From positions 5,408,501-5,472,500 of the forward strand of contig NZ_CP095413.1 of NCBI RefSeq assembly GCF_023016285.1: a DNA stretch of 64,000 bases, written 5' to 3'. This DNA is from Muricauda sp. SCSIO 64092. Lineage in GTDB: Bacteria; Bacteroidota; Bacteroidia; Flavobacteriales; Flavobacteriaceae. Position numbers and translations under genes: made by a program. Of the stretch, positions 1 through 64,000 are shown piece after piece. Every line of letters starts with the position of its first letter. Positions within the stretch are counted from its first letter, which is position 1. The notes below the pieces were generated by a model. That model ran no database searches. It worked only from the letters and a program-made list of their open reading frames with translations, and was not told the origin of the DNA.

Positions 1-713
1 GGGTCAACGGCTATAACCAAGGAATTTGGTAAAATCCAGGCAGGTAGTACAGGAACGTTAGGACTTTCGGTTAAAATCATTTTTACCTGTATTACCTGCT
101 TTTTCCATACCACCATCCGTGATACGTTTTAAATGGAAGCAGGTAAAAACCGTCCATTCGAATTTTTCCCATAAGAAAGGCCTGCCTACCGGATACAGAC
201 AGGTCTAAGCGGTGTGCTGCGCACGGGCTGTTTCCCATTTGTCCTATAATTAGCCGTGGCGCCTGTGCTGGGCGTAGTCGAAGCATCAAAACCCATCCGT
301 ATCGAACAGCACCTGCCCAAAAGGCAAGATAGGCGTTCGGGCGTGTTGCCGCGCGCCAACGCTTATGGCCTTCATAAAGGCAAATGCCTTTGCATTTTCT
401 TTTATACACCATTCCCAGCCGCTTGGCCCAGACCAAAAAAGGCTAGCCTTTCGTCCTTTTTCGTAATTCTCGTAAACTGGAAAATCCAGGAAAGATTTTT
501 TCTGGAAATTCCTTGCCCGCGGCAGTCAGGCCCGCAAGTTTGCCTCAAAAGCTTAGGACGATTTTTTGGAAAGTCTAGTAGACTTTTCAAAAAACGGGCC
601 AGATGGTAGCGTTGGCAAAAGAGCATAAATTTCTAAGCACTTGCTTACCCCAATATATTGAGCTTATCAATGAACCCATTTAGCCATTTGAAAAAGTCTA
701 AATGAGTTCAACA
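1..713. other. Non-coding stretch with repeat remnants
   Basis: I see no convincing gene here. Open frames exist on both strands but have poor composition and no recognisable protein motif. The stretch holds several inverted repeats, including a hairpin near 487-506 and a long one at 562-594. It also holds a fragment around 265-284 (core GGGCGTAGTCGAAG) of a short repeat that recurs near 5281-5298 and 54732-54746. It probably represents old intergenic or island-edge sequence downstream of the toxin gene. Confidence 0.5.
562..594. repeat. 33-bp near-perfect inverted repeat
   Basis: Two 16-base arms starting TTTTTTGG and ending TTCAAAAAA surround one central base. They pair along their whole length with one G-U type mismatch. 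The T-run and A-run at the ends would pair with each other. It could be a bidirectional terminator, since it follows the 3' end of the minus-strand toxin gene by about 120 bases, or the remains of a mobile repeat. Confidence 0.5.
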
Positions 714-1211
714 TTAAAACAGTTGTTGAATAGTTTTCATTGATAAAAACATTTTACCGCTATCTGGAAGTTTTATAAAACCATATTTTGTGTAAAAGCT
801 GTCCGCATCTTCATCAATTGGGTCCACAATTACCGCAAATGAGCCAATCTCTTTTGAAACCAAATAACTTCTTTTTAATGCTTCTATTAGAAGTTTCTTT
901 CCAAGACCTTTTCCTTTGAATTTGGTGTCAACAGCTAATCTGCCAAGTAAACTTGTTGGAATTGAAGTATATGATTTGGGAAGTTTTTTCTTAAAGCTTT
1001 CGGGGACCTGTTCAAGAGGGATACTATTATTGGATAGGGTGAAATATCCTTGCACTATTTTGTCTTCCTCAACAAAAACAAAGCAAGCCGATAATTTTCT
1101 CTTAACATCTTGACCTGCTTGTTTTTGAATATAATTGTCGAGCATCTCTTTTCCACAAGAAAACTCTTTTTTGATATGGGAACTATCTAAACTCTCTGTT
1201 AGAAAAATCAT
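714..1211 (-). CDS. GNAT acetyltransferase toxin (TacT/AtaT-like)
   Basis: This 165-residue protein looks like the acetyltransferase half of a GNAT/RHH toxin-antitoxin pair. Known members acetylate the amino acid on charged tRNAs and block translation. What is visible is the family start (hydrophobic strand, then the LDSSHIKKEFSCGKEMLDNY region, where others carry F-x-C-G), the central LLGRLAVDTKFKGKGLGKKL acetyl-CoA loop (R/Q-x-x-G-x-G/A form, residues about 90-110) and the C-terminal FYTKYGFIKLP segment of GNAT folds. The gene overlaps the antitoxin stop by 4 bases, so the two are translationally coupled. Function is assigned from family and pairing; the acetylated tRNA cannot be told from sequence. 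Confidence 0.85.
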   Translation of the reverse strand: MIFLTESLDSSHIKKEFSCGKEMLDNYIQKQAGQDVKRKLSACFVFVEEDKIVQGYFTLSNNSIPLEQVPESFKKKLPKSYTSIPTSLLGRLAVDTKFKGKGLGKKLLIEALKRSYLVSKEIGSFAVIVDPIDEDADSFYTKYGFIKLPDSGKMFLSMKTIQQLF

Positions 1212-1498
1212 TCAGAAACCGCTTCATTGTATTGTTTAGCAGCTTCAATCAAACTTTTATTGGGCTTTTCTGCATTTACAATGGCATCAAAGAAAATTTC
1301 GCTGTCCCTTTGACTTTCAAGGACTCTTTCCCAATCACTAACAATTGACTTTGCTTTTTCCTGGGTAGCGGATATAACAAAATCGGTTAAACTGCGAAAG
1401 CCTCCTAACCTAGCAGCCCTTTCAAAAAAGATTTTCTGCTTCTTAGGTAGTCTGGTATCAAATCTGGCTTTCTCTTCGTTAATCGCTTCTGTTCCCAT
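1208..1498 (-). CDS. DUF1778 ribbon-helix-helix antitoxin (TacA-like)
   Basis: This is a 96-residue antitoxin of the DUF1778/TacA type. The N-terminal part (ARFDTRLPKKQKIFFERAA) has the beta-strand plus helix pattern of ribbon-helix-helix DNA-binding proteins. The C-terminal part (IFFDAIVNAEKPNKSLIEAA) matches the toxin-binding tail of the family. The ATG at 1498 is chosen because a 13-residue upstream extension would be encoded by the palindrome-rich operator. The protein should neutralise the downstream GNAT toxin and repress its own promoter. The stop overlaps the toxin start by 4 bases, with antitoxin first. Confidence 0.85.
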   Translation of the reverse strand: MGTEAINEEKARFDTRLPKKQKIFFERAARLGGFRSLTDFVISATQEKAKSIVSDWERVLESQRDSEIFFDAIVNAEKPNKSLIEAAKQYNEAVSE

Positions 1499-1514
1499 GA
1501 TTATTTTTTTCAAA

Positions 1515-1605
1515 TGTACGTACAGTTTCCGTACCAAGCAACATTTTGTACGCTTTTTTTCCGTACAAATTTATATCTCCCTTTCTTCCAATCAATTGTA
1601 TGTAC
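1515..1605 (-). promoter_or_regulatory. Promoter and GTAC-type operator cluster of the toxin-antitoxin pair
   Basis: A -7 box of the Bacteroidota form TAnnTTTG (TAAATTTG on the minus strand) lies at 1566-1573. Around it the core GTAC recurs: TGTACGTACA (perfect palindrome, 1515-1524), CCGTACC (1529-1534), TTGTACG (1547-1552), CCGTACAA (1561-1568) and TGTATGTACC (1598-1605). One copy overlaps the -7 box. Multiple short sites over the promoter are expected for cooperative autorepression by a ribbon-helix-helix antitoxin. Confidence 0.6.
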
Positions 1606-1870
1606 CAGAATTATTTATAACCGAAGCGTTAAGAAGTAAGTTACTTTTCTTTTTTTCTTGATGCTTCAACGTTGCACAGCAGAGCTAAAAAAGAAACAAC
1701 CTATCCTAACGCCCACCTTGCCTTTCGGACAGGTGCCGTTCGGTACGGGCAAGTATCGGGAACAAGCTTATGATGGTAAAAGTGCTATTTCTCGATACCG
1801 TTTTTATGGGCCCGCCTCAAGAACCGCTCAAATTGAGAAGCCTTTAGCAAAGCCATTTCGGATACTTCCA
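1606..1870. other. Non-coding gap with REP-like inverted repeat
   Basis: No gene is supported here. Near 1753-1798, GTATCGGGAA and TTCTCGATAC face each other. These words also occur in the dispersed repeats at 4001-4132 and 8094-8206, so this is probably a decayed copy of that family. Confidence 0.4.
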
Positions 1871-2623
1871 CTAGTTTTTAAGTTGTCTCTTTAATTCTTC
1901 CATCGATTCCTGCAATTGTTTGAGCAGGCCATGGTTGCTTGTGGGATTCAAATCAAAGGTGAGTTTACTACTGACTTCCCAAATCTCTTGGATTTGAAAG
2001 GGTTTGATGTCATACGGTGGATAATTTTCATTGGTGGATATCAGGGTAATGTTATTGGAGTTCGGTCGTTTTTCAATTTTTTTGACCATAACGGAATCCT
2101 GAAGCACCACCACGTACATTTTATTGGGACTTACATGATCTATATGTTCTATGGCACGGGCCATCACCCAATCATTGGGATACAGATTGGGGAGCATACT
2201 GTCCCCTTCCACCTGAAAACCTCGATAGGTGGCATTACGAAACTCTGGAATGGGGAGGTCAAAAGCGGGTAATTGTTTGTACCAACTGGTGTCCGCAATG
2301 TTTTGGGGATACCCCGCCGCAGCTTTGGCGTTGACCAAAACCATGTTATCATTGTCCTGGCTGTCTACGGTCACTACTTTGGGGATGACACTGGTTTTGG
2401 CAGTATCCAGATGTTTGGCATCACTCTCCCCAAACAACCACAACGGATTTATTTTAAACTGTCGCAACAATTCCGAAACCACCTTACCGGACAATTTGGT
2501 CTTTCCCCGTTCAATATCCGCAGTGGTATTGGAAACCCCCAATAGCTTGGCAAATTCTGCCTGGGTATAGCCCAAATCCCTTCGTATTTCAGAAAACCTT
2601 TTAAGTGTCAATTCATTTTCCAT
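1871..2623 (-). CDS. S24 (LexA/CI-type) self-cleaving repressor
   Basis: This 250-residue protein has an N-terminal XRE helix-turn-helix (about residues 8-58, with LGYTQAEFAKLLGVSNTTADIERGK) and a C-terminal S24 peptidase domain. The self-cleavage parts are visible: an Ala-Gly pair at 103-104 in the KAAAGYP segment, the nucleophile Ser142 in GDSM, and the general base Lys181 in DSVMVKK. Known relatives cleave themselves when RecA is activated by DNA damage. The gene is divergent from a radical SAM DNA-repair gene, and the gap holds four copies of a TTGGAATATTTCCAA palindrome that I infer it binds. The ATG at 2623 is preferred over a TTG two codons upstream. A TATATTTG box ends four bases before the ATG, so the mRNA may be almost leaderless. 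Control of the neighbouring repair genes is inference. Confidence 0.88.
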   Translation of the reverse strand: MENELTLKRFSEIRRDLGYTQAEFAKLLGVSNTTADIERGKTKLSGKVVSELLRQFKINPLWLFGESDAKHLDTAKTSVIPKVVTVDSQDNDNMVLVNAKAAAGYPQNIADTSWYKQLPAFDLPIPEFRNATYRGFQVEGDSMLPNLYPNDWVMARAIEHIDHVSPNKMYVVVLQDSVMVKKIEKRPNSNNITLISTNENYPPYDIKPFQIQEIWEVSSKLTFDLNPTSNHGLLKQLQESMEELKRQLKN

Positions 2624-2626
2624 ACC

Positions 2627-2634
2627 CAAATATA
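2627..2634 (-). promoter_or_regulatory. TATATTTG -7 box for the S24 repressor
   Basis: On the minus strand TATATTTG matches TAnnTTTG. A TTTG lies 18 bases upstream, at the usual -33 spacing. The box ends four bases before the repressor ATG, so transcription probably starts at or beside the start codon. Operator copies overlap the -33 region. Confidence 0.6.
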
Positions 2635-2640
2635 GTGTAT

Positions 2641-2719
2641 TTGGAATATTTCCAAAAATATTTTTGGACTATTTCCATATTTAGGAATATTTCCATACTT
2701 TTGATTGGAATATTTCCAA
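2641..2719. promoter_or_regulatory. Four-site palindromic operator array
   Basis: Four copies of one 15-base palindrome fill the divergent gap: TTGGAATATTTCCAA (2641-2655), TTGGACTATTTCCAT (2664-2678), TAGGAATATTTCCAT (2682-2696) and TTGGAATATTTCCAA (2705-2719). Centre spacings are 23, 18 and 23 bases. The first and fourth copies are identical; the middle two differ at one to three positions. Between the first two lies a further perfect palindrome, CCAAAAATATTTTTGG (2652-2667). The sites cover the promoters of both divergent genes, as expected for autorepression plus control of the repair operon. Confidence 0.75.
2696..2703 (+). promoter_or_regulatory. TACTTTTG -7 box for the radical SAM operon
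   Basis: TACTTTTG fits TAnnTTTG and lies between the third and fourth operators. A start site 5-8 bases downstream would fall inside the fourth operator, giving a leader of about 15 bases. No clear -33 TTTG is seen. Confidence 0.5.
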
Positions 2720-2723
2720 GTAG

Positions 2724-3989
2724 ATGAACTTTGAACGTATTAAGGAGAAACTGAACATTTTGGCGGATGCTGCCAAATATGATGTTTCCTGCGCCAGTAG
2801 CGGAAGTACCAGGATCAACAAGAACAAAGGTCTGGGCAACGCTACCCGCATGGGAATCTGCCATAGTTATACAGAAGATGGCCGTTGTGTTTCCCTTTTA
2901 AAAATATTGCTGACCAATCATTGCATTTATGATTGTGCCTATTGCGTGTCCCGCAGGAGCAACGACATCAAAAGGGCCGGTTTTAGGATTCAGGAAGTAG
3001 TGGATTTGACCATCAACTTCTATCGTAGAAACTATATCGAGGGGCTTTTTTTAAGCTCCGGAATCTTTAAAAGTCCCGACCATACCATGGAACGTTTGGT
3101 CCGTGTGGCCAAAAAATTGAGGGAAGAGGAGAATTTTAATGGTTACATCCATTTAAAGTCCATTCCGGGATGTAGTGACGAATTGATGTACGAGGCCGGG
3201 TTGTATGCGGACCGATTGTCGGTCAACATAGAAATCCCCACCATTTCCGGCCTTAAACTATTGGCACCGGAAAAGGAGCATCAAGACTTTACCAAACCCA
3301 TGCGCAAAGTGAAAAATGAAATTGTCCGGTACCATAATGAACGAAAGCTTATCCGAAGTACCCCAAAATATGCCCCCGCAGGGCAAAGCACACAAATGAT
3401 CGTAGGTGCAACTGGGGAGAGCGATAAGGACATCATGTATTCCGCTACCTATTATTATAAGACCTACAGTATGAAACGGGTCTATTATTCCGGTTATGTC
3501 CCGGTCTTGGAAGATAGTCGTTTGCCTTCCCTAACGGCCAAAGTACCGATGCTTAGGGAGAATAGATTGTATCAAACGGATTGGTTGTTGCGCTTTTATG
3601 GGTTTGCCGTAAATGAACTATTGAACGATGCCCATCCCAATTTGGATGTGGATGTGGATCCCAAGCTTTCCTGGGCCTTGCGGAATTTACATCATTTTCC
3701 CGTGGACATCAATAAGGGGGACAAGCGAATGCTGGCACGGGTACCAGGGTTGGGGATGCAATCCGTTGGGAAGATTTTGAGTGCGAGACGATTTCGAAAA
3801 TTGAACTGGGACCATCTCAAAAAAATGGGGGTGGCCCTCAACCGCGCTAAGTATTTTATGGTGTGTGATTCCCGCCATTGGGAACGCCGCGATTTGGATG
3901 CGGATAAAGTTAAAGGACTGATTTTGCAAAACTCCTCCGGGAAGTTCAGAAATCAGTACGGTCAACAATTGTCATTGTTTAACCAATGA
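2724..3989 (+). CDS. Radical SAM DNA modification/repair protein (TIGR03916 type)
   Basis: This 421-residue protein fits the putative DNA modification/repair radical SAM family that is usually encoded beside a TIGR03915 partner. The iron-sulfur motif is CIYDCAYC (Cys67, Cys71, Cys74; C-x3-C-x2-C), with further cysteines at 23, 46 and 55 that could hold a second cluster. A C-terminal helix-hairpin-helix (LARVPGLGMQSVGKIL, about residues 332-347) suggests DNA binding. The partner gene follows at 4419, and an S24 repressor is divergent upstream. The ATG lies 4 bases after the last operator copy, so repression should be tight. The reaction is not known for this family; a role in repairing or modifying damaged bases is inferred from domains and context. 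Confidence 0.88.
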   Translation: MNFERIKEKLNILADAAKYDVSCASSGSTRINKNKGLGNATRMGICHSYTEDGRCVSLLKILLTNHCIYDCAYCVSRRSNDIKRAGFRIQEVVDLTINFYRRNYIEGLFLSSGIFKSPDHTMERLVRVAKKLREEENFNGYIHLKSIPGCSDELMYEAGLYADRLSVNIEIPTISGLKLLAPEKEHQDFTKPMRKVKNEIVRYHNERKLIRSTPKYAPAGQSTQMIVGATGESDKDIMYSATYYYKTYSMKRVYYSGYVPVLEDSRLPSLTAKVPMLRENRLYQTDWLLRFYGFAVNELLNDAHPNLDVDVDPKLSWALRNLHHFPVDINKGDKRMLARVPGLGMQSVGKILSARRFRKLNWDHLKKMGVALNRAKYFMVCDSRHWERRDLDADKVKGLILQNSSGKFRNQYGQQLSLFNQ

Positions 3990-4000
3990 TTGGAAAATTC

Positions 4001-4132
4001 GTCAATTCGAGTGATTTTATTGGAGTTGAGCGCAGTGAAACTCAGAAAATAGTATGGAGGATAGAATTTTTGAAACATATGCCCGCCTGTTCTCGATACA
4101 ATTCCAACAAGTTGGAACCACTCGAACTGACA
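4001..4132. repeat. REP-like dispersed repeat, copy 1
   Basis: The ends are inverted: GTCAATTCGAGTG at 4001-4013 and CACTCGAACTGAC near 4120-4132, with 12 of 13 positions pairing. Inside are TTGAGCGCAGTGAAAC and TTCTCGATACAATTCCAA. The same words form the copy at 8094-8206. It lies just after the radical SAM gene and may act as an mRNA-end structure, or be a small non-autonomous element. Confidence 0.7.
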
Positions 4133-4156
4133 CGGAAAGTCAAAAATGAGAATACC

Positions 4157-4330
4157 ATGGAGAGAACACTAAGGAAAACGGACTATTTGGAACGCAAGCG
4201 CCAGGCCATTTTGGACATGGGCTATACGTATGTCAGATTTCGAAGTAGGGCGAAAAAGTCGCTGCGAACGCTAAAAAGAATCATGCAAAATAATATAAAT
4301 CATTTCGAATGTCACATAGAGCGCAGTTGA
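4157..4330 (+). CDS. Possible small ORF, 57 residues, unknown
   Basis: An ATG at 4157 opens a 57-codon frame with a basic, coding-like product (…DYLERKRQAILDMGYTYVRFRSR…). It lies between the radical SAM gene and its partner, and the reading frame runs upstream through the REP-like repeat without a stop. The GYTYVRFR stretch faintly recalls the last strand of Vsr/DUF559-type nucleases, but this is too short to assign. The last residues (ECHIERS) come from a repeat fragment. It may be a gene remnant rather than a working gene. Confidence 0.3.
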   Translation: MERTLRKTDYLERKRQAILDMGYTYVRFRSRAKKSLRTLKRIMQNNINHFECHIERS

Positions 4331-4418
4331 AACGGATACGGGAAATCCAGGTTTTTGCCTTCTCTTCAACAGGATTGTGGCGACACACCGAAATGATAAC
4401 ATCAAAAAACAAAATATC

Positions 4419-5225
4419 ATGAAAAACGCAACAATGGATTCCCGCCTACACGGGAACGACAAAAAAACCACACTCATTTACGACGGGAGCTTCAACGGCT
4501 TTCTTACCGCTGTTTTCATTGCCTTTGAAGAAAAATTAAACGTGGCGGACATTCAAAAGAACGGTCAGGCCCAAAATGGACTGTTTTCAGAGAACGAAAC
4601 CATCTTTACCAATGTGGATAAGGCCAAGCGGGTGTGGAATGGGGTCCGTGCCAAAAGCTATAATGCCATTAGCAACATTTACTTTGCCTTTTTAAGTGAA
4701 ACCGAAGGCGTGGAACGGCTTCTTTTTGAATACATCAAAAAATTGATGGCCCAGAAGGGAAAACAGGCCGATTTTTCCGATGGAACCGTTCTGTACATTT
4801 CACAGTTGGCCAGAAAAGTGGGACGCGAAAAACATCGTATGGAAGCCTTTGTCCGTTTTCAGTTGACCAAGGACACTATTTATTTTGCCAATATAGAACC
4901 GGACTTTGATGTATTACCACTAATATCCAAACATTTTCGAAATCGGTATGCCGACCAGCAATGGTTGATTTATGATGTAAAGCGACGTTATGGGATTTTT
5001 TATGATTTGGAAGGGGTAGAAATCGTTTCCCTGAACCTGGACAAAATCCATTTTAACCGTACCCGAAAGAGCAAGGCCTTTACGGATGGGGAATACGAAT
5101 ATCAAGACCTTTGGAACAATTATTTTAAAAGTACCCACATTAAATCGCGAATCAATAGAAAATTACATACGCAACATATCCCTAAACGCTATTGGAAGTA
5201 CCTCTCTGAGAAAAAGGCTGTCTAG
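4419..5225 (+). CDS. TIGR03915/DUF4130 DNA metabolism protein, partner of the radical SAM protein
   Basis: The family core begins at TTLIYDGSFNGFLTAVF and includes VDKAKRVWNGV, AFLSETEGVERLLFEYI and WLIYDVKRRYGIFYD, all typical of the protein that accompanies TIGR03916 radical SAM enzymes, and fused to a uracil-DNA glycosylase in other bacteria. The biochemical role is unknown; base-damage processing is inferred. The N-terminus is unusual: codons 6-15 after the ATG at 4419 come from a dispersed repeat (GGATTCCCGCCT…GGGAACGAC, 4436-4460), giving MDSRLHGND. The ATGs at 4377, 4419 and 4434 are all possible starts; 4419 is a compromise. It probably shares the damage-controlled operon. Confidence 0.8.
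   Translation: MKNATMDSRLHGNDKKTTLIYDGSFNGFLTAVFIAFEEKLNVADIQKNGQAQNGLFSENETIFTNVDKAKRVWNGVRAKSYNAISNIYFAFLSETEGVERLLFEYIKKLMAQKGKQADFSDGTVLYISQLARKVGREKHRMEAFVRFQLTKDTIYFANIEPDFDVLPLISKHFRNRYADQQWLIYDVKRRYGIFYDLEGVEIVSLNLDKIHFNRTRKSKAFTDGEYEYQDLWNNYFKSTHIKSRINRKLHTQHIPKRYWKYLSEKKAV
4434..4466 (+). repeat. Short dispersed repeat (GGATTCCCGCC…GGGAACGAC) at a CDS start
   Basis: The sequence contains the hairpin TCCCG-CCTACA-CGGGA (4439-4454). A longer copy lies at 60352-60402 upstream of the DUF4197 gene. Here it is read through in frame as the N-terminus of the TIGR03915 protein. Confidence 0.6.
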
Positions 5226-5325
5226 ATTTTTCGGTGCTTCCATTATTGTATGTGAACTTTATGAAAGTAAATTAGCGTTCCCTGAGCACAGTCGAAGGGT
5301 GAGGAAAAAACAAGCAATCTAAAAA

Positions 5326-6099
5326 GTGGCTTACAAACAACTCAAATTATGGTTTGACCGGGACTTGGCAGTACTATTGGCCGATAAACTGCTAAGCAAT
5401 GGAGTTCAATTTGACAAAGATGCTTTTGTCCATATCGCTACCCAGGAACTGGATGATCTGGAACTCAAAGGTCGCGTCGAGTATATCGCTGATGCGTTGT
5501 ACCAGCATCTGCCCTTTGATTATCAAGAGGCAATTTCAAAACTAGTTGCCATTCTTGGACCGGAAAATGAAAAGGAAACGGGCATGTTCAAGGAGTTTTA
5601 CTGGGTGATGCCCATTGCCAAATATGTTGAGAAATATGGTTTGGTCGATTTTGATGTTTCCATGCACGCCATTTATGAAATTACCAAACGCAATACCGGG
5701 GAATACACCATTCGTCCCTTTCTGGAAAAGCATCCTGAAAAAACCCTAAGTCTTCTGGAGCAATGGGCAAAGGACCCCAACAAACATGTCCGGCGATTGG
5801 CCAGTGAAGGGGTACGTCCGCGATTGCCCTGGGCAGCAAAATTGGACCAATTTATCCAGGACCCCTCGTCCATTCTCCCCATTTTGGAAAACCTTAAAGA
5901 CGACCCCAGTAAATATGTGCAAAAGTCTGTGGCCAATTGCATCAATGATGTTTTAAAGGACAATACTGAAGTTGGAAAAACACTGATTGAAAGTTGGGTG
6001 CCCAACGCCTCCAAAGAACGGAAATGGATTATAAAACATGCCCTACGGAATTTGGTGAAGGCCAATGCGGATTGGGCAGTTAAGATTGTGGCACAGTAG
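5326..6099 (+). CDS. AlkC-like DNA alkylation repair HEAT-repeat protein
   Basis: The 257-residue all-helical protein resembles the AlkC/AlkD group of DNA glycosylases, which excise alkylated bases using HEAT-like repeats. The clearest match is HVRRLASEGVRPRLPWA (about residues 160-176), a hallmark of the AlkC branch. It is followed by further helix pairs (YVQKSVANCINDVLK; WIIKHALRNLVK). It starts with GTG at 5326, about 100 bases after the TIGR03915 gene; the gap contains a repeat fragment (GAGCACAGTCGAAGG at 5284-5298). Its place after two repair-type genes supports a DNA-damage island. Whether it shares their promoter is not shown by sequence. Confidence 0.82.
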   Translation: MAYKQLKLWFDRDLAVLLADKLLSNGVQFDKDAFVHIATQELDDLELKGRVEYIADALYQHLPFDYQEAISKLVAILGPENEKETGMFKEFYWVMPIAKYVEKYGLVDFDVSMHAIYEITKRNTGEYTIRPFLEKHPEKTLSLLEQWAKDPNKHVRRLASEGVRPRLPWAAKLDQFIQDPSSILPILENLKDDPSKYVQKSVANCINDVLKDNTEVGKTLIESWVPNASKERKWIIKHALRNLVKANADWAVKIVAQ

Positions 6100-6186
6100 A
6101 AAATCGAATGTCCTTCCCGTGCCTAAGCAGTATTGAAAGTTTCTATCCAGGGAATTGGGAGGTCAACCGTTTACACATGACGAACA

Positions 6187-6885
6187 TTAAAGTAAGGATA
6201 AGGCCAGTTCGGCCATCACTTTAAACGAAGCCTCGCGTTCCTTATGACTTAATTGTTCCTTGGTCACCAAAGAATCCGAAATGGTCAATAGGGTCAATGC
6301 TTCTATGCCGTATTTAGCGGCCAGGGTGTAGATACCGGCCGTTTCCATTTCCACGCAGAGTATACCATAATCTGCCCATTTTTTGTAATAGTCGGGGTTG
6401 TCGTCATAAAAAATATCCGAGGACAAGATATTCCCCGCTTTTATAGGAATATTCCGTTCCGTAGCATAGCGAATGGCCTTTTGAAACAGTTCAAAACTGG
6501 CTGTTGGCGCATAATTGGCATGGGGAAATCGGGAAGCATTCACATTGGAGTCCGTGGAGGCCGCCATGGCCACTACAATATCATTGAGCTGTACATCCGC
6601 TTGATAGGAACCTGCGGAGCCTACACGAATAATCTGCTTTACCCCATACTCTTTGACGAGTTCATTGCAATACACCAAGGTGGAGGGAATCCCCATTCCA
6701 CCGCCCTGTACGGATACCTTTTTTCCTTTATAAGTTCCCGTATAGCCCAACATACCGCGAACTTGATTGTAGCAAAAGACCGCTTCCAAAAAGGTCTCTG
6801 CAATCCATTTGGCACGCAACGGATCTCCAGGTAACAATACTGTTGGGGCAATTTCCCCGTCTTTGGCTTCAAGATGTACGGACAT
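6187..6885 (-). CDS. deoD: Purine nucleoside phosphorylase, DeoD type
   Basis: This cytoplasmic enzyme splits purine (deoxy)nucleosides with phosphate into free base and (deoxy)ribose 1-phosphate. The 232-residue protein shows the hexameric DeoD pattern: LLPGDPLRAK near the N-terminus (phosphate site), GGGMGIPS, IIRVGSAGS and the nucleoside-binding VEMETAGIY. Length is normal for the family. It lies 9 bases after deoC in the same direction, and the two would work in sequence: DeoD frees deoxyribose 1-phosphate, and DeoC cleaves the 5-phosphate after mutase action. The mutase is not in this window. Confidence 0.93.
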   Translation of the reverse strand: MSVHLEAKDGEIAPTVLLPGDPLRAKWIAETFLEAVFCYNQVRGMLGYTGTYKGKKVSVQGGGMGIPSTLVYCNELVKEYGVKQIIRVGSAGSYQADVQLNDIVVAMAASTDSNVNASRFPHANYAPTASFELFQKAIRYATERNIPIKAGNILSSDIFYDDNPDYYKKWADYGILCVEMETAGIYTLAAKYGIEALTLLTISDSLVTKEQLSHKEREASFKVMAELALSLL

Positions 6886-6894
6886 AGCGGTTAT

Positions 6895-7536
6895 TTAGGT
6901 TTTGACCAAAATGGGTCCTGAGGAAGTTCCGATTCGGGAAACACCCAGTTCAATATATTGCAGGGCAGCCGATCTATCCCGAATGCCTCCGGACGCTTTT
7001 ATTAGGGCTTTATCGCCCACAATGGATTTCATTAACCGAACATCGTCCAAAGTGGCCCCGCCGGAACCAAAACCTGTGGATGTTTTTACAAAATCGGCAC
7101 CTGCAGTTACCGCAAGGTGGCAGGCCCTTTTCTTTTCATCATCGGTCAGATAACAGGTCTCCAGAATGACCTTCAATACCTTCTCCCTTATCCCTTGCTT
7201 AATTTGGGCGATTTCATGCTGTACGTTGGCATCCCTTCCGGACTTTAACCAGCCAACATTGAGGACCATATCCACTTCGTCCGCGCCCTTATTCACGGCA
7301 TCTTTTGCTTCAAAGATTTTTGCCTCCGTGGTCATGGCTCCCAAAGGAAACCCAATGACCGTTGCTATTTGGGTGGCCTGCCCCTGCAGTTGGTCTACCG
7401 CCAATTCCACATAACAGCCATTTACACAAACGGCCTTAAACTCATAGACAATGGCCTCTTGACACAGTTTTTTAATATCGCCCTCGGTAGCTTGAGGTTT
7501 TAAAAGGGTATGGTCAATATATGGTGCTAAATCCAT
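6895..7536 (-). CDS. deoC: Deoxyribose-phosphate aldolase
   Basis: DeoC cleaves 2-deoxyribose 5-phosphate to glyceraldehyde 3-phosphate and acetaldehyde through a Schiff-base lysine. The 213-residue TIM barrel shows YIDHTLLKP at the N-terminus, EVDMVLNVG in the middle and the catalytic-lysine strand DFVKTSTGFGSGGAT, followed by KASGGIRD. Length and motifs are typical. It sits between a conserved hypothetical gene (10 bases upstream) and deoD (9 bases downstream), so the three form one minus-strand operon for deoxynucleoside breakdown. Confidence 0.93.
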   Translation of the reverse strand: MDLAPYIDHTLLKPQATEGDIKKLCQEAIVYEFKAVCVNGCYVELAVDQLQGQATQIATVIGFPLGAMTTEAKIFEAKDAVNKGADEVDMVLNVGWLKSGRDANVQHEIAQIKQGIREKVLKVILETCYLTDDEKKRACHLAVTAGADFVKTSTGFGSGGATLDDVRLMKSIVGDKALIKASGGIRDRSAALQYIELGVSRIGTSSGPILVKT

Positions 7537-7546
7537 TAACGGTCAA

Positions 7547-8071
7547 TTATTTGGTTCGTTCCCCTACAAACTGATCACTTTTATTTTTGAAGAGCACATT
7601 AAAACTCGTCAAGGACCCATAAATTCGGGTGACGTATTGTTGCAAATCCACCTTTTCCTGATCGTCCAGATTTTTACTGCTGTTGATTTTTTGCTCCATG
7701 ACCCGCAGCCGGTCCCGCACCATAACAATTTTATGAAAAAAGGTGTCGATGGGCATTTCCTTGTTCGCCACATTATCCCCGGGTTCCAAGATGAGTTTCC
7801 CCCCTCTCCATTTATCCGCAATGGCCACTCGCTCATGGGTGTCGCCCCACTTTTTTAGGATGGATACCAAGGAGCTTTCCACGTCAAAAAGGCTTACGGT
7901 GTCTACATCATCGTCGGATCGTTCAATAACTTCAAAATCGGCATCCAAATCTAGGGTCTCCAATCCATTTTCGATAAACGTGACCCAATAATGTTGGGAG
8001 GATACATTGGTGACCACCCCTTTTCCATATTCTGGATGGTCTATACGAGAGCCTATGCCCAATAGTTTCAT
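7547..8071 (-). CDS. Conserved hypothetical with N-terminal Tudor/SH3-like motif
   Basis: The 174-residue protein begins MKLLGIGSRIDHPEYGKGVVTNV. The G-x-x-V/I-x-H-x-x-Y/F-G-x-G-x-V pattern resembles the small Tudor-like fold at the C-terminus of UvrD/PcrA helicases. The rest is charged and probably helical, with the stretch VMVRDRLRVMEQKINSSKNLDDQEKVDL. The frame extends 25 codons upstream, but that extension is encoded by the REP-like repeat at 8094-8206, so I take the ATG at 8071. It leads the deoC-deoD operon. Function unknown. Confidence 0.7.
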   Translation of the reverse strand: MKLLGIGSRIDHPEYGKGVVTNVSSQHYWVTFIENGLETLDLDADFEVIERSDDDVDTVSLFDVESSLVSILKKWGDTHERVAIADKWRGGKLILEPGDNVANKEMPIDTFFHKIVMVRDRLRVMEQKINSSKNLDDQEKVDLQQYVTRIYGSLTSFNVLFKNKSDQFVGERTK

Positions 8072-8093
8072 AGCATACGTTTTGATAAAAACC

Positions 8094-8206
8094 TTCAATT
8101 CGAGTGCTTTGCGGAGCGCAAATGGTATCGAGAATAGATTTACCATATTTGTTCCCGATACAATTCCAATCCCGATAGCTATCGGGTCGGAATTACTCGA
8201 ACTGAC
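8094..8206. repeat. REP-like dispersed repeat, copy 2
   Basis: Ends CAATTCGAGTG (8096-8106) and ACTCGAACTGACA (about 8195-8206) are inverted. Inside are GGTATCGAGAA and a perfect 16-base palindrome CCCGATAGCTATCGGG (8171-8186). It shares its end sequences and the CGATACAATTCCAA word with the copy at 4001-4132. It lies in the 5' region of the hypothetical/deoC/deoD operon. Confidence 0.7.
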
Positions 8207-8238
8207 ATTAGTGTTCGATTCTTCGGCTCAAAAATACC

Positions 8239-9117
8239 CTACTCCTTTTCAAAAGACAACAGGGTAGTGTAAAAATCTTGGTAAATCGCATTGGCATCAA
8301 TGCTTTTGTAAAAGGTAATTGGACGTTTACCACTATCACGGGAAGTGGTAATACGTTCTGTTTCAGCAAAATTGGGATTGATGTATGCCGCGACCAATGC
8401 CAAATCCCACAATACCCTACTTTTTCGGGAACCGTCCAAATGTCCGTCCCAACGTTTTAGTAAAAACCGCCCTATATCATAGTTTCCAATTTCCCTGGAA
8501 AGATCTTTATATGCAATTTCCATGGCAACGGCCACACTTACGGGCATAATGGAAAGCTTAACCTCTGAATCCAATAGATAATCCAAAGCAAATGGATCCA
8601 TCATGGGGTTGAAATCATTTCGTTTTAAGACTCCGGAATTAAAATCCATTGTTGTTCCCAACCAATATACATTCAGTTTTTTGGCAATTTCGGGTTCAAT
8701 TAACACAGCGGAGGCGACATTGGTCAATGCGCCCAAAGCCAGAATGGTAATTTGTTCATTTGCCTTGGCCTGTTTTATGATTTCGTAGGCGGCCGCAGAA
8801 TGTTGGGCACGATCCCCCCAATCGTACATACGTGCCATTGCGCCGCGAAGGGTTTTTACCTCCAATCCCAATTCGCCCAATAGTTGCTGATTCAATCGAT
8901 GACTGTTCTCCATGGAACGCGGTTCGGCCCAATGGCTGGTTTGCCAGTGGGCAGCATTTAAGGCCGTAACTTCAACCTTGGGCTCCAGTAAAATTCTGAC
9001 AAGGGCGTACAGATCGTCGACTTCATTGCCCGTATCGGCATCTACAATGACCTGCCGTTTTTGCGCATGCCCAAAAAGCATTCCCAACAGCACAAAAAAA
9101 AGAACGGGGTATCGCAT
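8239..9117 (-). CDS. Secreted nucleoside hydrolase (IUNH family)
   Basis: The protein has 292 residues with a cleavable signal peptide (MRYPVLFFVLLGMLFGHAQ) and then VIVDADTGNEVDD. This is the calcium-binding DxDxGxxxDD signature of inosine-uridine preferring nucleoside hydrolases, which cleave the N-glycosidic bond of ribonucleosides. The central ITILALGALTNVA and NDFNPMMDPFALDYLL also fit the family. The signal peptide indicates work in the periplasm or at the surface, feeding bases and ribose into the cell. This matches the neighbouring deoD/deoC salvage genes, although it is a separate transcription unit beyond the repeat. Confidence 0.88.
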   Translation of the reverse strand: MRYPVLFFVLLGMLFGHAQKRQVIVDADTGNEVDDLYALVRILLEPKVEVTALNAAHWQTSHWAEPRSMENSHRLNQQLLGELGLEVKTLRGAMARMYDWGDRAQHSAAAYEIIKQAKANEQITILALGALTNVASAVLIEPEIAKKLNVYWLGTTMDFNSGVLKRNDFNPMMDPFALDYLLDSEVKLSIMPVSVAVAMEIAYKDLSREIGNYDIGRFLLKRWDGHLDGSRKSRVLWDLALVAAYINPNFAETERITTSRDSGKRPITFYKSIDANAIYQDFYTTLLSFEKE

Positions 9118-9202
9118 GAATTAGGTGTATTTTCCTAAAAATACCTGAAAACATTTACAAAACCACAACATAACCCTACTTCTTTTTTAGTTCCCAAAAC
9201 CG

Positions 9203-9210
9203 TATTTTTG
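9203..9210 (+). promoter_or_regulatory. TATTTTTG -7 box for uvrA
   Basis: TATTTTTG matches the Bacteroidota TAnnTTTG box 18 bases before the uvrA ATG. It implies a very short leader and argues against the TTG at 9208 being the start codon. Confidence 0.55.
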
Positions 9211-9228
9211 CAGCTTTGCTGTGACTCA

Positions 9229-12099
9229 ATGATAAATTACGAGGAAAACATCGAGGTTAAGGGCGCTCGCGTGCACAACCTCAAAAATATCGATGTCACC
9301 ATACCCCGTGAAAAGTTGGTGGTCATTACCGGACTTTCCGGTAGCGGAAAATCTTCCTTGGCCTTTGACACCATTTATGCCGAAGGACAACGCCGTTACA
9401 TCGAAACGTTTTCGGCCTATGCCAGACAATTCTTAGGGGGATTGGAACGCCCGGATGTGGACAAAATTGATGGACTCTCCCCCGTAATTGCCATTGAGCA
9501 AAAGACTACTTCAAAATCACCCCGTTCCACCGTAGGGACCATTACCGAGGTGTACGATTTTCTTCGCCTTCTTTTTGCCCGCGCAAGTGACGCCTATAGC
9601 TACAATACGGGTGAAAAAATGGTCAGCTATAGTGATGAACAGATAAAGCAGTTGATCGTACAGGCATACGAGGGCAAAAAAATCAATGTCCTGGCACCGG
9701 TAATCAAATCCCGTAAAGGGCATTATCGCGAGCTTTTTGAGCAAATCGGCAAGCAGGGTTTTGTTAAGGCCAGAGTGGATGGGGAAATCCTGGATATTGT
9801 CAAGGGGTTGAAGGTGGACCGCTATAAAACGCACGATATCGAAATTGTTATTGATCGACTGAAGATCACAGCAGGTGAAGAGTTGGACAAGCGCTTGACC
9901 GAAACCATAAATACGGCCATGTACAGTGGCAATAACGTACTTATGATCCTGGAAGAGGGGGAATCCGAGCCACGTTATTTTAGTAGGGATTTGATGTGTC
10001 CCAGTACGGGTATCTCCTACCCCACACCGGAACCCAACACGTTCTCCTTCAACTCCCCAAAGGGAATGTGCCCTGAATGCAATGGACTCGGCCATGTATA
10101 TGAAGTGAACGAGGAAAAAATATTTCCCAATAAAAAACTGTCCATAAAAGCCGGCGGTATCGCCCCATTGGGGGAATACAAACGCTCCTGGGCCTTTAAA
10201 CAGTTGGAAACCATTGGCCAACGTTATGGTTTTGACCTGGAAACACCCATTGAAAAAATTCCTGCCGAAGCCATGGACGTCATTCTCAATGGTGGTAAGG
10301 AAAGTTTTTCCGTGAATTCCAAAACACTGGGGGTGAGAAGGGAATACAGTATTGATTACGAGGGTATTTCCAATTTTATAAAAAATCAGTTTGAAGAGGC
10401 CAATTCCACTTCAATAAAACGATGGGCAAAGGAATATATGGACAAGATCTGTTGCCCCAGTTGCGAAGGCTCAAGATTGCGCAAAGAATCCCTCTACTTT
10501 AAAATCCAGGGCAAGAATATTGCAGAATTGGCGCAGATGGATATTGCCGAATTGGCTGCCTTCTTCAATACCCTGAACAATACATTGGAAGGTAACCAAA
10601 AGAAAATCGCCGAGGAAATAGTCAAGGAAATTAACGCCAGGATTGGATTTCTGCTCGATGTAGGTTTGGATTACCTCTCCTTGAATCGGGGTTCCAAAAC
10701 CCTATCCGGAGGAGAGGCGCAACGCATCCGTTTGGCCACGCAGATCGGCTCCCAATTGGTTGGGGTACTTTACATCTTGGATGAACCCAGTATTGGACTG
10801 CACCAAAGGGACAACGCACGTTTGATCCAGAGCTTGCAGTCGCTCAGAAATATTGGCAATTCGGTTATCGTTGTAGAACATGACCGGGATATGATAGAAG
10901 CTGCGGACCATGTAATTGACATTGGGCCTAAAGCCGGAAAACACGGTGGCGAAATCATTTCGGAAGGCCCACCCGAGGAATTGACCTCCCATCATACCCT
11001 AACAGCGGATTATATTACTGGGGAAAGGGAAATTGAAGTACCGTCAAAACGCAGGAAAGGGACCGGTAAAAAGATTACCCTTTCAGGTTGTACGGGAAAC
11101 AACTTAAAGAATATAAGTGTTGATTTTCCCTTGGGCAAAATGATTGGTGTGACCGGGGTCTCCGGCAGTGGAAAATCCACCTTGATCAATGAGACGCTCT
11201 ATCCAATCATGAACGCCCATTATTTTAATGGTGTTAAAAAACCCATGCCCTACAAAAAGATTACCGGCCTGGAACATATCGATAAGGTAATCGATATCAA
11301 CCAATCCCCCATAGGACGTACACCGCGTTCCAATCCAGCTACCTATACGGGTGTATTTAGTGAAATACGCTCCTTGTTTTCAAAGACCACTGAGGCCACC
11401 ATTAGGGGATACAAACCAGGACGGTTCAGCTTTAATGTCCAAGGAGGACGATGTGAAACCTGCCAGGGTGGTGGATTGAAAATCATTGAAATGAATTTCC
11501 TCCCCGATGTTTATGTGGAATGTGAAACTTGCAACGGCAAGCGTTTTAATCGGGAAACCCTGGAGATTCGTTACAAAGGCAAGTCCATTGCCGATGTTTT
11601 GGAAATGACGATTGACGAAGCCGTGGATTTTTTTGAAAACATTCCTAAAATCCATCGAAAACTAAAGACCATTAAGGATGTAGGTCTGGGCTATATTTCA
11701 TTGGGACAGCAATCCACCACATTGTCCGGTGGGGAGGCCCAGCGCGTAAAACTGGCCACGGAACTGTCCAAAAGGGATACGGGCAATACCTTTTACATTT
11801 TGGACGAACCTACTACAGGCCTGCATTTTGAGGACATCCGTGTTTTGATGGAAGTATTGAATAAGTTGGTCGACAAAGGCAATACCGTCCTTGTCATAGA
11901 ACACAATATGGATGTCATTAAAATGATGGACCATATTATTGATATTGGTTACGAAGGAGGACGTGGCGGTGGTATGGTCGTTGCCAAAGGAACACCGGAA
12001 CAGGTAATTAAAAATGGAAAGGGTTACACTGCCCAATTTTTGAAGAAAGAATTGGAAAACTCCAATAAAAAAATAGCCAAAGCCGTTTATACAGAATAG
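9229..12099 (+). CDS. uvrA: Excinuclease ABC subunit A
   Basis: UvrA is the damage-recognising ATPase of nucleotide excision repair; with UvrB it scans DNA for bulky lesions. The protein shows two ABC modules: first Walker [11 protein letters not shown] near the N-terminus, signature [12 protein letters not shown] and [11 protein letters not shown]; second [21 protein letters not shown] and [11 protein letters not shown]. Zinc modules CPECNGLG and CETCQGGG…CETCNG are present. Length of 956 residues from the ATG at 9229 is normal. That start is preferred to an in-frame TTG at 9208, which overlaps the -7 box. It is followed at one base by a LOG-family gene. I see no palindrome here like the S24 operator at 2641-2719. 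Confidence 0.97.
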
Positions 12100-12100
12100 T

Positions 12101-12787
12101 ATGAGAAAAGAACAGCACCATAAAGGCTGGAACGAAATCAAAACCAATGATTCGTGGGCCATTTTTAAGATAATGGGTGAATTTGTCAATGGGTTTGAAC
12201 GGATGAGCCTCATAGGTCCCTGCGTGTCCATTTTTGGTTCAGCAAGGATACGCCCTGGCGATACCTACTATGAACTGGCAGTGAATGTAGCCAGGCGTAT
12301 TGCAGAATCGGGATACGGCGTTATCACCGGAGGTGGTCCGGGTATCATGGAAGCAGGTAATAAGGGAGCGAATATGGCCGGGGGAACTTCTGTGGGCCTA
12401 AACATCGATCTTCCTTTTGAACAACATGATAATCCCTTTATTGATTCCGATAAAAGTTTGGATTTTGACTATTTCTTTGTCCGAAAGGTAATGTTTGTGA
12501 AGTACAGTCAAGGTTTTGTGGTCATGCCAGGTGGTTTTGGGACTTTGGATGAGCTTTTTGAGGCGATGACATTGATCCAAACCAACAAAATACACACTTT
12601 TCCCATCATTTTGGTTGGTACCGAATTCTGGAGTGGCCTGCTGGACTGGATTAAAAGTACCATGCTGGAAGCAGGAAACATTAGCGCCCACGACATGGAT
12701 CTGATTCGGCTTGTGGATACGGAAGATGAAGTGGTTGAAATTATAGATGCCTTTTACAAGGGCAATACCTTAAGTCCCAATTTTTAA
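12101..12787 (+). CDS. LOG-family protein (TIGR00730 Rossmann fold)
   Basis: This 228-residue cytosolic protein carries both signatures of the LOG family: GGGPGIMEAGNKGA (about residues 86-99) and PGGFGTLDELFE (about 145-156). Characterised members are cytokinin riboside 5'-monophosphate phosphoribohydrolases or general nucleotide 5'-monophosphate nucleosidases that release the base and ribose 5-phosphate. The N-terminal extension (about 40 residues) is typical of the longer bacterial forms. It starts one base after the uvrA stop and is probably co-transcribed. The link to repair is only positional; the substrate here is unknown. Confidence 0.9.
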   Translation: MRKEQHHKGWNEIKTNDSWAIFKIMGEFVNGFERMSLIGPCVSIFGSARIRPGDTYYELAVNVARRIAESGYGVITGGGPGIMEAGNKGANMAGGTSVGLNIDLPFEQHDNPFIDSDKSLDFDYFFVRKVMFVKYSQGFVVMPGGFGTLDELFEAMTLIQTNKIHTFPIILVGTEFWSGLLDWIKSTMLEAGNISAHDMDLIRLVDTEDEVVEIIDAFYKGNTLSPNF

Positions 12788-12801
12788 ACCCGTAAGCGCT
12801 C

Positions 12802-15639
12802 TTGAAAGTTCCCTTTGTCCATTACACCTTGTTTTTAGCGATTGTCCTGTATGGTTTACCAGGACATGCCCAGCATAAAAATAGGGTCACGGCCACTTTA
12901 CGGGGAGAGGACCACACCATTACCATCAGTCAACAGTTTTCCTATACCAACCAATCCCAGACAGGATTGAATGTTTTGTATTTCAATGATTGGAACCATT
13001 CGTATTCCAGCAAAAAAACAGCGCTTGCCAAAAGGTTTGGCGAAGAGTTCAATAGGAGTCTTCACCTGGCCAAGGATAAGAACAGGGGCTTCACGGAAAT
13101 CACGAGTATAGTTGATAAGGACTACCGGGGATTGGAATGGGAAAGAACCGAGGAAAGGGAAATTATTAGGGTGACCCTTGCCGAAACCCTGGAGCCAGGG
13201 GCATCAATCGATTTGTTTTTTACCTATGATGTGGATTTGCCCAGTAGCCGCTATACCGATTATGGCCATGGCTATATGGGGGGATATTATTTACGGGATT
13301 GGTACCTTACCCCAGCAGTTTTTGATAAAGAGTGGAAACTCTATGCCAATAAGGACTTGAATGACCTGAATACCGAAATTACCGATACGGAAATACGATT
13401 AAATTTTCCAAAGGGATTACATCTGGCCACCAATTATGAAGTGGTCACGCTTACCAATATTTCTATAAGCAACCATGCCTATCTCACGGCAAAAAATCGA
13501 AAGAATTGCCAGATTGTGCTTACACCGGAAAAGCGGTTTACAACCCATGCCACATCCTTCCTAACGGTAACTACCGATATAGAAGCTTCAAAATACGATA
13601 AGACCTCACAGGGCATCTCCATTGATAGGGTGGCAAACTTTATCGAAAGGAATTTGGGGCACTATCCCCATAAGAACCTATTGGTGGCCGAAGTGGATTA
13701 TGCCAGAAACCCCTTATATGGATTGGGACTATTGCCCAGTTTTATAAGGCCCTATCGTGAGCAGTTCCAATTTGAGATGAAATTCCTCAAAACGGCTTTG
13801 TACAATTTTGTGGAAGAGACCTTGTTTTTGGATGAGCGCAAGGAGCGATGGGTTCATGATGGAATTGTCAATTACCTCATGATCAAGTACGTTGATGAAT
13901 ATTATCCCGATCAAAAGTTTACCGGAAAACTATCCAAGGTATGGGGCTTTCGTTCCTACAATCTGGCCCAAATGCATTTTAATGAGCAATATTACCTTTT
14001 GCAAATGACGTCTGTAAGACGAAATGATCATCAGCCGCTCTCTACCCCCAACGATTCCCTAACACGCTGGAACCAGAAGATTGCCAACCGCTATAAGGCC
14101 GGGCTCGGTTTGGCCTATCTTGGTGAATATATAGGTTATGAACATGTGGACAACAGTATTACCGAGTTTTTTGAGGAATTTAAACTAAAGCCACATGTCA
14201 ATGCATTGGACATGGAACGTATCCTTAAAAAGAGATCGGAAAAAGATATCAACTGGTTTTTTGATGAGTATGTCGCCCTCCGTAATAATATTGACTTTAA
14301 AATCAAAAAAGTATCAAAAACGGAGGATTCCATTTCCTTCACCATTAAAAATAAAACGGGCAGTAAGGTCCCCATATCACTTTTTGGACTCCAAAAAGAT
14401 TCCATCGTTTCAAAATACTGGTTTACGGGCATCGACACCACCAGTAGTTTTACGGTTCCCAACAACGGTGAAAACCGGTTGGTGCTGAATTACGACAAAA
14501 AAATTCCTGAGGTAAACCAGGACAATAACTGGAAGAGTCTCAACGGTTTTTTTTCCAGCAATAAAAAATTACAGTTCCGTTTTTTTAAGGACACCGAAAA
14601 CCCCTATTACAACCAATTGTTTTACGTGCCCGAATTTAAATTTAATGTCAACGATGGCCTGTCTGCCGGGGTTAGTTTAAACAACAGGCCTTTTATCTTA
14701 AGACCTTTCTCTTTTGACATTAAGCCGAGGTATGCCACAAAAGAAAGATCCATAGTCGGTAGTGCAAACCTTACCAAGCGGCAGTTTTTCAATGAGGGAA
14801 AGTTGAATTTCATCAGTTATTCCCTTAGTGGCGGAACTTCTTTTTTTGATGAAAGATCCCGATTTACCACCATTACCCCTTCCATAAACTTTGTTTGGCG
14901 TCCTGAGGATTTTATTTCCAATCGGAGGCAATTTATGTTTTTTAGGGTGCGAAATGTATTTCGGAACATTGACGAAAACATTATTGACCAAATCGATACC
15001 GAACCCGATTTTACGGTCTTTAACCTACGTTACGGAGATATCGACAACAATATTCTCCGGTTTCGTTCATGGATTGTTGATGCTCAGGTAGCAGGGGATT
15101 TTTCAAAAGTGTCCTTTGAATGGGAACAACGTACCCTGTTCGACAATAATCGCCAATTGAATTTACGACTCTATGCCGGAAAATTCATTACCAACAATTC
15201 GAACTCTGATTTTTTTAGTTTTGCCCTAGATCGTCCAACGGATTATTTATTTGACCTACCCTATCTCAACAGATCTCAAAATGCCACAGGCTTTACCAGT
15301 CAGCAATTCATTTTGGCGGAAGGGGGATTCAAATCCATTTTTGACGATCGTTTTGGCAATGATTGGATACTTACGGGGAATCTTAGCTTTAACCTTTGGC
15401 AATGGCTGGAGTTATATGGGGACATTGGAGGTATAAAGGATCAGGATGAACGGGCAAGATTCAAGTATGGCTATGGGGTGCGTTTGAATTTGGTAACGGA
15501 CTTTTTTGAACTGTATTTTCCCATTTATTCCAACAACGGTTACGAAATTGCACAGCCCAATTATGGGGAACGTATCCGATTTGTAGTTACGGTAAGTCCA
15601 AGAATACTAACGGGACTGTTTACAAGACGATGGTTTTAA
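12802..15639 (+). CDS. M1-peptidase-like protein with C-terminal barrel, catalytic motif lost
   Basis: This 945-residue secreted protein starts at a TTG with a clear signal peptide (KVPFVHYTLFLAIVLYGLPGHAQ). Residues about 30-450 follow the M1 aminopeptidase layout, including the segment where family members have HExxH and then W-x-N-E-G-F-A-x-Y. Here these read TALYNFVEETL and WVHDGIVNYL, so both zinc histidines are absent and the glutamate is aspartate. The C-terminal third consists of alternating strands ending in aromatic residues (final Phe), as in outer-membrane barrels. It is 14 bases after the LOG gene. I infer a surface-anchored, non-peptidase M1 fold, perhaps for binding or assembly. 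Confidence 0.75.
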   Translation: MKVPFVHYTLFLAIVLYGLPGHAQHKNRVTATLRGEDHTITISQQFSYTNQSQTGLNVLYFNDWNHSYSSKKTALAKRFGEEFNRSLHLAKDKNRGFTEITSIVDKDYRGLEWERTEEREIIRVTLAETLEPGASIDLFFTYDVDLPSSRYTDYGHGYMGGYYLRDWYLTPAVFDKEWKLYANKDLNDLNTEITDTEIRLNFPKGLHLATNYEVVTLTNISISNHAYLTAKNRKNCQIVLTPEKRFTTHATSFLTVTTDIEASKYDKTSQGISIDRVANFIERNLGHYPHKNLLVAEVDYARNPLYGLGLLPSFIRPYREQFQFEMKFLKTALYNFVEETLFLDERKERWVHDGIVNYLMIKYVDEYYPDQKFTGKLSKVWGFRSYNLAQMHFNEQYYLLQMTSVRRNDHQPLSTPNDSLTRWNQKIANRYKAGLGLAYLGEYIGYEHVDNSITEFFEEFKLKPHVNALDMERILKKRSEKDINWFFDEYVALRNNIDFKIKKVSKTEDSISFTIKNKTGSKVPISLFGLQKDSIVSKYWFTGIDTTSSFTVPNNGENRLVLNYDKKIPEVNQDNNWKSLNGFFSSNKKLQFRFFKDTENPYYNQLFYVPEFKFNVNDGLSAGVSLNNRPFILRPFSFDIKPRYATKERSIVGSANLTKRQFFNEGKLNFISYSLSGGTSFFDERSRFTTITPSINFVWRPEDFISNRRQFMFFRVRNVFRNIDENIIDQIDTEPDFTVFNLRYGDIDNNILRFRSWIVDAQVAGDFSKVSFEWEQRTLFDNNRQLNLRLYAGKFITNNSNSDFFSFALDRPTDYLFDLPYLNRSQNATGFTSQQFILAEGGFKSIFDDRFGNDWILTGNLSFNLWQWLELYGDIGGIKDQDERARFKYGYGVRLNLVTDFFELYFPIYSNNGYEIAQPNYGERIRFVVTVSPRILTGLFTRRWF

Positions 15640-15769
15640 TTGCGAAATCAACAATATTTCCTTCACAAAGGAAGCTTTAATTGTTATTTTCTTCTTTTAA
15701 AGCGCCATTTTTTGCTATTTTAAGAATAAAATATGACAAAAGTCGTTTTTTTAAAAGCGCTCTTTTTGA

Positions 15770-15777
15770 TATTTTTG
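15770..15777 (+). promoter_or_regulatory. TATTTTTG -7 box for the E1 dehydrogenase
   Basis: TATTTTTG matches TAnnTTTG, 18 bases before the ATG. The preceding region is A/T-rich without a clear -33 TTTG. Confidence 0.5.
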
Positions 15778-15795
15778 CACCAAATTCCTAACTAG

Positions 15796-18207
15796 ATGAA
15801 AACTGACCCTAAAACAAGCAATGACATTTCGTTTGAGGATTTTAAAGATCAAATCTTAAATGATTACAGGATTGCCGTTGTGAGTAGGGAATGCAGTCTC
15901 CTGGGCCGTAGGGAGGTTTTGACCGGAAAGGCAAAATTTGGGATTTTTGGAGATGGTAAGGAGTTGCCACAGTTGGCAATGGCCAGGGCTTTTAGGGACG
16001 GTGATTTTAGAAGTGGTTATTACAGGGACCAAACATTTATGATGGCTTTGGGCTATTTGGGGCCAAAAGAATTCTTTCATGGATTGTATGCCACTACGGA
16101 TTTGAACAAAGATCCCATGAGTGCCGGTCGCCAAATGGGAGGACATTTTGTGACACACAGTCTTAACGAAGATGGGACATGGAAGGATTTGACCAAACAA
16201 AAGAACAGTAGTGCGGACATCTCCTGTACCGCTGGACAGATGCCCCGTTTATTAGGTTTGGCCCAAGCCTCCAAAATATATAGGGAGGTTCCGGAAATTG
16301 ACCCAACCAATTTCTCCAATAACGGGAATGAAGTTGCTTGGGGAACCATAGGAAATGCCAGTACCAGTGAAGGGCACTTTTTTGAGACCTTAAACGCTGC
16401 AGGAGTTATGCAGGTACCCATGGTCATCAGTATTTGGGACGATGAATATGGGATATCCGTACCCCAGGAGTTCCATACCATAAAAAGTGATATTTCCGAA
16501 GCATTGAGTGGATTCCAAAAAACCGATACAAAAAATGGGTTTGAACTTATAAAAGTACCTGGTTGGGATTATACGGCATTGATACATGCCTATGAAAATG
16601 CATCGGATAGTGCAAGGGAATCCCATATCCCCGTATTAATACACGTAACCGAGCTTACCCAACCCCAGGGGCATTCAACTTCGGGCTCCCACGAACGATA
16701 TAAAAGTGCCGAGCGCCTTGAATGGGAACGCGAAAATGACTGCAATAAACGGTTCCGGGAATGGATTATCCAAAACAACATCGCCGGAGAGGAGACCTTA
16801 AAGAATATTGAGAAGTCCTGTAAACAGGAGGTAAGAAATGCCAAGAAGGAAGCATGGGCCGAGTTCCTATCCCCCAATCTTACCGAGAAAAGGAGGGTTA
16901 TAGGGCTTTTGGAAAACCTGGCAGCTTTCAGCCCCAATAAATCGTTTATCAATAAGGTCAAAAATGATCTCATTGCCATAGATGAACCTATTAAAAGGGA
17001 TTTGGTTTCCCATGCTAGAAAGTCTTTGCGATATGTCATTGGGGAGGAAAACGAATCCAAAAAAGCACTGCAGGCCTGGGTAAATGGTTACCTTACGAAA
17101 ACACAACCAAAATACAGTTCACATCTTTATAGTGAACTCCCAAGCAATGCCACCAAAATACCCGAAGTCAAACCCGTTTACGCAGAAAATGGGGAAACAG
17201 TTGATGGAAGAATCATCCTCAGGGACAATTTCGACAAACTTTTTGAAAAATATCCCAAAGCCCTTGTTTTTGGGGAGGATACCGGAAATATTGGGGACGT
17301 AAACCAAGGACTGGAAGGTTTGCAAAACAAATATGGAAAATTACGCATCGCAGATACTGGAATACGGGAGACCACCATTGTCGGACAGGGCATCGGAATG
17401 GCCCTTCGGGGATTAAGGCCCATTGCGGAAATTCAATATTTGGACTACATCCTTTATGCCATTCAAACCTTGAGCGATGACCTGGCGACCCTTCACTACC
17501 GAACGGTAGGTAAGCAAATGGCCCCATTGATTATCCGTACCCGGGGACATCGATTGGAAGGTATCTGGCACTCCGGGTCCCCAATGGGTGGATTGGTTCA
17601 TTTGTTGCGTGGGATGCATATCCTGGTTCCAAGAAACATGACCAAAGCTGCTGGTTTTTACAATACCCTTATGCAGGGTAATGAGCCTGCCCTGGTTATT
17701 GAAAGCTTAAATGGATATCGCTTAAAAGAACCAAAACCTACCAACCTTGGGAAATTCCGTACACCAATAGGTGTTGTGGAAACCGTTAAGGAAGGAACCG
17801 ATATTACCTTGGTGTCCTACGGCTCCACATTGCGAATGGTACTTAAAGTGGCCAAGGAGCTTTTGGAAGTTGGTATTGATGCTGAAGTCATTGATGCCCA
17901 ATCACTGCTTCCTTTTGATATTCATCACGACGTGGTAAAAAGTATTCAGAAGACCAATAGGTTATTGGTCATTGATGAGGACGTTCCCGGAGGTGGGTCC
18001 GCTTACCTGTTGCAGGAAATTGTGGAAAAACAAGGCGCCTATCACTATCTGGACAGTGCACCGCAAACCTTATCCGCCAAAGCGCATCGTCCCGCCTATG
18101 CCACGGATGGTGATTATTTTTCAAAACCCAACGAAGAGGATATTTTTGAAAAGGTGTATGCCATTATGCACGAAGCGCAACCGAATGATTATCCAAGTTT
18201 GAGATAA
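15796..18207 (+). CDS. Fused alpha/beta E1 of branched-chain 2-oxoacid dehydrogenase
   Basis: The 803-residue thiamine-diphosphate enzyme joins the E1 alpha half (about residues 1-400) to the E1 beta half (about 450-803), a fusion common in Bacteroidota. The alpha half has ELPQLAMARAFRDGDFRSGYYRDQT and the cofactor loop GTIGNASTSEGHFFE, where GDGATSEG would be canonical. The beta half has VFGEDTG, GLRPIAEIQYLDY, GSPMGGLVHLLRGMHILVP and VIDAQSLLPFD. It decarboxylates 2-oxo acids from valine, leucine and isoleucine and passes acyl groups to E2, giving branched starters for fatty acids. E2 and E3 are not in the window. A TATTTTTG promoter box precedes it. Confidence 0.9.
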   Translation: MKTDPKTSNDISFEDFKDQILNDYRIAVVSRECSLLGRREVLTGKAKFGIFGDGKELPQLAMARAFRDGDFRSGYYRDQTFMMALGYLGPKEFFHGLYATTDLNKDPMSAGRQMGGHFVTHSLNEDGTWKDLTKQKNSSADISCTAGQMPRLLGLAQASKIYREVPEIDPTNFSNNGNEVAWGTIGNASTSEGHFFETLNAAGVMQVPMVISIWDDEYGISVPQEFHTIKSDISEALSGFQKTDTKNGFELIKVPGWDYTALIHAYENASDSARESHIPVLIHVTELTQPQGHSTSGSHERYKSAERLEWERENDCNKRFREWIIQNNIAGEETLKNIEKSCKQEVRNAKKEAWAEFLSPNLTEKRRVIGLLENLAAFSPNKSFINKVKNDLIAIDEPIKRDLVSHARKSLRYVIGEENESKKALQAWVNGYLTKTQPKYSSHLYSELPSNATKIPEVKPVYAENGETVDGRIILRDNFDKLFEKYPKALVFGEDTGNIGDVNQGLEGLQNKYGKLRIADTGIRETTIVGQGIGMALRGLRPIAEIQYLDYILYAIQTLSDDLATLHYRTVGKQMAPLIIRTRGHRLEGIWHSGSPMGGLVHLLRGMHILVPRNMTKAAGFYNTLMQGNEPALVIESLNGYRLKEPKPTNLGKFRTPIGVVETVKEGTDITLVSYGSTLRMVLKVAKELLEVGIDAEVIDAQSLLPFDIHHDVVKSIQKTNRLLVIDEDVPGGGSAYLLQEIVEKQGAYHYLDSAPQTLSAKAHRPAYATDGDYFSKPNEEDIFEKVYAIMHEAQPNDYPSLR

Positions 18208-18243
18208 AAGATTTCATTCCTTGGGGCCAGCACAGTTCGCGAC

Positions 18244-18279
18244 TTGTGATTTTAAAAGTTATCAAAAATAAAATCACAA
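18244..18279 (+). terminator. Possible terminator after the E1 gene
   Basis: TTGTGATTTTA (18244-18254) pairs perfectly with TAAAATCACAA (18269-18279) across a 14-base loop, 36 bases after the stop codon. It lacks a strong T-run, so it may be a weak terminator or an mRNA-end structure. Confidence 0.4.
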
Positions 18280-18555
18280 TTTGCAATATAGCTTCTGTCA
18301 CCTCCTTTATTGCCTTACAGTGAACTACCAGCACTTGAGCAGGAGTTACATTTCCCTAAAAGTCCTTTCTGTTTTCTGAAGTAATCCATACTTGCCGACT
18401 AAAACTCAAAGCATTCTTGTTGCAAAAAACATCAAGCCAATGTAACGTGACAATGCTTACGAAGCAAGAGATCGGAGGGTAATGGTACCTGTAGCTGGTA
18501 TTCAATATTCCAAAGCATACAAAAAGCCCTGGAGCCACATGGTAGCTTTAATAAA

Positions 18556-18806
18556 CCCAACATTTATCCATTGGAAAACCAGATAGATTTAAAGTTCTTC
18601 AAGGTTTTTATCCCAGTAAAGTTGGAACGGAATAGTGTTAAAGTGGTTACAAACACTTAAAAAAAGGGGGCAAACCCATTGTGCCTATTGATGAAATATA
18701 AAAAACAAAAGATATTTATCCCTTACTGTGCAAGACACAAGCAGTGAGCATTGATAGCGAAGGACTTGAACCAATCCTGACCAAAAAACAACTGAAATTA
18801 AAATGA
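18556..18806 (+). pseudogene. Broken unknown gene directly upstream of nhaA
   Basis: Two coding-like pieces lie in different frames. The first runs from 18556 to a TAA at 18658-18660 and reads YPLENQIDLKFFKVFIPVK. The second, from about 18669, reads GKPIVPIDEI, then a stop, then DIYPLLCKTQAVSIDSEGLE, and ends in a TGA that overlaps the nhaA start codon by 4 bases (ATGA). That overlap suggests it was once the gene before nhaA in an operon. I do not recognise the protein. One frameshift and one nonsense codon make it inactive. No gene is visible in 18280-18555. Confidence 0.5.
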
Positions 18807-20104
18807 TACAAAGAATTATAACAACCCCATTTCAAAAATTTGTTAAAGCGGAGAGTTTAGCAGGGATCTTGCTTTTTGGAACAACCATAATTGCCCTTAT
18901 CTGGGCAAATTCACCTTATGGCGGGTATTATGAAGGTTTATGGAAACAAACCATCGGAATTTCTATTCAAAACTTTGAGTTAAAGAAACCATTGATTCTT
19001 TGGATAAATGATGGATTAATGTCGATCTATTTCTTTGTAATAGGTTTGGAACTAAAAAGGGAACTACTTATTGGAGAGCTCAATAAAGTAAAAAAGGTAA
19101 TCTTTCCTTTTATTGCTGCATTAGGTGGTATTATAGTGCCTGTTGGTTTGTATTTTGTTTTAAATCAAGACCCCGAAACAGAAAAAGGTTGGGCAATTTC
19201 AATGGCTACCGATATCGCTTTTGCACTGGCATTTTTAAGCACATTGGGTAAACGCATTCCAATTAGCCTTAAAGTATTTCTAATTGCTTTTGCCATTATA
19301 GATGATATAGCGGCCGTTCTCGTTATTGCCTTATTTTATAGTGTAAATGTAAGTTGGAGCTATGTTCTATTTGGCCTTCTGCTGATAACGCTTTTGGCCA
19401 TTCTTTACCATACAAAAAGGTATTCTTTTGCCATAGGAATAGTTTTGGCAATCATTATTTGGTTCCTATTTTTGAAATCCGGTGTTCATCCTACAATTGC
19501 TGGGGTTCTTCTTGCTTTTACCATTCCATTAAAAAGAAAGATCAATATGAAGTTATATTCAGTTCAACTCAGTATTATTTCAAAAAAATTAATGAGTGTT
19601 TCAAATAGTGGAAAAAAACATTTGTTGAGTAAAACTGAAATAAATTATATAGATAATTTGGACAACCTGACTTTTGAAGTTCGTTCACCTTTACAGTATC
19701 TGGAACACAAACTGCACAGTTTGATAGCTTATTTTATCCTGCCAATTTTTGCCTTTGCCAATGCAGGGGTTTTTATTAGTTTGGACAGTGATTTTAACTT
19801 CTCCTTATTGATCAATATTGCCATTAGTTTATTTGTTGGAAAGATGATTGGGGTTGCTCTTTTTTCGTATCTCGGAAACAAGCTTGGAATCATTGAACTA
19901 CCTGCCGGAGTCAATTACAAGCAAATATTAGGAATTTCCGCTATTGCGGGCATTGGATTTACCATGTCAATTTTTATAGGCAATTTGGCCTTTTACGGAG
20001 ATTCAGTGAATATAAATTCAGCAAAAATTGGAATTATTATTGGGTCTATCACTTCTGCGATGGTCGGATACACCATTTTGAGACTAACGAGTTCCAATAA
20101 ATAA
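18803..20104 (+). CDS. nhaA: Na+/H+ antiporter NhaA
   Basis: NhaA is an inner-membrane antiporter that exports sodium in exchange for protons. The 433-residue protein is strongly hydrophobic with about 12 membrane segments. It shows the family pattern FFVIGLELKRELLIGEL, ATDIAFALA and the two adjacent aspartates in FAIIDDIAAVLVIALFY, which bind the ion, plus GIGFTMSIFIGNLAF near the end. An inter-helix stretch of about 60 residues (KISKKLMSVSNSGKKHLLSK region) is longer than in E. coli. By eye the gene is more A/T-rich than its neighbours. It is flanked by a broken gene and a non-coding gap, which suggests acquisition by transfer. Confidence 0.95.
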   Translation: MIQRIITTPFQKFVKAESLAGILLFGTTIIALIWANSPYGGYYEGLWKQTIGISIQNFELKKPLILWINDGLMSIYFFVIGLELKRELLIGELNKVKKVIFPFIAALGGIIVPVGLYFVLNQDPETEKGWAISMATDIAFALAFLSTLGKRIPISLKVFLIAFAIIDDIAAVLVIALFYSVNVSWSYVLFGLLLITLLAILYHTKRYSFAIGIVLAIIIWFLFLKSGVHPTIAGVLLAFTIPLKRKINMKLYSVQLSIISKKLMSVSNSGKKHLLSKTEINYIDNLDNLTFEVRSPLQYLEHKLHSLIAYFILPIFAFANAGVFISLDSDFNFSLLINIAISLFVGKMIGVALFSYLGNKLGIIELPAGVNYKQILGISAIAGIGFTMSIFIGNLAFYGDSVNINSAKIGIIIGSITSAMVGYTILRLTSSNK

Positions 20105-20412
20105 ACTAAAGTATCATACAAAACTCATTTACCCAGAAGTTCGTCACCCACGCGAATTATAAGGTTAGGACATAACGATTTCCCCCTTTGCTTATTATAG
20201 TGAATACTTTACCCTAGACCTCTCGCTACCGGCCAGTTTGTAACTTATGGTCCAGGATAACCCAAGTTATAAAAAGCTATACCTTTTAGTCTCTACCCAT
20301 GCACATCGCGGACAGCCAGGTTGCGCTAAGGGGTCAATTACCCAAGTTTGGGATAAAAAAATCTCCCCATCACCATTTCCATGCCATAACGTAGGGGAGA
20401 CTTTTTGGGTCG
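20105..20412. other. Non-coding gap after nhaA
   Basis: No gene is supported. The only clear element is the terminator hairpin at 20362-20400, which serves the converging M16 peptidase gene. Confidence 0.5.
20362..20400 (-). terminator. Terminator of the M16 peptidase gene
   Basis: TCTCCCC (20362-20368) pairs with GGGGAGA (20394-20400). On the minus strand the stem is followed by a run of seven T. It lies just after the stop at 20413. Confidence 0.65.
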
Positions 20413-23193
20413 TTAGTTCTTTAGGTCCGATCCCTGATCCGTCATTGCCGGCACTGTTGGATTGCCATCGGCATCGATTTCAATGATTTCATCAAAACCG
20501 AGTTCATCCAGTTTGGAAATGATCTTGGCCCGGTCCCCCACCATGAACCAATTCACTTCTTCAGGTTTTACCACTTTTTTACTTACTTCCTTGATATCGT
20601 TCAAAGACAGTTCCCGTACACTTTTATCATACGTTTGATAATAGTCGTTGGGCAGGTTATACCTGACCATATTCCTTACGGAACTGTTTACGGAGCTGTT
20701 GGTTTCCCACTGTCCGGGAAGCTTCAATACCTGATTGGTCTTTACTTTATCCAATTCGTCCTGTGTGGGGGGTCTGGAGGTTAAAAAATCCCCGATTTCC
20801 TTTCGCAATTCGGTAACGGACTCTGCTGTTTTATCCGTTTGTACCGGAGCGTAAAGAATAAATGGACGTTCTTCCTTGGAACCCAGGACAAAACCACCTG
20901 CACCATAAGACCAGTGTTTGTCCTCACGTAAATTCATGTTGATACGGGAGGTGAAATCCCCACCAAGAATGCTCACCATTTGCTCCAAGGCAACCTCTGA
21001 CAGGCCTCCGTATTTATCCGTTAAATGTCCCGCTATGATAACCGATTGCTGGGATTCCGGACGATTCATTAAATAAAGGGTGTTCCTACTATTGGTCTTT
21101 GGTGGGGTAAAGGTTACCTGGGGAACCTCTCCCCTTTTCCATTTCCCCAGTGATTTTTGAAGCTTTGCCTTCAGCATATCCATGGAAACATCCCCTGTAA
21201 CAATGAGAGTGGAGTTGTTGGGCTTGATCCAAGTATCATAAAATTGAACAATATCATCCCTTGTGAGCTTCCCCACGGTTTCCTCATACCCCGTTCCGGT
21301 GTATGGTGAGCTGTACGGATGTCCTTCGCCGTATAGGTACTTGTTCATGACCCTCAGGGCCATAGCCACAGGCTGGGATTTTTCCTGCCTAATATCATTG
21401 ATCTGCTCGTTCTTTAACCTATCAAATTCCTTAGCTGGGAACTCAGGATTAAGGACTACATCCGCAAATAGATCTAAACTTGCATCCAAGCTCTGTTTTA
21501 AAGTGGACATGTAGACATTGGATTGGTCCTGATTGGAAAACGTATTTAGGGATGCACCCAATAATTGTAGTGTTTCATTGATCTGCAAGGAGTTCTTTTC
21601 CCTGGTACCTTCATCCATAAGGTTCATGGCCAATTCTGCCGTCCCAGGACTGGATAAATGATCGGTTTTATAGCCCGCATCGGTCACCAAATTGATAATT
21701 ACCGTGGGCACACCTGTTCTTTGCGCCAAAACAACTTCCAAGCCATTGGATAAAGTCGTACGTTGGAGGTCCGGAAATTTGGAGCTTTTCTGTGGTCCCA
21801 ATTCCGGTAGTTTGCTCCTATCTACCGTGGATTGTTCCACATCGTATTCCGGAAAGGGCTTGCAGACTAAAATATGCTTGCCTTTGGTCAACCACTTTTT
21901 TGCAGTATTTTTCAAATCCGCTACCGTGGCTTCCTCAACATATTTTAGTTGGGTTTTATAATAGGAAGCATCCCCATGATAGGTCTGGTTGGATGCCAAG
22001 ATATCGGATACCCCGCCAAATCCTCCAATACGCTCCAATCCTTTGATAAAGTTGGCGAAATAATCTGCCTTTACCCTTTTCAACTCTGCTTCCGTAGGAC
22101 CTTCTTCAATAAACTTGGCAATCTCCTCCCAAAGTTGTTTTTCCAGTTTTTTGGCATCCTCCCCAGGCTTAACATTAAGATAGGCAATGAATCTACTGGC
22201 AATTTCACTGGAAGCTTGAAACGATACTGCTGCGCTGGCCGACTGGTCCTCGTATACAAACTTTTTGTACAAACGGGAATTCTTTCCATTGGTCAAAATA
22301 GCCGAGATCAAATCAAAATGAAGATCCTCCTGTGAACCGTACTGTGGAGTGTTCCATGTAAATAAGACCCTTGTTTCGGGTACTCTGTCCTCATATACCT
22401 GATACGAATCATAAACCTTATTGGGAATATTGACTTCCTGGCGCTCCACGGTCGGTCCTGATGGGATATCACCAAAATACGTAATCACCTTTTGATAAAC
22501 TTCATCGGGATTTACATCACCCGCAATGGCCAATACGGCATTGGCCGCTCCATAATATGACTTGAACCATTCCTGTACATCTTCCAAAGAAGCCGCATTC
22601 AGGTCTTCCATTTCCCCAATGACCGTCCAGGAATAGGGATGGCCTTTAGGATACATTGCCTTGGTCAAATAATCCCATTGCATTCCATAAGGATTGTTCT
22701 CCCCTTGACGCTTTTCATTCTGTACCACACCTCGTTGCTCATCCAGTTTTGCCTGGTCGATAGCACCCAGCAGGTGTCCCATTCGGTCAGATTCCAAAAA
22801 TAGTACCTGGTCCAAAGCAGCTATGGGAACATTTTGGAAGTAATTGGTCCTATCATTATTGGTAGTTCCGTTAAGATCCGTGGCACCAATACGTTCCAGC
22901 GCTTGAAAATAATCGGTGTTGTAATTTTCACTACCATTGAACATCAGATGTTCAAATAAATGCGCAAACCCACTCTTTCCCAGTTTTTCGTTTTTGGAAC
23001 CCACATGATACCATACGTTAATTGCAGCAATTGGCGCTTTATGGTCTTCATGGACCAGTAGGGTAAGGCCATTTTTTAAGGTGTATTTCTTGTAGGGAAT
23101 TTCAATATCATCTGCTTTAAACTGAAAGTCTTGTGCCCATAATCCATTGACACAAAGAAAGGTCAATACCAATATGCAAAGTAATTTTCTCAT
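20413..23193 (-). CDS. Secreted M16 (pitrilysin-type) zinc peptidase, two-domain
   Basis: The 926-residue protein has a signal peptide (MRKLLCILVLTFLCVNGLWAQ) followed by two M16 halves. The first carries the inverted zinc motif HLFEH (residues 78-82) and a downstream glutamate in the RGVVQNEKRQ helix. The second half lacks this motif, as usual for the non-catalytic partner domain that closes the chamber. The family degrades peptides in the periplasm. The ATG at 23193 is chosen because it leads directly into the signal peptide, leaving out 19 upstream codons. It is a single gene with its own terminator, divergent from an AraC regulator. Confidence 0.92.
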   Translation of the reverse strand: MRKLLCILVLTFLCVNGLWAQDFQFKADDIEIPYKKYTLKNGLTLLVHEDHKAPIAAINVWYHVGSKNEKLGKSGFAHLFEHLMFNGSENYNTDYFQALERIGATDLNGTTNNDRTNYFQNVPIAALDQVLFLESDRMGHLLGAIDQAKLDEQRGVVQNEKRQGENNPYGMQWDYLTKAMYPKGHPYSWTVIGEMEDLNAASLEDVQEWFKSYYGAANAVLAIAGDVNPDEVYQKVITYFGDIPSGPTVERQEVNIPNKVYDSYQVYEDRVPETRVLFTWNTPQYGSQEDLHFDLISAILTNGKNSRLYKKFVYEDQSASAAVSFQASSEIASRFIAYLNVKPGEDAKKLEKQLWEEIAKFIEEGPTEAELKRVKADYFANFIKGLERIGGFGGVSDILASNQTYHGDASYYKTQLKYVEEATVADLKNTAKKWLTKGKHILVCKPFPEYDVEQSTVDRSKLPELGPQKSSKFPDLQRTTLSNGLEVVLAQRTGVPTVIINLVTDAGYKTDHLSSPGTAELAMNLMDEGTREKNSLQINETLQLLGASLNTFSNQDQSNVYMSTLKQSLDASLDLFADVVLNPEFPAKEFDRLKNEQINDIRQEKSQPVAMALRVMNKYLYGEGHPYSSPYTGTGYEETVGKLTRDDIVQFYDTWIKPNNSTLIVTGDVSMDMLKAKLQKSLGKWKRGEVPQVTFTPPKTNSRNTLYLMNRPESQQSVIIAGHLTDKYGGLSEVALEQMVSILGGDFTSRINMNLREDKHWSYGAGGFVLGSKEERPFILYAPVQTDKTAESVTELRKEIGDFLTSRPPTQDELDKVKTNQVLKLPGQWETNSSVNSSVRNMVRYNLPNDYYQTYDKSVRELSLNDIKEVSKKVVKPEEVNWFMVGDRAKIISKLDELGFDEIIEIDADGNPTVPAMTDQGSDLKN

Positions 23194-23336
23194 TTTGAAG
23201 GGTTTTAGATTGTAATTTGATTGATAAACTTTACTAATACAAGATAACAAATTGTTACTTACAGTGCTCGTTTCGGTTAAAAATATAAGAAGCCAATAAA
23301 AAGGAATAATGTCTATTTTTAACGAAAAAATAGTTC

Positions 23337-24512
23337 GTGTTTTTAACGTTTCCGGATTTCAATATTTGGAGTACTCCCCTGCTCTTACTTACAATACAAG
23401 GACTTATTTTTGCTTTTCTACTCTTACAACGTTACCTGAAAAATGGAAACATCTCGGACCTGTTCCTATTTTCCATTCTAGTGATTACTTGTTACCATCA
23501 AACCTGTTATACTGTTGGTTTTATGGGATGGTACGATACATTTAGGAACACCAAGATCAATTATGCCCTGATCACACTATCGGTAGCTATTGCACCACTG
23601 ATCTATCTTTATGTGAAATCGGTGACCATGTCCGCATTTCAATTTAGAAAAAAGGATTGGCTCCACTTCATCCCTGCGTTCAGCATCATAGTCTACAGAA
23701 TCATCATTTATACCTATGACGCGAGTCAGAGTGGGTTTTCCGAAATCCAAAACGGCTACCTGAAAATTCATTTGGACGAAGCTTTTGTACTACCCTTATA
23801 TGATGTTTTTGGCTACTTCCAGAACTTCCTTTATTTGGCTTTTACGTTTCAGCTTTTCTATTTCTATCGAAAAAAGATCAAGGAATACTTTTCCAATATC
23901 TACAAATTGGAACTCAACTGGATCCTCTCCTTTTTAATCTTGTATTCCATTCTTTATTTCTATGGGTTTGTCCAGACATTGGTTGCGGAGTTTGTCATGG
24001 AACTCAACTATATGCAGCGATGGTGGATGGTACTTCTTACGGGAGTGGTCATTGTCTACGTGGGCATAAAGGGCTATTTTACGGATACCACCAAACTTAA
24101 AAAGCTGAATTTCAGCTTTGCCCCTACCCGTGTAAGTATTCCAGAAGCGCCAAGCCCCAGTTCAAAAGGTGTTACTGAGGAGGCCGTTACCCAGTTGAAA
24201 ACACTTATGGAAGCCCAAAAGCCATATTTGAACCCAGAACTGAACCTTGCGGACCTATCCGAATTGGCAAATATGAATAGGGCACAACTTTCGGAAACCA
24301 TCAATAGCGGTTTTGGAAAGAACTTCAACGATTTTATAAATCAATATCGAATTGATGAATTCAAAAAAATGCTGGAAGCGAACAAACAAAACAAACTATC
24401 CCTCCTTGGAATGGCCTTTGAATGTGGGTTCAACAGCAAAGCGACCTTTAACAGGGTATTTAAAAAAATAACCCAGCTCTCCCCCACTGACTATCTGAAA
24501 ACCACGGTTTAG
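23337..24512 (+). CDS. Membrane-bound AraC-family regulator
   Basis: The protein has 391 residues. The first 240 form about seven hydrophobic segments (STPLLLLTIQGLIFAFLLLQ; INYALITLSVAIAPLIYLYV; WWMVLLTGVVIVYVGI). The last 100 form an AraC helix-turn-helix pair: LADLSELANMNRAQLSETIN and LLGMAFECGFNSKATFNRVFKK, ending in the usual SPTDYL. This is the common Bacteroidota design of a membrane sensor fused to an AraC DNA-binding domain. The start is a GTG at 23337. It lies upstream of, and in the same direction as, a DoxX-lipoprotein pair that may be its target. The signal sensed is unknown. Confidence 0.85.
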   Translation: MFLTFPDFNIWSTPLLLLTIQGLIFAFLLLQRYLKNGNISDLFLFSILVITCYHQTCYTVGFMGWYDTFRNTKINYALITLSVAIAPLIYLYVKSVTMSAFQFRKKDWLHFIPAFSIIVYRIIIYTYDASQSGFSEIQNGYLKIHLDEAFVLPLYDVFGYFQNFLYLAFTFQLFYFYRKKIKEYFSNIYKLELNWILSFLILYSILYFYGFVQTLVAEFVMELNYMQRWWMVLLTGVVIVYVGIKGYFTDTTKLKKLNFSFAPTRVSIPEAPSPSSKGVTEEAVTQLKTLMEAQKPYLNPELNLADLSELANMNRAQLSETINSGFGKNFNDFINQYRIDEFKKMLEANKQNKLSLLGMAFECGFNSKATFNRVFKKITQLSPTDYLKTTV

Positions 24513-24635
24513 ATATATTTTTCAATTGATCTAAGACGTCTCAAATCGTATTTGATACCTATTCAGTATGATTTGAAACGTAGAAATGGCAGACATTTTT
24601 GAGTTTTGACCTGTTCAATAAAAACTAAAAATGTC

Positions 24636-25127
24636 ATGAAAAAAGCAATTCAAATTATTTTACACCCCATTACCCAAAAGCATTGGTCAGGGGATCTCAT
24701 GTTTGCCGTACCACGTTTTATCTGTGGCCTACTTCTTGCTGTGGATTTTGGCGCTTCAAAATTTGGTATGCCCTGGACTGCAGATAGTCAGAACCTTAAC
24801 TTATTTGAAGTTGCCGCCTGGTTTCCAAAGGATGTCGCTGAATACGGTGGAATATTTGCCGTTTCACCCATATTTTTTGCTTGGATGGGAGCTTTTAGTG
24901 AAGCCGTTGGTGGCCTATTTCTTGCCTTTGGGTTAAAAACAAGGGTTTCTGCCTTTCTTATCATGTGTACCATGCTGGTTGCCATATTCCTTCAAAAATG
25001 GGGTCAAGGTACCTGGGGAATGTTGCCCGCAATGGGATTTCTCTGGATAGCCATTTTTCATTTCTATTTAGGTTCAGGACGATTTGGATTGGACTACCTA
25101 TTAAGCAAAAAACTATATAAACTTTAA
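24636..25127 (+). CDS. DoxX-family membrane protein
   Basis: The 163-residue protein has four hydrophobic segments (FAVPRFICGLLLAVDFGASKFG; FFAWMGAFSEAVGGLFLAFGL; AFLIMCTMLVAIFLQ; AAMGFLWIAIFHFYLG-like), the layout of the DoxX/DoxD family. The FSEAVGGLFLAFGLKTR part is typical. Family members act in the inner membrane, some linked to redox or sulfur chemistry, but no firm function is known. The ATG at 24636 is chosen over an upstream TTG. A lipoprotein gene follows after 3 bases, so the two are one operon, and a second DoxX gene lies at 25660. Confidence 0.82.
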   Translation: MKKAIQIILHPITQKHWSGDLMFAVPRFICGLLLAVDFGASKFGMPWTADSQNLNLFEVAAWFPKDVAEYGGIFAVSPIFFAWMGAFSEAVGGLFLAFGLKTRVSAFLIMCTMLVAIFLQKWGQGTWGMLPAMGFLWIAIFHFYLGSGRFGLDYLLSKKLYKL

Positions 25128-25130
25128 ACT

Positions 25131-25526
25131 ATGAAATCAATGACCAAAAGGGTAATAATGCTAACATCCCTTACCCTGCTTTTCGCCTGTGTACAAGAAG
25201 AACATCTTAAAACCATAACCTTTACAGTGGATATGTCCGGCATGGAAAATATAGGAAATGTAGGGATTAGGGGGCAGTTTACAAATCCACCCTGGCAAGT
25301 GACCCTTCCCATGACAGATCGGAACGGGGATGGGATTTATGAGCTAACGCTCTCCGAAACGACGGCACAATCCTCGGTAGCATTCAAATTCGTCAACCAG
25401 GACAATATATTCGAATTGGACTGTAAGCCCAATCGTACCATTCAATTTGAATATAAACCGGAGACCCTGGAATACCATGCAATCTTTAATGTTGAAGGTG
25501 GAGATCAAAAAAGTATAAAACCCTAA
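25131..25526 (+). CDS. Small lipoprotein, starch-binding-like fold
   Basis: The 131-residue protein starts with a lipoprotein signal (MKSMTKRVIMLTSLTLLFAC), with lipid attachment expected at the Cys in LFAC. The mature part is a single beta-rich domain: TITFTVDMSG, VGIRGQFTNPPWQVTLPMTD, DRNGDGIYELTLSE and VAFKFVNQD. The pattern of strands and the loop with N-G-D-G resembles CBM20-like or immunoglobulin-like carbohydrate-binding domains. It is encoded 3 bases after the DoxX gene. Function is not known. Confidence 0.65.
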   Translation: MKSMTKRVIMLTSLTLLFACVQEEHLKTITFTVDMSGMENIGNVGIRGQFTNPPWQVTLPMTDRNGDGIYELTLSETTAQSSVAFKFVNQDNIFELDCKPNRTIQFEYKPETLEYHAIFNVEGGDQKSIKP

Positions 25527-25629
25527 TAGGGCACAAAAGTTTATCCTTAAGAATCAATAGATCCAATGCTATACCACCATTGGATATGACCGGAAATTTT
25601 GGCGGGGGAAGTAATTCATTCAAAAATTT

Positions 25630-25637
25630 TAGATTTG
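25630..25637 (+). promoter_or_regulatory. TAGATTTG -7 box for the second DoxX gene
   Basis: TAGATTTG fits TAnnTTTG, 22 bases before the ATG at 25660. Confidence 0.5.
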
Positions 25638-25659
25638 CATAAATTAATTTCCCCCACAA

Positions 25660-26037
25660 ATGAAAAGTAGTTTTCTAACTAACATTGGTCTTGCCCTTTT
25701 ACGAATAGCACCTTCATTAATGTTAATGACCCACGGATATCCCAAACTGCAAAAGTTGATTTCCGGTAATTTGGAATTTGCCAATCCCCTGGGTATTGGC
25801 GAGGGACCATCACTTTTTTTGACGGTAATTGGTGAGTTCATAGCTCCGATACTATTGATCTTTGGATATAAGACCCGATTTGCCGCCATTCCGGCATTAT
25901 TGACCATGTTGGTGGCCGGTTTTGTTGTCCATGGTCCCGATCCCTTTGGCAAAAAGGAACTGGCCTTGCTTTATGCTACCTGCTTTGTCACCATAATTTT
26001 CTTGGGACCAGGGAAATACAGTGTGGACAGAAAATAG
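25660..26037 (+). CDS. DoxX-family membrane protein (small)
   Basis: The 125-residue protein has four predicted membrane segments: IGLALLRIAPSLMLMTHGYPKL, FLTVIGEFIAPILLIFGYKTR, AIPALLTMLVAGFVVHG and LLYATCFVTIIFLGPG. The ALLRI…THG.PK start and E-x-x-A-x-x-L-x-x-G-x-x-T-R centre are DoxX signatures. Role unknown. It has its own promoter box and converges on holA, with one base between the stop codons. Confidence 0.85.
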   Translation: MKSSFLTNIGLALLRIAPSLMLMTHGYPKLQKLISGNLEFANPLGIGEGPSLFLTVIGEFIAPILLIFGYKTRFAAIPALLTMLVAGFVVHGPDPFGKKELALLYATCFVTIIFLGPGKYSVDRK

Positions 26038-26038
26038 G

Positions 26039-27040
26039 TCAATAGATAAGGCCCAATAATTCCTTTAACAGGTCGTCCTGCGAAATATTCTGGGCGCCCA
26101 ATCCCTTTCCCTTTAAATCCAGTTCCCTAAGGCCCGAAATGATCTTGCTTACCCTTTTCATGGGGTAGTTTTTTGCGGCTATTTGATACTCCCCAATAAA
26201 ATAGGGGTTTATCCCCAGACTTTGGGAAACCGATTTTGAGGAATGGTCGTTCAAGCCATGGTATTGCAACAACTGTGAAAAAAAGGTATGTAGCAATGTC
26301 ACGGTAACTACAAATGGATTGTCCTTTGGGTTTTGCGAAAAATACCGGACGATATGACTGGTCTTGGAAAGATCTCGTTCCGCAATGGCCTTTTTTAACT
26401 CAAAATTGTTGTAATCCTTGCTTATCCCAATGTGTTTTTCAATAAGTTCCGGGGTAATCTCCTGGCCCTTTTCAATGGACAGGTACAACTTTTGTAACTC
26501 ATTGTCAATTTTGCTTAGATCGGTTCCCAGATATTCCACCAACATGGCCGAGGATTTGGGGGAAATTCCATATCCCTTCCCGGAAAGCACCCTGCGGATC
26601 CAGTCGGCAACCTGATTTTCGTACAATTTTTTGCTTTCAAACAAAACTCCCGATTGGACAACGGATTTGTACAACTTCTTCCTCTTGTCCAGTTTTTTAT
26701 ACTTGTAACACACCACCAAGACCGTGGTGGGTTGAAGGTTTTGACAGTAGGAAGCCAACTGCTCTATATTTCGGGACAGGTGTTGCGCCTCCTTTACGAT
26801 CAAAACCTGGTATTCGGCCATCATGGGGAATCGCTTGGCATGTGATATGATCTCATCCACGGAAGTCTCTTTTCCATAAACCACCATTTGGTTGAATCCA
26901 CGTTCTTCTTCCGTAAGGACGTTTTGGGCAATAAAATCGGCTATCTTATCAATATAGTAGGGCTCATCCCCCATCAAAAAGTATATGGGTTTAATATCCC
27001 CTGCCTTTATGGCCGATACTATCTGTTTTACTTCTTTCAT
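26039..27040 (-). CDS. holA: DNA polymerase III subunit delta
   Basis: HolA is the clamp-loader delta subunit that opens the sliding clamp during replication. The 333-residue protein follows the family over its whole length: YFLMGDEPYYIDKIADFI near the N-terminus, FPMMAEYQVLIVKEAQHL, TVLVVCYKYKKLDKRKKLYK, and the YLGTDLSKIDNELQKLYLS helix typical of delta. It converges with a DoxX gene and is divergent from the HSDR_N gene, 26 bases away. That neighbour pairing is common in Bacteroidota. Confidence 0.92.
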   Translation of the reverse strand: MKEVKQIVSAIKAGDIKPIYFLMGDEPYYIDKIADFIAQNVLTEEERGFNQMVVYGKETSVDEIISHAKRFPMMAEYQVLIVKEAQHLSRNIEQLASYCQNLQPTTVLVVCYKYKKLDKRKKLYKSVVQSGVLFESKKLYENQVADWIRRVLSGKGYGISPKSSAMLVEYLGTDLSKIDNELQKLYLSIEKGQEITPELIEKHIGISKDYNNFELKKAIAERDLSKTSHIVRYFSQNPKDNPFVVTVTLLHTFFSQLLQYHGLNDHSSKSVSQSLGINPYFIGEYQIAAKNYPMKRVSKIISGLRELDLKGKGLGAQNISQDDLLKELLGLIY

Positions 27041-27066
27041 TATGAAAAAAACTTCACTTTTGCCTT

Positions 27067-27513
27067 ATGGAACGTCTTAATTTCCCCAAATTCAACTTTA
27101 GGGTTAAAAATACCGAAAATCAACTTCGGATATTTGACATTGTACGTAAAAAGTTTGTGGTCCTTCATCCCGAAGAATGGGTCAGGCAACATGTAGTCCA
27201 CTATCTTTCAACCATTAAAAAATACCCCTTGGGACATATCAATATCGAAAAACAGTTACTGCTCCATGGGCTAAGAAAGCGATACGATGTGATTGTCTTT
27301 AATACCGATGGTTCCATTGAGATCCTAGTGGAATGTAAATCCCCAAAAGTATCCATAACCCAAAATACTTTTGACCAAATGGCAAGGTACAATTTAAGGG
27401 CAAATTCCAAATACCTCATGGTCACCAATGGTTTGGAGCACTATTACTGTAGGATGGACATGGAAAATGAAAAATATCGATTTCTAAAGGATATTCCTGA
27501 TTTTAGCCGTTAA
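27067..27513 (+). CDS. HSDR_N-like nuclease-fold protein
   Basis: The 148-residue protein looks like a stand-alone N-terminal domain of type I restriction HsdR subunits. The visible PD-(D/E)xK-type core is RKRYDVIVF (Asp), ILVECKSP (Glu-Cys-Lys) and then QMARYNLRANSKYLMVTNG. No helicase or specificity subunit is nearby, so it is not a restriction system as such. It is divergent from holA and 12 bases upstream of a glycosyltransferase. A DNA-cleaving or DNA-repair role is possible from the fold, but nothing here proves activity. Confidence 0.8.
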   Translation: MERLNFPKFNFRVKNTENQLRIFDIVRKKFVVLHPEEWVRQHVVHYLSTIKKYPLGHINIEKQLLLHGLRKRYDVIVFNTDGSIEILVECKSPKVSITQNTFDQMARYNLRANSKYLMVTNGLEHYYCRMDMENEKYRFLKDIPDFSR

Positions 27514-27525
27514 TTTGCAGCCGTC

Positions 27526-28527
27526 TTGAGGGTAGCTATCGCGATACTGAACTGGAACGGGGCCGAACTGTTGAAACGGTTCCTCCCGAGTGTTTTGGAA
27601 TTTTCCGAAGGTGCCGATATCTATGTTATAGACAATGCCTCCACCGATGATTCGATCAGTGTGCTCAAAGAGAGGTTTCCAGAGGTGCATGTGATCCAAA
27701 ATGACAAAAACCATGGATTCGCCGGAGGGTATAATCTTGGTCTCAAATCCATAGACGCCGATATTTATTGTCTGTTAAACTCTGATGTTAAGGTAACCAA
27801 AAACTGGTTGCCCCCGGTTTTGGAACAATTTAAAAACAACCGGGACCTCGCCATAGCCCAGCCCAAAATCCTGGATTTGAACAACCCGACCTATTTTGAG
27901 TATGCCGGGGCAGCGGGAGGCTTTATTGACAAGTTGGGCTATCCCTTTTGCAGGGGACGTATTTTCCAGGCATTGGAAAAAGACCTGGGACAGTACAACG
28001 ACATCAAGGAGGTTTTCTGGGCAACCGGAGCCTGTATGTTTATTAGAAGTGCTGTTTTTAAGGAGCTCCAAGGTTTTGATGATGATTATTTTGCGCATCA
28101 AGAAGAGATCGATCTTTGTTGGCGGGCAAAAAACAATGGACATGCCGTGTATTATGTTGGCCACAGTGAGGTGTTCCATATGGGAGGTTTTACATTAGAG
28201 AACTCCAATCCTTATAAAACCTTTCTAAACTTTAGAAATTCCCTGTATACCATCACCAAAAACCTGCCGGCTAAATCCGCTTATCCCATTTTATTTTTCC
28301 GTTTGGTGCTGGATGGCATCGCAGCACTTCGTTTTTTGGCCCAATTTAGGGCAAGGCACACATTTGCCATTCTTAAAGCGCACCTGAGTTTTTATCGCAA
28401 CTTTTCAATGATTTACCGAAAAAGGGAAAAGACTAATTTTTTGATAAAATACTATCCCGTGAAATCTATAGTATGGTCACACTTCGTACATCAGGTTAAC
28501 AACTATAACATTTTAGTAAAAGATTAA
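27526..28527 (+). CDS. Family 2 glycosyltransferase
   Basis: The 333-residue protein begins at a TTG (RVAIAILNWNGAELLKRFLPSV) and shows the GT-A fold: IYVIDNASTDDS, YCLLNSDVKVTKNWL (DxD-like site) and FWATGACMFIRSAVFKELQGFDDDYFAHQEEIDLCWRA. This is the pattern of rhamnosyl/galactofuranosyl-type GT2 enzymes. It should add a sugar to a surface polysaccharide or lipid carrier at the cytoplasmic face. The C-terminal ILFFRLVLDGIAALRFLAQF is a probable membrane-associated segment. It starts 12 bases after the HSDR_N gene and may share its transcript. Confidence 0.88.
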   Translation: MRVAIAILNWNGAELLKRFLPSVLEFSEGADIYVIDNASTDDSISVLKERFPEVHVIQNDKNHGFAGGYNLGLKSIDADIYCLLNSDVKVTKNWLPPVLEQFKNNRDLAIAQPKILDLNNPTYFEYAGAAGGFIDKLGYPFCRGRIFQALEKDLGQYNDIKEVFWATGACMFIRSAVFKELQGFDDDYFAHQEEIDLCWRAKNNGHAVYYVGHSEVFHMGGFTLENSNPYKTFLNFRNSLYTITKNLPAKSAYPILFFRLVLDGIAALRFLAQFRARHTFAILKAHLSFYRNFSMIYRKREKTNFLIKYYPVKSIVWSHFVHQVNNYNILVKD

Positions 28528-28560
28528 CGATAGAGAAATTTTGCCCAATCCGTTTTTATC

Positions 28561-28568
28561 TAATTTTG
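28561..28568 (+). promoter_or_regulatory. TAATTTTG -7 box for the OmpA-type lipoprotein
   Basis: TAATTTTG fits TAnnTTTG and lies 53 bases before the chosen ATG at 28622, giving a leader of about 45 bases. Confidence 0.5.
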
Positions 28569-28621
28569 GCGGAATAATTAGGAAAAATCGTATCTATTTA
28601 ACCATTGAAATATTTAGTATT

Positions 28622-29470
28622 ATGAAAAAAGTTTTTCTAGGGATGCTTGGTCTGGCCATTTTATTGAGCTCTTGTGTTTCCCAAAAAAAATATGCGGAAC
28701 TGGAGGCTAAGCATAAAGAAGCCCAGGATTTGTTGAACTCTGCTACTGTAAAACTCAATGATTGCCTGGAAGAAAGGGCAACGGCAACTTCAAAAATGAA
28801 GGCTTTGGAGGACCAAAACGCCTTCTTACGTGCCAACAACCAGGAATTGATCAATAATATGGGGGATTTGACCACCTTAACTGCGAAAGGGGCAGAAAAC
28901 CTTGAAAAATCATTGGAAAGCCTTCGCGAAAAGGATTTGACCATTAGAAGACTACAGGATGCCGTGACCCGAAGGGATTCCGTTAACCTTTCCTTGGTAC
29001 AGAGCCTTAAAGGCGTTTTGGGCAATTTGGATGATGAGGACATCGAAGTCAGTGTGGAAAAAGGTGTCGTTTTCGTATCCATTTCAGACAAGCTTTTGTT
29101 TAGAAGCGGTAGTTATAATGTTACAAATGCCGCCAAAGAAGTACTGGGCAAAGTAGCCAAGGTGGTAAACAACAAGCCCGATTTTGAATTTATGGTGGAA
29201 GGCCATACGGATGATGTGCCTTACCGAAGCGGCGTATTGTTGGACAACTGGGATTTGAGTGCCAAAAGGGCGACTTCAATCGTAAGGATACTTCAAAACG
29301 ATTATGGGGTCGATCCAAAACGAATGACTGCTGCCGGAAGGTCGGAATATATTCCTGTTTCAACTACCGAAAAGGCCAAAAACAGAAGGACACGTATAGT
29401 GGTACTTCCAAAATTGGATCAGTTCTATAGCATGATCGAGGAAGGAATGAAAGATTCTGCCATCAATTAG
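28622..29470 (+). CDS. OmpA-family lipoprotein
   Basis: The 282-residue protein has a lipoprotein signal (MKKVFLGMLGLAILLSSC), a coiled-coil stretch rich in E/K/L (about residues 25-130) and a C-terminal OmpA peptidoglycan-binding domain. The binding motif is complete: FMVEGHTDDVPYRSG, NWDLSAKRATSIVRIL, RMTAAGRSEYIPV and NRRTRIVVLPK, with the Asp and Arg that hold diaminopimelate. It should tether the outer membrane to the cell wall. A paralogue at 36811 lacks these residues. A bidirectional terminator follows. Confidence 0.9.
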   Translation: MKKVFLGMLGLAILLSSCVSQKKYAELEAKHKEAQDLLNSATVKLNDCLEERATATSKMKALEDQNAFLRANNQELINNMGDLTTLTAKGAENLEKSLESLREKDLTIRRLQDAVTRRDSVNLSLVQSLKGVLGNLDDEDIEVSVEKGVVFVSISDKLLFRSGSYNVTNAAKEVLGKVAKVVNNKPDFEFMVEGHTDDVPYRSGVLLDNWDLSAKRATSIVRILQNDYGVDPKRMTAAGRSEYIPVSTTEKAKNRRTRIVVLPKLDQFYSMIEEGMKDSAIN

Positions 29471-29496
29471 GATTCCTTCAGGACAAGTAAACAAAA

Positions 29497-29521
29497 AGGG
29501 CGGTCAATTGACCGTCTTTTT
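29497..29521. terminator. Bidirectional terminator
   Basis: A perfect 14-base palindrome CGGTCAATTGACCG (29501-29514) is flanked by an A-run on the left and a T-run on the right, between two converging genes. Confidence 0.85.
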
Positions 29522-29524
29522 TGT

Positions 29525-30145
29525 TTAAAAAATATCGATGGAACCCTTTCCTTCCCTTAGGATCAAGGGTTCCCCATCGGAAAGGTCAACAATGGTAGAG
29601 GCCACATTATCCCCATATCCCCCATCAATCACAATATCCACAAGATTTTGCCATTTCTCAAAAATAAGTTCGGGATCTGTGGTATACTCCAGGACATCAT
29701 CCTCGTCATGTATGGAAGTTGAAACAATGGGATTTCCTAGGGCCTTCACCAAACTGATGACAATAGCATTGTTTGGCACACGAATCCCTACCGTTTTCTT
29801 TTTTTTGAAATCCTTTGGAAGATTGTTGTTGCCGGGCAATACAAAAGTGTAAGGGCCGGGAAGGGCCCGCTTCAATATCTTAAAGGTAGCCGTATCTATT
29901 TGCCGCACATAGTCCGAAAGATTACTTAAATCCGCACAAACAAAGGACCAATTGGCCTTGGATAATTTTACGCCCTTGATACGGGCAATTTTTTCCAGGG
30001 CCTTTGTATTCGTAATATCGCAACCCAAACCATAAACCGTGTCCGTTGGGTAAATAATCAGTCCTCCTTTTTTAAGAACGGATACTACTTCGACAACTTT
30101 TTTAGGGTCCGGATTTTCTTCATACAACCTAATGAACCTAGCCAC
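29525..30145 (-). CDS. Sua5/YciO/YrdC-family threonylcarbamoyl-AMP synthase-like protein
   Basis: The 206-residue cytosolic protein shows the YrdC-fold signature GGLIIYPTDTVYGLGCDITN, then KGVKLSKANWSFVCADLS and RALPGPYTFVLPG, with VGIRVPNN and IVSTSIH. The KGxxxxxP loop of Sua5/TsaC is changed here to KGVKLSKAN, which is closer to the YciO branch. Family members make threonylcarbamoyl-AMP for tRNA t6A modification, but YciO activity is weak. The C-terminal Sua5 domain is absent. Whether it is the main t6A enzyme cannot be decided from this window. Confidence 0.85.
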   Translation of the reverse strand: MARFIRLYEENPDPKKVVEVVSVLKKGGLIIYPTDTVYGLGCDITNTKALEKIARIKGVKLSKANWSFVCADLSNLSDYVRQIDTATFKILKRALPGPYTFVLPGNNNLPKDFKKKKTVGIRVPNNAIVISLVKALGNPIVSTSIHDEDDVLEYTTDPELIFEKWQNLVDIVIDGGYGDNVASTIVDLSDGEPLILREGKGSIDIF

Positions 30146-30238
30146 AAATTTCCAAATTTAGAATTGTACGTTTTTTATTACAGATCATATACTTTAATCA
30201 TTTTACAATCGTTTTTAGATTGTCCCAAATGAATCATT

Positions 30239-32065
30239 ATGAACAGTATTAGGGGAAGAATACTACTAGCTTTTTTAGCCTTAAGCTTATTGGTAACCCC
30301 TTTCGTAATTTTTTCGTACAGCTCCTATAAAAAGGTCAATAGGGCAAAGTACTTTAAAGAGCAGGTCGTTTTTTTCAATATTAACCGCTTAAAAGCGGCC
30401 AGTGCATTCTCCAATGTCCTTGATACTGATACTAAGATAGATTCTTTTTACCTATCTGGAACCACAAAAAACCTGAAACGTTACAAAAACTACGTAAGGG
30501 TTGCGGATGATGCCCTCCGGGAAGTAAAATCGTCCGAATTTTCACAGGATACCATTGTAGGTGGACGGCTTGATGCCATCCAGAAGAATATTGCAGCACT
30601 ACAATCCATAATAGATACCGTACTTGCATTACAAGTAAAAAGGGGATTCAAGGATTTTGGCCTTGAAGGGAACATGAGGAAACACATTCATAGCCTCGAA
30701 AATGTTGACGGCATTACCTTGGCCGAAAACCTGATGTTGCGCAGACACGAAAAAGATTTTTTTCTCAGGGACGATCCCATCTATACCCAATTGTTAAATA
30801 GAAAATCAGATTCCATTATACAAAGGATGTCCGCAAATACCGAAAAAAATCAAAAATCAATAGACGTCCTTAAAAACTACCAGGAGAGTTTTAATGCCAT
30901 TGTATCCCTCGAGCGCGAAATAGGAAACGAGAACAGGGGATATGTAAGGGAAATCTATGTTTTGAACCAAAGGTTGGACCATGGGATAAACCAGCTCTAT
31001 CAAATAGTGGATACCAATCTGCAGCTATTGACCAATAGTATCCGTTCGTACATCGTGCTCTTTTTTGTCATTACGGTCGTTTTTGCAATCCTCTTCAGTA
31101 TCTTTTTCTCAGGGCATATCGCCATTCCCTTGCAGCGTTTGGTAACGGACATGGACTATATAACGGAAAAAAACTTTGAAGGGGGGCTAATGGTACAACC
31201 GGGAATAAATGTAAGTGAAATCAATAGGCTTACCTCTACCTATAATTCGCTGATTGCAAAAATACGCCATCAAATCGTTGACCTTAATGAAAACAATAAA
31301 GCCCTCAATGGATTGAATGTAAAGCTTAAGGAGTCGGAAGAGGAATTAAAGGAAGCTTCTAGGGTAAAGGACAAATTTTTCTCCATAATCTCCCATGACC
31401 TAAGGGGACATACCGGTAATGTACTTTCTTTGGCCAAAATTCTTGACGAGGAATCTACCTTAAGTGAAAAAGAAAAAACGGTTTTCACCAAGTATTTGGT
31501 GGATTCCTCCCAAAACCTTCAACTTTTATTGGATAATCTGCTCAACTGGGCCAAGACTCAAATGAACGATCATGATATGTCCAAAAAAGCGTTCCACGTA
31601 AGCAAGCTTATCGAGGGCAACATGACACTGTTCAAGGACAATGCTCAGCGAAAGGGTATCGTTATGGAATTTGAACAAAGTAAGGTCTCAAAGGCATTTG
31701 CCGATAAGGACATGATGGATTTTGTGATACGGAACCTTCTTTCCAATGCATTGAAGTTCACTACCAAAGGAGATACGGTAACATTCCGTATTTCGGAAAA
31801 GGACAATTTTATAGTGATCAGTATTTCCGATACTGGAGTGGGAATGACCAAAAAACAAATGGATACCCTGATGAACGCCAATACGGAAGGCTATACCACC
31901 AAAGGAACACAGAACGAAATCGGAACCGGACTTGGCTTTTCCATTTGTAAGGATTTTGTGGAGAGAAATGGGGGTAAAATCAATATTTCCTCTGAGCGTG
32001 GTACAGGTAGTGTTTTTTCGTTTACGGTTCCCACCAGCCTAACCCGTGAAAGCATTCTTTCTTAG
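30239..32065 (+). CDS. Membrane sensor histidine kinase
   Basis: The 608-residue protein has a first membrane segment (LLAFLALSLLVTPFVIFSYSS), an extracytoplasmic helical sensor of about 230 residues, and a second segment (YIVLFFVITVVFAILFSIFF). A HAMP-like linker, a short coiled coil, the HisKA box FFSIISHDLRGHTGNVLSLAKIL with the phospho-accepting His, and the ATPase parts NLLSNALKFT, DTGVGM and GTGLGFSICKDFV follow. No response regulator is adjacent, so it is an orphan in this window. Its end overlaps the converging uvrD end by 4 bases. The signal is unknown. Confidence 0.92.
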   Translation: MNSIRGRILLAFLALSLLVTPFVIFSYSSYKKVNRAKYFKEQVVFFNINRLKAASAFSNVLDTDTKIDSFYLSGTTKNLKRYKNYVRVADDALREVKSSEFSQDTIVGGRLDAIQKNIAALQSIIDTVLALQVKRGFKDFGLEGNMRKHIHSLENVDGITLAENLMLRRHEKDFFLRDDPIYTQLLNRKSDSIIQRMSANTEKNQKSIDVLKNYQESFNAIVSLEREIGNENRGYVREIYVLNQRLDHGINQLYQIVDTNLQLLTNSIRSYIVLFFVITVVFAILFSIFFSGHIAIPLQRLVTDMDYITEKNFEGGLMVQPGINVSEINRLTSTYNSLIAKIRHQIVDLNENNKALNGLNVKLKESEEELKEASRVKDKFFSIISHDLRGHTGNVLSLAKILDEESTLSEKEKTVFTKYLVDSSQNLQLLLDNLLNWAKTQMNDHDMSKKAFHVSKLIEGNMTLFKDNAQRKGIVMEFEQSKVSKAFADKDMMDFVIRNLLSNALKFTTKGDTVTFRISEKDNFIVISISDTGVGMTKKQMDTLMNANTEGYTTKGTQNEIGTGLGFSICKDFVERNGGKINISSERGTGSVFSFTVPTSLTRESILS

Positions 32066-34386
32066 CCATCGATCACCTCTAATTTCGCAAAGCGCAGCAG
32101 CAATTTCTTCACGTCCCCCCTTTCGAACTGTATTTCCGCTTTTTTGTCGTTTCCAACCCCCTCTATTTTCAGTACTTTGCCCTTTCCAAAACGAGTGTGG
32201 TTCACCACGCTGCCGATAGCCAAATCCGGTGTTTCGGAAGAGGTGTGATCCGGGTTGCCAAGATTTGGTTTTAACTTTCTAAGTTTCCTTAATTGGTTTT
32301 CCGAAGGTTTGGGACCGGAAGGGGGTGTTCCATTTTTAGGTTTTACTTGACGCAACTTGCTTTTATCCACTTCTCCCCAAATATCATTGCCAATTAGGGA
32401 TTTATAGCGATAGCTGTCGGTAATGGGGGTTAGATTTTCAATATATTGTTCATCCATCTCTTCCAAAAACCGACTGGGTTCGGCATCAATCAATTTTCCC
32501 CAACGATACCGATTGCGCGTGTAGGTAAGATACGCCTGTTTTTCGGCCCTGGTCAAAGCCACATAAAAGAGGCGGCGTTCCTCTTCCAATTCACTTCGGG
32601 TATTCATGCTCATGGCCGAGGGGAACAAATCTTCTTCCATCCCAACGATATAAACAAAGGGAAATTCCAATCCTTTGGCCAGGTGAATGGTCATCAAAGC
32701 CACCCTATCGTCATCGCCAATGTCCTTATCCATATCGGTCGCCAATGCTACATCTTCCAAAAATTCGGTAAGACTGCCCGTGGCCTCTGCCAATTCCTTC
32801 TGACCTTCCACAAAATCCTGGATACCATTGAGCAATTCCTCTATATTTTCCAATCGTCCTATACCCTCTGGCGTGCCGTCCTTCTTAAATTCCAACAACA
32901 GTCCCGTCTTTTTGGCCACGTGTTCCGCAAGGACAAAGGCGTCTGCGCTTTCGTTCAGGATTTGGAAGCTCTTGATCATGGTAACAAAATCCCCAAGTTT
33001 GTTTTTGGTACCAGAATTGATCTTCAAGTCCAGCTTATCCAAACGCTCCATGACCTCAAAAATCGAACGGTCGTAATGGTTGGCGGCAACGGTCAATTTG
33101 TCCACGGTAGTTTGTCCAATACCCCTGGACGGGAAGTTAATGACCCGTTTTAAAGCCTCTTCGTCCTTGGGGTTTACTACCAATCTTAAATAGGCAAGAA
33201 CATCCTTTATTTCCTTCCGTTGGTAAAATGAAAGCCCGCCGTAAATGCGATAGGGAATATCCTTTTTTCTCAGGGCATCTTCAATTGCCCTGGATTGTGA
33301 ATTGGTTCGATACAAAACCGCAAACGCCCCATTTCCAAGTTGTTGTTGCATTTTGTTCTCAAAAATGGAACTGGCTACATATCGACCCTCTTCGGCATCC
33401 GTATCACTTCGATGTATTTTTATTTTGTTACCATCATCATTGGCCGTCCATACCACCTTCTCCAATTGGTTTTTGTTTTTGGCGATAATGGAATTGGCGG
33501 CATTGACAATGTTTTTTGTGGAACGGTAGTTTTGTTCCAGACGGTATACGCCAACATCATCATAATCCCTTTGGAAATTGAGGATGTTACTGATATTGGC
33601 ACCACGGAATGAGTAAATACTTTGAGCATCATCCCCCACCACACAAATGTTTTGATAGCGGTCCGCCAATGCCCTAACAATCAGGTATTGCGAGTGATTG
33701 GTGTCCTGATACTCATCCACCAATATGTATTTAAACCGTTCCTGATACTTCATGAGCACTTCCGGAAAACGGTTCAGCAGTTCATTGGTACGCAGCAACA
33801 GATCGTCAAAATCCATGGCTCCCGCCTTAAAACAACGATTTACATAGTTTTGATAAATCTCGCCCATCCTCGGACGCTTGGCCATGGCATCCCCTTCCAT
33901 CAATTCAGGATTTTGAAAATACGCCTTAACCGTGATCAAGCTATTCTTATAGGAAGAAATCCTGTTTTGGATTTGTTTGTACTTGTAAATATCCTTGTCC
34001 AGGCCCATTTCCTTAATAATGGAAGCAATCAAACGTTGGGAATCCTGGGTATCGTAAATGGTGAAGTTGCTTGGAAAGCCCAATTTATCACCATCATACC
34101 GCAACAAGCGGGCAAAAATGGAATGGAAGGTACCCATCCAAAGGTTTTTAGCTTCGGAGGCACCTACAATATCGGCAATACGCTTTTTCATCTCTCGTGC
34201 CGCTTTGTTGGTAAAGGTCAATGCCAAAATATTAAAGGAATCCACCCCTTGCTCCATTAAATGCGCAATACGATAGGTCAATACCCTGGTTTTTCCGGAA
34301 CCGGCACCAGCTATGACCATGAGTGGTCCCTCCTTGTGTAGCACAGGACTCCGTTGGGCATCATTTAGTTCATCCAGATATGACAT
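32062..34386 (-). CDS. uvrD: UvrD/PcrA-type DNA helicase
   Basis: The 774-residue superfamily 1 helicase unwinds DNA 3' to 5' in excision and mismatch repair. The motifs are in order: Walker A AGAGSGKTRVL, Ia LTFTNKAAREMKKRI, II LVDEYQDTN, III VVGDDAQSIYSFRGA, IV YRSTKNI, V VALMTIHLAKGLEFPFVYIVG and VI ALTRAEKQAYL. The C-terminus ends with the Tudor-like module (IGSVVNHTRFGKGKVLKIEG). Motifs and length are typical. The downstream 3' end overlaps the histidine kinase end by 4 bases. Confidence 0.94.
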   Translation of the reverse strand: MSYLDELNDAQRSPVLHKEGPLMVIAGAGSGKTRVLTYRIAHLMEQGVDSFNILALTFTNKAAREMKKRIADIVGASEAKNLWMGTFHSIFARLLRYDGDKLGFPSNFTIYDTQDSQRLIASIIKEMGLDKDIYKYKQIQNRISSYKNSLITVKAYFQNPELMEGDAMAKRPRMGEIYQNYVNRCFKAGAMDFDDLLLRTNELLNRFPEVLMKYQERFKYILVDEYQDTNHSQYLIVRALADRYQNICVVGDDAQSIYSFRGANISNILNFQRDYDDVGVYRLEQNYRSTKNIVNAANSIIAKNKNQLEKVVWTANDDGNKIKIHRSDTDAEEGRYVASSIFENKMQQQLGNGAFAVLYRTNSQSRAIEDALRKKDIPYRIYGGLSFYQRKEIKDVLAYLRLVVNPKDEEALKRVINFPSRGIGQTTVDKLTVAANHYDRSIFEVMERLDKLDLKINSGTKNKLGDFVTMIKSFQILNESADAFVLAEHVAKKTGLLLEFKKDGTPEGIGRLENIEELLNGIQDFVEGQKELAEATGSLTEFLEDVALATDMDKDIGDDDRVALMTIHLAKGLEFPFVYIVGMEEDLFPSAMSMNTRSELEEERRLFYVALTRAEKQAYLTYTRNRYRWGKLIDAEPSRFLEEMDEQYIENLTPITDSYRYKSLIGNDIWGEVDKSKLRQVKPKNGTPPSGPKPSENQLRKLRKLKPNLGNPDHTSSETPDLAIGSVVNHTRFGKGKVLKIEGVGNDKKAEIQFERGDVKKLLLRFAKLEVIDG

Positions 34387-34500
34387 TGATCCTTCCTTAA
34401 ACTGAAAAGGTGAAATTAGCCATTAATTGGAGTTTCGAAAAATGTAACCTTCATTATTTTTAAACAGTCGATGTGAGCCTAAGAATTTCGGGGAGCTCTG

Positions 34501-34612
34501 GTTGAGGGTTAAAGGTTGAGGGTTAAAGGTTGAGGGTTAAAGGTTAAAGGTTAAAGGTTAAAGGTTAAAGGTTAAAGGTTAAAGGTTAAAGGTTAAAGGT
34601 TAAAGGTTAAGG
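34501..34612. repeat. 7-bp tandem array, 16 units of GTTRARG
   Basis: Sixteen contiguous 7-base units: GTTGAGG and GTTAAAG alternate in units 1-6, then GTTAAAG is repeated perfectly nine times, and the last unit is GTTAAGG. The array lies in the 390-bp gap between the divergent uvrD and DsrE genes. Length is not a coding-safe multiple of three per unit, and no ORF runs through. Perfect short repeats of this kind often vary in copy number. Confidence 0.9.
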
Positions 34613-34644
34613 GTCAGGAATTAGGATGCACAATGGGACAAGTG

Positions 34645-34721
34645 TTGTGTCTCATATCTTATATCTCATATCTTATGTCTTCCGTCTTGACTCTTGATTC
34701 TCGGTTCTTGTCTCTTGCAGC
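34645..34721. repeat. Degenerate 7-bp array, 10 units of TYNNNTC
   Basis: Ten successive 7-base units begin T-T or T-C and end T-C, while the three middle bases vary: TTGTGTC, TCATATC, TTATATC, TCATATC, TTATGTC, TTCCGTC, TTGACTC, TTGATTC, TCGGTTC, TTGTCTC. A decayed eleventh, TTGCAGC, follows. Phase is kept over 70 bases. It starts 33 bases after the perfect array at 34501-34612 and ends 57 bases before the DsrE-family start codon. Confidence 0.8.
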
Positions 34722-34777
34722 ACCATGGTCCTGCCCCATGATGGTTCATTTGAATTCCATTTAATATCTTAGGCACC

Positions 34778-35317
34778 ATGAAACCTTTACTTCCCGTTAT
34801 TGTACTTAGTATGCTCTTGATGTATACCGGAAAAGCCCAGGAAAAGAAAACCGGTCCCATAATTAAGGACTATGGAAAGGTGTGGCCCATTACATCCCCA
34901 GATTATAAAATTGAAGCGGATGCCGAATTCAAGGTGGTATTTGATATCATGGACAGTCCAGAAGATACCTCTAAACGCAACGGAAGTATTGAAACGGCCG
35001 CCCGTTTTTTGAATATGCATGCCCAAAGTGGTATGTCTCCCGAAAACATGAAAGTTGCCCTGGTAGTACACAATAAGGCTTCCAAGGATATCATCACCAA
35101 CCAAGCCTATCAAAAACGTTTTGGGGTGGACAATCCCAATGCCGAAATGGTGCAGCAATTGCTGGATGCCGGGGTCGAATTTATTTTTTGTGGACAATCA
35201 TCACTATCCCGAAATTTTCCGAGACAGGAAACCATGGAAGGCGTGCAACTTTCCCTCTCGGCAATGACAGCCCTAATACAGTTACAAAACCATGGGTATC
35301 GCCTGATAAAATTTTAA
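34778..35317 (+). CDS. Secreted DsrE/DsrF-like protein
   Basis: The 179-residue protein has a signal peptide (MKPLLPVIVLSMLLMYTGKAQ) and a DsrE-like Rossmann domain: FKVVFDIMDSPED, AARFLNMHAQSG, VALVVHNKASKDI, then LLDAGVEFIFCGQSSLSRNF. A cysteine in the FCGQS segment matches the region where DsrE relatives have a reactive Cys. Known relatives handle sulfur as protein persulfides; the secreted type has no assigned role. It stands 10 bases before an M20 hydrolase and follows the two 7-bp arrays. Confidence 0.8.
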   Translation: MKPLLPVIVLSMLLMYTGKAQEKKTGPIIKDYGKVWPITSPDYKIEADAEFKVVFDIMDSPEDTSKRNGSIETAARFLNMHAQSGMSPENMKVALVVHNKASKDIITNQAYQKRFGVDNPNAEMVQQLLDAGVEFIFCGQSSLSRNFPRQETMEGVQLSLSAMTALIQLQNHGYRLIKF

Positions 35318-35327
35318 ACACTTGATT

Positions 35328-36608
35328 ATGAAAATTAAAACTACCGTACTGTTATCCTTCTTTTCATTAATGGCATTCGCGCAGGGACCAAATCTTGAAG
35401 ACGATTATAAGGCCGTTGAACCCAAAGTAATCGAATGGCGGCATGACATCCATCAAAATCCGGAACTGGGGAACAGGGAATTCAGGACTGCGGAAAAAAT
35501 TGCCAATCATTTGAGGTCCCTGGGGATTGAACTCACCACAGGGGTAGCACATACCGGGGTCGTTGGGGTCCTAAAAGGGAACAAACCCGGTAAGGTGGTG
35601 GGCCTGCGTGCCGATATTGATGCACTTCCCGTAACCGAACGCAATGACCTGCCCTTTAAATCTACGGTCACTTCAGAATTTTTAGGGGAAAAAGTAGGTG
35701 TAATGCACGCCTGCGGACATGATACCCATACCGCCATCCTTATGGGTGTTGCCGAAGTATTATCCAAGAATAAGAACCAAATCAATGGGACGGTAAAATT
35801 CATTTTTCAACCTGCAGAAGAAGGGCCACCTCCCGGGGAAGAAGGTGGAGCCTTATTGATGGTAAAGGAAGGAGTACTAAAAAATCCTGATGTGGATGCC
35901 ATATTTGGATTGCACATTAACTCCCAAACACCGGTTGGAACCATTCGATATAAAGCAGGGGGCACCATGGCCGCCGCACAGAGTTTTACCATAACGGTAA
36001 AGGGGAAGCAAAGTCATGGTTCACAACCCTGGTCTGGTGTTGACCCCATTTTGATAAGTGCAAAAATTATAGATGGGTTACAGACCATTATAAGTCGGGA
36101 GGCCAATTTGACCAATGAAGCTGCGGTCATTACCGTAGGTAAAATTAAAAGCGGGGTCCGGTTCAATATCATTCCGGAATCGGCTGAAATGATCGGTACC
36201 ATACGAACTTTGGATTATGACATGAAAGATCACATCAACAAGCGGATGAAGGAGATGGTGTCCACTATCGCCAAGGCATATGGTGGAGAGGCCACTTGTG
36301 AAATCAAGGATGCTACGGATATAACGTTCAACGACCCGGATTTAGTGGCCCAGATGTTACCCACTTTACAGCGCGTGGCTGGTAAGGAAAATGTGGTGAA
36401 CGGCAAAGCTGTTACTGGAGCGGAGGATTTCTCCTATTTTCAACGGGAAGTCCCCGGGTTTTACTTTTTTCTGGGCGGAATGACCCCAGGGAATACCACA
36501 CCCTATCCGCACCATACCCCGGATTTTAAAATTGACGATGCCGGGATGCAATTAGGAGTAAAAGCCATGACCGAGCTTACCCTGGATTATTTGAATGCAG
36601 GGAAATAA
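35328..36608 (+). CDS. Secreted M20D amidohydrolase
   Basis: The 426-residue protein has a signal peptide (MKIKTTVLLSFFSLMAFAQ) and an M20D metal hydrolase fold. Metal ligands are seen in MHACGHDTHT and FQPAEEG, followed by GLHINSQTPVG, the lid domain (KGKQSHGSQPWSGVDPI) and TGAEDFSYF with the last ligand set. The family cleaves N-acyl amino acids, aminobenzoyl-glutamate or indole conjugates. Because it is exported, it probably works on external acylated amino acids. The ATG at 35328 is preferred to an upstream TTG. It forms a pair with the DsrE-like gene. Confidence 0.9.
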   Translation: MKIKTTVLLSFFSLMAFAQGPNLEDDYKAVEPKVIEWRHDIHQNPELGNREFRTAEKIANHLRSLGIELTTGVAHTGVVGVLKGNKPGKVVGLRADIDALPVTERNDLPFKSTVTSEFLGEKVGVMHACGHDTHTAILMGVAEVLSKNKNQINGTVKFIFQPAEEGPPPGEEGGALLMVKEGVLKNPDVDAIFGLHINSQTPVGTIRYKAGGTMAAAQSFTITVKGKQSHGSQPWSGVDPILISAKIIDGLQTIISREANLTNEAAVITVGKIKSGVRFNIIPESAEMIGTIRTLDYDMKDHINKRMKEMVSTIAKAYGGEATCEIKDATDITFNDPDLVAQMLPTLQRVAGKENVVNGKAVTGAEDFSYFQREVPGFYFFLGGMTPGNTTPYPHHTPDFKIDDAGMQLGVKAMTELTLDYLNAGK

Positions 36609-36665
36609 TATTGTTGTGTTGGACAAAATCAATAGGCAGCATATGGACGTCCCTACCAATTTACA

Positions 36666-36818
36666 ATGAAAGATATTCAAGTAAAGGTAGATGATGACTA
36701 TCTTAGCAGCGATTTAATGTCCGTTTACGGTTACGAAAAAACATGGGTACCGTTTAAATCCACAAAGGATTTGTTGAACTGTCCCCACCTAGACGGTAAA
36801 ACCAAAGCTTATGCATAA
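36666..36818 (+). CDS. Unrecognised 50-residue ORF overlapping the next gene
   Basis: A complete frame of 50 codons (MKDIQVKVDDDYLSSDLMSV… to …HLDGKTKAYA) lies between the M20 gene and the OmpA-like gene. Its last bases ATGCATAA contain both its own stop and the start codon of the next gene (8-base overlap), a sign of translational coupling. Composition is acidic and soluble, with no signal or membrane segment and one Cys. I do not recognise it. The codon use looks like the neighbours. It is below the usual size limit of gene callers. Confidence 0.5.
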   Translation: MKDIQVKVDDDYLSSDLMSVYGYEKTWVPFKSTKDLLNCPHLDGKTKAYA

Positions 36819-37581
36819 AAAAATTACGCTAGTCCTTTTATTGTTTGCCGGAACAGTGTTTACAGTGGAAGCACAAAAGAAAAAGGACCTATTGGATGAA
36901 ATTGCAATGCTCAAGGACAGCATTACAAATCTGAACGATTCCATTTCCAAAGCCAGTAGGCAGGTCAATGTAAGTGTATCCAAGGCAGCACTTTTTGAAA
37001 AAGAGAATACTGAATTGCGGGATGCCAATGCCACCTTATTGAAGAATTTGAGTAGTTTTTCCCAAATCTCCAAGCAGAATACGGAAACGGTGAACAAAGC
37101 TTTGGCCAGCTTAAAGGCCAAAGAAGGACAATTACAGTTTATTACGGATAACTTTAGCCAAAATGATTCCACGGCCATTGGTATTCTTACCCAAGCCAAA
37201 CAAACCCTCGGACCTGATGCCAAGATTGGAATAAGCAACGGGGATGTGATCATTTCCAATAGCATGGATTTTCTTTTTGAAAGTGATCAGGACACCACCC
37301 TAACCGAAGGCGCGCGGACTTTTTTACCAAAAGTGGCACAAATACTGATTGCCAATCCGGACAGACAGGTTTTCGTTGAAGGTTTGAACATTACCGGGGA
37401 ATTTGGGTTGACCTACCAACAGTCCTTTTCGGTGGCCAATGCGTTGATGACCGTGGAAGGGATAAAACCGGAGAACTTGAATATCCTGGTCAAGGATGGA
37501 AATTTTAAAGAGGGAATCAATATTCGACTTACCTCCAATAAGGAAGAGTTTTATGCACAGTTAAAGGAGGAATTCAAATAA
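36811..37581 (+). CDS. Secreted OmpA-like coiled-coil protein with degenerate binding site
   Basis: The 256-residue protein has a signal peptide (MHKKITLVLLLFAGTVFTVEAQ), a coiled coil (about residues 23-115) and an OmpA-like C-terminal fold. The peptidoglycan-binding residues are changed: EGHTDD of the paralogue at 28622 reads EGLNIT here, and NRRTRI reads GINIRL. So it probably does not bind cell wall in the usual way. It overlaps the 50-residue ORF upstream. Function unknown; a periplasmic scaffold is one possibility. Confidence 0.75.
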   Translation: MHKKITLVLLLFAGTVFTVEAQKKKDLLDEIAMLKDSITNLNDSISKASRQVNVSVSKAALFEKENTELRDANATLLKNLSSFSQISKQNTETVNKALASLKAKEGQLQFITDNFSQNDSTAIGILTQAKQTLGPDAKIGISNGDVIISNSMDFLFESDQDTTLTEGARTFLPKVAQILIANPDRQVFVEGLNITGEFGLTYQQSFSVANALMTVEGIKPENLNILVKDGNFKEGINIRLTSNKEEFYAQLKEEFK

Positions 37582-37643
37582 GAATTGCCATATACTTTTC
37601 CCCATAGTTTACCGTTCTTAACACATCAAAACCAAAACACAAC

Positions 37644-38162
37644 ATGAGCGGAGACCAGATTTTTCAATTGTTTGCCTATTTGTTACCCGCTGTGGTCACG
37701 GGAGCCGTAGCATTCTATTTTTTTCGTTTACATACCAGAAATGAAGAAGGACGAAGACGATTTTTATTACATAAGGATTCCCAAAAAGAAACCTTACCAA
37801 TACGATTGCAGGCCTATGAGCGTATGGTTTTGTTCCTGGAACGCATAGCCATCAATAATTTGGTTGTGCGCGTTGCTCCAAAAGGACAGAATAAATCCAA
37901 TTATGAAAATTTGCTCATCAAACAAATTGAAAATGAATTTGAGCACAACCTCTCCCAGCAGGTGTATATGAGCGATGAGTGTTGGAATATCATCAAAGCG
38001 GCGAAAAGTGCCACTATTCAGATTATTCGATCCGCGGGAATGAGCGATTCGGAATCGGCCGATAAACTCCGTGAGGATATCTTAAACCAGTCCATGGAAA
38101 AACAGTCGCCATCTGCCACCGCCTTGGCATTTGTAAAGAAAGAAATCGGTGATCTTTGGTAA
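37644..38162 (+). CDS. Conserved membrane protein, N-terminal anchor
   Basis: The 172-residue protein has one N-terminal membrane segment (IFQLFAYLLPAVVTGAVAFYFF) followed by a cytoplasmic helical domain (LPIRLQAYERMVLFLERIAINNLVVR; NEFEHNLSQQVYMSDECWNIIKAAKSATIQII). I recognise the pattern as a conserved Bacteroidota protein of unknown function (DUF7935-like). It is 62 bases after the OmpA-like gene and converges on the patatin gene. Confidence 0.65.
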   Translation: MSGDQIFQLFAYLLPAVVTGAVAFYFFRLHTRNEEGRRRFLLHKDSQKETLPIRLQAYERMVLFLERIAINNLVVRVAPKGQNKSNYENLLIKQIENEFEHNLSQQVYMSDECWNIIKAAKSATIQIIRSAGMSDSESADKLREDILNQSMEKQSPSATALAFVKKEIGDLW

Positions 38163-38235
38163 AAAATACACATTGATCTCCACAATGAAACATGCTATCG
38201 ATCATAAAGGAATTCCTTTATGGGCCCACCACTGA

Positions 38236-39150
38236 TCATTCGTGCAAATCCGGTTCAATGGGCATGCTTTCCACATTCTTGTTCTTGGCATAGAGGTACC
38301 CTTTTTTCCACCATAACCTCATTTTTTCCTTGTTGAAAATGAGGGAATTCGTAGTCAAAACGGTTGGGGTGTAATACAGATTGATAATGGCATCCCGTTG
38401 ATTGGCGACCAGCTTGCCCACACGTATATTCTGGTTTTCGATACGATCCAATACAAAGGAAAACATACTGGTCAAAAGCTCAAAGGGGTTTCGGGATGGC
38501 ATTCGATTGTAATAGCTTACTTCGGTGCGAAGCACGATAACATCTATTTCGGTCGCGCCACGAACAATGGCCTCTTCAATGGGAACAAGACTTCCCAGAC
38601 CCCCATCCGCATATTCACAACCATTTTTTCGGACCAAACTCATAAAAGGGGTGTAATTGGCAGAAATCCAAATCCAGTCACAGAATTCATCATAATCAAA
38701 ATCGTTGATGGATTTGTATTCAATACGATTAAGGGAAAGGTTGGATACCGTGACCACAATATCCTTTGGACCTTGCTTTAAGGTGTTGAACTCTTCCTGT
38801 GTAATGCTATTGCGAATAAGTTCCCTTAGGTTCTCACTTTCCCCAAAGGTTTTTTTGCCCCTGATAAAATTCTTAAGGATGTTCCAGTGGTTCATTCCAA
38901 TAAGATCGGCCCCAAATTTTTTCCGGATAACAAATGGGCAGTTATTGAAAATGCTATCCTGATCGACCGAAGAATAGATGTCACGGATTTTAGTGATCTT
39001 TCCCAATCCCAAATGGGATATCAATAGACTTCCTGTTGAAGTACCCACCAGGATGTCGTATTCCTTCTTTGCTTCCTCAATCAGGTAATGGGCTACGCCC
39101 CCAGCAAAGGCACCCTTACTCCCACCGCCGGAAATGACCAATGCTTTCAT
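38236..39150 (-). CDS. Patatin-like phospholipase
   Basis: The 304-residue protein has the patatin catalytic pattern: oxyanion loop SGGGSKGAFAGG at the N-terminus, nucleophile elbow GTSTGS and the catalytic aspartate in EYADGGLGS. The family hydrolyses acyl groups from phospholipids. There is no signal peptide, so it should be cytosolic or membrane-associated. The ATG at 39150 overlaps the stop of the upstream M1 aminopeptidase as ATGA. A 50-codon upstream extension in frame lies wholly inside that gene and is rejected. Confidence 0.9.
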   Translation of the reverse strand: MKALVISGGGSKGAFAGGVAHYLIEEAKKEYDILVGTSTGSLLISHLGLGKITKIRDIYSSVDQDSIFNNCPFVIRKKFGADLIGMNHWNILKNFIRGKKTFGESENLRELIRNSITQEEFNTLKQGPKDIVVTVSNLSLNRIEYKSINDFDYDEFCDWIWISANYTPFMSLVRKNGCEYADGGLGSLVPIEEAIVRGATEIDVIVLRTEVSYYNRMPSRNPFELLTSMFSFVLDRIENQNIRVGKLVANQRDAIINLYYTPTVLTTNSLIFNKEKMRLWWKKGYLYAKNKNVESMPIEPDLHE

Positions 39151-41312
39151 GGACTGAGTACGTTTTTTAATGTTTTCCTTTCCTTTTCCGAAAGTTTTTC
39201 CCGTAGGGCGAGCAATTGATTTTTCCCATCCTGCAAAGCGTTTATTTTGCGAATTAACTTTCTCGATGATTTTTTGAATTGCCAAATATGGTGATTGCAC
39301 GCTTGAACTAGGTTTCTGAGGGAAACATCATTCAATGCACGTATTTGATGTAAATATTGGAAAGCCAATTGCCGTACTTCAAAATTGAAATGTGAAGCGG
39401 TATAGCCATTCAATTCGTCATAAAAGGATTTCTTTCTTTCCGGTTGATAATCCTGACTTAGCAATGCCAGTGTCAACCACAGTAATCTTACATTTCTATT
39501 GGGCAGTCCCACTACCCCATCCAATTGGTCTAAATAAGCTGCCCTATTTTTAGGGAAAGCATCCCAGAGCTTAAAAAGAACGGTTTCCTGGGTTACATAG
39601 CTCTGATCGGTCAGCATGCTTTCAAAATCGGATTGCAGTTCTTTGGGTACTTTGGGAACCGTTAACGCAACTGCCTGTCTTATCCGTAAAGGCGTGTTGG
39701 CAATGATTTCACTTAAACTGGAATCTGGAATCCGGTTGCCATAGGTAAAAATAAACTGTCGTTTAAATTCTTCCGGGATTTCATTTTCCCATAGCAGTGC
39801 CAGTTTTTGTTCATCCATGATTGTTGTGTCCGTAACTGTATTTTCAATCTCAAAGAAAAGCTTTAAGGACTTGTTGGCTTTCTTTAGATGGGCCTTTACT
39901 TCTTGCCATGGGAATTCCTCACTTTCCAACCACTTTTCACGATAATCCGTCAAGTCCAAGCCCGATACCATTTCCATTTCTGAAAGAAAATTGTCAATGG
40001 TAACATTCGTAAAGGCGTATTTCTCCAAATAGGCCTTAATCCCCTTTTTAAAGGCAACTTCCCCAATTTCCTCACGAAGCATGGCCAGTGCCCAAGCTCC
40101 TTTTTCATAAAAGGTCAGACTATTGGCATTAGGGTCCGTTAACGCTTCCCCACCCTCATTTTCAGAAAGGTTGTGCAAGGTTTTGGCCGTTTGGTACAAC
40201 TTCCAGTAAAAATGGTCTTCGCCAAATACTTCTTTTTCTGCCAAATAGGCGTAAAAGGTTGCAAAACCTTCATGTAGCCAATGGTGTTTACCGCTAACTT
40301 CGGTAACCATATTGCCAAACCACTGGTGTACCAGTTCATGTGCATTGACATTGACATAGTTTTTGTCCACAAAGGCGATGGAATCAATGACATATTGATT
40401 GGAGAATACGGTACAGGACGTATTTTCCATGCCCGCATAGAGAAAATCCTGAACAGGGACCTGCTTGTAGTTTTGCCATGGGTATGGAACACCGATCTCT
40501 TCCTCCAAAAAATCAAACAGCTCCTGGGTATAGCGATATGTAGGTTCCATTTTTAGACTGTCCTCAGGCGCATAATACAGTTCTATGGGCACTCCAGAGC
40601 TGGATTGTATCACTTCTTTGTCAAAATTTCCAATCACAAAGGCGGCCAAATAACTGCTCATGGGATGGTTCATGTCAAAATGCCATTTCCCTGATCCATT
40701 GTCCATAGTTTTATCCGTTAACCTTCCATTGGATATAACGGTATATTCCTTATGAGCTGTAATGGTGAAATCGAATTCGATTTTGTCGTTCATATCATCA
40801 ATGGAAGGCAACCAATGACTGGTATACTTCCCCTGTCCCTGGGTCCATATTTGGGCTTTTTTTCGATTATGTAGATGTAATAATTTGGAATTTAGCGCGG
40901 ATACTATACCCTTGTATGTAGGGTTTAAGCTATCGGTTTTTTTTAGAACCGAATCCAGCCCATCCCAACCCGTGAAATATACCGCTTGATTCGGTTTGAC
41001 GGAATAAGTCAATTCCAAAAGGTGATTACCAAGCTTTCTAGGTGCTTTGACACCAATTCTTTGGTTTGAATTTGAATACTTGATTTTCTTTCCGTTTAAT
41101 TCGACCTTTTCAAAAGTCATGTTTACGGCATCCAAAAAAATGGAATCCGTCCTGGAAATCAAATCAAACTCATAGGTAGCCCATCCCTTTATTGTTTTAT
41201 TGGAAAAAGAAGGGGTGATTTTAGCATCCACTTTAATGAAATCCACACTTTTCTGTCGCTGCAAAAAACAGAGCAGGGACAACAATAAAAAAACAGGAAA
41301 CAAATATCTCAT
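39147..41312 (-). CDS. M1-family zinc aminopeptidase
   Basis: The 721-residue exported protein starts with a signal peptide (MRYLFPVFLLLSLLC). The M1 features are intact: AGMENTSCTVF (substrate-binding GAMEN variant), zinc site HELVHQWFGN with the third ligand in WLHEGFATF. C-terminal HEAT-like repeats follow (LDYLQ-like helical region from about residue 540). It cleaves N-terminal residues from peptides outside the cytoplasm. The ATG at 41312 is chosen over an upstream TTG. It is translationally coupled to the downstream patatin gene and divergent from recG. Compare the inactive M1-like protein at 12802. Confidence 0.93.
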   Translation of the reverse strand: MRYLFPVFLLLSLLCFLQRQKSVDFIKVDAKITPSFSNKTIKGWATYEFDLISRTDSIFLDAVNMTFEKVELNGKKIKYSNSNQRIGVKAPRKLGNHLLELTYSVKPNQAVYFTGWDGLDSVLKKTDSLNPTYKGIVSALNSKLLHLHNRKKAQIWTQGQGKYTSHWLPSIDDMNDKIEFDFTITAHKEYTVISNGRLTDKTMDNGSGKWHFDMNHPMSSYLAAFVIGNFDKEVIQSSSGVPIELYYAPEDSLKMEPTYRYTQELFDFLEEEIGVPYPWQNYKQVPVQDFLYAGMENTSCTVFSNQYVIDSIAFVDKNYVNVNAHELVHQWFGNMVTEVSGKHHWLHEGFATFYAYLAEKEVFGEDHFYWKLYQTAKTLHNLSENEGGEALTDPNANSLTFYEKGAWALAMLREEIGEVAFKKGIKAYLEKYAFTNVTIDNFLSEMEMVSGLDLTDYREKWLESEEFPWQEVKAHLKKANKSLKLFFEIENTVTDTTIMDEQKLALLWENEIPEEFKRQFIFTYGNRIPDSSLSEIIANTPLRIRQAVALTVPKVPKELQSDFESMLTDQSYVTQETVLFKLWDAFPKNRAAYLDQLDGVVGLPNRNVRLLWLTLALLSQDYQPERKKSFYDELNGYTASHFNFEVRQLAFQYLHQIRALNDVSLRNLVQACNHHIWQFKKSSRKLIRKINALQDGKNQLLALREKLSEKERKTLKNVLSP

Positions 41313-41359
41313 ACGTAGCCTATCCTCAAAATTCAAGCCAATTTAGCTATTTTAGTTCG

Positions 41360-43900
41360 ATGCAATCCGGTGTTCTTCATACTCCTTTGGTTTATCTAAA
41401 AGGTGTTGGCCCCAACAGGGCCGAAACCTTAAAGGCGGAACTGGGATTGGAGACCTTTGGCGACCTGCTCCAGCTTTATCCCAATCGATATCTGGACAAA
41501 ACCCAATACTATAAGATCAATCAACTAAAGGATAGTGGTGCGGATGTTCAGATAGTGGGCAAAATTGTCCATTTAAAGACCATAGAACAAAAACGGGGAA
41601 AACGTCTGGAAGCCTCTTTTGTGGATGGCACCGGGGAAATGAAATTGGTGTGGTTTCGATCCCAAAAATGGATTCGGGAAAATCTTAAGATCAACGAACC
41701 CTATGTGGTCTTTGGTCGAATCAATCGATACGGCAGTGCTTTTTCCATGCCCCATCCCGAAATGGAATTGCTTAAAGACCACCAGGCCGGGCTTAAGATC
41801 GGCATGCAGCCCATTTACCCATCTACGGAAAAATTAAGCGCCAAGGGCATTACCAATCGGGCCGTAAGCAAAATGGTACAGCAGCTCTTTTTGGAAACCA
41901 AGGCCAATTTCGTAGAGACCCTATCAAAAAGTCTAATTGAGGAATTTAAGTTAATGGCGAAAGCCGATGCCCTTTTGAACATTCATTTTCCAAAAAGTCA
42001 GGAGTTGTTGGCCAAAGCCCAGTTTCGACTAAAATTTGAGGAACTATTTTTCATTCAGCTCCAATTGCTATCCAAAAAAGCAGCGCGGAAAAAGAAAATC
42101 AAAGGCTTACCTTTTACCGAGGTGGGGGAAAAATTCAATGATTTCTTCAAAAACCACCTTCCCTTCGAATTGACCAATGCCCAAAAACGGGTCATCAAGG
42201 AAATTCGAAACGATATGGGCAGTTCAGCCCAAATGAACCGGCTTTTGCAGGGGGATGTGGGTTCGGGCAAGACCATTGTCGCCCTAATGTGTATGCTTTT
42301 GGCCATTGATAACGGCTTTCAGGCCTGTCTAATGGCCCCAACTGAAATTTTGGCGCAACAGCACTACAATGGCCTCAAGGACCTGTTGGGCAAAATGGAT
42401 TTAAAGATTGCCTTGCTCACAGGTTCAACCAAACGGGCGGAACGCACTTTTTTGCACAATCAATTGGAAAATGGGAATCTAAATATTTTGGTGGGCACCC
42501 ATGCCGTTTTGGAAGATAAGGTGCACTTTAAAAATTTGGGATTGGCCATTATTGATGAGCAACATCGTTTTGGTGTGGCACAACGGTCCAAATTATGGCA
42601 CAAAGGCAGCCCACCCCAAATCCCTCCCAAAGGGAGGGTGGCCGAAATCCATCACAAATACCAAACAGCGAGACCTTCTGCCTATAAGATGTTAAAAGAA
42701 CTTCAACGGGAGCGGAAAAAACATACCACGGAAGCCGAGCGCATTCTTTGGGAACAATTAAAGACCAAACAACTTGGAATAAAGTTTAGAAGGCAACATA
42801 TTATTGATGAGTTTATCGTCGATTTTGTTTGCCTATCCAAAAAATTGATTGTTGAAGTGGATGGCGGATACCATGGCACTCCGTCTCAAAAAGAAGCTGA
42901 TACCATACGAACGAAGATTTTGAATGAATTTGGGTACAAAGTTATACGGTTTACCAACGAAGAAGTAATCGGAGCTATCAGCACCGTTCTCAAAAAAATA
43001 GAGGACGAATTAAATAACCTCCCCTTGGGGGAGGAAGGAGGGGCGGTCCCTCCCCATATCCTGGTCATGACCGCAACTCCCATTCCACGGACGTTGGCCA
43101 TGAGTCTGTATGGAGACCTGGACATTTCCGTGATTGATGAACTACCACCGGGCCGTAAATCCATTAAAACGGTACACCGCTTTGACACCAATCGATTAAA
43201 GGTATTTGGATTCATTAAGGATGAGATTAAAAAAGGCCGTCAGATTTATATTGTATATCCATTGATTCAGGAAAGTGAGGCTTTGGATTACAAGGATTTA
43301 ATGGATGGCTATGAAAGCATTGTCAGGGAGTTCTCGACTCCGGATTATCAAATTTCCATTGTTCACGGGCAGATGAAACCACAGGACAAGGATTATGAAA
43401 TGGAACGGTTTGTAAAAGGGGAAACCCAAATTATGGTGGCAACCACCGTAATTGAAGTAGGTGTAAACGTACCCAACGCCTCCGTTATGATAATAGAAAG
43501 TGCCGAACGTTTTGGTTTATCCCAACTCCACCAGTTACGCGGGCGTGTAGGAAGGGGCGCGGAACAGAGCTATTGCATCTTAATGACCAGTTATAAACTT
43601 TCTGAAGATGCCAAAACCCGTTTGGAAACCATGTGTAGGACCAATGACGGTTTTGAAATTGCAGAAGTGGATTTAAGACTACGTGGCCCAGGCGACCTTA
43701 TGGGCACCCAACAAAGCGGATTGTTAAACCTAAAAATTGCTGATATCATAAAGGATAACCCCATTTTAAAATCTGCACGTTATCACGCCAATGAGACCCT
43801 GAAAAATGACCCAAAATTGGAAAAAGGGGAAAATTTGCCCATCCGAAGGGCGTATGCTGAACTGGTCAAGGATAAAGCCATTTGGGGATATATTAGTTAA
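41360..43900 (+). CDS. recG: ATP-dependent DNA helicase RecG with in-frame DUF559 insert
   Basis: RecG remodels stalled replication forks and Holliday junctions. The 846-residue frame has the wedge/OB domain at the N-terminus, Walker A GDVGSGKT (298-305), motif II DEQHRFGV (399-406), motif III TATPIPRT (571-578) and the C-terminal helicase half with RGRVGRG. The usual length is about 700. The excess is a 148-residue block (416-563) that has nothing to do with RecG and encodes a DUF559 nuclease-like domain. Removing it joins LWHK to PPHILVMTATP, a normal RecG sequence, giving 698 residues. The frame is open throughout, so either a chimeric protein is made or the block is processed out. The downstream terminator is at 43900. 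Confidence 0.95.
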   Translation: MQSGVLHTPLVYLKGVGPNRAETLKAELGLETFGDLLQLYPNRYLDKTQYYKINQLKDSGADVQIVGKIVHLKTIEQKRGKRLEASFVDGTGEMKLVWFRSQKWIRENLKINEPYVVFGRINRYGSAFSMPHPEMELLKDHQAGLKIGMQPIYPSTEKLSAKGITNRAVSKMVQQLFLETKANFVETLSKSLIEEFKLMAKADALLNIHFPKSQELLAKAQFRLKFEELFFIQLQLLSKKAARKKKIKGLPFTEVGEKFNDFFKNHLPFELTNAQKRVIKEIRNDMGSSAQMNRLLQGDVGSGKTIVALMCMLLAIDNGFQACLMAPTEILAQQHYNGLKDLLGKMDLKIALLTGSTKRAERTFLHNQLENGNLNILVGTHAVLEDKVHFKNLGLAIIDEQHRFGVAQRSKLWHKGSPPQIPPKGRVAEIHHKYQTARPSAYKMLKELQRERKKHTTEAERILWEQLKTKQLGIKFRRQHIIDEFIVDFVCLSKKLIVEVDGGYHGTPSQKEADTIRTKILNEFGYKVIRFTNEEVIGAISTVLKKIEDELNNLPLGEEGGAVPPHILVMTATPIPRTLAMSLYGDLDISVIDELPPGRKSIKTVHRFDTNRLKVFGFIKDEIKKGRQIYIVYPLIQESEALDYKDLMDGYESIVREFSTPDYQISIVHGQMKPQDKDYEMERFVKGETQIMVATTVIEVGVNVPNASVMIIESAERFGLSQLHQLRGRVGRGAEQSYCILMTSYKLSEDAKTRLETMCRTNDGFEIAEVDLRLRGPGDLMGTQQSGLLNLKIADIIKDNPILKSARYHANETLKNDPKLEKGENLPIRRAYAELVKDKAIWGYIS
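42605..43048 (+). mobile_element. In-frame DUF559 insert within recG
   Basis: The 444-base block is a multiple of three without stops. It opens with the palindrome CCCTCCC-AAA-GGGAGGG (42622-42638) and closes with CCTCCCC-TTG-GGGGAGG (43018-43034). A possible target duplication, CCCACCCCA (42610-42618) and CCCTCCCCA (43048-43056), matches 8 of 9. Inside, residues about 445-555 form a Vsr-like DUF559 domain: HTTEAERILWEQLKTKQLG, KFRRQH, IVDFVC (Asp488), VEVDGG (Glu499, Asp501) and FGYKVIRF. The nuclease core residues are intact. DUF559 genes flanked by such palindromes occur alone between genes in other Bacteroidota; here the unit sits inside an essential-type repair gene without breaking it. 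Confidence 0.85.
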
Positions 43901-43925
43901 AACGCCCAACAAATGCTGGGCGTTT
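43900..43925. terminator. Terminator between recG and the DUF2911 gene
   Basis: AAACGCCCA (43900-43908) pairs with TGGGCGTTT (43917-43925) over an 8-base loop. The outer A/T bases serve both directions. It overlaps the recG stop codon and lies 23 bases from the converging gene. Confidence 0.85.
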
Positions 43926-43947
43926 AAAATGAAATAGATAGGTAAGC

Positions 43948-45057
43948 TTAATTGATGTCAGTTCCTTCCTTGAGCTTTTCCATATTGGTGGCAATCGCAT
44001 TTTTGTTTTGGGGGTCCGGAGCCCTTTCTTCCGCAATTTTTATGTGCTTTATGGCCGCTTTATAATTGCCCAAGGCAGAATAGCCCCTGGCCAGTCCATA
44101 ATCCACGGGCCACTGATTCTTGTGGTTTTTGGCATTCCATTGAAAAACTTCCAAAGCCTTGTCCTTTTGTCCGGCTGCAATCAATTGCCTTCCGTAACCA
44201 TGCACTTGGAATACGGTCCCCATGGGCATGGCCTCATCCATAATGGTCGTAGCTTCGGCCATCTTACCTTGCTTCATCAATATCCGGGCCTTGATGGCCA
44301 TATTATTGAAGGTTTTTTGACTGAAGAATTGACCGGCAATGGCCGCATCGATCCACCCCATGGCTTCCTCCAAATCCCCACCATTGTTGAGTGCAAAATT
44401 GGCCGCTTGCTCCCAGGTTTGTCGGTTGAACCCTTCCTGGTTCTGCATCTTGGAACGAATATCGGTCAAAACGATATCAGTTACCGGGACCTCAATTTTG
44501 AATGGGAACTGTTTTTTCTCCCAATTCAATGAAGCAACGGCGGAATTGGCATCCACTTCATTAAATTCAAATTTCAACTGCTCCACATGGGGAATCTCGG
44601 CAGTGGAAATATCCACTTGCAGTACATCCTCCGAAGGCTCGTAAAAATAGCTTCCCCAGGCGCCATGGTTTTTGGAGAACAGCACTTTGGCCGTATTATC
44701 CTCATTGACCACAATATGGAGACCGTATTTTCCTGCAGGTAGTTCCTTACCCGCAATTTTAATGGCATGTGTGGTTTTAAAAATGGTGTTTTCATTGGCT
44801 CCTGCACGCCATGGGGACTCCTTGGCCGTACCAAATCCAAAATTGTTCATTCCGTAGGGAACCAGTTGTCCCCAAATTTCGCGATCGTTCACACTGGGCC
44901 GTGAATAAACGATGGTAATGTCCGTAATCCCGATACGCTGGGAAACTTTCGCCATCTGACTTCCTCGTGGAAGGTCCAATTGGGCAAAGGCCTCGCTATA
45001 GAAGCAAAGGCAGACCAATAATGACATCATCATGGTCGTTAGGTAGCATTTTTTCAT
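43948..45057 (-). CDS. Secreted DUF2911 protein with TPR repeats
   Basis: The 369-residue protein has a signal peptide ending SEAFAQ. The first part is a DUF2911 domain, with the typical LDLPRGSQMAKVSQRIGITDITIVYSRPSVNDREIWG and WRAGANENTIF. The second part has TPR-like helices (NNMAIKARILMKQGKMAEA; GLARGYSALGNYKAAIKHIKIAEE). DUF2911 proteins are common in Bacteroidota; their function is unknown. It is a single gene converging with recG. Confidence 0.88.
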   Translation of the reverse strand: MKKCYLTTMMMSLLVCLCFYSEAFAQLDLPRGSQMAKVSQRIGITDITIVYSRPSVNDREIWGQLVPYGMNNFGFGTAKESPWRAGANENTIFKTTHAIKIAGKELPAGKYGLHIVVNEDNTAKVLFSKNHGAWGSYFYEPSEDVLQVDISTAEIPHVEQLKFEFNEVDANSAVASLNWEKKQFPFKIEVPVTDIVLTDIRSKMQNQEGFNRQTWEQAANFALNNGGDLEEAMGWIDAAIAGQFFSQKTFNNMAIKARILMKQGKMAEATTIMDEAMPMGTVFQVHGYGRQLIAAGQKDKALEVFQWNAKNHKNQWPVDYGLARGYSALGNYKAAIKHIKIAEERAPDPQNKNAIATNMEKLKEGTDIN

Positions 45058-45370
45058 TTGTTTGTCTTTAATTTAGGTTAACTTATTTCGAGTACTACTA
45101 AAAGTATCCATTGATTTAGGCCCAATTCGTTACTGGGATGTTAAATGAAGGCCCATGATGTTAAAAAAGGTCTTTTTGATTGGGAATTAACAGATAATAC
45201 ATTCAATTTAACATACCAAACCAACGATTAGTATTGATTATAAATTATTGATTTTAATGGTATTAATAGTGCATTTACGGCTTTGGACATCGTAATTGAC
45301 ATAGGTCCCAAATAGTCTTAAGAGGATTACAAATTTTATATTTGACGGTTAATTTGGAAAAGATTCTGAG
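45058..45370. other. Leader and promoter region of the leu operon
   Basis: No gene is visible. The region is A/T-rich and carries the TATATTTG box at 45337-45344. I found no convincing leader peptide with a leucine run and no T-box-like structure. Confidence 0.45.
45337..45344 (+). promoter_or_regulatory. TATATTTG -7 box for the leu operon
   Basis: TATATTTG fits TAnnTTTG, 26 bases before the leuC ATG. It is the best promoter candidate for the leuCDAB operon. Confidence 0.5.
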
Positions 45371-46777
45371 ATGGGCAATACACTCTTCGACAAGGTTTGG
45401 GACGCGCACGTGGTCAAAAAAATAAAAAACGGCCCAGACGTTTTATTTATTGACCGCCACTTGGTTCACGAGGTCACAAGTCCTGTGGCTTTTTTGGGTT
45501 TAAAAAATAGGGGGATTCCCGTTTTGTACGCCGGAAGGACCTTTGCAACCGCGGATCATAATACCCCAACACTCAACCAACACTTACCGGTAAGCGACCC
45601 GCTGTCCGCAAACCAGTTAAAAGCACTGGAAAAAAACGCGGCTGAACATGGGATTCCGTACTGGGGATTGGGACATGAAAAAAATGGTATTGTCCACGTT
45701 ATCGGTCCGGAAAATGGGATTACCCTGCCTGGAGCCACAATTGTATGTGGGGATTCCCATACATCCACCCATGGCGCATTTGGGGCCATTGCATTTGGTA
45801 TTGGAACGTCCGAGGTAGAAATGGTGCTCTCCAGCCAATGTATTATGCAGCCCAAGCCCAAGAGTATGCGTATCAATATCAATGGGAAGCTAAATTTTGG
45901 GGTAACCCCCAAGGATGTGGCATTGTACATTATTTCGCAACTGACCACTTCCGGTGCAACCGGTTATTTTGTGGAATATGCTGGTGAAGTCTTCCGTAAC
46001 ATGAGTATGGAGGGACGTATGACCGTCTGCAACCTTAGTATTGAAATGGGGGCCCGTGGGGGTATGATCGCTCCTGACACCACCACATTTGAATACATCA
46101 AAGGGCGTGAGTTTGCCCCCAAAGGTGCGGATTGGGATAAGGCCATGGCGTACTGGGAAACTTTACATTCCGAGGACAATGCCGAATTTGATAAGGAACT
46201 CAGTTTTGATGCCGCCAATATAGAACCCATGATCACCTATGGTACCAATCCCGGAATGGGTTTTGGTATTTCCAATAGCATCCCAAAAGCAGGTGAGGGA
46301 ACCAGTGCAAATACGTATAAAAAATCCTTGGCCTATATGGATTTCAACGAGGGGGAAGCCATGTTGGGCAAGGTTATTGACTTTGTATTTCTTGGAAGTT
46401 GTACCAATGGTAGAATAGAGGATTTTAGGGCATTTGCCTCCATTGTGAAAGGGAGAAAGAAAGCGGAAAATGTTACGGCATGGTTAGTGCCCGGCTCCCA
46501 TAAAGTGGAAGAAGCCATTAAGGAAGAGGGCATTTTGGAAATCCTTCATGAGTCCGGTTTCAAGCTCCGTGAACCAGGTTGTTCTGCTTGTTTGGCTATG
46601 AACGATGATAAAGTTCCGGCAGGAAAATACGCGGTAAGTACATCCAATAGGAATTTTGAGGGCAGACAGGGCCCAGGTGCACGAACCCTATTGGCAAGCC
46701 CCTTGGTGGCTGCGGCTGCCGCAGTAACAGGAGTGGTGACCGATCCCCGTGAACTCATGGAACTGCAGGAAGCCTAA
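45371..46777 (+). CDS. leuC: 3-isopropylmalate dehydratase large subunit
   Basis: LeuC, with LeuD, isomerises 2- to 3-isopropylmalate in leucine synthesis, and can also act in the citramalate route to isoleucine. The 468-residue protein shows [11 protein letters not shown], the first cluster region [24 protein letters not shown], and cluster cysteines in [15 protein letters not shown] and [11 protein letters not shown], which hold the 4Fe-4S centre. [16 protein letters not shown] near the end is standard. It opens the leuC-leuD-leuA-leuB operon. An 84-base 7-bp array separates it from leuD. Confidence 0.96.
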
Positions 46778-46796
46778 TTCCCTATAACAATCAAAC

Positions 46797-46880
46797 CATC
46801 AACCATCAACCATCAACCATCAACTATTAACCATCAACCATCAACCATCAACTATTAACCATTAACCATTAACTATTAAC
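46797..46880. repeat. 7-bp tandem array, 12 units of YATYAAC, abutting leuD
   Basis: Twelve contiguous units: CATCAAC x4, TATTAAC, CATCAAC x3, TATTAAC, CATTAAC x2, TATTAAC. On the other strand the word is GTTRATR, close to the GTTRARG of the array at 34501. The last unit ends two bases before the leuD ATG, so the array occupies the whole place where a ribosome-binding region would be. Unit gain or loss would shift spacing but not any reading frame. Confidence 0.92.
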
Positions 46881-46882
46881 CA

Positions 46883-47479
46883 ATGGCATACGATAAATTC
46901 AATATACTCACATCAACCGCAGTACCACTACCGATTGAAAATGTGGATACGGACCAAATCATTCCTGCACGCTTCTTAAAAGCTACGGAACGTAAAGGGT
47001 TTGGGGACAATCTTTTTCGGGACTGGCGATACAATCCTGACAACACCCCTAAGTCCCAATTCGTATTGAACAATCCTATCTATGGTGGAAAAATTCTGGT
47101 CGGTGGCAAAAACTTCGGTTCCGGTTCTTCCAGGGAACATGCGGCCTGGGCAGTTTATGACTATGGTTTCCGTTGCGTGGTCTCCAGTTTTTTTGCGGAT
47201 ATTTTCAGAAACAACTGCTTGAATGTGGGCGTACTTCCCGTTCAAATTGGTCCTGATTTTTTGGAAAAAGTCTTTAGGGCCATTGAAGCCGACCCTAAAA
47301 CAGAGTTTAAGGTAGACCTGGCCGAACAGACTTTTACCATTCTTAGTACGGGCGAATTCGAAACATTCGGAATCAATGAGTACAAAAAAGAAAATATGAT
47401 GAACGGTTTTGATGATATTGACTACCTCTTGAACATTAAGGAAGATATCAAAACCTTTGCTGAAAGACGGCCTTTCTAA
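46883..47479 (+). CDS. leuD: 3-isopropylmalate dehydratase small subunit
   Basis: The 198-residue swivel-domain subunit pairs with LeuC. It shows NVDTDQIIPARFLK near the N-terminus, GKNFGSGSSREHAAWA (substrate binding) and FRCVVSSFFADIFRNNCLNVGVLP. Length is normal. The ATG follows the 7-bp array by two bases and there is no Shine-Dalgarno sequence, so translation may depend on coupling to leuC or on the array itself. leuA-like starts 8 bases downstream. Confidence 0.95.
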   Translation: MAYDKFNILTSTAVPLPIENVDTDQIIPARFLKATERKGFGDNLFRDWRYNPDNTPKSQFVLNNPIYGGKILVGGKNFGSGSSREHAAWAVYDYGFRCVVSSFFADIFRNNCLNVGVLPVQIGPDFLEKVFRAIEADPKTEFKVDLAEQTFTILSTGEFETFGINEYKKENMMNGFDDIDYLLNIKEDIKTFAERRPF

Positions 47480-47487
47480 AACTGCGT

Positions 47488-49002
47488 ATGGCAAGAACCA
47501 TAGAAATAATGGATACCACCCTTAGGGATGGTGAACAAACTTCAGGGGTTTCGTTTACGGCATCGGAAAAGCTGACCCTTGCAAAATTGTTACTGGAAGA
47601 ACTCAAGGTGGACCGCATTGAGGTAGCTTCCGCCAGGGTCTCCGAAGGCGAATTTCAAGCGGTCAAAAACATTACGGACTGGGCCAGTACCACGGGGCGT
47701 ATCCTTCAAGTGGAAGTTTTGACCTTTGTTGATGGTGGAGCATCCATAGCATGGATGCAAAAGGCAGGTGCCAAAGTACAAAACTTGCTTACCAAAGGGT
47801 CTTTGAACCATTTGACCCATCAGCTTAAGAAAACCCCGAAAGCCCATTTTGAAGGTATTGCAGAAGTAATCCAACTTGCTCAAAAGGCCAATATTGAGAC
47901 CAATGTGTATTTGGAGGATTGGAGCAATGGTATGCGAAACTCGCAAGAGTATGTGTTCCAGTTTTTGGACTTCTTGATCCAACAGCCGGTTAAACGGATT
48001 TTACTCCCCGATACCCTGGGAATTCTAACGCCTTCCGAAACCTTTGAATATATTGACATCATTGTTAAGCGATATCCCAATATCCATTTTGATTTTCATG
48101 GCCATAATGACTATGACCTGAGTGTTTCCAATGTAATGGAAGCGCTTAAGGCGGGGGCCTATGGTCTGCATTTGACCATTAATGGTATGGGGGAACGCGC
48201 TGGCAATGCCCCATTGGCCAGTACCATTGCCGTTATCAATGATTTTTTGCCGGAAGTGAGGACCAAGGTCATCGAATCCTCATTGTTTAAAGTGAGTAAA
48301 TTGGTGTCCACATTTACCGGCTTCGGGATTCCTGCCAATAAACCGATTGTAGGGGACAATGTCTTTACCCAAACCGCGGGTATCCACGCAGACGGGGATA
48401 ATAAGAACAATCTTTACTTCAGTGAACTGATGCCGGAACGTTTTGGGAGAAAACGGAAATATGCACTGGGCAAAATGTCGGGTAAGGCCAATATTCAAAA
48501 AAATCTGCAGGAACTGGGATTGACGCTAAACGAGGATGAACTGAAAAAGGTCACTGCACGCATCATCGAATTGGGCGATAAAAAGGAAAAAGTCACTAAA
48601 GAAGACCTGCCCTATATTATTTCGGATGTTCTCGATAGTAGCTCCTTTCAGCAAAAGGTGTTCATTAAATCCTATGTACTTACCCATGCCAAAGGATTAA
48701 TGCCCTCCACTACCCTATCCATAGAAATTGAGGGAAAGACCTTTGAAGCCAATGCCCAGGGTGATGGACAATTTGATGCGTTTATGAATGCCCTGCGCAA
48801 GGTATATGAGGAACAATCGAAAAAACTTCCAAAATTGGTGGATTATGTAGTGCGTATCCCTCCAGGAAGTAGTTCAGATGCCCTCTGTGAGACCATGATC
48901 ACCTGGAAGACCGCTAAAAACGATTTTGTAACCACCGGACTGGATTCCGACCAGACGGTATCGGCCATAAAGGCTACAGAGAAAATGTTGAATTTGATTT
49001 GA
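47488..49002 (+). CDS. Alpha-isopropylmalate/citramalate synthase family enzyme
   Basis: The 504-residue protein is a DRE-TIM metallolyase, which condenses acetyl-CoA with a 2-oxo acid. The N-terminal catalytic barrel shows MDTTLRDGEQTSGVSFTASEK, HFDFHGHNDYDLSVSNV and TINGMGERAGNAPLAS; the C-terminal allosteric domain runs from about residue 380. The gene sits with leuCD and leuB. The opening and the GEQTSGVSF motif are nearer to the group that includes citramalate synthases than to classical LeuA, so the substrate could be pyruvate or 2-oxoisovalerate. The damaged ilvA at 62105 makes the citramalate option worth testing. Confidence 0.82.
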   Translation: MARTIEIMDTTLRDGEQTSGVSFTASEKLTLAKLLLEELKVDRIEVASARVSEGEFQAVKNITDWASTTGRILQVEVLTFVDGGASIAWMQKAGAKVQNLLTKGSLNHLTHQLKKTPKAHFEGIAEVIQLAQKANIETNVYLEDWSNGMRNSQEYVFQFLDFLIQQPVKRILLPDTLGILTPSETFEYIDIIVKRYPNIHFDFHGHNDYDLSVSNVMEALKAGAYGLHLTINGMGERAGNAPLASTIAVINDFLPEVRTKVIESSLFKVSKLVSTFTGFGIPANKPIVGDNVFTQTAGIHADGDNKNNLYFSELMPERFGRKRKYALGKMSGKANIQKNLQELGLTLNEDELKKVTARIIELGDKKEKVTKEDLPYIISDVLDSSSFQQKVFIKSYVLTHAKGLMPSTTLSIEIEGKTFEANAQGDGQFDAFMNALRKVYEEQSKKLPKLVDYVVRIPPGSSSDALCETMITWKTAKNDFVTTGLDSDQTVSAIKATEKMLNLI

Positions 49003-49004
49003 AA

Positions 49005-49039
49005 ACGCCTATCGCCAATCGTTATTCGTAGTTCGCAAT
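49005..49039. repeat. Short degenerate 7-bp array, 5 units of WCGNNNN
   Basis: CG dinucleotides occur exactly every 7 bases at 49006, 49013, 49020, 49027 and 49034: ACGCCTA, TCGCCAA, TCGTTAT, TCGTAGT, TCGCAAT. It fills the gap between the leuA-like stop and the four-helix-bundle gene. Confidence 0.6.
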
Positions 49040-49058
49040 CAAATTTGACCAATTAAAC

Positions 49059-49412
49059 ATGAGAAACTATAAGAAATACAGTGTTTGGCAACTAGGTCAT
49101 GAAATTACTTTGGAAATTTATAAGATGACTAAGACTTTCCCTAAAGAAGAACTTTATGGTATCACTTCCCAAATGCGAAGGGCAACTTATTCAATACCTT
49201 CCAACATTGTAGAAGGCTGTGGAAGGGAATCCGATGCAGAGTTTAGACGCTTTCTTATCATTTCCCAAGGTTCTGCAAGTGAATTGGAATACTTTACCAT
49301 ATTGGTCCATGATTTGGAATATATCAACAATTCTACTTTTGAGATCGTTTTGGACAAAGTCAATAAAATAAGGAGAAGCCTGAACAATTTGATACATAAA
49401 ATCCAATCTTAA
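49059..49412 (+). CDS. Four-helix-bundle protein (S23/TIGR02436)
   Basis: The 117-residue all-helical protein matches the four-helix-bundle family first seen in 23S rRNA intervening sequences. The signature YKKYSVWQLGHEITLEIYKMT, GITSQMRRATYSIPSNIVEGCGR and FLIISQGSASELEYF is clear. Members turn up as single genes inserted between unrelated genes in Bacteroidota. Here it interrupts the leu operon in the same direction, between leuA-like and leuB. No role in leucine synthesis is known. The family may bind nucleic acid; this is unproven. Confidence 0.93.
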   Translation: MRNYKKYSVWQLGHEITLEIYKMTKTFPKEELYGITSQMRRATYSIPSNIVEGCGRESDAEFRRFLIISQGSASELEYFTILVHDLEYINNSTFEIVLDKVNKIRRSLNNLIHKIQS

Positions 49413-49475
49413 AACCTAAGCGAATATCATTGAGCGCAAAGCGAACGGTGATAAAAATTGAAAAACGAAAAACAA

Positions 49476-50531
49476 ATGAACCTAACAATTGCCCTTTTAG
49501 CCGGAGACGGTATTGGACCAGAAGTAATTGACCAAGCCGTAAAAGTATCGGATGCGGTATCCCAAAAATTTGGACATAACATCACTTGGAAACCTGCCTT
49601 AATGGGTGCTGTGGCCATTGATGCCGTTGGAGAACCCTATCCAGATGAAACCCATGAAATTTGTGCGGGCTCAGATGCGGTCCTGTTCGGGGCCATAGGT
49701 GATCCGAGGTTCGACAATAACCCATCCGCCAAAGTGCGTCCCGAACAAGGTCTTTTAAAAATGCGAAAGGCCCTTGGCCTTTTTGCCAATGTGCGGCCTA
49801 CGTTTACCTTTCCATCATTGGTGGACAAATCCCCATTAAAGAGGGACCGAATTGAGGGCACCGACCTCATTATTTTGAGGGAATTGACCGGAGGGGTCTA
49901 TTTTGGGGAACGGGGTCGTTACAATGAAGGAAATACCGCTTTTGATACCATGACCTACCACCGTTTTGAAATTGAACGTTTGGCTAAAAAAGGGTTCGAA
50001 ATGGCCCTTAAACGCGGTAAAAAATTGTGCTGTGTGGATAAGGCCAATGTTTTGGAGGCCTCCCGACTTTGGCGTGAAACCGTGCAGGGCATGGAAAAGG
50101 ACTATCCGGAAGTAGAGGTCACCTATGAATTTGTGGATGCTGTGGCCATGCGATTAATCCAATGGCCAAAGGGTTATGATGTCATTATTACCGCAAACTT
50201 GTTCGGTGATATATTGACCGATGAAGCTTCCGTAATTTCTGGTTCCATGGGATTAATGCCCTCTTCTTCCTTAGGGGAAAGTGTTTCGCTGTATGAACCC
50301 ATTCACGGATCCTATCCGCAAGCCGCAGGAAAGGATATTGCCAACCCTTTGGCGACCGTACTTTCCGCAGCCATGCTTTTTGAGGATTTTGACTTAAAAG
50401 ATGAGGCCCAGGCCATCCGTGATGTGGTCAACAAATCCTTGACCGAAGGCATTGTCACCGAAGATTTGGCCAATGGGGCCAAAGCATACAAAACTTCTGA
50501 GGTTGGGGATTGGCTGGCCAAAAATCTATAA
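49476..50531 (+). CDS. leuB: 3-isopropylmalate dehydrogenase
   Basis: LeuB oxidises and decarboxylates 3-isopropylmalate to the leucine precursor 2-oxoisocaproate using NAD. The 351-residue protein shows LLAGDGIGPEV, RPEQGLLKMRKALGLFANVRP (substrate arginines), RELTGGVYFGERG, DKANVLEASRLWRE and ANLFGDILTDEASVISGSMGLMPS. The ATG at 49476 is chosen over a TTG six codons upstream. It ends the leu operon and its stop overlaps the carbonic anhydrase start by one base (TAATG). Confidence 0.96.
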   Translation: MNLTIALLAGDGIGPEVIDQAVKVSDAVSQKFGHNITWKPALMGAVAIDAVGEPYPDETHEICAGSDAVLFGAIGDPRFDNNPSAKVRPEQGLLKMRKALGLFANVRPTFTFPSLVDKSPLKRDRIEGTDLIILRELTGGVYFGERGRYNEGNTAFDTMTYHRFEIERLAKKGFEMALKRGKKLCCVDKANVLEASRLWRETVQGMEKDYPEVEVTYEFVDAVAMRLIQWPKGYDVIITANLFGDILTDEASVISGSMGLMPSSSLGESVSLYEPIHGSYPQAAGKDIANPLATVLSAAMLFEDFDLKDEAQAIRDVVNKSLTEGIVTEDLANGAKAYKTSEVGDWLAKNL

Positions 50532-51346
50532 TGAAGATGAAACATTATCTTTTACCCCTACTAGGCATTGTCCTTTTCTGGGCTTGTAAAGATGGTCGTG
50601 CCAAGGCTACGGAGGCAGAAGGGGAAACCCATAAAGACACCAATCTTTCAGAACCCCATTGGGCCTATCAAGGTGAAATGGGCCCAGAACATTGGGCAGA
50701 GATTGAGAAGGAATCTGACTGTGATGGCCTCCGGCAATCACCCATAAACATCATTGATGTTGATACCGAAATAACAACATCCTTATCCCCAATTGAAATA
50801 TACTATGCAACCGACGTTAAGATTCATGATGTAACCAATAACGGACATTCCATCCAGTACAATTTTGAAAAAGGGGATTATATCATTATCGAAGGGGCAA
50901 AGTATGTGTTGCGTCAAATTCATTTTCATGAAGCATCGGAGCATACCATTAATGGCGTAAGGTATCCCCTGGAAATGCATTTGGTACATTTTAGTGAGGA
51001 GCGTAAGGATTTTGCCGTATTGGCGGTAATGGCCATTGAAGGTCAAAGTAGTGCACCTTTCGACTTTTTAGAGCAATATTTGCCCCTGAAAACCGGGGAG
51101 ACCAAAAATATTGATGCCAATTTTGACTTAAACCTGAACCTACCTGATAATCGTAGCTATTACACCTATAAAGGTTCCCTAACCACCCCGCCATGTTCGG
51201 AAACGGTAAATTGGTACGTTTTCAAAAACCCCATTACCGTTTCGTTGGAACAAGTCAAGGAATTGCAAAAACTAATGCCTCTGAACAATTACCGGAATGA
51301 ACAACCGTTGAACGGCAGAAAAATCCTAAGCTACTCCACAGACTAA
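50531..51346 (+). CDS. Alpha-type carbonic anhydrase lipoprotein
   Basis: The 271-residue protein has a lipoprotein signal (MKMKHYLLPLLGIVLFWAC) and an alpha carbonic anhydrase domain: HWAYQGEMGPEHWAEI, CDGLRQSPINI, zinc ligands in QIHFHEASEHTI and LEMHLVHF, then YKGSLTTPPCSETVNWYVF. It hydrates carbon dioxide at the cell surface or periplasm. It is coupled to leuB by a one-base overlap. Its last 149 bases form the left copy of the 197-bp direct repeat that bounds the inserted element; a diverged second copy lies at 57623. The gene is intact. Confidence 0.93.
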   Translation: MKMKHYLLPLLGIVLFWACKDGRAKATEAEGETHKDTNLSEPHWAYQGEMGPEHWAEIEKESDCDGLRQSPINIIDVDTEITTSLSPIEIYYATDVKIHDVTNNGHSIQYNFEKGDYIIIEGAKYVLRQIHFHEASEHTINGVRYPLEMHLVHFSEERKDFAVLAVMAIEGQSSAPFDFLEQYLPLKTGETKNIDANFDLNLNLPDNRSYYTYKGSLTTPPCSETVNWYVFKNPITVSLEQVKELQKLMPLNNYRNEQPLNGRKILSYSTD

Positions 51347-51394
51347 TATGAACGGGTCCCCAATCAATAAAGTTCCTCATAATACTGTTTGGCC
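51198..51394. repeat. Left 197-bp direct repeat (carbonic anhydrase 3' end plus glgP 3' tail)
   Basis: It matches 57623-57819 at a constant offset of 6425 bases with eight mismatches that I can count, all before 51296. The last 99 bases are identical. The copy includes the last 31 bases corresponding to the glgP 3' end, which are out of place here. Confidence 0.9.
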
Positions 51395-52043
51395 TGTTCC
51401 CCAAAAGAAATTCTGATGTAACCAATGGTCCGGTTTTTCACCTAAGCGAGCAGTTGGAAACCAATGAATCCATTTTGAACGGATATGATTGGTCCAGTAG
51501 GACGGCTAAGAGGCATCGAGAAGAGATATTGAAATTTCTGGGCATAGAGAAACCCAATGAATGACATTATAGAGAAGTTATCGATTTTTTGGTCGATGAC
51601 ATCTTCCCTTTTGGAAGTACAAAAACAGAAATTGAAAGCCACCCGGACCTATAGAGCCCTACAGGAATTAGAAAAGGCCGTGAAAACGATATTTCAGTGC
51701 AGATACCTTACCAATGGGAATATCCGAAGGGAAATCAATGAGGGCTTGAACGAGGTCGAAAACTAGAACCCTGAACCATTTTATCTTCTTTAGAAAGAGC
51801 GGGGAAGTTTCCTCAAACCATTTGGAAAAACAGGAACTGTTAGTATTGGCACTACACTTACTGCAAAACAGTCTGGTCTATGTGAACACACTGATGATCC
51901 AACGTGTGGTTACCGAAAACGGACTGATGGACAGGTTTTCAAAGGACGATTACCGAGCATTGAATCCCTTAATTCATGCACACGTGAACCCTCACGGGAA
52001 ATTTGAGCTAGACATGGACAAAAATCTTGGTCTGGCCATATAG
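51395..52043 (+). pseudogene. Tn3-family transposase remnant
   Basis: Translated pieces match a Tn3-type TnpA out of frame with each other. A DUF4158-like N-terminal piece (GYDWSSRTAKRHREEILKFL) ends at 51562-51564. A C-terminal piece ([19 protein letters not shown]…[10 protein letters not shown]) ends at 51766, and the last piece (LLQNSLVYVNTLMIQRVV … NPLIHAHVNPHGKFEL) ends at 52043. The catalytic centre is missing, so about two thirds of the gene is deleted. The 5' end is cut by the direct repeat. Confidence 0.75.
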
Positions 52044-52056
52044 GTCAATCATTCTC

Positions 52057-52191
52057 TGTGCCAACGGTCTAAATATGCGGAGTGCGGGATTTCAAAGCTC
52101 CAAGTTATCAAACCGCTAATCGGTTTAATAAATGTTTTTAGACCTAAATTTATCGCATCAACCCGCATTACGTATATTTTTTGTTGGCACA
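52057..52191. repeat. Cassette-boundary palindrome 1
   Basis: The outer arms are TGTGCCAAC (52057-52065) and GTTGGCACA (52183-52191). The inner arms, AAATATGCGGAGTGCGGG (52071-52088) and CCCGCATTACGTATATTT (52162-52179), pair with few mismatches. It would fold into a long hairpin and lies just beyond the 3' end of the gene at 52203. The word CCAACGGTCT is shared with boundary 2. Confidence 0.65.
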
Positions 52192-52202
52192 CGTTTGGTT
52201 AA

Positions 52203-52904
52203 TCAACAATTCATAATCTCCGATAATACTAATAAATGTTTTTCCTTATCTTCCTGTGATTGGTAATCATTTCGTTCTTTAATAAAATTTAAAACAAACT
52301 CACATATCTGGTCGTATAGAGGATTCTTATTCATTTTTGAGGCAATTATCTTTTTAAATAGCAATCCTTTTCCTGTTGTCAAATGAATTACCTCCCAATA
52401 GGTCTCCGGTTTAGCATTAATATATCTGTCAAGGTTTGATTCAGAATTATACAAGTTAAATGTTGGTAGAATATATTTCTTAAAAATGTCAACAAACTGT
52501 TTGGAAAGCTCTAAAACTCCCTTCTCATTAGCGTCAACTATATATCTATCAATATATTGAAACCAATTTCTTTTGGATATTCCATATTCATAATCCTTTA
52601 TCCTTGCGGCATTAAATGCCAATGTCGGGATTTTTTGTTTGTCAAAACTTACACCTACTGTATAAACTTTTGTATAGAATTCTTGCCAGACAGTTTCTAC
52701 TTTATCAATCCGTTTGCAAGCTGAATATTGAAGTCTAGCCTTTGCATCTATAATTGATTCCACTGAATCGTAGTAAATTGCTTCTAAACCAGCTTCTGTC
52801 ATTCTCTGGATCCTACCCTTATTAACCTCAAATCCATATTGTCCTAAAGAATTCTGAAGCTCGCTTTCAAATAGCAGGTTAATCTCTTCGTTATTTAATA
52901 TCAT
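52203..52904 (-). CDS. Hypothetical protein in cassette 1
   Basis: The 233-residue protein is soluble, mostly helical, with one N-terminal helix pair (INLLFESELQNSLGQYG) and a conserved-looking FNAARIKDYEYGISKRNWFQYIDRYIVDANEKGV. I do not recognise the family and give no function. The gene is flanked by GTTGGCACAC on the left (52183-52192) and GTGTACCAAC on the right (53010-53019), which pair with one mismatch. Confidence 0.65.
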   Translation of the reverse strand: MILNNEEINLLFESELQNSLGQYGFEVNKGRIQRMTEAGLEAIYYDSVESIIDAKARLQYSACKRIDKVETVWQEFYTKVYTVGVSFDKQKIPTLAFNAARIKDYEYGISKRNWFQYIDRYIVDANEKGVLELSKQFVDIFKKYILPTFNLYNSESNLDRYINAKPETYWEVIHLTTGKGLLFKKIIASKMNKNPLYDQICEFVLNFIKERNDYQSQEDKEKHLLVLSEIMNC

Positions 52905-53021
52905 GTTTTAAAAAAGTCACTTATATGAAGATGGTCTTTGATTTTAATTATTCTTTTCGTTATATCTTACATTAAAATCAGCAATTTATCGTTAATTCTG
53001 CTGGAAAATGTGTACCAACGG

Positions 53022-54634
53022 CAGTCTGTCTCAAAACTACCGTGATTAGTTGTTTATTTTAAAAATATATTAATTTGTTAGAGGGTTTTCCAAATGGATT
53101 ACCTAAAACTGAGATTCCGTTAAAACAAACACTCTGGTCATTATAAAAGCAAATAAGGTGTTTAAAAAATGCTTTTAAGACGGATATTTTTGGTTTCCAG
53201 CCTAGATTGAACATTCTTTTAAGGTTGTATGCTAAAGCTGTTAATCCAAAATCAGCACTGGCTGAAGCAATTCCTTTCTTTGTAATTATATAATCAAAAC
53301 CCCATTGCCTCTTTATCGTACCAAAGGGATGCTCTACAATGGCTTGTCGCTTTTTGTAAAGTCCTTGGTTATTGGCTACATGCTTTTTGTTGCTATCTAT
53401 GTACGATTTATACTGGCTACGTTGAACAATCTTCCCATTGACCTTTGAAGTTGTACAACTTGTCATTACTGGGCAAGTTTTACAAGGCTTGGTTTTATAT
53501 TGCTTAAACTTATAGTTTCTAGCCTTATACCAATTACCATTAGAGATTAGTTCTCTGTTTTTCGGACAAGTATAGGTGTCCTCTTTTTTGTTATAAATAA
53601 AGTGCCCAACATTATAAGTTGGGTCTGGTGCTTGGCTACTTCTGCCAATACCTGGTATGGCCACAAGGGTTTTTATTCCCAGGCAATTTGCAGTATAGAA
53701 CTCACTACCGGTATGATAGCCTTTGTCATAAAGTGCTGTAAATGTATTGGTTCTTAAAATACTTTTTGCTCTTCTAAGCATCATACCCATAGCCTTTTTA
53801 TCATTCTCATTGGTGAGTTTGTAATCAATAAGAAGTTTATGTTTATCGTCTACAGTCCTTTGGGCTGTATAGGTTATTTCGGTAATCGTTCCCCGAACAA
53901 TTTGGTGCCTGCTATCTGGATCAGAAGTTGATATTTGTGGGTTTTCACAGCTCTTATCCTGTTCCAATACCATTTGTATTTGTTGGTATTTATCTTGATG
54001 TACCCGATGTTTGTTTATCGCTTTTTCGATGGCTTTTTTTTCATCGCCATCGGCGGTAGCTAATGCCTCATTATACTCATCTAGCTTATTGTCTATATAC
54101 TCTAAATGGCGTTGTATTTTCTTTTTATTGTAATTGTTCTTTTTACTGTTCCGAGCTCTAAGTTTTGTAGAGTCACCAGCAATGAATATAGCTCCAATAA
54201 GATTAAAATCCTGAGCTATAGAAACACTTTCTCTAAAGACACGCTTTATGGCTTTGGGATTAGATTGTCTAAACCTAGAGATCGTATTATGATCTGGTTT
54301 AAGGTTTTTAAGTAACCACATGAGTTCTATATTACGAACACATTCCTTTTCCAATACCCTGGAAGAACGCATACGATTCATATAGCCATAGATATAAAGC
54401 TTAAGTAAATCTTTAGGATTATATGCTGGTCTACCTTGATTAGAAATAGTTGTAAAACCTAACTGCTCCAAATCGAGATTATCAACAAAAACATCAATAA
54501 ACCTTACGGTATTATCCCGATCAACCATATCGTCCAGACATGTGGTATATAATGTAAGTTGTTCTCGGGAGGCTCCTCGTATATAATTCATTATAATGTT
54601 TCTCTCTAATTCTTAATACTTTTGAGACAGTCTG
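53022..54634 (-). mobile_element. IS1182-type insertion sequence
   Basis: The 1613-base element ends in CAGTCTGTCTCAAAA (53022-53036) and TTTTGAGACAGTCTG (54620-54634), inverted repeats that match at 14 of 15. A 4-base duplication ACGG lies at 53018-53021 and 54635-54638. It contains one transposase gene. It is inserted in boundary palindrome 2 of the cassette array; removing it restores CCAACGGTCTCG, like CCAACGGTCTAA of boundary 1. Confidence 0.88.
53059..54591 (-). CDS. IS1182-family transposase
   Basis: The 510-residue DDE transposase shows the family N-terminus (SREQLTLYTTCLDDMVDRDNTVRFIDVFVD), GRPAYNPKDLLKLYIYGYMNRMRSSRVLEKECVRNIELMWLL, the catalytic Asp in FIAGDSTKLRARNS and the C-terminal PFGTIKRQWGFDY with its Glu neighbour (VEHPFG). 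A CPVMTSC cysteine pair is also typical. The frame is intact, so the element may still move. Confidence 0.93.
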   Translation of the reverse strand: MNYIRGASREQLTLYTTCLDDMVDRDNTVRFIDVFVDNLDLEQLGFTTISNQGRPAYNPKDLLKLYIYGYMNRMRSSRVLEKECVRNIELMWLLKNLKPDHNTISRFRQSNPKAIKRVFRESVSIAQDFNLIGAIFIAGDSTKLRARNSKKNNYNKKKIQRHLEYIDNKLDEYNEALATADGDEKKAIEKAINKHRVHQDKYQQIQMVLEQDKSCENPQISTSDPDSRHQIVRGTITEITYTAQRTVDDKHKLLIDYKLTNENDKKAMGMMLRRAKSILRTNTFTALYDKGYHTGSEFYTANCLGIKTLVAIPGIGRSSQAPDPTYNVGHFIYNKKEDTYTCPKNRELISNGNWYKARNYKFKQYKTKPCKTCPVMTSCTTSKVNGKIVQRSQYKSYIDSNKKHVANNQGLYKKRQAIVEHPFGTIKRQWGFDYIITKKGIASASADFGLTALAYNLKRMFNLGWKPKISVLKAFFKHLICFYNDQSVCFNGISVLGNPFGKPSNKLIYF

Positions 54635-54797
54635 ACGGTCTCGTATAACCGTCAGTTACGGGTTTTAATTTACTGTTTTTCGGTTAAGCACAGGCGTTAG
54701 CAATTCCGAGTGGATTCGTTTAAGCCTGCCCTGGGCGCAGTCGAAGGGTAGTCGAATCCGCCGTAATTGCGGATACATTGTTGTGAGCTGGCTTTTT
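54635..54797. repeat. Cassette-boundary palindrome 2, right part (split by the IS)
   Basis: TATAACCGTCAGTTACGG (about 54644-54661) faces CCGTAATTGCGGATA (54761-54775) as an imperfect inverted repeat. The left end is GTGTACCAAC at 53010-53019, beyond the IS. The right end GTTGTGAGC (54780-54788) pairs exactly with GCTCACAAC at 55250-55258. The middle has picked up a GGGCGCAGTCGAAGG repeat fragment. Confidence 0.6.
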
Positions 54798-55235
54798 TCA
54801 TTTAGGGAAGTCATATTCATTTTCGTTTTTAAATGGAACTCCCATTTCAAATTCTATTACTTTTCCAAATTCTGAGCGTAAAGTCAACCATAAGTTTTCG
54901 TTAAAATGTGTTTCAAAAAATTGGTAATCGTCAATTTCCCATTCAGTTATTAATTCCGAAAAAAGTTCGTTTTTCGCTTTTTTAATATCTAATCCGATTA
55001 TTTTACAACCATTAAATTCAGTTTGTTCATTTTTTGAAGTCAAATAGGTAAATCTGTCATTTTCATCGAGCTGAAAAGTCAACCGTATTTTTAAATCATT
55101 CCATTCAAGACTTTGTTCAAACTCGTCATTTTCATCGGTTACAATTCGGTCAGGTTCTCCTAAAATTTCAAGTATATCGTTACGATACATTCCGAATTTT
55201 ATATTTTCAAATCCAATTTTAGGTTTTATCTCCAT
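54798..55235 (-). CDS. Hypothetical protein in cassette 2
   Basis: The 145-residue soluble protein starts MEIKPKIGFENIKFGMYRNDILEILGEPDRIV. A segment of the form G-M-x-R-x-D-I-L-x-I-L-G-E-P-D is known from many small bacterial proteins with an SmpA/BLIP-like fold, but I cannot name the family. It is acidic, without signal or membrane segment. It is flanked by GTTGTGAGC and GCTCACAAC, a perfect 9-base inverted pair. Confidence 0.65.
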   Translation of the reverse strand: MEIKPKIGFENIKFGMYRNDILEILGEPDRIVTDENDEFEQSLEWNDLKIRLTFQLDENDRFTYLTSKNEQTEFNGCKIIGLDIKKAKNELFSELITEWEIDDYQFFETHFNENLWLTLRSEFGKVIEFEMGVPFKNENEYDFPK

Positions 55236-55249
55236 AGTTTTGGTAGCTT

Positions 55250-55367
55250 GCTCACAACGTCCAACTAAAATGAGTATGCGCCCCAGTTGCTAGAAGCTCT
55301 GATGTACCAAGTTCGCAAGATCCTTCCAAATGACTCAGTTCGCATATTCATTTTAGTATTTGTTATC
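55250..55367. repeat. Cassette-boundary palindrome 3
   Basis: Inner arms CTAAAATGAGTATGCG (55265-55280) and CGCATATTCATTTTAG (55341-55356) pair at 15 of 16. The outer ends are GCTCACAAC (55250-55258) and GTTATC (55362-55367). The CAGTTGC word near 55285 recalls CAGTTAC in boundary 2. Confidence 0.65.
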
Positions 55368-56277
55368 TTTTTTTCTTGATTTCAATATGAGGTTCGATAC
55401 AGTCCAATTTAAAGCTAAGTAGCGCATTTGTTCCATAAGTGGACTCAAGTTTAGCTTCATAGTTCTCATACCTTTCCCTTCTAAAGAGAATTTGTTTACG
55501 GCGTTCTCCTGTGTAATATTCTTTATCAACAGAGTATTGAAAACCGTTTATAAAGTATTGGGATTCTTTGATTCTGAGGATCAATCTGCTGTTATGATAA
55601 TATTCAATGATTCTTTTTGACCCATGATTATCACCGCTTAATTCAACCGTCTTTACAACAGCGTTATTAGAATTGACAAATAAACTTTTACCTTCATTAA
55701 ATGACTGTGATTCTTCTTCATTGTATGTCTTCTGAACAGTGTCTATTTCAGTAAGTTGAGATTTATCAATTAATTTAAATAGACTATCTATTAAAGCTTT
55801 TTCCTGTCCATACTCATCTCGACTTTCTGAAAATATTCTTGAAAATTTATTTAGTGCATTCCGAGATTGTAAGGGTAATTGATTTGAGAAAGCGTTAGCA
55901 TCAAAAAAACTCTTTTCTTCCGTATTTTCCTTATAAAGAAATACCTTTTCATTTTCATTGAAGTATAGTCTACTTTCCGGATGATTGGATTTTTCATTCG
56001 GCAGGTAGTAAATAAAGAAAACTTTATAGGTTCCATATTCAGGATCGTAATTGTAATAATATTCGCAAGTTCCCTTGTCATCAGAAACTTTAACTTTTTT
56101 GACTTTTCCTTTTTCAAGATAGTAGTTAGTGTTTGAAATGCTAACCTGTTCGAGTTTCACATTCCCACTATTTAAACGATAGTATTCTGACCTTACATTT
56201 TCTAATACTGATTGAGAATACCCATATTCAGACATGATTATCACTAAAGTTATCGAGATAAATAGAAGTCTTCTCAT
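55363..56277 (-). CDS. Secreted hypothetical protein in cassette 3
   Basis: The 304-residue protein has a signal peptide (MRRLLFISITLVIIMSEYGYSQ) and then an unrecognised, beta-rich domain with repeated short strands (YYLEKGKVKKVKVSDDKG; IIEYYHNSRLILRIKESQYF). It could be a periplasmic or surface protein. Its 3' end reaches into boundary 3. A GTTATC / GATAAC pair (55362-55367, 56292-56297) flanks it. No function assigned. Confidence 0.65.
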   Translation of the reverse strand: MRRLLFISITLVIIMSEYGYSQSVLENVRSEYYRLNSGNVKLEQVSISNTNYYLEKGKVKKVKVSDDKGTCEYYYNYDPEYGTYKVFFIYYLPNEKSNHPESRLYFNENEKVFLYKENTEEKSFFDANAFSNQLPLQSRNALNKFSRIFSESRDEYGQEKALIDSLFKLIDKSQLTEIDTVQKTYNEEESQSFNEGKSLFVNSNNAVVKTVELSGDNHGSKRIIEYYHNSRLILRIKESQYFINGFQYSVDKEYYTGERRKQILFRRERYENYEAKLESTYGTNALLSFKLDCIEPHIEIKKKR

Positions 56278-56301
56278 ATTATATTATTGAAGATAACTAT
56301 T

Positions 56302-56327
56302 GGATATCCGAACAACACCGGATAACC
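56302..56327. promoter_or_regulatory. Hairpin upstream of the recombinase
   Basis: GGATATCCG (56302-56310) and CGGATAACC (56319-56327) pair at 7 of 9 over an 8-base loop, between the divergent cassette 3 gene and the recombinase. It could be a recombinase binding site or an operator. Confidence 0.35.
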
Positions 56328-56386
56328 ATATCATTCGGGAATAAAAATAGTACTTTTTCACCATAAATAGATATCTTCACATTATT

Positions 56387-57205
56387 ATGTCATTGCCTGA
56401 TTTTGTGAAAATACTGGAGGTTAAGCGGTATAGTAAGAATACCATAGAAAGTTATTCCTCAATCGTAAAGCTGGCCATGCAATTTTTCGAAAAGCCACTG
56501 AACAAGATTGATGAAACCGAACTTCACAGGTACTTCTACCATATGGTACACACTAAGAAAGTATCCTATTCCTATCAGAAACAGATAGCAATGGCCTTGA
56601 AGCTGTATTACAGGGAGATTTTCGGTCAAAGCATTAACCTAGAATTTCTGTTCCCAAGTAGAAAGCCGGACAGACTTCCCGTAGTCATCGCAAGAAAGGA
56701 AGTTCTTAAAATCATTGAAAAAGCCAACAACATCAAGCATAAGAGCATGATAGCCGTGGTCTACAGTGCAGGCTTAAGGGTAGGCGAGCTGATTGCACTT
56801 GAAATCAAGGATATAGATTCATCCCGAATGGTGATACATATTAAATCAGGAAAGGGCAACAAGGACAGGATAGTCCCCTTATCCGGAAAAGCCTTGTCAA
56901 TGCTTCGTGAGTACTATAAAGAATATGCCCCCAAACGGTACCTATTTGAAGGCCAGAAAGGAGACAGGTATTCTTCGTCAAGTTTCAACAAGCTTCTCCA
57001 GGCCGCTTCCAAAAGGGCCAGAATAAATAAAAACATCACTGCGCATACCTTGAGGCACAGCTATGCAACACACCTATTGGAAAATGGTACCGATATTAGA
57101 ATCATCCAAAAACTTTTAGGGCACAATTCCATCAAGACGACTATGATTTATACCCAAGTTACTGAACCTACTTTGTTGAATGTGACAAGTCCTTTCGACG
57201 ATTGA
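56387..57205 (+). CDS. Tyrosine recombinase/integrase
   Basis: The 272-residue protein has an N-terminal SAM-like core-binding domain (residues 1-85) and a catalytic domain with all key residues: Arg131 (AGLRVGEL), Lys156 (SGKGNKD), His220 and Arg223 (HTLRHSYATHLL), His246 (LLGH) and the nucleophile Tyr255 (MIYTQV). The C-terminal NVTSPFDD recalls the SPLD end of integron and IS91-associated integrases, but the extra insert that marks integron IntI between the second and third motifs is absent. It points away from the cassette genes, as an integron integrase does. It may act on the boundary palindromes or have inserted the element. Confidence 0.88.
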   Translation: MSLPDFVKILEVKRYSKNTIESYSSIVKLAMQFFEKPLNKIDETELHRYFYHMVHTKKVSYSYQKQIAMALKLYYREIFGQSINLEFLFPSRKPDRLPVVIARKEVLKIIEKANNIKHKSMIAVVYSAGLRVGELIALEIKDIDSSRMVIHIKSGKGNKDRIVPLSGKALSMLREYYKEYAPKRYLFEGQKGDRYSSSSFNKLLQAASKRARINKNITAHTLRHSYATHLLENGTDIRIIQKLLGHNSIKTTMIYTQVTEPTLLNVTSPFDD

Positions 57206-57327
57206 ACAGCCCCATAAATCGGCCCGTTTTACGGCACGATTGAATCTGCATCAAAAAACATTCGTTCCCAGTTCCATTTGTCGTTCTTTTTAGTAGTTTC
57301 GTTATATAACCTTTTACGGAACTAAAT

Positions 57328-57771
57328 ATGACGGTCGGATATGCAAGGGTATCGACACCCGAACAAAAGTTGGAAGCACAGATCGATTTGTTGAAAAGCA
57401 ACGGTTGTGAAAAAATCTACTCGGATATTGCCAGCGGTACGAAAGATGATAGGAAGGGCCTGAAAGAGATGCTCAAATACATGAGGAAAGGGGACACCAT
57501 ACTCACTTATAAAAACGATTGTGTCTTTCGTTCCCTGAGAAATATGGTGGAACTCATAGACCGATTCAACGGGGCAGGGGTACATTTCAAAAGTTTGAGC
57601 GAACCGGAATTTGATACTACAACGGAAAAGGTGAATTGGTACGTTTTCAAAAACCCCATTACCGTTTCATTGAAACAAGTCAAGGAATTGCAAAAGCTAA
57701 TGCCCATGAACAATTACCGAAATGAACAACCGTTGAACGGCAGAAAAATCCTAAGCTACTCCACAGACTAA
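57328..57771 (+). pseudogene. Truncated serine resolvase fused to a carbonic anhydrase 3' fragment
   Basis: Codons 1-98 encode the N-terminal half of a Tn3-type resolvase (MTVGYARVSTPEQKLEAQID, with the catalytic Ser in RVST). The usual KLDRLGRS reads KNDCVFRS, so an arginine is lost. From 57623 the frame continues into 48 codons of carbonic anhydrase (VNWYVFKNPITVSLKQVKEL) and ends at its stop. The DNA-binding end of the resolvase is gone. The open frame across the junction is by chance or recent. Confidence 0.8.
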
Positions 57772-57819
57772 TATGAACGGGTCCCCAATCAATAAAGTTC
57801 CTCATAATACTGTTTGGCC
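57623..57819. repeat. Right 197-bp direct repeat (attR-like)
   Basis: This is the second copy of the carbonic anhydrase 3' end and the last 31 bases of glgP. Eight mismatches to the left copy lie in its first half; from 57721 it is identical. Here the glgP end is in its proper place, while the carbonic anhydrase part is fused to the resolvase fragment. Confidence 0.9.
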
Positions 57820-59432
57820 ATACGATTTGAACTGAATTCCGGAGCCACATCATCCAAAGCATTAAAAAGTAGTTGTTGCCACTTTTCGGGCTTATCATAA
57901 TACGTCTTCAACACTTTTTTCTCAAGAATATCATAGAGATTGTCACAATCCTTCCTGTCCTGTTCTTCTACAGGAAGTCTGTAATCCAATGCCGGCAAAA
58001 CAAAACTGTTTTTTCCATTTTTCCGAAATTCAGGAATCCATCCGTCATCCGTGGAAACATTCAACGATCCGTTAAAAGCAGCGGACATCCCACTTGTTCC
58101 GGAAGCTTCCCTGGTAATTCTTGGTGTGTTCAACCAAACGTCCGACCCCTGTTTCAATAATTTGGACAACTCCATTTCATAACCGGTCAAAACCGCAAGA
58201 TTTTTTGAATATTTGCTGGTATGCACCAATTTATTAAAGACGTCTATGGCGTAATAGTCCATTGGATACGGTTTTCCCGCCCAAATAATCTGTACCGGAT
58301 ATTTAGTGTTGTCAATCAATTTTTGGAACCTATCCATATCGTAGAGCAACATATCTGCCCGCTTGTAGCCCGCAAACCTTCTGGCCCAGACGATGGTGAG
58401 TACATTGGGATCAAAAATCTTTCCGGTTTGGTCCAAGACTGTTTTAAATAGGTCAGCTTTAAGTTCCTTCTTTCGCTTGGAAAATGCGCTACCATTTGCA
58501 TTCTTCCACGCTTTCCTTAATTTAGTGTCCTGCCAAAATTCAAGGTTCTGGGCGTTGGTAATGGGAATAATTTCACACGAGTCATTAAACGATTTCCACA
58601 TTTCCTTGGCTACCTTCCCATGAAGTTTTGATACGGCATTGGCTTTTTTTGCCATCCTCAAAGCACTAACGGTGTAGCTCAGGAGGTCTCCGGATATCAT
58701 TTCCTTTTTCAGTTCGTCATCGGATAAGGTCCTTCCAAAAAAGCCAAAATGGTTAAGCTCATGGATATTTCGCTCCGTGTTGCCCGCCTTTTCCGGGGTA
58801 TGGGTGGTGAACGCGAGTTGCTCTCGTGCCACACCCTTATCCCTTAAATAATAAAAGGCCGGTAGTGCATGGCCTTCATTTAAGTGGTATACATCGGCAC
58901 CGCCCAAAGCTTCCACTACCTTGGCGCCACCAATACCCAATACGATGCTTTGGGCTATGCGGGTAACCTCATTGGCATCATAGAGGTAATTTGTAATGGT
59001 CCTGGAGAGAAAATCGTTCCCTTCAACATCGGTGGACAACAAATACAATGGCACCGTTCCAAAGATTTCAGGTTTGAGGACATAAGCCTTAACTTTTACA
59101 TTGGAATTGCCGTTGATGGCCACTTCTACTTCGATGCCCGTATCATCCAAAAAGTTCTGGGTCTTCTCAACAAATTGAGGTTTCAAGGTTTGATCTTCGT
59201 TTCGTGACTGATCGTAATAACCGTATTTCCAAAGCATCCCGATCCCAATCATGTTTTGCTTTAAATCGAAAGCGGAACGCATATGTGATCCCGACAAAAA
59301 ACCAAGTCCACCTGAATAGATTTTCAGTGCTTGGTCTATAGCAAATTCCATACTGAAGTAGGCAATGCGTTTTTTGTATTGTTTTGAAGGCGTATAAGGG
59401 TGTTGCCAGGTATTATAGCTCTGTATCATCAT
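57789..59432 (-). CDS. glgP: Alpha-glucan (glycogen) phosphorylase, short form
   Basis: The 547-residue GT35 enzyme releases glucose 1-phosphate from glycogen with pyridoxal phosphate. It is the short type found in many bacteria and archaea. It shows IAYFSMEFAIDQALKIYSGGLGFLSG, HLNEGHALPAFYYL, WARRFAGYKRADMLL, IIWAGKPYP and the cofactor region TPRITREASGTSGMSAAFNG. The C-terminal codons lie in the right direct repeat. It converges with the disrupted carbonic anhydrase junction. A DUF4197 gene lies 191 bases upstream, and that gap holds nothing I can name. Confidence 0.93.
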   Translation of the reverse strand: MMIQSYNTWQHPYTPSKQYKKRIAYFSMEFAIDQALKIYSGGLGFLSGSHMRSAFDLKQNMIGIGMLWKYGYYDQSRNEDQTLKPQFVEKTQNFLDDTGIEVEVAINGNSNVKVKAYVLKPEIFGTVPLYLLSTDVEGNDFLSRTITNYLYDANEVTRIAQSIVLGIGGAKVVEALGGADVYHLNEGHALPAFYYLRDKGVAREQLAFTTHTPEKAGNTERNIHELNHFGFFGRTLSDDELKKEMISGDLLSYTVSALRMAKKANAVSKLHGKVAKEMWKSFNDSCEIIPITNAQNLEFWQDTKLRKAWKNANGSAFSKRKKELKADLFKTVLDQTGKIFDPNVLTIVWARRFAGYKRADMLLYDMDRFQKLIDNTKYPVQIIWAGKPYPMDYYAIDVFNKLVHTSKYSKNLAVLTGYEMELSKLLKQGSDVWLNTPRITREASGTSGMSAAFNGSLNVSTDDGWIPEFRKNGKNSFVLPALDYRLPVEEQDRKDCDNLYDILEKKVLKTYYDKPEKWQQLLFNALDDVAPEFSSNRMAKQYYEELY

Positions 59433-59623
59433 AGTTATTTATAGGAAATAAAAATAAGGCAACGACATAAAATGTAGAGGGGATAATTACGATTCCCTGT
59501 GATTTTTTCGACTTTTTTAGAAATTCTGCGTGTTTGAATTCCTTTTTTGTGGACTTTACGAAAAGAAGGGGATTTTATTCACGAAAGAGCAATGAAACGG
59601 TGCTAAAAACCACGGGAAGGAAC

Positions 59624-60331
59624 TTATTGCAGTGCAAATACCTTTTGTAACAATGCCGTGGTGCGGGCTCCCACCGAATTTCGAATCTCCTTTTCCTTAT
59701 CCCCAACTTTTATAAAAAGTCCATTAATGGCTTCTTGGGTAACGTATTCGGTCAGGTTGGGATTTACGGGCTTTACCAGGGGGATAGTGTTGTATTTACC
59801 TATGATTTCCGCCCAAATCCTATCCGCACCTACTTTGCCGAGGGAAGCTTCTACTTTAGGGGAAAACGCTTGTTGTAGTTGTCCTACGGTCTTTTGTTGC
59901 AGGTAAAGTGTAGCTTCCAAATCATTTTGGGAGGTCAATATACGCTTGGCATCATCAAAGGTAAAATCCTTAATGGCATTGATAAAAATGGGTTTGGCTT
60001 CCATAACGGCATCTTCTGCTGCACGGTTCAATACTTTTAAACCTTCATCCGCGAGGGAGGCCAATCCAATCTTTCGTAAGCCCTCATCTACTTTTTTGAG
60101 CTCTTGGGGCAATAGAATTTTTACTACCTCGTCCCTAAAATAACCATCTTCCCTATGCAAAAGGTCCACTCCTTCCCCTACTCCAAACTCCAGGGCCTGT
60201 TTAAGCCCAGCAATGATTTCCGTTTCCGTTACCGTTCCGGAGGGCAATTGGTTCACCACCTGTTGCAGCTCTGCACACGAGCTTACTATGAACGAGAGAA
60301 TCAATCCAAACGTGATTTTAAATGGCTTCAT
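59624..60331 (-). CDS. DUF4197 lipoprotein
   Basis: The 235-residue protein starts at the ATG 60331 with a lipoprotein signal (MKPFKITFGLILSFIVSSC). The DUF4197 domain follows: ELQQVVNQLPSGTVTETEIIAGLKQALEFGVGEGVDLL, YFRDEVVKILLPQELKKVDEGLRKIG and IAAINGLF-like end (QEAINGLFIKVGDKEKEIR). The family is widespread and of unknown function, probably periplasmic. A 24-codon upstream extension is encoded by a dispersed repeat (60352-60402) and is not part of the protein. Confidence 0.9.
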   Translation of the reverse strand: MKPFKITFGLILSFIVSSCAELQQVVNQLPSGTVTETEIIAGLKQALEFGVGEGVDLLHREDGYFRDEVVKILLPQELKKVDEGLRKIGLASLADEGLKVLNRAAEDAVMEAKPIFINAIKDFTFDDAKRILTSQNDLEATLYLQQKTVGQLQQAFSPKVEASLGKVGADRIWAEIIGKYNTIPLVKPVNPNLTEYVTQEAINGLFIKVGDKEKEIRNSVGARTTALLQKVFALQ

Positions 60332-60351
60332 TGGGGTACATTGGGCTTTTG

Positions 60352-60402
60352 TGGATTCCCGCCTTCCTTTGGACGGGTTCCGGGTGACACTTGGGAATGA
60401 CA
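60352..60402. repeat. Dispersed GGATTCCCGCC…GGGAATGAC repeat, long copy
   Basis: It starts TGGATTCCCGCC and ends TTGGGAATGAC on the plus strand. A short version lies at 4434-4466. Read on the minus strand it forms a false N-terminal extension of the DUF4197 gene. Confidence 0.65.
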
Positions 60403-60408
60403 AAGTAA

Positions 60409-61998
60409 CTATAAAATATAATCCGTACTTAAAAAGTTGCTCACTTTAGCATCCAATAACTGCTCAATGGTCTCATTGTTCAATTCGTTGTCCTTAAAGG
60501 CTACAAAGGTCCGGATACTGAATGAACGCAACGCGTCATGGACACTTAGGGTGGACTGTGCCGAATCCTTTCTACCCGTAAATGGATACACATCCGGACC
60601 GCGTTGACAGGAACTGTTCAAGTTTACCCGACATACCAAATTTGCCAAAGTATCAATTAATGGTGACAGGGAATAGACGTCCTTTCCAAACAGACTTACT
60701 TGCTGTCCGTAATTGCTTTCTGCCATATCATCCAAAGGTTGGCTAATATCGCTAAAGGAAACTACCGGAACGATAGGACCAAATTGCTCTTCCTGATACA
60801 CCTGCATATCCTTGGTAACCGGATAGAGAATGGCGGGCCAGATGTAATTGTCCGTTCGCCCTCCCCCTTTTTTGTTTATAATGCTGGCTCCCTTTGCCAG
60901 GGCATCATCCAATAATTCCTGGATGTACTCCGGTTTTCCGGGTTCTGGCAGTGGGGTAAGCATGGCTCCTTCATCCCAAGGATTTCCATAGGTCAGGGCA
61001 TCCATGGCATCCGCATATTTTTTCAGGAACTTTTCCTTGATGTCCTCATGCACATACACCACTTTTAGCGCGGTGCAACGTTGGCCATTAAAGGACGTTG
61101 TTCCCGCTATGACCTCTTTAACGGTCAAATCCAAGTCCGCATCGGGCAGGACAATTGCAGGATTTTTGGCTTCCAGTCCCAAAACCAAACGAAGTCTGTT
61201 ACTTTTGGGATGTTGGTCCTGTAATGCATTTGCGGACTTGCTATTACCTATCAAAGCGAGCACATCTACTTTGCCAGTCTTCATAATGGGTGCCGCAACC
61301 GTTCTGCCCCGTCCAAAGAGAATATTCACGACCCCTTTCGGAAAAGAGGAATGGAAAGCTTCCAAAAGTGGGGTAATCAATAAGACGCCGTGCTTGGCCG
61401 GCTTAAAAATAGCCGTATTCCCCATAATAATGGCGGGGATCAGCAATGCGAATGTTTCATTTAAAGGATAATTGTAGGGGCCCAGACAAAGTACCACCCC
61501 CAAGGGGCCGCGACGGATATGGGCATAAACCCCGTCATGCTTTTCGAACTTCGCACAACTCCTGTCCAATTTTTTGTATTCCTCAATGGTATCGTAAATA
61601 TATTCAACGGTACGGTCAAACTCTTTGTAGGAGTCGGGTTTGTTCTTCCCTATTTCCCACATCAGGAGTTTTACCACCTCATCCCTTTTGGTTTCCATCT
61701 TCTGTACGAAGGTCTCCATACATTTAATACGATCTTTGACCTTCATGGTCGGCCAGACCCCCTGTCCACGGTTCCATGCAGCCACTGCGGAATCCAAAGC
61801 TTCCATGGCCTCTTTTTCACCCAAGGTGGGGATACTGCCCAAAACCGTGTGCTTGTAAGCCTTGGTGGATGATATGGTGGAAATCACCTCACTGGTTTCC
61901 CCACGCCAGGGTTTTAATTCCCCATCGATCAAATAATGGCGTTGGTGGATTTGCTCTTTGATTTGAAATTCTTCAGGTATGATAGGCAAAGCATTCAT
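60409..61998 (-). CDS. gapN: NADP-dependent glyceraldehyde-3-phosphate dehydrogenase (GapN-type)
   Basis: The 529-residue aldehyde dehydrogenase fits the non-phosphorylating GapN group, which oxidises glyceraldehyde 3-phosphate straight to 3-phosphoglycerate while making NADPH. Visible parts are [19 protein letters not shown] (cofactor), [27 protein letters not shown] with the catalytic Glu, [16 protein letters not shown] with the nucleophile Cys, and [23 protein letters not shown] near the end. Length is slightly over the usual. It has its own promoter box at 62060. Confidence 0.9.
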
Positions 61999-62059
61999 CA
62001 GTACTATCGATTTTACCGGTTAAAAATGATTTGTTTAATTATTTTTCCAAAACATTGAA

Positions 62060-62067
62060 CAAAAATA
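62060..62067 (-). promoter_or_regulatory. TATTTTTG -7 box for gapN
   Basis: On the minus strand TATTTTTG matches TAnnTTTG, 61 bases before the gapN ATG. Confidence 0.45.
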
Positions 62068-62104
62068 CAAAAACTAATACTGGCTCTTTCAACGAAAAGG
62101 AAAT

Positions 62105-62347
62105 TTAAATCGGATATTGAAACCAATGTGGTATATCGTTTAGGTAATCCCTAAAAAAAATATTTGTTTTCATTCCTTCTATTAACGGATGCAGGTCTTC
62201 GGGACTTTTTAGCTCTATTCCTACCACAGCTTCGGAACACCATATGCTTGGTGGCAAGGGTGTTTGCTTGGCAACTTCACTTATTGTCCCCGTGGCCTTA
62301 TTGATATCCGATATTTGAGGGAAATATGTGGTCAAAGCGCTTTTCAT
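62105..62347 (-). pseudogene. ilvA (threonine dehydratase) remnant with internal deletion
   Basis: The 80-codon frame joins the two ends of threonine dehydratase. The first half (FPQISDINKATGTISEVAKQTPL) is the N-terminus that precedes the cofactor domain. The second (VVGIELKSPEDLHPLIEGMK…YLNDIPHWFQYPI) is the end of the regulatory domain. The pyridoxal-phosphate lysine and the whole catalytic part, some 330 residues, are missing. It starts 39 bases after the ilvC stop, the usual ilvC-ilvA order. It cannot be an active enzyme. Confidence 0.78.
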
Positions 62348-62386
62348 AAAACTTTTCCGGCGATATCCCAATTTTGGGATTCACAC

Positions 62387-63862
62387 TTAAACTACAGGTT
62401 TCATTGCCGTCATGGAAGCACGTAAACGCGCCCCGACAATTTCCACATCATGTTCGCGAATAGCTTTGTTTACTTCTATCAACCTTCTATTATCCACTCC
62501 GTTGTCCCTCTCTTTCCCAAAATGTGTTCCGATAACGTCGGTATCCACGGTTTTCATAAAATCGGTCAACAGAGGTTTACAGGCGTGGTCAAAGAGATAG
62601 CAGCCGTATTCTGCGGTGTCGGAAATCACACGGTTCATTTCAAATAATTTCTTCCTTGCAATGGTGTTGGCAATAAGCGGTGTTTCATGTAAGGATTCAT
62701 AGTACGCAGATTCTCCTATGATACCGGATTCGATCATGGTTTCATAGGCGAGTTCCACTCCTGCTTTTACAAAAGCCACCATCAAAACGCCATGGTCATA
62801 GTATTCTTGCTCGGAAATAGTGTCGCCTCCTGCTGGTGTCTTCTCAAAGGAAGTTTCGCCTGTGGCGGCGCGCCATGTCAACAGGTTTTTATCATCATTG
62901 GCCCAATCCTCCATCATTGTTTTGGAAAAATGACCACTCATAATATCGTCCATATGTTTTTGGAATAAGGGACGCATGATCAGCTTCATTTCTTCGGCAA
63001 GGTCAAAGGCTTTTATTTTCGCTGGATTGGAAAGTCGGTCCATCATATTGGTGATTCCCCCTTGTTTCAATCCTTCGGTAATGGTCTCCCATCCGTACTG
63101 GATCAATTTTGAGGCATACCCAGAATCAATGCCTTTTTCTATCATTTTGTTGAAACTTAGAATGGAACCTGTTTGCAACAGCCCGCACAATATGGTCTGC
63201 TCCCCCATGAGGTCCGATTTCACCTCTGCAACAAAGGAAGACTCCAATACACCGGCTTTGTGACCACCGGTAGCGGCAGCGTAAGCCTTGGCCTGCGCCA
63301 ATCCCTTTCCTTCCGGATCATTTTCCGGATGTACTGCAATTAATGTGGGTACTCCAAATCCACGTTTGTATTCTTCCCGGACCTCGGAACCCGGACTTTT
63401 GGGGGCAACCATGATTACGGTGATGTCCTCACGGATTTGCATCCCCTCCTCCACAATATTAAAACCATGTGAGTAGGACAATGTTGCTCCTTTCTTCATC
63501 AGGGGCATCACGGCACCGACCACATTGGTATGCTGCTTGTCCGGAGTTAAATTGATGACCAAATCAGCCGTAGGTATCAATTCTTCATACGTTCCCACAG
63601 TAAAGTTGTTTTCGGTGGCATTGCTATAGGATTGACGTTTTTCATCAATTGCCGCTTTTCGTAGGGCATAGGAAATGTCCAAACCGGAATCACGCATGTT
63701 CAAACCTTGGTTCAATCCCTGGGCTCCACAGCCAACGATAACTATTTTTTTTCCCTTCAAGGCGGTTACACCATCGGCAAACTCGTGCGATTCCATAAAT
63801 CGACATTTTCCCAATTGTTCCAACTGGTCACGTAACGATAGTGTATTGAAGTAGTTTGTCAT
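62387..63862 (-). CDS. ilvC: Ketol-acid reductoisomerase (class II)
   Basis: IlvC turns acetolactate or acetohydroxybutyrate into dihydroxy acids for valine, leucine and isoleucine, using NADPH and magnesium. The 491-residue protein is the long class II form with a duplicated C-terminal domain. It shows [22 protein letters not shown] (NADPH loop), [49 protein letters not shown] (metal ligands) and [14 protein letters not shown]. The ATG at 63862 is preferred to a TTG two codons upstream. It lies 21 bases after the ilvN stop. Confidence 0.96.
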
Positions 63863-63883
63863 TTTCAAATAAGTTTGTGTGTA

Positions 63884-64000
63884 TTAGTTATTAAGATGAA
63901 ATTCTTCTAAAATTTCCGTTATGGGCATTTTGGCCTTGCTCACCGCAATACGTCCCGAACGAACAAATTGCATAATACCAAAAGGTTCCAATCTGTCGTG
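63884..64000 (-). CDS. ilvN: Acetolactate synthase small subunit, C-terminal end (partial)
   Basis: The visible 38 codons read RLEPFGIMQFVRSGRIAVSK and end at a TAA at 63884-63886. The F/Y-G-I-M-Q-F-V-R-S-G-R-I-A stretch is characteristic of IlvN/IlvH in Bacteroidota. The rest lies beyond the window. It precedes ilvC in the usual ilv order. Confidence 0.85.
   Translation of the reverse strand, partial: HDRLEPFGIMQFVRSGRIAVSKAKMPITEILEEFHLNN

Follow-up and report, generated by a model that had tools for sequence, protein, structure and literature searches.

The recG gene of Muricauda sp. SCSIO 64092 (genome G000) occupies positions 41360..43900 on the forward strand of the window, the whole 64,000-nt stretch of DNA that was analysed. 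It encodes a protein of 846 amino acids, predicted to be RecG from the presence of the wedge, DEAD, Helicase_C and RecG C-terminal domains. Within the gene lies a block at 42605..43048 (same strand), delimited by DNA alignment with the recG genes of G582, which is occupied, and of the close relative G584, which is empty. The block comprises 444 nt, or 148 codons, and stands where the empty allele has three codons (NEI); the G584 protein reads WHK-NEI-PPH, and in G000 WHK and PPH are separated by the 148 codons. These junctions agree exactly with the edges proposed in an earlier note on this DNA, and the reading frame is open across the entire block, as that note had also claimed. The 9-base target duplication suggested there was not found, as the 9 nt AATGAAATA (Asn-Glu-Ile) of the G584 allele are exchanged for the 444 nt. 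A sequencing or frame error would have undermined the claim; it was dismissed on the strength of a second assembly, that of G582, in which the same block is present and its frame is again open.

The nuclease domain and its hairpin ends

Most of the block encodes a DUF559 (PF04480) domain (amino acids 446-551, positions 42695..43012, forward strand), which lies between the two halves of the helicase and was found by Pfam scan (E 3.6e-32) and also by its fold. Asp488 (42821..42823) is a putative catalytic residue in a PD-(D/E)XK-type reading, and Glu499-Val500-Asp501 (42854..42862) forms a putative E-x-D catalytic motif, both on the forward strand. Asp488, Glu499 and Asp501, from which the domain had earlier been called intact-looking, are invariant in all 81 RecG inserts compared. 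A profile search matched the domain to 3r3p, an entry titled mobile intron protein (E 3.9e-6), and Foldseek matched its fold to 3hrl (2.1e-7) and I-Bth0305I (2.7e-4). In the predicted structure, a folded domain (residues 426-553) is joined to the rest of the protein by linkers at 417-425 and 555-562 with pLDDT below 50. Among 21 pairs, 15 gave a finite dN/dS ratio for the insert, and in 14 of these the ratio was 0.05-0.14; the ratios are rough, with dS saturated and no ratio available in 6/21 insert pairs and 12/21 flank pairs, and dS above 1 in others. The value for G000 and G582, 0.27, rests on four changes. Constraint on the nuclease is shown by comparison. An in-frame ATG precedes the nuclease core in 47 of 67 RecG inserts, and the nuclease could therefore also be started separately from RecG.

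The domain is framed by two exact hairpins, each with a 7-bp stem and a 3-nt loop, in agreement with the palindromes described earlier: CCCTCCC-AAA-GGGAGGG on the left (42622..42638) and CCTCCCC-TTG-GGGGAGG on the right (43018..43034). The left hairpin is adjoined by an outer C-rich arm, AGCCCACCCCAAAT (42608..42621, forward strand), and the right one by an outer G-rich arm, AAGGAGGGGC (43035..43044, forward strand), the inverted counterpart of the left arm. A scan of the 64-kb window for perfect stems of at least 6 bp with loops of 2-6 nt and a C- or G-rich arm returned a sole further hairpin, of 6 bp, at 43037-43053, overlapping the right edge of the block. The idea that the host genome has a REP background of high copy number was rejected, as G000 has only four CCTCCC..GGGAGG sites (loops 2-6), two of which are the block's own ends.

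Similar ends recur at other RecG loci. In loci taken from genome contigs, 45/65 left junctions and 53/65 right junctions had a stem of at least 6 bp (kinship ignored; one of 66 loci, without a matched junction, left out; two of the 53 right-end hairpins, in L242 and L243, not the unit's own), against 6/1157 control windows of 110 nt and 5/1157 of 90 nt. Under a looser pattern, with the best site per window taken and the counts to be read only beside their controls, at least 6 of 7 pairs were formed by the left hairpin in 64/67 RecG loci (controls 86/606) and by the right hairpin in 65/67 (controls 49/605), again ignoring kinship. Double changes between C-G and T-A in the left hairpin are two-sided among the RecG loci. 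A loose arm pattern, run without a control, matched the left arm in 64/67 loci and the right arm in 49/67. In long-frame loci, perfect stems of at least 7 bp were found at the 5-prime end in 45/76 and at the 3-prime end in 36/76, a count without its own control. These long-frame loci held 31 further in-frame hairpins, of which 17 were judged unit-like by eye and many are unlike the unit (e.g. L017, L121, L143 and L146). Hairpin-only units also lie in frame within the same host proteins as DUF559 units (e.g. P0016).

Empty and occupied alleles in recG and other genes

The earlier note had proposed a search for in-frame DUF559 fusions in other conserved proteins of Bacteroidota, and this brought to light many host genes with shared hairpin ends. 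Across the phylum, in-frame DUF559 units, many of them ending in G/C hairpins, occur in RecG, MetH (where G000 also has one), LeuRS, HsdR, HsdM and others; further hosts are MetRS, IleRS, HemD, HemF, HisF and threonine dehydratase, and the DNA enzymes among the hosts are RecG, UvrD-like helicases and restriction-modification proteins. The DUF559 matches listed, 102 rows down to E 6e-22, include 33 in frames of at least 250 amino acids and 24 in frames of at least 800; the regions examined were chosen mainly for long frames and are not a random sample. Two DUF559 units per protein were seen by eye in 8/8 full proteins inspected, chosen from 120 listed. Several intergenic copies are likewise bounded by hairpin-arm units, in both orientations, and copies within one genome share approximately 400-520 bp, with limits at the hairpin units or close to them. 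A single scan of viral contigs with two narrow patterns gave 87 pattern matches and no relative; a phage vector thus finds no support from it.

A comparison of recG among sister strains, also named in the earlier note, gave empty sites. Within the genus, 2/11 recG genes are occupied, as judged by frame length, with DNA compared in G000, G582 and G584. In the wider family, 6 of 150 recG rows among the matches listed (from 198 matched genomes, a few rows cut at contig ends) have frames of 848-886 amino acids. The recG alleles are mostly without the block, and its being an ancestral part of RecG, which would have counted against an insertion, was rejected on these counts. MetH is similarly occupied in 2/11 genes of the genus (by frame length; DNA of six genomes); G000 has the unit there, and G582 and G584, which are close to it, have the empty allele. 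At this site the unit replaces a linker, and a target duplication was rejected here as well. Among the flanking codons of G000 MetH, ESKK is common to the occupied G581 and AGKIL occurs also in the empty G588; these codons do not prove that the unit was copied from an occupied donor.

The blocks of G000 and G582 differ at 4/444 nt, compared with 635/12640 outside (p 5e-6) and 76/2097 in the recG flanks (p 0.0014). Between 36 and 40 kb, G000 is closer to G584 in 8/8 windows of 500 nt; between 40 and 46 kb it is closer to the other carrier, G582, in 12/12 windows, and between 46 and 49 kb it is again closer to G584 in 5/6. The tract of similarity between the two carriers around recG is thus approximately 6 kb and exceeds the element. 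The 605 nt directly left of the block show 9 differences between them, a similarity nearly as high as that of the block.

History of the insert and known systems

In trees of 81 of the 90 recognised RecG proteins (those of at least 825 amino acids), the tree of the recG flanks was rejected by the insert data with a difference of 516 log units (AU 1e-35, a value flagged for few replicates); same-size control windows of recG, which likewise reject the tree of the rest, gave 83, 102, 93 and 113 log units. Of the 42 flank splits with good support, only 6 conflict with any of the 18 insert splits that are also well supported, while 10 are shared. The history of the insert at recG, as read from these trees, departs from that of its host gene. 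Among the 64 loci with a labelled host, units group by insertion site: the tree has 9 label changes, the fewest possible, where shuffled labels gave a mean of 41.5 and never fewer than 35. Some clade supports are low, and LeuRS2, Eco57I and HsdR are not monophyletic. Compared with the choice of frame-neutral loop sites suggested in the earlier note, this clustering seems closer to recurrent spread at the same fixed sites. Presence and absence in sister species, horizontal spread at the same site and site-specific lineages are thus shown by comparison.

The closest known systems are the EDxHD/Vsr-like homing endonucleases (I-Bth0305I), with which the recG unit shares a fold and detectable sequence homology; like them, it is found repeatedly at set positions in conserved genes and spreads horizontally. 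Two marks of a homing endonuclease are seen, namely fold and sequence homology, and present and absent alleles at one site with horizontal spread. However, the I-Bth0305I entry is titled mobile intron protein, whereas the recG unit shows neither intron nor intein and is fused in frame to its host. The free-standing homing endonuclease gene mobE, inserted in the phage gene nrdA of Aeh1, is similar in that, as reported, a nuclease gene has entered a host gene of functional importance and no self-splicing element accompanies it (PMC2988022). It differs in that mobE splits its host into separate coding regions, whereas the recG frame runs through the nuclease.

Palindromic DNA in frame in protein genes, as at recG, is known also from Rickettsia palindromic elements and intragenic REPs, which sit in conserved genes, among them those for DNA repair and for tRNA synthetases, and keep the reading frame (PMC10969869, PMC2229807, PMC3733652). 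They measure approximately 20-150 bp, some clusters being longer, and a nuclease domain is unmentioned in the portions of these papers available; the CGTC class of REPs is reported from Bacteroidetes among other phyla. As far as these accounts go, such elements are short and enzyme-less, unlike the recG unit of 444 nt with its conserved DUF559 domain. REPtrons, in which a RAYT transposase is flanked by REPs, resemble it in having a nuclease gene between inverted hairpin-arm repeats (PMC3733652). However, RAYT is a Y1/HUH transposase, and here the domain is DUF559, often in frame inside genes; no transposase domain is listed for the recG reading frame.

Explanations for the unit and their meaning

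We regard the block as one copy of a widespread, unspliced, in-frame, homing-like mobile nuclease element that is retained in the protein as a tethered domain, with a probability of roughly 0.6. The earlier suggestion of a mobile unit is sustained by the empty sites, the many in-frame hosts, the shared hairpin ends, the site lineages, the discordant trees and the homing-endonuclease relative; its target duplication falls away, 9 nt having been replaced. The element would consist of a Vsr/I-Bth0305I-like (DUF559) reading frame between two hairpin-plus-arm units in inverted orientation. It would be translated as part of RecG, its G/C-rich ends becoming short, flexible, Pro/Gly-rich linkers, so that RecG would carry the nuclease on a tether, probably in a loop that separates motifs II and III of the helicase. 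We infer that homing is driven by the nuclease: it would cut or nick the uninterrupted allele, and host repair would then copy in the occupied allele with some flank, i.e. homing without splicing. Arrivals in a new gene would be rare and would survive only where the frame is kept and the structure is tolerant. The hairpin-only units in the same host proteins may be non-autonomous relatives. Together, this suggests a selfish element that spreads while kept inside working proteins.

The strongest competitor, drawn by analogy with RAYT and REPs, is transposition with the hairpin-arm units as mobile ends and DUF559 in the role of a transposase, same-site homing being secondary. The hairpin-bounded intergenic copies in both orientations and the in-frame hairpin-only units (P0016 and the 17 of 31 unit-like cases) would fit this, but the host-site tree has no switches beyond the label minimum, and jumps to new sites are therefore rare. 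Further, a comparison of 30 of the 40 matches from five genomes revealed no two sites with near-identical copies; the best non-overlapping copies are 77-82% identical, so recent transposition between sites of one genome is not seen, and outside the block G000 contains just two CCTCCC..GGGAGG sites. We hold transposition of this kind to be possible, on balance doubtful. A rather unlikely account is that an old in-frame insertion moves passively among Flavobacteriaceae by recombination of the whole recG region, the nuclease not being the driver. The 6-kb tract, far larger than the element and with a left flank almost as similar as the block, speaks for it and could itself reflect ordinary recombination. 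However, the catalytic residues are invariant in 81/81 inserts, the same kind of unit lies in many unrelated genes, and whole-region transfer alone would not give an insert history that departs from the recG flanks by 516 log units where recG windows give 83-113.

It is still less probable that the domain was selected for adding a function to RecG or other enzymes, such as junction processing or defence. Its constraint and the several DNA enzymes among its hosts are in keeping with such a benefit, but it also occurs in MetH, LeuRS, MetRS, IleRS, HemD, HemF, HisF and threonine dehydratase, and most recG alleles do without it. A nuclease function for RecG, as raised in the earlier note, would leave the units in methionine synthase, leucyl-tRNA synthetase and haem-synthesis enzymes unexplained. 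Least credible is a degenerate intein or intron-borne endonuclease with its splicing part lost or hidden, to which the homing-type nuclease and a DUF559 domain inside an intein-like reading frame, L083, might point. The Pfam scan of the RecG protein revealed no intein domain, although the same library flagged L083, and so upheld the earlier statement that the block has no splicing motifs. A search of 41300-43950 for RNA families, with matches accepted up to E 1, gave no intron; its two listed matches (E 0.2 and 0.8) belong to other families and lie far below their gathering scores. An intein splicing domain needs more than the approximately 42 codons that lie outside the DUF559 domain, and the block has no stop codon, so its removal is not needed. 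Both the intein and the intron readings were rejected.

The usual view is that a mobile nuclease gene in conserved coding sequence depends on an intron or intein, which spares the host. The DUF559 units seem to manage without them, their ends serving as stop-free linkers and the nuclease as a tolerated domain. Tentatively, at somewhat less than even odds, they may form a new selfish class through much of Bacteroidota: a hairpin-arm-framed nuclease gene in the frames of essential genes, retained and tethered, homing to the empty allele, with hairpin-only satellites. No counterpart or description of in-frame DUF559 units was found in the literature searched (available text, including PMC9403480 and PMC12907096, and few subscription journals). 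Natural pairs of occupied and empty alleles at two or more sites provide material for the study of homing without splicing. If the proposal is true, many tRNA synthetases, MetH, RecG and restriction enzymes of Bacteroidota carry a DNA nuclease domain, and many housekeeping enzymes of the phylum would be chimeric with a DNA nuclease. This would bear on the annotation and structural biology of these enzymes and on how new domains enter old proteins.

The recG insert and its nuclease

The recG gene of Muricauda sp. SCSIO 64092 (forward strand, 41360-43900) comprises 846 codons without a stop, and its product carries the wedge, OB, DEAD, Helicase_C and RecG C-terminal domains of Pfam. As the earlier note had claimed, a DUF559 domain lies in frame within this protein (residues 446-551; Pfam, E 3.6e-32), separating the two helicase halves, and the palindromes reported for the block (42605-43048), at 42622-42638 and 43018-43034, are both exact. 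Under the same scan criteria, the 64-kb window contains one further hairpin, of 6 bp, which overlaps the right edge of the block.

A comparison of sister recG genes revealed empty sites. Among 11 genomes of the genus, nine have a recG frame of 701-741 aa; in the source genome and G582 it measures 886 aa. The empty allele of G584, an otherwise similar relative, reads TGGCACAAA-AATGAAATA-CCTCCCCATATC vs TGGCACAAA-[444 nt]-CCTCCCCATATC in the source genome. Thus, the block of 148 codons takes the place of three (Asn-Glu-Ile), and the 9-base target duplication suspected earlier is absent at recG. In a family sample, the C-terminal part of recG was matched in 198 of 199 genomes; six long frames (848-886 aa) occur among the 150 recG rows listed (source genome, G061, G125, G163, G132 and G006).

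The insert modelled alone gave a mean pLDDT of 79. A profile search of the PDB up to E 0.1 matched only 3hrl (1.1e-26), which is an endonuclease-like protein, and 3r3p (3.9e-6), whose title is mobile intron protein. A fold search returned the same two alone below 0.001 (3hrl, 2.1e-7; the second, titled homing endonuclease I-Bth0305I, 2.7e-4), followed by mitochondrial-ribosome proteins, with Vsr weaker (0.07). The whole-RecG model is modest (mean pLDDT 71, pTM 0.43); it shows a folded nuclease domain at 426-553, flanked by translated hairpins (417-425 and 555-562) with pLDDT under 50. The residues on which the domain had been called intact-looking, Asp488, Glu499 and Asp501, are present and do not vary in 81/81 RecG inserts. 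Pairwise dN/dS of the insert, finite in 15 of 21 pairs, is 0.05-0.14 in 14 and 0.27 between the source genome and G582, where it represents four changes; for the flanks it is 0.04-0.08 (finite in 9 of 21 pairs). By these ratios, the insert is under constraint, weaker than that on RecG itself. An in-frame ATG precedes the nuclease core in 47 of 67 RecG inserts.

Other host genes and hairpin ends

The source genome contains nine DUF559 matches, some of these fragments. One lies within a 1041-aa MetH frame (host assigned by Pfam) and has hairpin ends as in recG; the near relatives G582 and G584 are both empty at this site. Only one other of the 11 genus members has a long MetH frame (G581, 1037 aa), the remaining nine having 897-913 aa. 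DUF559 is present in 222 of 395 sampled Bacteroidota genomes. When in-frame fusions inside other conserved proteins were sought in fetched Bacteroidota regions, picked mainly for long frames, units were found in LeuRS (two sites), MetH, HsdR, HsdM, Eco57I-type and type ISP methylases, methylmalonyl-CoA mutase, UvrD-like helicases and one M23 peptidase. Units N-terminal to HemD, HemF, HisF, RNase HI, threonine dehydratase and RnpA are less certain fusions, because the true host start could be downstream. With the RecG insert as query, a protein search yielded 2598 matches, and the 120 listed include IleRS, LeuRS, MetRS, MetH and others besides RecG. Eight full proteins chosen from these were inspected by eye; all carry two DUF559 copies, and some contain hairpin-like remnants without a nuclease.

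Several further loci were observed. In the source genome, DUF559 and the RNase P protein N-terminus share one 261-aa frame, a candidate fusion (region L020, G000:C1:2397000-2405000, match near G000:C1:2400990-2401307), and an apparently intergenic tandem array (L018, G000:C1:3981088-3982392) contains repeated hairpins and four DUF559 copies, of which three are truncated and one is intact. Two LeuRS inserts (L081 and L082) that score weakly for DUF559 and lack recognisable hairpins occupy the same site as active-looking units, and may be decayed or domesticated.

Each unit end is a hairpin with C/G-rich arms plus an additional C/G-rich arm, outer or inner. In RecG the left end is typically AGCCC(A/T)CCnCAnTCCTCCC-nnn-GGGAGGA and the right end its inverse, CCTCCCC-nnn-GGGGAGGTTGG(A/T)GGGGCTT. 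Stems of at least 6 occur at 45/65 left RecG junctions vs 6/1157 control windows (110 nt), and at 53/65 right junctions vs 5/1157 (90 nt). A best-site search requiring at least 6/7 pairs found them kept at 64/67 left ends vs 86/606 controls, and at 65/67 right ends vs 49/605. Five left-stem positions show both C-G and T-A pairs, counted irrespective of relatedness, suggesting that the hairpin is preserved despite letter changes. Since the ends are almost entirely G and C, they would offer few possible stop codons in whatever frame.

Similarity between same-genome copies spans ~400-520 bp and stops at the hairpin units or close to them. Comparable hairpin units accompany several intergenic copies, and in some of these the arm lies inside the hairpin. 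By a strict criterion, 45/76 long-frame loci have the 5-prime hairpin and 36/76 the 3-prime one; thus, clear ends are not found in every unit. An intergenic pair of C/G-rich hairpins ~50-80 nt apart (L162, around 2173894 of G000:C1), in a stretch where no DUF559 was seen, may represent a relative without the nuclease. An N6_N4 methylase ORF (L122) has five unit-type C/G hairpins scattered in frame beyond those at its DUF559 unit. Hairpin-only pieces within proteins that also carry the unit suggest non-autonomous relatives.

Site lineages and exchange at recG

When 64 in-frame units were placed on a tree and labelled by host site (ten labels), the label changed nine times, the minimum possible, vs a mean of 41.5 (lowest 35) for shuffled labels. 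The RecG and MetH units of the source genome each cluster with same-site units of other genomes. The LeuRS2, Eco57I and HsdR labels are not monophyletic, and support for some clades is low.

At the RecG site, the flank tree explains the insert data worse by 516 log units and is rejected (AU p 1e-35; the program warned that replicates were few). Four same-size recG windows set against the rest are significant too (83, 102, 93 and 113 log units), so the evidence is the excess of 516 and not significance alone. The conflict shrinks when measured in well-supported splits, the insert contradicting 6 of 42 flank splits and sharing 10. Between the source genome and G582, the block differs at 4/444 nt vs 635/12640 outside (p 5e-6) and 76/2097 in the recG flanks (p 0.0014); the 605 nt immediately left of the block hold just nine differences. 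Across 36001-49000, divergence among these genomes and G584 forms a mosaic with shifts near 40 kb and 46 kb: G584 is nearer to the source genome in 8/8 windows at 36-40 kb, G582 in 12/12 at 40-46 kb, and G584 again in 5/6 at 46-49 kb. This is consistent with recombinational exchange of a ~6-kb tract spanning recG and the block.

Relation to known elements and proposed spread

In-frame palindromic elements are already described from Rickettsia (PMC10969869, PMC2229807), and one report places REPs within DNA repair genes and tRNA synthetases and CGTC-tagged repeats in five phyla including Bacteroidetes (PMC3733652). Unspliced homing nucleases are known inside genes of T4-like phages, but there they divide the host gene (PMC2988022). 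DUF559 is placed in the EDxHD homing family in the inteins section of a cyanobacterial genome paper (PMC9403480), and a Caulobacter DUF559 is termed Vsr-like (PMC12907096). An ORF of G125 (L083, G125:C1:233000-240000) with DUF559, an intein splicing domain match below the curated cut-off and VVHNC appears to be an intein carrying this type of nuclease. No unspliced in-frame nuclease element combining these features was found in the literature searched, and journals beyond it may differ. The recG block appears to stand close to homing endonuclease elements, as a candidate rather than proven member.

Comparison of sequences shows units that lie in frame with hairpin ends, are polymorphic and horizontally spread at fixed sites, and encode a constrained nuclease. 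We propose that the nuclease would be made as part of the host protein, or from an internal start, and would cut the empty allele, whose repair would then copy the occupied allele in. The codons replaced, three in recG and a linker of ~ten residues in MetH, are better explained by an occupied allele having been copied than by fresh clean insertion. The MetH flanking codons of the source genome give mixed evidence, with ESKK common to the occupied G581 and AGKIL also in the empty G588. On the tree of host sites, gains of new sites are rare.
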